The translations under genes and the position numbers were made by a program. From Bacteroidia bacterium (GTDB lineage: Bacteria; Bacteroidota; Bacteroidia; NS11-12g; UBA9320): a DNA stretch of 17,473 nucleotides. The notes beneath the pieces were generated by a model. It searched no databases. It saw nothing but the letters and a program-made list of their open reading frames with translations, and was not told the origin of the DNA. Positions 1-17,473 of the stretch are shown in pieces. Where the stretch lies: assembly GCA_022425465.1 (NCBI GenBank), contig JAKMFK010000009.1:1-17473 (forward strand), given 5' to 3'. Position 1 is the first letter of the stretch. Each line of letters opens with the position of its first letter.

Positions 1-459
1 AGCCACATGGGAATCAACACGCTGAAATGGACGCACCCTGAACGAAATAATTTATTTTCTAGTCGATTACATTTTACCCATCAATTATTATTGGCTCGTA
101 AATTCTCCAAAAACTTCAGTGCTCAAATAACTCCAACGCTTACCCATCTCAATATTGTGAAAAACAGCGATTTGTCTAATGATGTTTTTTCTGTTGGAAT
201 AGGAGCTCGTCAAAAACTATTTACGCGAGTTTCTGTTAATTTAGAGTACTATTATGTTTTCCCTGATCAACTTAAGAGCAATAGCTCTAATGCATTATCT
301 ATGGGTTTTGACATTGAAACTGGAGGCCATGTCTTCCAACTTTTCTTTACTAACGCATACTCCCCTTTTGAAAAAGGATTCATAACAGACACTAAAGGTA
401 AATGGATCGATGGAGACGTTCGATTCGGGTTTAACATTGCTAGAATATTTGATTTTTAA
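1..459 (+). CDS. DUF5777-like beta-barrel protein, 3' end (partial)
   Basis: The reading frame is open from the first base, so the start lies upstream and only the last 152 or so residues are visible. Short alternating hydrophobic/polar strands ending in aromatic residues suggest an outer-membrane-type beta barrel. The C-terminal block, with GGHVFQLFFTN, then EKGFITDT and finally GDVRFGFNIARIFDF, resembles the conserved end of the DUF5777 barrel family of Bacteroidota; that family match is from memory. The function of these barrels is not established. In other genomes they often sit near exported or haem-related proteins, but nothing here shows that. The gene stops 22 bases before the next start, and a promoter box spans its last codons. 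Likely an outer-membrane protein; family call fairly confident, function unknown. Confidence 0.7.
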   Translation, partial: SHMGINTLKWTHPERNNLFSSRLHFTHQLLLARKFSKNFSAQITPTLTHLNIVKNSDLSNDVFSVGIGARQKLFTRVSVNLEYYYVFPDQLKSNSSNALSMGFDIETGGHVFQLFFTNAYSPFEKGFITDTKGKWIDGDVRFGFNIARIFDF

Positions 460-467
460 TATATTTG
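437..467 (+). promoter_or_regulatory. Bacteroidota-type promoter for the 482 gene
   Basis: TTG at 437-439, a 20-base spacer, then TATATTTG at 460-467. This fits the Bacteroidota vegetative consensus TTG-N17-23-TAnnTTTG. The expected transcription start, a few bases downstream, would give a 5' leader of under about 10 bases before the ATG at 482. It overlaps the end of the upstream barrel gene, so the PKD gene may be transcribed on its own. Pattern match only; AT-rich DNA gives chance matches to the -7 box, but the spaced -33 TTG strengthens this one. Confidence 0.5.
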
Positions 468-481
468 AAAGGACTTCATCA

Positions 482-3037
482 ATGAAAACATTTTCATTCA
501 CATATCATATTCTAAAGACTAAAGCAAAAGCCATAGTAGTCTTTTTAATGCTGTTTATGGGTGTTTTCTCAGCCGATGCTTCGCATGTTGTTGGAGGTGA
601 ATTATATTACAATCGTGTTCTAAATCAGTTTGGTAATGTTAGATATGAAATCGTATTTAAAATTTATTTTGATTGTCAGAATGCTAATCCTGGAACAATT
701 GATCGGGATGGTAACCTAGCCTACATTGGTGTTTTTGATGCTGTAACAAATGCAAGAAAACAAACCATTTCGCTAAACAATGGTGTAAGAAAAGTCGTCA
801 ATTCGGTAAACTATGAATGCGTTAAAGAACCTTCTGGTGTTTGTGTAGTACAGTACACCTATAAAAGAACTGTATTTCTTGATCCAGGAACAAATGGGCT
901 CATCCTTTCTCACCAACTTTGTTGCAGAAATGCGATCACAGATAATGTAAACGATGCTGGGAATACAGGTTCAACTTATTGGAGTTATATCCCCCCGTCA
1001 AATACCAATAATTCTAGTCCAAGGTTTAAAAATGTACCCCCAACCTATGTGTGCATCAACGCACCTTTGACATTAGACTATAGTGCTGAAGATCCTGATG
1101 GTGATTCTTTGGTATATGAATTTTATACTCCTTTTTTAGGTGGATCAGCTACAGATCCAAAACCAGAAAATCCGAGCCCTCCACCATATGCTTTATTGAC
1201 ATGGAATCCTTCTTTTTCTTCCAATAATCAAATAACAGGAAATCCATCTAGCTTCATCAATAGGCAAACAGGAGAATACACGCTCACTCCCACGGCAAAA
1301 GGGACTTATGCCGTTGGTGTACGAGTACTTGAATATCGAAATGGGAACCTTCTTGGTTCCACATTGAGCGATTATCAGTTTACAGTTATTGATTGTCAAT
1401 TTGATGTTATTGCTAATTTCAATATTCCAGGAGGAACTGCAGTTGGCGGATCATATGCATTCGAGTGTGGTGATACTGCTCGTTTCAACAATATCAGCAA
1501 CTGGAATAAAATAAAGACACCCAAGGTGAAGTTCTTTTGGGATTTTGGAGATCCAACAACCAATGATGACACGCTCACAACCTTTGACCTTAACGAAAAA
1601 GTAGAATATATTTATCCTGGAAATGGGAATTACACTGTAACCTTAACCATCATCTCCTCAATATGTAACGATACCTACAAGTACGGTGTTAGAATTCGAT
1701 CTACCAGAGATGTTGACCTTGGTCCTGACCGTGTTTTTTGTGAGGACTTTTCAATTCTTCTTGACACAAAAGCATCAGATGCCATAACTGTCGATTGGAA
1801 CACCGGAGCCAAAGGAAGTCGAATAACTGTCAGTGATACTGGAACATATATACCTACGGTATCCTATGGTAAATGCTTATACAAAGACACTATTCAACTG
1901 AAGTATGATAAGGTACCCACATTAAAATTACCAAAAGACACTTTAGAATGTGATACCTTGATTGACATTCTCCTAGATGCTGGTATTCCTGGACTAAATT
2001 ACAGTTGGAATACTAATCCTCCAACATTTAACCGAACACTTAGAGTAAATACATCCGGCAATTATATAATTACAGCAAGTAACCTTAATTGTACCATTAA
2101 AGATACAATACGAGTTTGGCAAGCGACTCATCCCAAAGTGGCAGATGCGTTTTATTGTGATGAATTCAATCATTTAGTTGACCTATCAGGTATAGAAGAA
2201 GCCGAATATTTATGGGATAATGGTAGCTCCACTTCAGTTGTGACTTACATAAGTCCTGGTAAGCGTTGGATTCAATTAACTCAAAGACACTGCATTAACT
2301 CCGACACGTTCATCGTCGACAATTCTGGTGTTGATCTTGAATTGGGTGATGACCAACATTTTTGTGATTTTATAACTGCTACATTAGATGCTGGTTCTGA
2401 TGCAATAAAATATGCTTGGAATAATGGAGATACTACTCAAACCATTAATGTGAACACTCCAGGGAAGTATCGTGTTCTCGTTGAAAATGAAGATGGGTGT
2501 ACCAACTCGGACTCTGTTTTAATAAGTGTTTCCAACTCTCCTACTTTCAACCTAGGTAACGATACAACCATTTGCATCAACTCCCCTACAACTATATCAG
2601 CTCCTTCTGGATTTGATGAATATTTATGGAATGATGAAAGCACAGGGCAAAGTATTACAACCATTTTAGGAGGAGTTTATAAAGTAACTGTTACAGATAA
2701 TTATGGTTGTAAAGGATCGGATAGTCTATTTATAACAGTAGATGAAAATGCCCTTCCTAATGAAATGTATTTCCCTAATGCATTTACTCCAAATGGCGAC
2801 AACTTAAATGAACTATTCCCATATCAAATTGATGTTGCTCAACCGGCTTATTACATCACAATATACTCACGATGGGGAGAAAAAGTGTTCGACTCAAGGA
2901 CCTCATTAACTGATAATTGGGACGGAACTTACCAAGGTAAAAAAGTGCCAAATGAGACCTTCTTTTACTATGTAAACTATAGAGGTTGTGATGGCAATAT
3001 TCGCAATTCTAAGGGTACTGTTAATCCCATTTATTAA
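482..3037 (+). CDS. Secreted PKD/Ig-repeat protein with T9SS type-B (gliding motility) C-terminal sorting domain
   Basis: A predicted surface or secreted protein of 851 residues. The ATG at 482 was chosen because it begins a clear signal peptide (basic start, hydrophobic core at about residues 17-30, likely cleavage after A33) and has AGGA about 9 bases upstream; an in-frame ATG at 410 lies inside the barrel gene. The mature N-terminus SHVVGGELYY matches the HIVGGE-type head of many Bacteroidota CTD proteins. One PKD domain with the WDFGD core lies near residues 345-405. About five Ig-like repeats follow (412-755), each with a DxxxC start and a W-N/D-N/T-G turn, such as LGDDQHFCD and LGNDTTICI. 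Residues 762-851 form the sorting domain (AFTPNGDN, YSRWGEKVF, WDGTY). The family is exported by T9SS, often as adhesins or filament subunits. Ligand unknown. Its stop overlaps the stop of the convergent Nudix gene. Confidence 0.88.
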   Translation: MKTFSFTYHILKTKAKAIVVFLMLFMGVFSADASHVVGGELYYNRVLNQFGNVRYEIVFKIYFDCQNANPGTIDRDGNLAYIGVFDAVTNARKQTISLNNGVRKVVNSVNYECVKEPSGVCVVQYTYKRTVFLDPGTNGLILSHQLCCRNAITDNVNDAGNTGSTYWSYIPPSNTNNSSPRFKNVPPTYVCINAPLTLDYSAEDPDGDSLVYEFYTPFLGGSATDPKPENPSPPPYALLTWNPSFSSNNQITGNPSSFINRQTGEYTLTPTAKGTYAVGVRVLEYRNGNLLGSTLSDYQFTVIDCQFDVIANFNIPGGTAVGGSYAFECGDTARFNNISNWNKIKTPKVKFFWDFGDPTTNDDTLTTFDLNEKVEYIYPGNGNYTVTLTIISSICNDTYKYGVRIRSTRDVDLGPDRVFCEDFSILLDTKASDAITVDWNTGAKGSRITVSDTGTYIPTVSYGKCLYKDTIQLKYDKVPTLKLPKDTLECDTLIDILLDAGIPGLNYSWNTNPPTFNRTLRVNTSGNYIITASNLNCTIKDTIRVWQATHPKVADAFYCDEFNHLVDLSGIEEAEYLWDNGSSTSVVTYISPGKRWIQLTQRHCINSDTFIVDNSGVDLELGDDQHFCDFITATLDAGSDAIKYAWNNGDTTQTINVNTPGKYRVLVENEDGCTNSDSVLISVSNSPTFNLGNDTTICINSPTTISAPSGFDEYLWNDESTGQSITTILGGVYKVTVTDNYGCKGSDSLFITVDENALPNEMYFPNAFTPNGDNLNELFPYQIDVAQPAYYITIYSRWGEKVFDSRTSLTDNWDGTYQGKKVPNETFFYYVNYRGCDGNIRNSKGTVNPIY

Positions 3038-3456
3038 ATTTTACGGAACGCTTCTATATCCATTTCAAAAGTAAAGCTGTTAACTATTACTGGGCTTAAA
3101 TCATACCACTTAAAAAGGTGCTGATTGGATTTCCCAACACCGGTATTTTGAATAATCTCATAATTTTTAATCTCATCCTCTGACTCAATTAGGTAGTGAA
3201 TGGCTATAACCTGTTCATTTTCTTTAAATGCACTTTGAATATATTTTTCTGAGACATGAACTAGCTTTGATTGGCTTATCTCCACACCCAACTCTTCCAT
3301 AAACTCCCGCTTTAAACATTCCAAGGCACCTTCTCCGTACTCTAATCCTCCTCCAGGGAATTTTGTCATCTCATATCCATCAATGTTTTCGTGGCTAAGC
3401 AATATTTTATCACTTTTAATCCAAATACCATAAACGCGTACATTAAATTTGCTCAT
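3034..3456 (-). CDS. Nudix hydrolase
   Basis: A 140-residue single-domain Nudix protein, the usual size for the family. The Nudix box is complete: G36, E42, then R50-E51-F52-x-E54-E55-L-G57, matching GX5EX7REUXEEXGU; the glutamates bind the Mg2+ that drives hydrolysis of a nucleoside-diphosphate-linked substrate. PGGG at 34-37 precedes the box as expected. No secondary motif fixes the substrate; candidates include oxidised nucleotides, sugar nucleotides and similar compounds. There is no signal peptide, so it is cytosolic. The gene converges on the PKD gene with overlapping stop codons (3034-3037) and diverges from the dihydroorotase gene with only 5 bases between starts, so its promoter must lie within the neighbouring coding sequence. 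Family certain, substrate unknown. Confidence 0.93.
   Translation of the reverse strand: MSKFNVRVYGIWIKSDKILLSHENIDGYEMTKFPGGGLEYGEGALECLKREFMEELGVEISQSKLVHVSEKYIQSAFKENEQVIAIHYLIESEDEIKNYEIIQNTGVGKSNQHLFKWYDLSPVIVNSFTFEMDIEAFRKI
3444..3451 (+). promoter_or_regulatory. TAnnTTTG -7 box for pyrC inside the Nudix gene
   Basis: TAAATTTG at 3444-3451 is a full match to the Bacteroidota -7 consensus. It lies within the first codons of the minus-strand Nudix gene, and a start about 5-8 bases downstream would make an almost leaderless pyrC mRNA (ATG at 3462). I see no TTG at the right spacing upstream, so the call rests on the -7 box and the lack of any intergenic space. Confidence 0.35.
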
Positions 3457-3461
3457 ACTTT

Positions 3462-4799
3462 ATGACATCAATTTTAATTAAAAATGGGCTATTAATTAAC
3501 GAAAATGAAAAATTCATAGCAGATATATTTATAGAAGATGATTTTATAACTGAAATTTCAAAAAATGGAATCAACCGGAAAGCTTCTAGAGTAATTGAAG
3601 CAGAAGGTAAATTTGTCATGCCAGGTATTATTGATGATCAAGTTCATTTCAGAGAACCTGGATTAACACATAAGGCTGAAATATATACTGAAGCTAAAGC
3701 TGCTGTAGCTGGAGGAACAACCTCATTTATGGAGATGCCCAATACAAAGCCTCAAGCTACTACACAATTAGAATTAGAAAAAAAATATTCTAGAGCTAAA
3801 CAATGTTCTTTAGCTAATTATTCCTTTTTTATGGGTGGGACCAATGATAATTTGGAAGAAATGTTAAAAACTGATCCAAAAAATATTTGTGGGATAAAGC
3901 TATTCATGGGGAGTAGTACAGGCAATATGCTTGTCGATAATGAACAAACTCTTCGAGGCATATTTTCAAGAACTCCAATGTTAATTGCTACCCATTGTGA
4001 GGACGAAGCTACCATAAGAAAAAATACGGCTAAATTCAAAGAAAAATATGGCACCAAAATCCCATTTGAAGCACACCCAATCATTCGAAATCATAAAGCA
4101 TGCTATCTATCAAGTAAAATGGCCACAGAACTTGCTAAAGAATACAATGCAAGACTTCACATATTACATATCTCTACTGAACAAGAAATTGAACTTTTTA
4201 CGAATACCATTCCACTTCAAGAAAAAAAGATAACTGCTGAAGTATGCGTTCACCATTTGAGTTTCAATGACACCCATTACCCAGAAAAAAAGAGCCTGAT
4301 TAAATGTAATCCAGCAATAAAATCTGAGAGAGATCAAACAGCCCTATGGCATGCTTTAAACAATGACTATTTTGACATTGTAGCTACAGACCATGCACCT
4401 CACACTTGGGACGAAAAAATGAGTGATTATCTAGATGCTCCCAGTGGACTTCCACTTGTTCAACATAGTCTTCAAATAATGCTTGAGCATTCGAAGTCAG
4501 GTAAAATAACGCTTGAAAAATTGGTGCATAAAATGTGTCATGCCCCAGCTCAATTGTTTAATATCAACAAAAGAGGTTATTTGAAAGAAGGCTATTACGC
4601 AGATATAGTCATTGTCGATCCTGAAAAATCAGAAATCGTATCAAAGAAAAACATCCACTACAAATGCGGGTGGAGCCCTTTTGAAGGCAAAGAATTTACA
4701 TCTTCAATAGACCATACAATTGTATCTGGGCACCTTGCTTATTCTGAGGGTAAATTTAATGAATCAAAACTAGGGCATCGAATAACTTTCGACCAATAA
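3462..4799 (+). CDS. pyrC: Dihydroorotase-family amidohydrolase
   Basis: A 445-residue cytosolic amidohydrolase of the dihydroorotase type (class I-like length), expected to cyclise N-carbamoyl-aspartate to dihydroorotate, step three of pyrimidine synthesis. The substrate-binding block VHFREPG lies at 61-67, and MEMPNT at 90-95 is typical. Likely metal ligands are K146 (GIKLFMG, a candidate carboxylated bridging lysine), H178 (THCEDE) and H236 (LHIS); D310 in TDHAPH is the catalytic aspartate. Oddly, the usual metal-binding HxH near the N-terminus is Q60-V-H62, so one ligand is replaced; I recall the same DDQVHF form in other Bacteroidota dihydroorotases, so it may be a lineage trait. No other pyrimidine gene is in the window. 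A hydantoinase or allantoinase role is less likely given the FREPG and MPNT motifs. Confidence 0.88.
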   Translation: MTSILIKNGLLINENEKFIADIFIEDDFITEISKNGINRKASRVIEAEGKFVMPGIIDDQVHFREPGLTHKAEIYTEAKAAVAGGTTSFMEMPNTKPQATTQLELEKKYSRAKQCSLANYSFFMGGTNDNLEEMLKTDPKNICGIKLFMGSSTGNMLVDNEQTLRGIFSRTPMLIATHCEDEATIRKNTAKFKEKYGTKIPFEAHPIIRNHKACYLSSKMATELAKEYNARLHILHISTEQEIELFTNTIPLQEKKITAEVCVHHLSFNDTHYPEKKSLIKCNPAIKSERDQTALWHALNNDYFDIVATDHAPHTWDEKMSDYLDAPSGLPLVQHSLQIMLEHSKSGKITLEKLVHKMCHAPAQLFNINKRGYLKEGYYADIVIVDPEKSEIVSKKNIHYKCGWSPFEGKEFTSSIDHTIVSGHLAYSEGKFNESKLGHRITFDQ

Positions 4800-4813
4800 C
4801 ATTGATATTCCGC

Positions 4814-4821
4814 TATCTTTG
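4814..4821 (+). promoter_or_regulatory. TAnnTTTG -7 box for the YbjN-like gene
   Basis: TATCTTTG at 4814-4821 fully matches the Bacteroidota -7 box and lies in the 32-base gap between pyrC and the next gene, 10 bases before the ATG at 4832. No properly spaced -33 TTG is visible. If used, the leader would be only about 5 bases. Confidence 0.4.
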
Positions 4822-4831
4822 AATTTTAATT

Positions 4832-5296
4832 ATGCAAGTTAATAAAGCAATCCAATTATTTGAAAAATCGATTCAAAAACACCTCGGTGTAAAACCGGAA
4901 GAGATTCGCTGTAAAAATGAGGGAGAATATGTCATTATTCGTGGTGAATCAACTGAGCTCTATGTGGATATTTGGCAACCTGATCAAACTAGCCAATGGC
5001 AATACTTTGATCGAAACGAAATTGCTGGGATTTTTCAAATCGTATCACCTATATGTGAATACCCTCATGATGAACATTTAGGTCAGTTTATGGAGGAATT
5101 AGCTCATCTTAACTTTCATCTTTTTTCTGCAAAATTTGTAGCCAATGCTCAGCAAAAAATTGTAAGCATACAATACAAACGTATTTTAGAAGGTCTTAAT
5201 GAAACTGAGATTATTGAGCCTGTAGAGGCTGTTGGCTATTATGCAGAAAACTTAAAAGAATATCTTGCCGAAAAATACCACGTCAAAAAAATATAG
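4832..5296 (+). CDS. YbjN-like small cytosolic protein
   Basis: A 154-residue soluble protein without signal peptide or membrane segment. A helical start (residues 1-20), alternating strands (EYVIIRG, ELYVDIWQ), a central helix of type FMEELAHLNFHLFSAKFV and a C-terminal helical tail resemble the YbjN / CesT-like alpha-beta fold, which includes type III secretion chaperones and stress-related regulators. I see no catalytic motif, and the fold assignment is by pattern, not by search. It is separated from pyrC by 32 bases containing its own -7 box, and from the sigma factor by 56 bases, so it need not belong to either transcript. The ATG at 4832 is the first in frame and gives a normal N-terminus. 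Function unknown. Confidence 0.6.
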   Translation: MQVNKAIQLFEKSIQKHLGVKPEEIRCKNEGEYVIIRGESTELYVDIWQPDQTSQWQYFDRNEIAGIFQIVSPICEYPHDEHLGQFMEELAHLNFHLFSAKFVANAQQKIVSIQYKRILEGLNETEIIEPVEAVGYYAENLKEYLAEKYHVKKI

Positions 5297-5352
5297 TTAC
5301 CGTGTAGGCAACTATTCCTTTCATTAAAACATCTATCTTAAGAATCCATGCA

Positions 5353-5895
5353 ATGAGCAATGAAAAATATGATGACATATCATTAATTAAGGCTTGTAGC
5401 AACGGAGACCATAACGCATTTAATAAAATATATAATAAATACGCTGGACTAATGTATAGTATCTGTCTTAGATATATGAATTCACACAATGATGCTCAAG
5501 ATGCACTGCAAGAAGGGTTCATCAAAGTGTTTAATAAAATATCCTCGTATTCATTCTCTGGGAGTTTTGAAGGGTGGATGAAAAAAATATTCATTCATAC
5601 CAGCATTGAACTAATTCGTAAAAAAAAATACCACCAAGACATTAATAATATCAATGATTCTGAATTTACTAAAACGGCTAAAATTGATATTGGAGACTTG
5701 GATGCAAAAAAATTGATTGATGTAATTCAAGAACTGCCACAAGGATACCGAACAGTATTTAATATGTATGTAATTGATGGATATTCACATAAAGAAATAA
5801 GTAAAACACTTAACATATCTGAGAGTACCAGTAAAACTCAATTATTTAAGGCAAGGAAGCAACTTCAAATAAGATTAAAAGGATGGTTTGAATAA
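5353..5895 (+). CDS. ECF-type RNA polymerase sigma-70 factor
   Basis: A 180-residue two-domain ECF sigma factor, the normal length. Region 2 spans about residues 20-92 with the -10-binding and core-binding helix DAQDALQEGFIKVF (47-60) and the downstream FEGWMKKIFIHTSIELIRKKK stretch (72-92). Region 4 spans about 121-176 with ELPQGYRTVF and the helix-turn-helix GYSHKEISKTLNISEST (143-159), which reads the -35 element. There is no C-terminal extension, so control should come from a separate partner. The stop overlaps the ATG of the next gene by one base (TAATG at 5893-5897), the usual sigma/anti-sigma arrangement. The A-rich codon use looks lower in GC than pyrC or metH by eye. I could not identify its own promoter in the 56-base gap upstream, nor its target motif. 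No ribosome binding site is evident. Confidence 0.95.
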   Translation: MSNEKYDDISLIKACSNGDHNAFNKIYNKYAGLMYSICLRYMNSHNDAQDALQEGFIKVFNKISSYSFSGSFEGWMKKIFIHTSIELIRKKKYHQDINNINDSEFTKTAKIDIGDLDAKKLIDVIQELPQGYRTVFNMYVIDGYSHKEISKTLNISESTSKTQLFKARKQLQIRLKGWFE

Positions 5896-7112
5896 TGAAA
5901 AGATTCAAAAACATATCTGAATTTGAAAAGCTAGTCAAAGACCAGCTTGAGAATCATAGTAGCCCTCCACCATCATCTATTATAGAAAACTTTGACTTTT
6001 CATCTTTAGAGCAATCAAGTGCCAAGACAGCAAAACTTATTGAGTTAATCAAAAATCCAATTCAAGCAATTAAGATAGCCTCAATTGTTGGAGCGTCTGC
6101 TACTATGCTATTTTTTGCATTAGAAAATAAAAACACCCCAACTAAAGATTTCAAAAGTAGTATGCCTGAAGAGACTTACACATCCGCTGTAGACTCAGCT
6201 GCAAATTTGCAAAACACAGAAAGCATCAAAAAAGAATTAACCGACATACCTAAAGAGTTCAAAATAGTCAAAAATGATACTACAAACTCTTTAATTCAGC
6301 CATTACAAACAGAAATAACCCAAGAAGTTGAGAATCCAATATCTACCAAAGTTATTGAAGATAAATCTTCCAATTCAATCAATTATACACCTGATAACAT
6401 AGTTGTGTCTAATGCTAATCCATGCATCGGTGAAATGATCACCTTAAAAAGTAAAACCAAAGGAGACTGGTACATTAATGATCGAATTTTATCCAGAAAT
6501 ACTGACCAGATCGAATATAAAACTGATTCCGATAAACCTCTTTCAGTAGGTTTTGTAAATGAGTATGGTAAAACTTATGAAGTGATTAAAGGCATTAATA
6601 ATGACTATCAAATAATCACTAAAAAAATTAACTCTACTGAATTCTCCTTTTCAATAAGCAATCAAGAAATTCTTGTTAACTGGTATCTGGATGGTTTATT
6701 AATAGTAGAAAATACAAACAAATGCCAACTTAATGAAAAACAAGTAGGTGAACATGTAATTAAAACTATACCTGTAGATGTTCCTTGTGCAAAAGAAAGT
6801 AAATCTACATTTCAAGTAAAAGGCACAGGGTCTATCAAATTCTTTAATGTATTTACACCTAACGGAGATGGTACTAATGATGAATATCCAGTAGAAATAA
6901 AAAACTATGAAACATATCAAATTCTGATTTATGACCAAATCAAAAATCAGATTGTATTTACATCAAATGACCCTAATAATCGATGGGATGGTAGTATAAA
7001 TAATCAAGGTGAAAATTGCCCTCCTGGAGAATACCTAGCTAAGATTAATTACACCTTAAATGGAGAGAAAGCCCAAACAAAAAATATAAAATTCACGCTA
7101 ATACGCCCCTAA
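5895..7112 (+). CDS. Membrane-anchored putative anti-sigma factor with periplasmic sorting-domain-like C-terminus
   Basis: A 405-residue protein with three parts. Residues 1-55 are charged and should be cytosolic; FEKLVKDQLENHSSPPP (10-26) resembles the short N-terminal helix-plus-proline motif seen in many Bacteroidota proteins encoded directly after ECF sigma factors. One membrane helix lies at about 59-77 (AIKIASIVGASATMLFFAL), with no signal peptide. Residues 78-310 are a polar linker and Ig-like strands (NPCIGEMITLKS, GDWYIND). Residues from about 315 form a type-B sorting-domain-like module: NVFTPNGDGTND, then RWDGSINN, and an end at FTLIRP. The usual RWGE signature is replaced by DQIKNQ, so the module is degenerate. 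The overlap with the sigma gene and the membrane anchor suggest it binds the sigma factor, but no classical anti-sigma zinc-finger (HxxxCxxC) is visible. The role is inference; domain order is clear. Confidence 0.7.
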   Translation: MKRFKNISEFEKLVKDQLENHSSPPPSSIIENFDFSSLEQSSAKTAKLIELIKNPIQAIKIASIVGASATMLFFALENKNTPTKDFKSSMPEETYTSAVDSAANLQNTESIKKELTDIPKEFKIVKNDTTNSLIQPLQTEITQEVENPISTKVIEDKSSNSINYTPDNIVVSNANPCIGEMITLKSKTKGDWYINDRILSRNTDQIEYKTDSDKPLSVGFVNEYGKTYEVIKGINNDYQIITKKINSTEFSFSISNQEILVNWYLDGLLIVENTNKCQLNEKQVGEHVIKTIPVDVPCAKESKSTFQVKGTGSIKFFNVFTPNGDGTNDEYPVEIKNYETYQILIYDQIKNQIVFTSNDPNNRWDGSINNQGENCPPGEYLAKINYTLNGEKAQTKNIKFTLIRP

Positions 7113-7177
7113 ATTTGAATATTATGATGAAGCAAACTAACTTTACAAACTTTTTTATGAATTGCAACAATCAAATT

Positions 7178-10100
7178 ATGAATATTTCGAAATCAAAATT
7201 TGTATTTATTAAATACTTATTTTCATTGTTATTTATATCATCAAGTGTTATTGGTTTTGCCCAATGTAGCCCAAAAGTGGTCAGAACTGATGGCACATTG
7301 GGCACATCAGGTACTTTCTGTGAAGGTCAAATTATCTCATTTGAAGCTAACTCGCCTGGATATACTACAACCATTGAGTGGGATTTTGGGTATAACAACA
7401 ATAAAAGTAGTGCTGAAAAACCTACGTTTAACTACCCTGTTGCTGGAACCTACACCGTTACTTTCAAAGGAGACGGATTTGCAGGTCAGTGTACAGAAAC
7501 GTTAACAATAACGATTAAGCCATCGCCAGATATTTATTTCAAACGTTTGAATGACTCTGCTCAGTGTTTCAAAAACAACTTGTTCTGCTTTCAAGACAGT
7601 TCACAAGCACCAAGTGGTTTGATTGTTAGACAAACTTATGTATTCAGTAACGGATTGCGTATAGACTCTATAAACCCTACCTTTCCATACTCGTTTTGTG
7701 TAGATATTTCAGACCCTAGTGGTGGATTTTTTGACTTAGTTATCGAATCCGAAGACTCAAGTGGTTGTGTAAGCAAACTATCATTAAAAGACTATCTATA
7801 TGTTTATCCAAAATTGGGTATAGAATTTCAAAACCTGACACCTAATCCGAATCCGAATTGCGATTCTACATTGGGTGTATATAAAAATATTTCACTCGTT
7901 CCTTTATCAGACATTGACTCTTTCGAATGGGTGTTTGGAGATGGTAATTCTGTAAAAGGTAACTCGACAACTAATACAGAGTGGTGGAACGGCCCAGCTA
8001 ATGACGGAATTATCCGACACATGTACCGAAAAAATGGAACATTTGACGGAACTCTAATTGCATCTGCATACGGATGTAGCGATACGTTTACTTTTAGAGC
8101 GGCAGTTAGTAATATTTTACTAGAACCTAAAATCATATCAACACCAAACCCAGCTTGTACTCCCGACAATCCTATTGATTTTTCCGTACAGGGTCTAAAT
8201 GGAGCAAATGTGAGTTCATTCTTATGGAACTTTGGTAACCCTCCAGCAGGTCCGCCTAACTTTAATGATAGAACTTTAACTCCCAGTTTTGCATATGGAC
8301 CTGGTCCATGGATGATTAGCCTTCGATTACAATCTGGCCCTTGTGATATAACTGTTTATGACACCGTTCAAGTAATTGGTCCTGGATCTACAATTGAAGT
8401 TCCATTTGATAGAGTTGCTGAAGACCAAGCATACCAATGTGTGATAGAAGATACTGTTTGTTTTCCAAACAACTCCTCTTTTTACCAGAATGACTTTAAC
8501 CAATTAGACGAAGATTCTGTTGTATTTTACTACAAATACACCTTCGAACGAGTTTTTGATTTAGGAACTGGTCTTTACAGTTGGCATTATAAAACCTGGG
8601 AAGAAAGACCACGTGGTAATTTCCTACTATCTGATACAACTTACAGTAACTCTGACACAATCAACAAAAATGGATTCAAAGTCTATTATGATGCTACTAA
8701 AGACTCTATAGCCGCAATTAGTGGTGGCGATACGACATGGTATAAAGATTTCTATGCCACTGCTCCTGACGTGAGTTATCGATTCGGTGTCAATGGTAAG
8801 AAACGATTTGTATTTAATTACACCCCACCAGTTGGAAGAGGTGGAGTTGGAATCGGGGATCAAACTGCAATTCCTCCTGCCGTTCAATACAAAGACTACA
8901 GACCGAACGTATGGCGAGTTTGGGATATGGGTGATCAATATGCACCTCAATGTACTACTGATTCCAGACCATGGGTTAACAAAAATGTAGGAATAAACTG
9001 TAATTGGGTAGTTGATAGTGCCCCTTGTCATTGGTATACGCCATGGGATGAAATATATGAGACTTTCCAAGATGGAAGAAATTACACTCAACCATACCGC
9101 GAGACCAGAATATCAAAACCCTTAAGAGAGTGTTATGTGGTAAACATTTATGCTGCTGACACCATGATTGTACCTGGCGATACAGTCCTAACTATTCCAA
9201 TTGACTCATCTTACACTTATCGTGGGGTGAATATTCCAGCAGGGGTAACTTATCCAAAAAACAGGTTAGGTAACTGGATAGTAAGGCGTCCTCCTTCCAA
9301 GTTTTATGGGACCAAGTTTTATTGGGATGCTGCAAGAGACACCTTCGTTGCAATCAATAACATAGTTGACACAACGTATCATAATGAGGACTCACTGGGT
9401 AGAAATAACCCACGCAATGGTAAAGGGAATACTAAATGGACTGTTACTTATCATGACATGGAGTTCTTTATCCCAAATGGTGTTACTATTGATATACTTA
9501 AACTTGATGCCCCAGGTGGAGGCGGTGGTGCTGGTGCTACTAGATCTATTACAGGCCCTAGAAAAGTCATAATTGAAGCTGACGAACAATTCACTTTGTA
9601 CAGTCTTGATTCGATTACACCAACCATTTACATTGAAGAAAATGATCCTGACACTTCTTACGCTCAACCATCTGCATACGTTGTTCAGGAAGAAAGATTT
9701 GGTATTCCCGTAAGAGTTGTAAAACAAGCTGTTTTTGTTGACTCTGCTGGTCACCGAGAAAAATGGTTTACAGATCAAGCAGTATGTTTTAATGTTTCTT
9801 TATGGCAAAAAGACACCATACATCCGTTAATGTGCGAGTCTACAGGAACAAAATCATTAGCTTTAATTCCACCTAATGCTAAAGGTCTTGAATGGGTAAG
9901 TGGAACACCATGTCCATTCGATGGAAATAACTTGAACTATATTTTAACCTTTGATATCTCTGAAACGAAACCAGGTTGTACACAACAATGGTTCGCTGTA
10001 AACTTAGATACCTTCGCTGATCCAAACGCATTTATTCCATACAATGCTGGTCTATTAGCTCCTCCACCTCCAGGTATTCCAATTCCATTTCAACTTCCTT

Positions 10101-12964
10101 ATGATATAAGGGGTAATCTTGGTACTCAATTTGTGAAAGGATACACTCCAGGACAAATAGGTGACCCATATGCAAGAAACCCAATTGGTTCATTTGCACT
10201 AGGGTTAATTGTCGGAAACGGAAAACCTGACCCAAATGGTGGACCTCCAGCTTGTTTAGATACTTTCTATTACCCAGATTTATTCAGAATCCTTCCGCTT
10301 GATGCAAGTTTTGATATTGTATATCCTACTCCAATCAGTACTGCTCCATTACAATACTACATGTGCCCAGGAGATACTGCATACTACCGAATTACCAACC
10401 CAATCCAAGATAGTATCAAAACACTTCGTTGGGCATGGGGATACCAAGGTTTAGGAAAAGGACCAAATTTATCTATCTACGTTGAAGAATTTAAATATTA
10501 TCAGCCATATACTGGTCCAAGACCAAATAGAAACGACAAGAATATTGTCTATAATGGAGAAGACTGGCTGTATAATTATGTAATACGTAGAAATATCACC
10601 GATGTATTAGGAGAAGAATTAATAGATACCATTGTCACATCTATAATTAAAGACTGGAAGATAGTTGCCATCAAAACAAATACCGACCGATTAATTAAAG
10701 ATGCCTTTGAGCAGCTCTTAAACCTTAATTATAATGAAATACCCGCAGAGGATATTCCATATTATCTTGGAGATGGTACCTTTGGTTGTTTGGATACGAC
10801 AGGGATTAGTGCTCTATTCCAATTTGGTAAAGAAGTATATTCTGACAAAACTGGTGAATGGGGTGTAACTCGTGTAGGTGATAAAATATACCGCACTGAT
10901 ACTAGTGTTAATCCAAGTGTTCAAATTGAAACCCAGCACATTCTTCACTTCAGAGATTCCTCAATGCAAGGATTTGACACCCTTATGTTGGATACCAATT
11001 TTGATGGTAGGAAGGACATGCTAACTGGTCTTTATAGACACATCTATAAATACCCAGTAATTACCAACCCAGATGAATGTAACCCTGGAGTAAAAGATAC
11101 GATATATAAAAATGGTAGTGGACCAATGGCCCCTTCACTATTCTTGAATAGTACTCCTGGTTGTGAAGCAAGATCTACAAGACTACTTAATGTAGGATTC
11201 TATAACGACTTCTGGGTAAGCAATGAGAATTTATGTCAGGGTCTTAATCTAGTAATTGAAGATTCATTGAGATATTATCAATATGGAGAACAAGATCCAC
11301 TAACCTACCCAATTCACGATTTCCCATTATGGCAAACTAGATATATTACCAATAAGGAAACCTATCGAGCAGATTGGGATATTAATGATGGGCAATTTGA
11401 TAGTACACGTTCTATTATCCTAAACCACACATATACAGATCCAGGAGAATATACAATCACAGTTGTGGCTGAGGATAGTATTGGTTGTACGGACACTACT
11501 TTCTTAAAAGCATATGTCTCAAAAGTTATCCCTGGATTCGATTTTGGAAGCGAAATTGTTAATTGTGCATCCATTATTAATTTCCAAGACACTACTTCAG
11601 TGATTGACCCATGTGCTGCAAAAGATACATGTTCAAATGGAACCGACTTATCTTGTGAAAAAATCATTGCATGGGAATGGGATTTCGGTGATGGGACTCG
11701 AAAAAGTATTCTTCAAAATCCATCTCATAACTATACATCTGGTGGAACTTATACTGTAACACTTATTGTTACAACTCAACTTGGATGTATAGATAGTATC
11801 AAACGCCAAATATTTATTCCTGGTCCACAACCAAGATTCGAATTTGATAATGATGTTTGGAATACCAATGATACTGCTGTTATCTGTGTGAATGATTTAG
11901 TCAATCTAAAAAATACAAGTCAAGGAGATGTTACAAACCCTAAATTCCAAATCATTTGGGGAGATGGAAGTAACGATCCTCCTGGTGATATAGACTCTGT
12001 ATTTGGACATGTTTACACAACACCAGGAACTTATGAATTATTCTTAATCCAAGAAGATGAAGTACCAGGTACGGGTGATCGTTGTTCTAGAATTTTCCCA
12101 GACACAAACCCTGATTTATTGATTCAACGTCGAATTGTGGTTATAGTTAATCCTCGTCCTGAAGTAGAAATCACTGCATCAGACACGGTAGTTTGTCCAG
12201 ATGACCCTATAACATTCACAGGTATTTTAGATGACCGATATATCAGATTAAAATGGTTGATGGGATACAATGATGATGAAATCAATGAAAATGTACCTGA
12301 CACAACCGTTACATACGCTTATCCTAACCCTGGTGTATATGAAGTTATTCTAGCACCAGAATACGATGAGCTACCAAGATGTTGGGATCGAGACACGATA
12401 CGTGTTCGAGTAGTAGACGTAAAAGCAAGCTTTGATATTGATAGTTCAGCTAGACCTGAGTTCTGCTTCACTAATACATCTACTGGAGCTATTAGCTACA
12501 AATGGACATTCGAAGAAAATGATCCTGAGCCAGATGGTTCTAGTGAAGAAACTGACCCATGCTACAACTGGGATGAACGTAAAGGTGTCTACCAAGTTTG
12601 TTTGACTGCAACTAGCTCAGAAGGTTGTGAGGACGACACTTGTCAGACCATATCCAATACATTCTTAAGACGACTTGTACCATACAATGTCTTTACTCCA
12701 AACAGCGACGATGACAAGAATACTGAATTCGTAATTGAAGGTGAAAGCCTTGATGAATACGAAATCAAAATCTTTAATCGATGGGGTGAGTCTGTCTTCA
12801 AGTCTACTGATATTAACTACTCTTGGAACGGTAGAATAAACAATACAGGAGAAGAATGTCCGGAAGGAACCTACTTCTACATCATAAACTATACATTTAA
12901 GTTTGGTGAGAAAAATGAAGGTAAAGGACCAATTGAAGGTTCTGTAGACTTGATTAGAAATTAA
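7178..12964 (+). CDS. Giant secreted multi-PKD protein with T9SS type-B sorting domain
   Basis: About 1,928 residues, predicted surface-exposed or secreted by T9SS. The ATG at 7178 begins a textbook signal peptide (ISKSK, then a hydrophobic stretch ending VIGFAQ, cleavage near residue 29); ATGs at 7124 and 7127 are alternatives that only add a polar leader. PKD-like cores centre near residues 68 (EWDFGYN), 251 (EWVFGDG), 350 (LWNFGNP), 1400 (DWDINDG), 1501 (EWDFGDG), 1594 (IWGDGS), 1693 (KWLMGYN) and 1776 (KWTFEEN). A region of about 950 residues (420-1380) lacks clear PKD cores, is rich in Tyr, Trp and Pro, holds a GGGGGAGA run and one internal repeat. Residues 1836-1928 are the sorting domain (NVFTPNSDD, FNRWGESVF, YSWNGRINN, VDLIRN). 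It follows the putative anti-sigma gene by 65 bases and ends at a strong terminator. Likely adhesin or surface-matrix protein; ligand unknown. Confidence 0.88.
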   Translation: MNISKSKFVFIKYLFSLLFISSSVIGFAQCSPKVVRTDGTLGTSGTFCEGQIISFEANSPGYTTTIEWDFGYNNNKSSAEKPTFNYPVAGTYTVTFKGDGFAGQCTETLTITIKPSPDIYFKRLNDSAQCFKNNLFCFQDSSQAPSGLIVRQTYVFSNGLRIDSINPTFPYSFCVDISDPSGGFFDLVIESEDSSGCVSKLSLKDYLYVYPKLGIEFQNLTPNPNPNCDSTLGVYKNISLVPLSDIDSFEWVFGDGNSVKGNSTTNTEWWNGPANDGIIRHMYRKNGTFDGTLIASAYGCSDTFTFRAAVSNILLEPKIISTPNPACTPDNPIDFSVQGLNGANVSSFLWNFGNPPAGPPNFNDRTLTPSFAYGPGPWMISLRLQSGPCDITVYDTVQVIGPGSTIEVPFDRVAEDQAYQCVIEDTVCFPNNSSFYQNDFNQLDEDSVVFYYKYTFERVFDLGTGLYSWHYKTWEERPRGNFLLSDTTYSNSDTINKNGFKVYYDATKDSIAAISGGDTTWYKDFYATAPDVSYRFGVNGKKRFVFNYTPPVGRGGVGIGDQTAIPPAVQYKDYRPNVWRVWDMGDQYAPQCTTDSRPWVNKNVGINCNWVVDSAPCHWYTPWDEIYETFQDGRNYTQPYRETRISKPLRECYVVNIYAADTMIVPGDTVLTIPIDSSYTYRGVNIPAGVTYPKNRLGNWIVRRPPSKFYGTKFYWDAARDTFVAINNIVDTTYHNEDSLGRNNPRNGKGNTKWTVTYHDMEFFIPNGVTIDILKLDAPGGGGGAGATRSITGPRKVIIEADEQFTLYSLDSITPTIYIEENDPDTSYAQPSAYVVQEERFGIPVRVVKQAVFVDSAGHREKWFTDQAVCFNVSLWQKDTIHPLMCESTGTKSLALIPPNAKGLEWVSGTPCPFDGNNLNYILTFDISETKPGCTQQWFAVNLDTFADPNAFIPYNAGLLAPPPPGIPIPFQLPYDIRGNLGTQFVKGYTPGQIGDPYARNPIGSFALGLIVGNGKPDPNGGPPACLDTFYYPDLFRILPLDASFDIVYPTPISTAPLQYYMCPGDTAYYRITNPIQDSIKTLRWAWGYQGLGKGPNLSIYVEEFKYYQPYTGPRPNRNDKNIVYNGEDWLYNYVIRRNITDVLGEELIDTIVTSIIKDWKIVAIKTNTDRLIKDAFEQLLNLNYNEIPAEDIPYYLGDGTFGCLDTTGISALFQFGKEVYSDKTGEWGVTRVGDKIYRTDTSVNPSVQIETQHILHFRDSSMQGFDTLMLDTNFDGRKDMLTGLYRHIYKYPVITNPDECNPGVKDTIYKNGSGPMAPSLFLNSTPGCEARSTRLLNVGFYNDFWVSNENLCQGLNLVIEDSLRYYQYGEQDPLTYPIHDFPLWQTRYITNKETYRADWDINDGQFDSTRSIILNHTYTDPGEYTITVVAEDSIGCTDTTFLKAYVSKVIPGFDFGSEIVNCASIINFQDTTSVIDPCAAKDTCSNGTDLSCEKIIAWEWDFGDGTRKSILQNPSHNYTSGGTYTVTLIVTTQLGCIDSIKRQIFIPGPQPRFEFDNDVWNTNDTAVICVNDLVNLKNTSQGDVTNPKFQIIWGDGSNDPPGDIDSVFGHVYTTPGTYELFLIQEDEVPGTGDRCSRIFPDTNPDLLIQRRIVVIVNPRPEVEITASDTVVCPDDPITFTGILDDRYIRLKWLMGYNDDEINENVPDTTVTYAYPNPGVYEVILAPEYDELPRCWDRDTIRVRVVDVKASFDIDSSARPEFCFTNTSTGAISYKWTFEENDPEPDGSSEETDPCYNWDERKGVYQVCLTATSSEGCEDDTCQTISNTFLRRLVPYNVFTPNSDDDKNTEFVIEGESLDEYEIKIFNRWGESVFKSTDINYSWNGRINNTGEECPEGTYFYIINYTFKFGEKNEGKGPIEGSVDLIRN

Positions 12965-12986
12965 TCTGTAATTCTATATCACATTG

Positions 12987-13017
12987 AAAAACCATTCGCT
13001 TAGGCGAATGGTTTTTT
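12987..13017 (+). terminator. Intrinsic terminator after the giant PKD gene
   Basis: A perfect inverted repeat, 12987-12999 with 13004-13016, has loop TTAG and the core ACCATTCGC/GCGAATGGT, followed by a run of six T. It lies 22 bases after the stop at 12964 and before the metH riboswitch, so it ends the sigma operon and insulates metH. The A-rich left arm could also support weak termination from the other strand. Confidence 0.92.
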
Positions 13018-13022
13018 ATTTA

Positions 13023-13055
13023 TTGAATCAATTTAAAATAAATTATGTTGATTTG
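13023..13055 (+). promoter_or_regulatory. Probable promoter of the SAM riboswitch-metH transcript
   Basis: TTG at 13023-13025, a 22-base spacer, and TTGATTTG at 13048-13055, one mismatch from TAnnTTTG. The predicted start about 5-7 bases later would fall almost exactly at the 5' strand of riboswitch stem P1 (13061), which supports the placement. The box is imperfect. Confidence 0.45.
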
Positions 13056-13060
13056 CAGTG

Positions 13061-13163
13061 CTTATTATGAAAGACTGAGGGATTAGGCCCATAGACGTCT
13101 TGGCAACCTGAGTATTCAAATATCAAGGTGCTACATCCTATCCCACAATTGGGAGAAGATAAG
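13061..13163 (+). ncRNA. SAM-I (S-box) riboswitch controlling metH
   Basis: The conserved SAM-I core is readable: GAGGGATTAGGCCC (13077-13090), GGCAACC (13102-13108) and AAGGTGCTA (13125-13133). Stem P1 pairs CTTATT (13061-13066) with GATAAG (13158-13163). P2 pairs AAGAC (13071-13075) with GTCTT (13096-13100). P3 uses ACCT (13106-13109) and AGGT (13126-13129). P4 pairs TCCC (13141-13144) with GGGA (13151-13154). S-adenosylmethionine binding normally switches such genes off. No hairpin with a U-run lies between P1 and the ATG at 13203, so a transcriptional terminator is not evident; control may act on translation or by another route. The rest of 12965-13202 holds only the terminator, the promoter and a 39-base leader. 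Confidence 0.93.
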
Positions 13164-13202
13164 TGTTCTATAAACCTAGTTGTACTCACTCATTTAATAA
13201 TT

Positions 13203-15860
13203 ATGACAAGACAATTAGAAAATTACCTTCGATTAAGTGGTTTAGAACCATTAGTTAAATCTCCCAATATTAATTTTATGAATATTGGTGAACGAACTAA
13301 CATTACGGGTTCTAAGAAATTTGCTCGCTTAATTTTAAATGACCAATATGATGAAGCAATAGATGTTGCACGCCAACAAGTAGAGAATGGAGCTCAAATC
13401 ATCGATATTAATATGGATGAAGGAATGCTTGATGGTAAGTCAGCAATGATTAAATTCCTAAACCTTATTGCTGCAGAACCTGATATTTCTAGGGTCCCAG
13501 TTATGATTGATTCTAGTAAATGGGAAATAATCGAGGCTGGACTTAAAGTTATACAAGGTAAAGGAATTGTCAACTCAATAAGTCTCAAAGATGGAGAAGA
13601 AGAGTTCACTAAAAGAGCAAAGAAAATCAAATGGTATGGAGCAGCAACCGTAATCATGGCATTTGATGAAGAAGGACAAGCGGATACATTAGAAAAACGA
13701 ATAGCTATCTGTAAACGAAGCTATGAAATCCTAACAAATAAAGTCCTATTTCCACCTCAGGATATCATTTTTGATCCTAATATTTTAACAGTTGCTACAG
13801 GTATTGAGGAACACAATAATTATGCTGTAGATTTTATTGAAGCAACACGTTGGATAAAAGAAAATTTACCATTTGCAAAAGTGAGTGGCGGAATAAGCAA
13901 CATCTCATTTAGTTTTAGAGGAAATAATATCATTCGAGAAGCAATGCATTCTGCATTTCTCTATCATGCCATAAAAGCCGGCTTAGATATGGGAATTGTC
14001 AATGCGGGTATGATTGAAGTATATGAAGAATTACCAAAAGATATTCTTGAAGCAGTTGAAGATGTTCTACTAAACAGACATCAAGACGCAACTGAAAATT
14101 TAATCGCTCTAGCAGAAGTAGTTAAAGGTGATGGGAAAAAAATAGTACAAGACTTAAGCTGGAGGAATGAAAATGTTTATGAACGATTAAAATACTCTCT
14201 TATCAAAGGGATAACAGAATATATTGAAGAGGATACAGAAGAAGTTCGACAACAGCTTAATAAACCCATAGAGGTTATAGAAGGCCCTCTCATGGCTGGA
14301 ATGAGTGTAGTAGGTGACTTGTTTGGAAGTGGGAAAATGTTCCTACCTCAAGTAGTTAAAAGTGCACGTGTGATGAAAAAGTCTGTAGCTTATCTGCAAC
14401 CATATCTAGAAGCAGAAAAAAGTGAAGGAAACACACAAGGAAAAATACTACTAGCAACTGTAAAAGGAGATGTTCACGATATTGGGAAAAATATTGTAGG
14501 AGTTGTATTAGCTTGTAACAATTATCAAATCATTGATCTTGGTGTTATGGTTCCAACGAATACTATTATTGATGCTGCAATTGAACACAACGTCGATATA
14601 ATTGGACTGAGTGGATTGATAACTCCCAGTCTAGAAGAAATGGTCAATATAGCTGATGAGATGGAAAGAAGGTCACTTAAAATACCTATCTTAATTGGTG
14701 GTGCAACAACCTCTCGAATGCATACTGCAGTAAAAGTTGCTCCAAAATATTCTGGCCCAGTAATTCATGTTTTAGATGCATCTCGTTCTGTTCCCGTTGC
14801 GGGTCAACTCATCGGAGAAAAAACACAAGAAAACTTTATTTCACAGATTAAATCAGAATATAGACAACTTGCTACTCAACACGCAGCCCGACAATCTGAA
14901 AAAAAGATACTGCCTTTTAATGAATGTCTAGCTAATAAATTGACCCTAGATTGGAACAACTATACCCCACCTAAACCAAATAACCTAGGGATTGAACTAC
15001 TTGAAGATTTTGATTTATCATTACTTAAGGACTATATCGATTGGACTCCATTCTTTTCAACTTGGGAACTTAAAGGCAAATACCCCGATATTTTTAAAGA
15101 TGTGTATGTTGGGGATGAAGCAAAAAAACTGTTTAAGGACGCCCAACTCATGCTTGATCGATTAATCTCTAAAAAAATACTTAAAGCTAACGGAGTTGTA
15201 GGAATTTTTGAAGCCTATGAAAAAAATGGAGATGTGATTCTTCCAAACGAAGAAGTAACATTTAACTTTTTACGTCAGCAAAGAAAAATGGGTAATAATA
15301 TCTCTAACAGATCTTTAGCTGACTATATTGTTCCAAAAGAATTGAATAAAAAAGATTATATCGGAGCATTTGCGGTTACTACAGGAATTGGAATTGAACG
15401 TATCATAGAGAAATATGAAAAAGATCAAGATGATTATAATTCCATTCTTGTAAAAGCAATTGCTGATCGACTTGCCGAAGCATTTGCTGAATATTTACAT
15501 GAATATGTGCGAAAGAAAATGTGGGGCTACGCATCAAATGAATCATTGGATAATGAACTTCTCATTAGAGAAAAGTATCAAGGTATAAGACCTGCTCCAG
15601 GTTACCCAGCGTGTCCAGATCACACCGAAAAGGAAAAACTTTGGAAATTGCTTGATGTTGAAAATCGTACAGATATTAGCTTAACTGAAAGTTATGCGAT
15701 GTTCCCAACAGCAGCAGTATCCGGATTTTATTTTTCTCATCCTGAAAGTAAATACTTTGCCGTTGGTAAAATTGGTGATGATCAACTCGTCAATTATGCA
15801 AAACGTAAAAATGTATCATACGATTACGCAAAAAAATGGTTGAGCCCAAATTTACTATAA
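13203..15860 (+). CDS. metH: Cobalamin-dependent methionine synthase lacking the homocysteine domain (split MetH, C-terminal subunit)
   Basis: 885 residues, against about 1,227 for E. coli MetH. The methyltetrahydrofolate-binding barrel starts at once (FMNIGERTN, 25-33) and runs to about 310. The helical cap and cobalamin domain follow, with D423-V-H425-D-I-G428, where H425 is the expected cobalt ligand, and the SGLITPS loop. The C-terminal AdoMet reactivation domain has R796[11 protein letters not shown]807 and ends with [11 protein letters not shown]. The N-terminal homocysteine/zinc domain is absent, so a separate homocysteine methyltransferase subunit must supply it; such split MetH is common in Bacteroidota. 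The ATG at 13203 fits the family N-terminus; an upstream in-frame GTG at 13128 falls inside the riboswitch. It transfers the methyl group of 5-methyl-THF to homocysteine and regenerates THF. Regulated by the SAM-I riboswitch directly upstream. Confidence 0.95.
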
Positions 15861-15932
15861 AAGTAATACCAATAATATAAATCAATATTAGGTAGTTCTG
15901 CTACATACTCGCATCTTTGTGAAGGTCAAAAA

Positions 15933-17039
15933 ATGAATATAGGTATACTTTGTTACCCAACCTATGGGGGAAGCGGCGTCATTGCTACAGAATTAGGTAA
16001 AGCACTGGCTGAAAAAGGTCATACTATTCACTTTATATCCTATAATCAGCCCGTTAGACTTGATGCGTTCAATGAGAATTTATTTTTCCATGAAGTTCGT
16101 TTTAATAACTATCCGCTTTTTAAATACCCCCCATACGAAACAGTTCTAACTAGTAAAATTGTTGATGTAGTAAAAAGTCACAAACTTGATGTACTTCACG
16201 TTCATTATGCCATACCTCATGCTGCGGCCGCAGTAATGGCAAAAAGTATTCTAAAAAAAATTGGCGTAAAAATTAAAATAGTCACTACACTTCATGGAAC
16301 AGACATAACACTTGTAGGTAAAGATAAAAGTTTTGAGCCTGTAGTCAGTCATTCGCTATTTGAAAGTGATGTTGTTACTGCTGTTTCTAATAGCCTTAAA
16401 CTAGAAACGTATAAGTATTTTAATTATGATGGTGACATACACGTTGTTCCTAATTTTATTGATTTCCAAAGATTTAATAAACAACCCAGAGATCACTTCA
16501 AAGAGATTATAGCTCCTAATAACGAAAAAATTATCGTTCACACATCCAATTTCAGAAAAGTAAAAAGAGTACCTGATGTTCTTGAGGTTTATAAAAAAAT
16601 AGCAAATGAAGTACCTGCTAAAATGCTTTTCATAGGAGATGGCCCAGAGAGAAATAGCATAGAAAAAGAGTGCATGTCTTGTGACATGTGTGAAGATGTC
16701 ACATTTTTGGGGAAACAAGAGGCTGTTGAAGAAATATTAAGTATAGCCGATCTTTTTATTATTCCTTCTGAAACTGAAAGTTTTGGACTTGCCGCATTAG
16801 AAGCTATGGCTTGTGAGGTTCCTGTAATTAGCACAAATGGTGGCGGACTTAAAGAGGTTAATATAGACGGAGTAACAGGATTTACTAGTGATGTTGGAGA
16901 TACTGATAAAATGGCAAAAGATGCACTCCATATACTTAAAGAGGAAAATTTAAGCCAGTTCAAGGCACTTGCTAAAATGCAATCACTTAAATTTAAATTG
17001 GATACTATTCTCCCTATTTACGAGAAACTCTACCAATAG
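15933..17039 (+). CDS. bshA: N-acetyl-alpha-D-glucosaminyl L-malate synthase, bacillithiol step 1
   Basis: A 368-residue GT4-family, GT-B fold glycosyltransferase. It joins GlcNAc from UDP-GlcNAc to L-malate, the first step of bacillithiol synthesis in the cytosol. The N-terminus IGILCYPTYGGSGVIATELG (3-22) and the motifs VLHVHYAIPHAAAA, TTLHGTDITLVG and KSFEPVVSHSLFESDVVTAVS are characteristic of BshA rather than generic GT4 enzymes. The GT4 EX7E motif is E282-SFGLAAL-E290, followed by EVPVISTNGGG for nucleotide-sugar binding. Length is normal for the family. No bshB or bshC is in the window. The gap to metH is 72 bases with no clear terminator, so readthrough from metH is possible; AAGG lies about 8 bases before the ATG, and CATCTTTG (15912-15919) is a one-mismatch -7 box. 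It converges on the next gene with 2 bases between stops. Confidence 0.93.
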   Translation: MNIGILCYPTYGGSGVIATELGKALAEKGHTIHFISYNQPVRLDAFNENLFFHEVRFNNYPLFKYPPYETVLTSKIVDVVKSHKLDVLHVHYAIPHAAAAVMAKSILKKIGVKIKIVTTLHGTDITLVGKDKSFEPVVSHSLFESDVVTAVSNSLKLETYKYFNYDGDIHVVPNFIDFQRFNKQPRDHFKEIIAPNNEKIIVHTSNFRKVKRVPDVLEVYKKIANEVPAKMLFIGDGPERNSIEKECMSCDMCEDVTFLGKQEAVEEILSIADLFIIPSETESFGLAALEAMACEVPVISTNGGGLKEVNIDGVTGFTSDVGDTDKMAKDALHILKEENLSQFKALAKMQSLKFKLDTILPIYEKLYQ

Positions 17040-17041
17040 GT

Positions 17042-17473
17042 TTACTTTTCAATCGTAAAAATTACATCAGAATTGGCATCTAATGTAACAAATTGATTGA
17101 TTTCAACTTGTTCTGTAAAATTGCCAGAAAATACAATTTGCGTATTCGTATTTGAGATGATTTGGACATTGTTTCCATTATCATCTATTAATGATATTTT
17201 CCCATCGTTTTCTGACCATGTTCCTTGAGTCTGTACTCTTTCTACAGGTATTTCTTGTTCCAGTTGTTGACCCGTAAATTCTGCCGTTACATCAGCTGTG
17301 AAACTTAAGTCTGTTGTGTATCTATTTGGATTTTCACTAAACGTTACCTTTCCAGTTATCTTGGAACCTTTACCCGAAAATGTACCTGCTTGTTGCCCCC
17401 TAAATGATAAAACCCCGTTTGTTAAATCAATTTGAGTGTAATCCCAATCTCCTACGAATGGACTGACTTCAAC
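17042..17473 (-). CDS. Lipocalin-like protein, C-terminal part (partial)
   Basis: Translating the minus strand from the window edge gives 143 residues with no stop until TAA at 17044-17042; the start lies beyond 17473. The visible part opens with VGDWDYTQ, a GxW-type motif as at the start of lipocalin-fold domains, followed by regular beta strands such as GSKITGKVTFSEN, YTTDLSFTADV and TQIVFSGNF, and ends with DVIFTIEK. There are no cysteines or membrane segments in this part. Bacteroidota encode many lipoproteins of this lipocalin-like kind with an N-terminal signal, which would be off the window. Family call is by pattern only; the open frame and coding character are clear. Its end nearly abuts bshA. 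Confidence 0.65.
   Translation of the reverse strand, partial: VEVSPFVGDWDYTQIDLTNGVLSFRGQQAGTFSGKGSKITGKVTFSENPNRYTTDLSFTADVTAEFTGQQLEQEIPVERVQTQGTWSENDGKISLIDDNGNNVQIISNTNTQIVFSGNFTEQVEINQFVTLDANSDVIFTIEK

Follow-up and report, generated by a model that had tools for sequence, protein, structure and literature searches.

An ECF sigma factor gene trio conserved in Bacteroidia, with a T9SS type B sorting domain at the end of the putative anti-sigma factor

FlgM, the flagellar anti-sigma-28, and ExsE, of a T3SS, are negative regulators that are secreted as substrates, so that expression follows export. Envelope-spanning anti-sigma factors have been described in B. thetaiotaomicron as the Dma family, which combines an anti-sigma domain, a helix, a tether and a beta-barrel end, whose sigma dependence has been published and of which one member gene, dma2, is located in a three-gene operon (PMC13088901). 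In Porphyromonas gingivalis, PorA, PorXY and SigP are presented in PMC7712824 as a system in which a T9SS CTD protein stands upstream of an ECF sigma factor controlling T9SS genes; PorA is there a surface protein with a signal peptide, acting through a two-component system. Type B CTDs bind PorP/SprF proteins, PMC9143113 giving the pairs SprB-SprF and PG1035-PorP, in which type B CTD proteins dock on PorP-like outer membrane barrels. In Flavobacterium psychrophilum, the SM6 class of ECF promoters comprises those of several T9SS genes and of one ECF/anti-sigma pair (PMC9723704). A sorting-domain anti-sigma factor was not described in the literature titles and abstract openings covered by our search, which had preprints and most subscription papers outside its scope. 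We also know of no sigma/anti-sigma pair beside sprB.

The window analysed here (17,473 nucleotides of contig JAKMFK010000009.1) carries, all on the + strand, a gene for an ECF sigma factor (SIG), followed by genes for a one-helix protein with a type B sorting domain (MID) and for a PKD cargo (GIANT), and then by a terminator. SIG (5353..5895, 180 aa) was identified by Pfam domain matches (Sigma70_r4_2, 62.3 bits; Sigma70_r2, 49.6 bits) and its orthologues were aligned (A2, A7); its best NCBIfam match, TIGR02985, relevant to the ECF21 group, scores 93.6 bits, under the cut-off of 126.4. The TAA of SIG and the ATG of MID overlap by one shared base, 5895, just as the initial annotation had it. 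The frame of GIANT is open from 7115/7124 (1,949/1,946 aa), and the start at 7178, a Met conserved to at least 90% among 22 aligned sequences including the window's, gives the T9SS cargo of 1,928 residues that had been proposed (7178..12964). From this start the N-terminus is, by inspection, signal-peptide-like. Together with PKD repeat domains, many invariant cysteines and a C-terminal type B sorting domain (12683..12961, residues 1854-1933 of P0003; CHU_C, 68.5 bits), this fits a T9SS type B cargo. The strong terminator claimed after the cargo also stands: an intrinsic terminator at 12985..13018, with a 15-bp stem, a 4-nt loop and a T-rich tail, folds at -21.1 kcal/mol (z -6.6), and none of 200 shuffles was equally good.

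The order SIG-MID-GIANT was found in 32 of the 38 genomes of the family, the remaining six being contig edges, fragments or paralogues, in all 25 second-family loci having upstream sequence, and in all 18 long-GIANT loci fetched from seven further families, which settles the question of synteny left by the initial annotation. Among the genomes examined, order and adjacency recur across nine families and about 79 genomes with differing flanks, so that a chance arrangement is excluded. Trio calls were based on adjacency together with the MID and GIANT profiles, because the sigma profile (A7) is too broad: it matches 223 of 247 genomes of the class, SIG being a member of a broad ECF clade. In a sigma tree of 110 rows the labels were clustered (8 changes, compared to 29.7 in shuffles); its deep forks are open, its bootstrap is not settled, and a single origin of the giant type is neither shown nor ruled out.

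Directly upstream of SIG, at 5307..5335, lies a putative ECF-type promoter, GGCAACT-N16-CATCTA, 18 nt 5' of the start codon, which was recognised as a conserved pattern. AAC-N17-CNTC is present at this position in 63 of 75 loci (31/32 in the family, 17/24 in the second family and 15/19 among other trio loci) and missing from the other 12, compared to 2.0-2.5% in base shuffles, and the spacings 16, 18 and 19 have no occurrence at all. Among controls, the site precedes one of 20 other ECF genes and two of eight close sister sigma genes without a CHU_C anti-sigma. Within the family it is also found 5' of a DUF1573 gene, at 24 of 30 loci. In the window's own genome (G000) the strict form occurs a single time, at the trio. 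Counted over 11 whole genomes, the strict pattern matched 23 times and its reversed control 10 times; nine of these 11 have it at the trio, G024 and G025 being the exceptions. A looser pattern, counted in 10 genomes, reached 26 matches, compared to 23 for its own control. We rejected these genome-wide counts as proof of a regulon, since the looser form does not exceed its reversed control; the counts are thus uninformative alone and it is the conserved position that tells. A non-exhaustive search recognised no T9SS machine gene under the site. The SM6 promoters resemble it in their ECF-type -10 box and have machine genes as targets (PMC9723704), whereas here the trio and, in the family, the DUF1573 gene carry the site, with a GCAAC/ACAAC -35 at fixed spacing.

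At the upstream border, a gene for a 154-aa protein with a YbjN/type III secretion chaperone-like fold (4832..5296; structure model and fold search) lies before SIG in all 32 pair-bearing genomes of the family, in six of 25 second-family loci and in one of the 18 others. It was considered as a fourth operon member and rejected, being rare outside the family; moreover, the promoter-like site lies downstream of it and separates it from SIG, so that it is probably a separate unit. At the other border, no PorP/SprF-like gene was recognised among the genes examined downstream of GIANT (MetH, MnmE, TrpS, nucleotidyltransferase). GIANT thereby differs from the SprB and PG1035 pairs of PMC9143113, as no PorP-like gene was recognised adjacent to it in the window; three PorP-like genes are present elsewhere in the assembly. 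SprA was not found in this incomplete assembly and is present in all five other genomes tested.

MID (5895..7112, 405 aa) was annotated as a putative envelope-spanning anti-sigma factor from domain matches, a structure model and homology. Its residues 1-40 (5895..6014) form an anti-sigma-like N-terminal motif (I..FE..LK..LE....P.P), recognised by identity and profile match, modelled with a pLDDT of 48-74 and present twice in some MIDs by inspection. A single transmembrane helix follows at residues 55-80 in the AlphaFold model (6057..6134; low confidence, pLDDT 37-48) or 56-74 by hydropathy; hydropathy likewise gives a single helix in 74 of 76 MIDs, with a median start at residue 50 in these 74. 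As the hydrophobic helix starts only at residue 55-56, MID has no N-terminal Sec signal peptide. The two sides of the helix show only a weak charge bias (+0.31 versus -0.34), so that the N-in topology leans mainly on homology. Residues 81-161 (6135..6377) make up a disordered, hypervariable tether of low identity, pLDDT being below 50 over residues 77-161, and are followed by two Ig-like domains (165-311; 6387..6827), recognised in the model and with generic Ig/FN3 matches only, which are absent from the short MIDs of relatives. PDB and Foldseek searches with MID returned nothing beyond generic matches (PKD, Ig, FN3 and similar) at low TM-score. The protein ends in a T9SS type B sorting domain (312-405; 6828..7109), with 48.9 bits to CHU_C PF13585 (cut-off 27) and 41.2 to TIGR04131 (cut-off 35); CHU_C was found in all 28 MIDs scanned and the CTD lies at most 12 residues from the C-terminus in 74 of 74. 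Conservation is two-ended, with a variable stretch in between: among 13 genus members mean identity amounts to 51% in the N-terminal motif, 13% in the tether and 57% in the CTD, and the stretch from helix to CTD, counting Ig domains, spans 114-296 residues (median 240).

MID is placed by its N-terminus in a family of proteins encoded next to other ECF genes. In hhalign comparisons it matched 13 other ECF-neighbour one-helix proteins with a probability of 96-97%, compared to 2% for eight FecR-like or other neighbours, five of the 13 relatives and all eight of the latter having been sorted by eye; many of the homologous ECF-neighbour proteins look barrel-ended. Among the Pfam matches of MID there was no hit to a FecR domain. 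Zinc-binding (ZAS) anti-sigma factors carry a Cys/His zinc motif in their cytoplasmic segment, and residues 1-55 of MID hold no cysteine and no such motif, so MID is not of the zinc-finger type. The distinctness proposed for the putative circuit thus holds with respect to zinc-finger and FecR-type systems and does not hold for its layout, which has a precedent in Dma (PMC13088901). Dma and MID are alike in having an adjacent ECF gene, one helix, a long disordered tether and an outer membrane-directed C-terminal domain; the N-terminal sigma-binding domain of Dma has a putative counterpart in MID, which is homologous to the N-termini of other ECF-neighbour proteins of the class. What sets MID apart from Dma is its outer terminus, a T9SS type B sorting domain and not a beta-barrel, and the third gene, which encodes a giant T9SS cargo. 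With CHU_C/TIGR04131 at its C-terminus and no outer membrane beta-barrel, MID is not classed as Dma, although it may work alike. Unlike PorA as presented in PMC7712824, MID looks inner-membrane anchored and adjoins the sigma gene, and its operon holds cargo, not machine genes. From these sequence comparisons, we take MID to be a putative anti-sigma factor of a variant kind that spans the envelope and bears a T9SS signal at its outer end.

On balance, we consider it probable that 5307-13018 is a self-contained, likely autoregulated sigma/anti-sigma/cargo operon in which MID is a tethered T9SS substrate reporting on the export machine. This operon reading builds on the observed order, conservation, fixed-spacing site, terminator, N-terminal homology, helix, variable stretch and far-end CTD, and the steps of the mechanism are extrapolated from what is known of the Dma family and of type B CTDs. 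SIG would transcribe its own operon and be kept at the inner membrane by the first 40 residues of MID; the tether would span the periplasm, and the CTD would dock onto a partner in the outer membrane, either the T9SS translocon or a PorP/SprF-like barrel. Being a T9SS substrate unable to leave, MID may by its engagement report on the export machine. An idle machine would capture and pull the MID CTD, SIG would be released and GIANT made; conversely, with the machine filled by cargo CTDs, MID would be left alone and SIG held again. That it is the idle machine which releases SIG is a doubtful choice of polarity, the opposite one being nearly as likely. Production of GIANT is seemingly coupled to the exporter because the putative anti-sigma factor bears GIANT's kind of export tag. 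As a tentative generalisation, for which we would not claim even chances, the class may possess a T9SS analogue of the FlgM/ExsE logic, in which sorting-domain capture of a tethered anti-sigma factor frees a private sigma factor making giant cargo, and in which barrel and sorting domain were exchanged as outer ends of the anti-sigma factor along with the output of the operon. Compared with FlgM and ExsE, MID appears tethered to the membrane, its secretion system is unrelated to theirs, and we infer its coupling to export.

The relation between the two sorting domains bears on how strictly such a coupling may be conceived. When the last 100 residues of MID were compared with all GIANT ends across 67 complete loci, the own GIANT had a median rank of 31 out of 67, with first place in two loci, a place among the best tenth in 11, and a mean own score of 137 against 133 for the others. 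Cognate CTD matching was therefore rejected as a sign of own-cargo mimicry: the CTD of MID is not clearly closer to that of its own GIANT than to those of the others. Outside the giant loci, four of nine CHU_C-ended anti-sigma genes have another CHU_C protein encoded next, and the other five have no sorting-domain cargo beside them. GIANT paralogues also occur without SIG and MID, at eight second-family loci (about 1,700 aa; L190-L196, L208), in shorter forms (1,273-1,418 aa, L199-L201; 1,259-1,272 aa, L264 and L267), at full length in G032, a genome also holding the trio (1,909 aa, L202), and as the weaker relatives L075 and L078. The strict cargo-matching version is disfavoured by the unmatched CTDs, the five of nine genes without cargo and these sigma-less paralogues.

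The same unmatched CTDs and cargo-less genes would suit a different, rather unlikely reading, namely that MID is a Dma-like sensor of the outer membrane or surface state (e.g. a ligand or outer membrane stress), with a CTD that merely anchors it via a PorP-like barrel and with export status not being the signal. It agrees with the N-terminal family, helix and long middle that MID shares with relatives without CHU_C, and with the anchoring of type B CTD proteins via PorP-like barrels (PMC9143113). Simple anchoring does not, however, predict that CTD cargo follows the CTD-ended form, as in the complete giant loci and in four of nine genes elsewhere, compared to none of 21 anti-sigma genes without CHU_C (one-sided Fisher p 0.005, with loci selected out of the hit list and one of the four chosen in knowledge of its CHU_C end).

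It is very unlikely that MID is instead a second T9SS cargo, an inner-membrane-started surface protein, maybe a stalk or partner of GIANT, and no anti-sigma factor: its type B CTD is genuine, the window's MID has two Ig-like domains, and promoter-like site and terminator put it in one transcription unit with GIANT, but it lacks a signal peptide, it has a conserved 40-residue segment before the helix that is homologous to post-ECF segments and doubled in some MIDs, and its Ig domains are missing from the short MIDs. That the trio are conserved neighbours without regulatory link, SIG controlling other genes and the promoter being unrelated, would fit the breadth of the ECF clade of SIG and is highly improbable in view of an adjacency kept in nine families despite turnover of both flanks and of a site with ECF layout and fixed spacing that hardly occurs upstream of the 20 other ECF genes.

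How Bacteroidota adjust the synthesis of their very large surface proteins to the capacity of the T9SS is, in our judgement, an open question, and a conserved module with an export signal on its putative anti-sigma factor makes this question testable. If the proposed operon reading is true, the Dma layout would amount to an envelope sensor built of modules, whose outer end can be exchanged; the promoter-like site at fixed spacing provides a sequence handle for its regulon in uncultured genomes.

The window spans an entire contig (17,473 bases); the assembly it belongs to is incomplete, at 1.78 Mb and 88% completeness. In the window, SIG, the ECF sigma gene (5353-5895, forward strand), adjoins MID, the gene for the one-helix sorting-domain protein (5895-7112, forward), with one base in common. 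On the same strand, the frame of GIANT, encoding the T9SS type B PKD cargo, is open from 7115/7124, its best start at 7178 giving 1,928 aa. The one-base overlap and the 1,928-residue cargo of the initial annotation were thus recovered, as was its terminator past the cargo gene, a 15-bp structure at 12985-13018 directly past GIANT. Further on, metH (13128-15860) encodes methionine synthase, and its unit starts with an upstream SAM-I riboswitch (13059-13165; Rfam RF00162, 70.4 bits); because of this riboswitch and the terminator, GIANT most likely closes its own transcription unit. On the other side, SIG is preceded by a gene (4832-5296) for a 154-aa YbjN-like protein without a Pfam match; its structure is predicted confidently (pLDDT 92), and a fold search likens it to YbjN and type III secretion chaperones (2plg, ExsC, SigE, CesT, YbjN). 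Where family genomes have the SIG-MID pair (32 of them), this gene stands before SIG, yet upstream of the promoter-like site. Elsewhere in the window, a DUF5777 beta-barrel gene (1-459) is closely followed by the gene for another type B CTD protein (410-3037; 875 aa, PKD).

Conserved synteny, which the initial annotation had raised as a question, was found: the SIG-MID-GIANT trio is kept in ~79 genomes of nine families (the family of L103, a named MAG, left out of this assignment), with differing flanking genes. The carriers compared are MAGs or other genome assemblies, with no cultured carrier identified among them. A search for MID relatives in 38 family genomes led to 40 loci, the MID of L067 being picked up solely by a later MID profile. 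SIG-MID adjacency, followed by GIANT or its cut start, was present in 32 of the 38; the remaining six (G004, G012, G013, G022, G023, G026) held contig edges, fragments or a paralogue only. At E 1e-60 the GIANT profile matched 102/108 genomes of the order. A second survey of 40 loci comprised four paralogues from the window's own family and 36 loci from second-family genomes, namely 25 with the trio, three cut within or before MID and eight representing a paralogue without a sigma gene. Class-wide, GIANT was matched at E 1e-75 in at least 29 of 247 genomes, at least 21 of them outside the order (a lower bound, with two candidates scored per genome). Twenty loci from 18 of these 21 genomes yielded the trio in 18/18 long-GIANT loci (seven families) and no trio in the two loci with GIANTs of 1,259-1,272 aa; the other three genomes (G277, G329, G341) carry SIG and MID and then a GIANT relative, cut or in pieces in two, and L103 likewise carries SIG, MID and a GIANT relative. 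With first-start ORFs, the SIG-MID gap is -11 to +11 in 63/76 loci and the MID-GIANT gap is below 100 in 68/74, bearing out the close MID-cargo spacing first described. Complete GIANTs (n=67) measure 1,484 to 2,336 aa. At the loci looked at, DHOase, NUDIX, HolB or YbjN-like genes come before the trio and MetH, MnmE, TrpS or nucleotidyltransferase genes after it. GIANT paralogues of 1,259-1,909 aa without an adjoining sigma/anti-sigma pair also occur (L190-L196, L208, L199-L202, L264, L267), of which the one in L202 (1,909 aa), from the window's own family, matches the trio's GIANT in length.

Between the YbjN-like gene and SIG, at 5307-5334, lies GGCAACT-N16-CATCT. AAC in the -35 element is the usual ECF promoter layout. 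The ECF-type -10 box is described as CGT in PMC9723704. The putative promoter at 5307-5334 follows the layout usual for ECF promoters. Counting AAC-N17-CNTC in the 130 bases ahead of SIG gave 31/32 family, 17/24 second-family and 15/19 other loci (75 trio loci, leaving out L065 with an over-extended MID start and L186 with a split SIG), vs 2.0-2.5% of base shuffles. At spacings 16, 18 or 19 these elements were found in none of the 75 loci, and for the remaining spacings between 12 and 22 the count per group was 0 to 3. As controls, the site preceded 1/20 other ECF genes, taken from four of the same genomes, and 2/8 of the close sister sigma genes paired with an anti-sigma gene without CHU_C. 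The strict pattern GGCAACYN16CRTCT has one match each in G000 (the window's assembly), G028 and G020, located at the trio. In 11 genomes together there were 23 strict matches vs 10 for the reversed control, nine of these genomes having the pattern at the trio. A looser pattern did not stand out from its control (26 vs 23, 10 genomes) but revealed the site before a secreted 360-378-aa protein in five genomes, with DUF1573/HYDIN-like domains in both members scanned (two of the five). Family-wide (L363:3541-4629, L333, L367-L396), the site precedes 24/30 orthologues of this protein, all at spacing 17; 16 of the 24 share nearly the same entire site, spacer included, and so do not count as independent; two of the 30 loci have the elements at spacing 15 (shuffles 0.8%). 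A full-length match was absent from G000, G021, G026, G027 and G032, and any match from G009. This protein is likely a second regulon member. The strict site also precedes, in G001, a 669-aa type A cargo (13 nt before L359:5492-7501) and a 1,765-aa PKD type B cargo (18 nt before L360:3204-8501), which suggests that the regulon can take in other T9SS cargo. No T9SS machine gene was recognised under the site in a non-exhaustive search. We take the site as a probable sign of autoregulation plus a small family regulon of surface or periplasmic proteins.

In the AlphaFold model of MID, built with 30 sequences and averaging pLDDT 73, residues 7-38 form short helices and residues 55-80 one helix; nothing is confident at 77-161, after which the chain continues with Ig-like domains, predicted well, and the CTD. 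Compared pairwise, 13 genus members average 51% identity over residues 1-40 and 57% over the CTD, with 31% in the helix, 13% at residues 81-161 and 32-34% in the Ig domains. In 74 measured MIDs (of 76, one being cut before the CTD and one having no helix call), the helix-to-CTD stretch spans 114-296 residues (median 240, Ig domains counted in) and in 74/74 no more than 12 residues separate the CTD from the C-terminus. A tether attached at both ends would be expected to give this pattern, and the stretch should be long enough to cross a periplasm.

Among the 30 best class-wide SIG relatives, the next gene matches the CHU_C profile in 22 and does not in eight, a helix being called in 28/30. Further SIG loci were inspected (10, then 20, some of them the same genes as the first 30, then five from relatives). 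A profile of 71 MID N-termini aligned with 13 neighbours without CHU_C (all eight of the first 30 and five of another 20 loci chosen by eye) at hhalign 96-97%, E 1e-9 to 1e-10, vs 2% for eight neighbours labelled FecR-like or other by eye; the latter value agrees with the earlier view of MID as distinct from FecR-type systems. By inspection, F, L or Y is the last residue encoded by 18 of the 23 anti-sigma genes lacking CHU_C, in many of them behind OM-barrel-like patterns, and a barrel may be missing from a few short ones (241-301 aa); a Pfam scan of L240 and L258 named no barrel. Some anti-sigma genes, with a CHU_C end or without, have the N-terminal motif doubled in tandem (L261/L293, L281; L305; inspection), as would be expected of a binding unit. 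Dma1/Dma2 of B. thetaiotaomicron are described as an N-terminal anti-sigma domain, a helix, a disordered tether and a C-terminal barrel, beside an ECF21 gene (PMC13088901). MID shares the helix and tether beside an ECF gene and has a putative anti-sigma domain at its N-terminus, but ends in a sorting domain with no barrel, for which reason we do not file it as Dma, and its operon carries cargo. The core evidence for our reading of the trio is its synteny, the homology of the MID N-terminus and the fixed spacing of the promoter-like site. We rate the Dma-like envelope-spanning anti-sigma factor as already known, and the sorting-domain end and cargo operon as new; no anti-sigma factor bearing a T9SS sorting domain was found described in the literature searched (preprints and most subscription papers outside its scope).

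Outside giant loci, nine CHU_C-ended anti-sigma genes are followed by another CHU_C protein in four cases (L397, L401, L402, L426; in L402 the cargo is 757 bases further on) and not in five (L404, L418, L421, L423, L424), vs 0/21 for anti-sigma genes without CHU_C (n=23, two cut at the contig end). For 4/9 vs 0/21, one-sided Fisher p is 0.005, with loci drawn non-randomly from the hit list of a SIG-profile search and one other search, and L397 selected with the CHU_C end of its MID already known. The link between a sorting-domain end and CTD cargo looks real without being obligatory. By sequence scoring the CTDs of MID and its own GIANT are not matched, which favours a shared dock and counts against private competition.

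In PMC9143113, type B CTDs are described as binding PorP-like barrels of the OM; these barrels are proposed to gather the CTDs at the SprA translocon. PorP-like genes were present in 5/5 genomes tested, G000 included, and SprA in 5/5 other genomes tested; no SprA match came from G000, whose assembly is incomplete. The nearest functional precedents outside the T9SS are FlgM and ExsE. Inside it, the nearest is PorA of P. gingivalis, a CTD protein described as upstream of PorXY-SigP (PMC7712824). The MID CTD would reach the OM machine while its N-terminus holds SIG, the state of the T9SS machine or of its cargo would be read out as SIG release, and released SIG would then make SIG, MID and GIANT. 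On the simplest reading, MID may thus be a two-ended reporter on the OM machine, acting through SIG release with either polarity.
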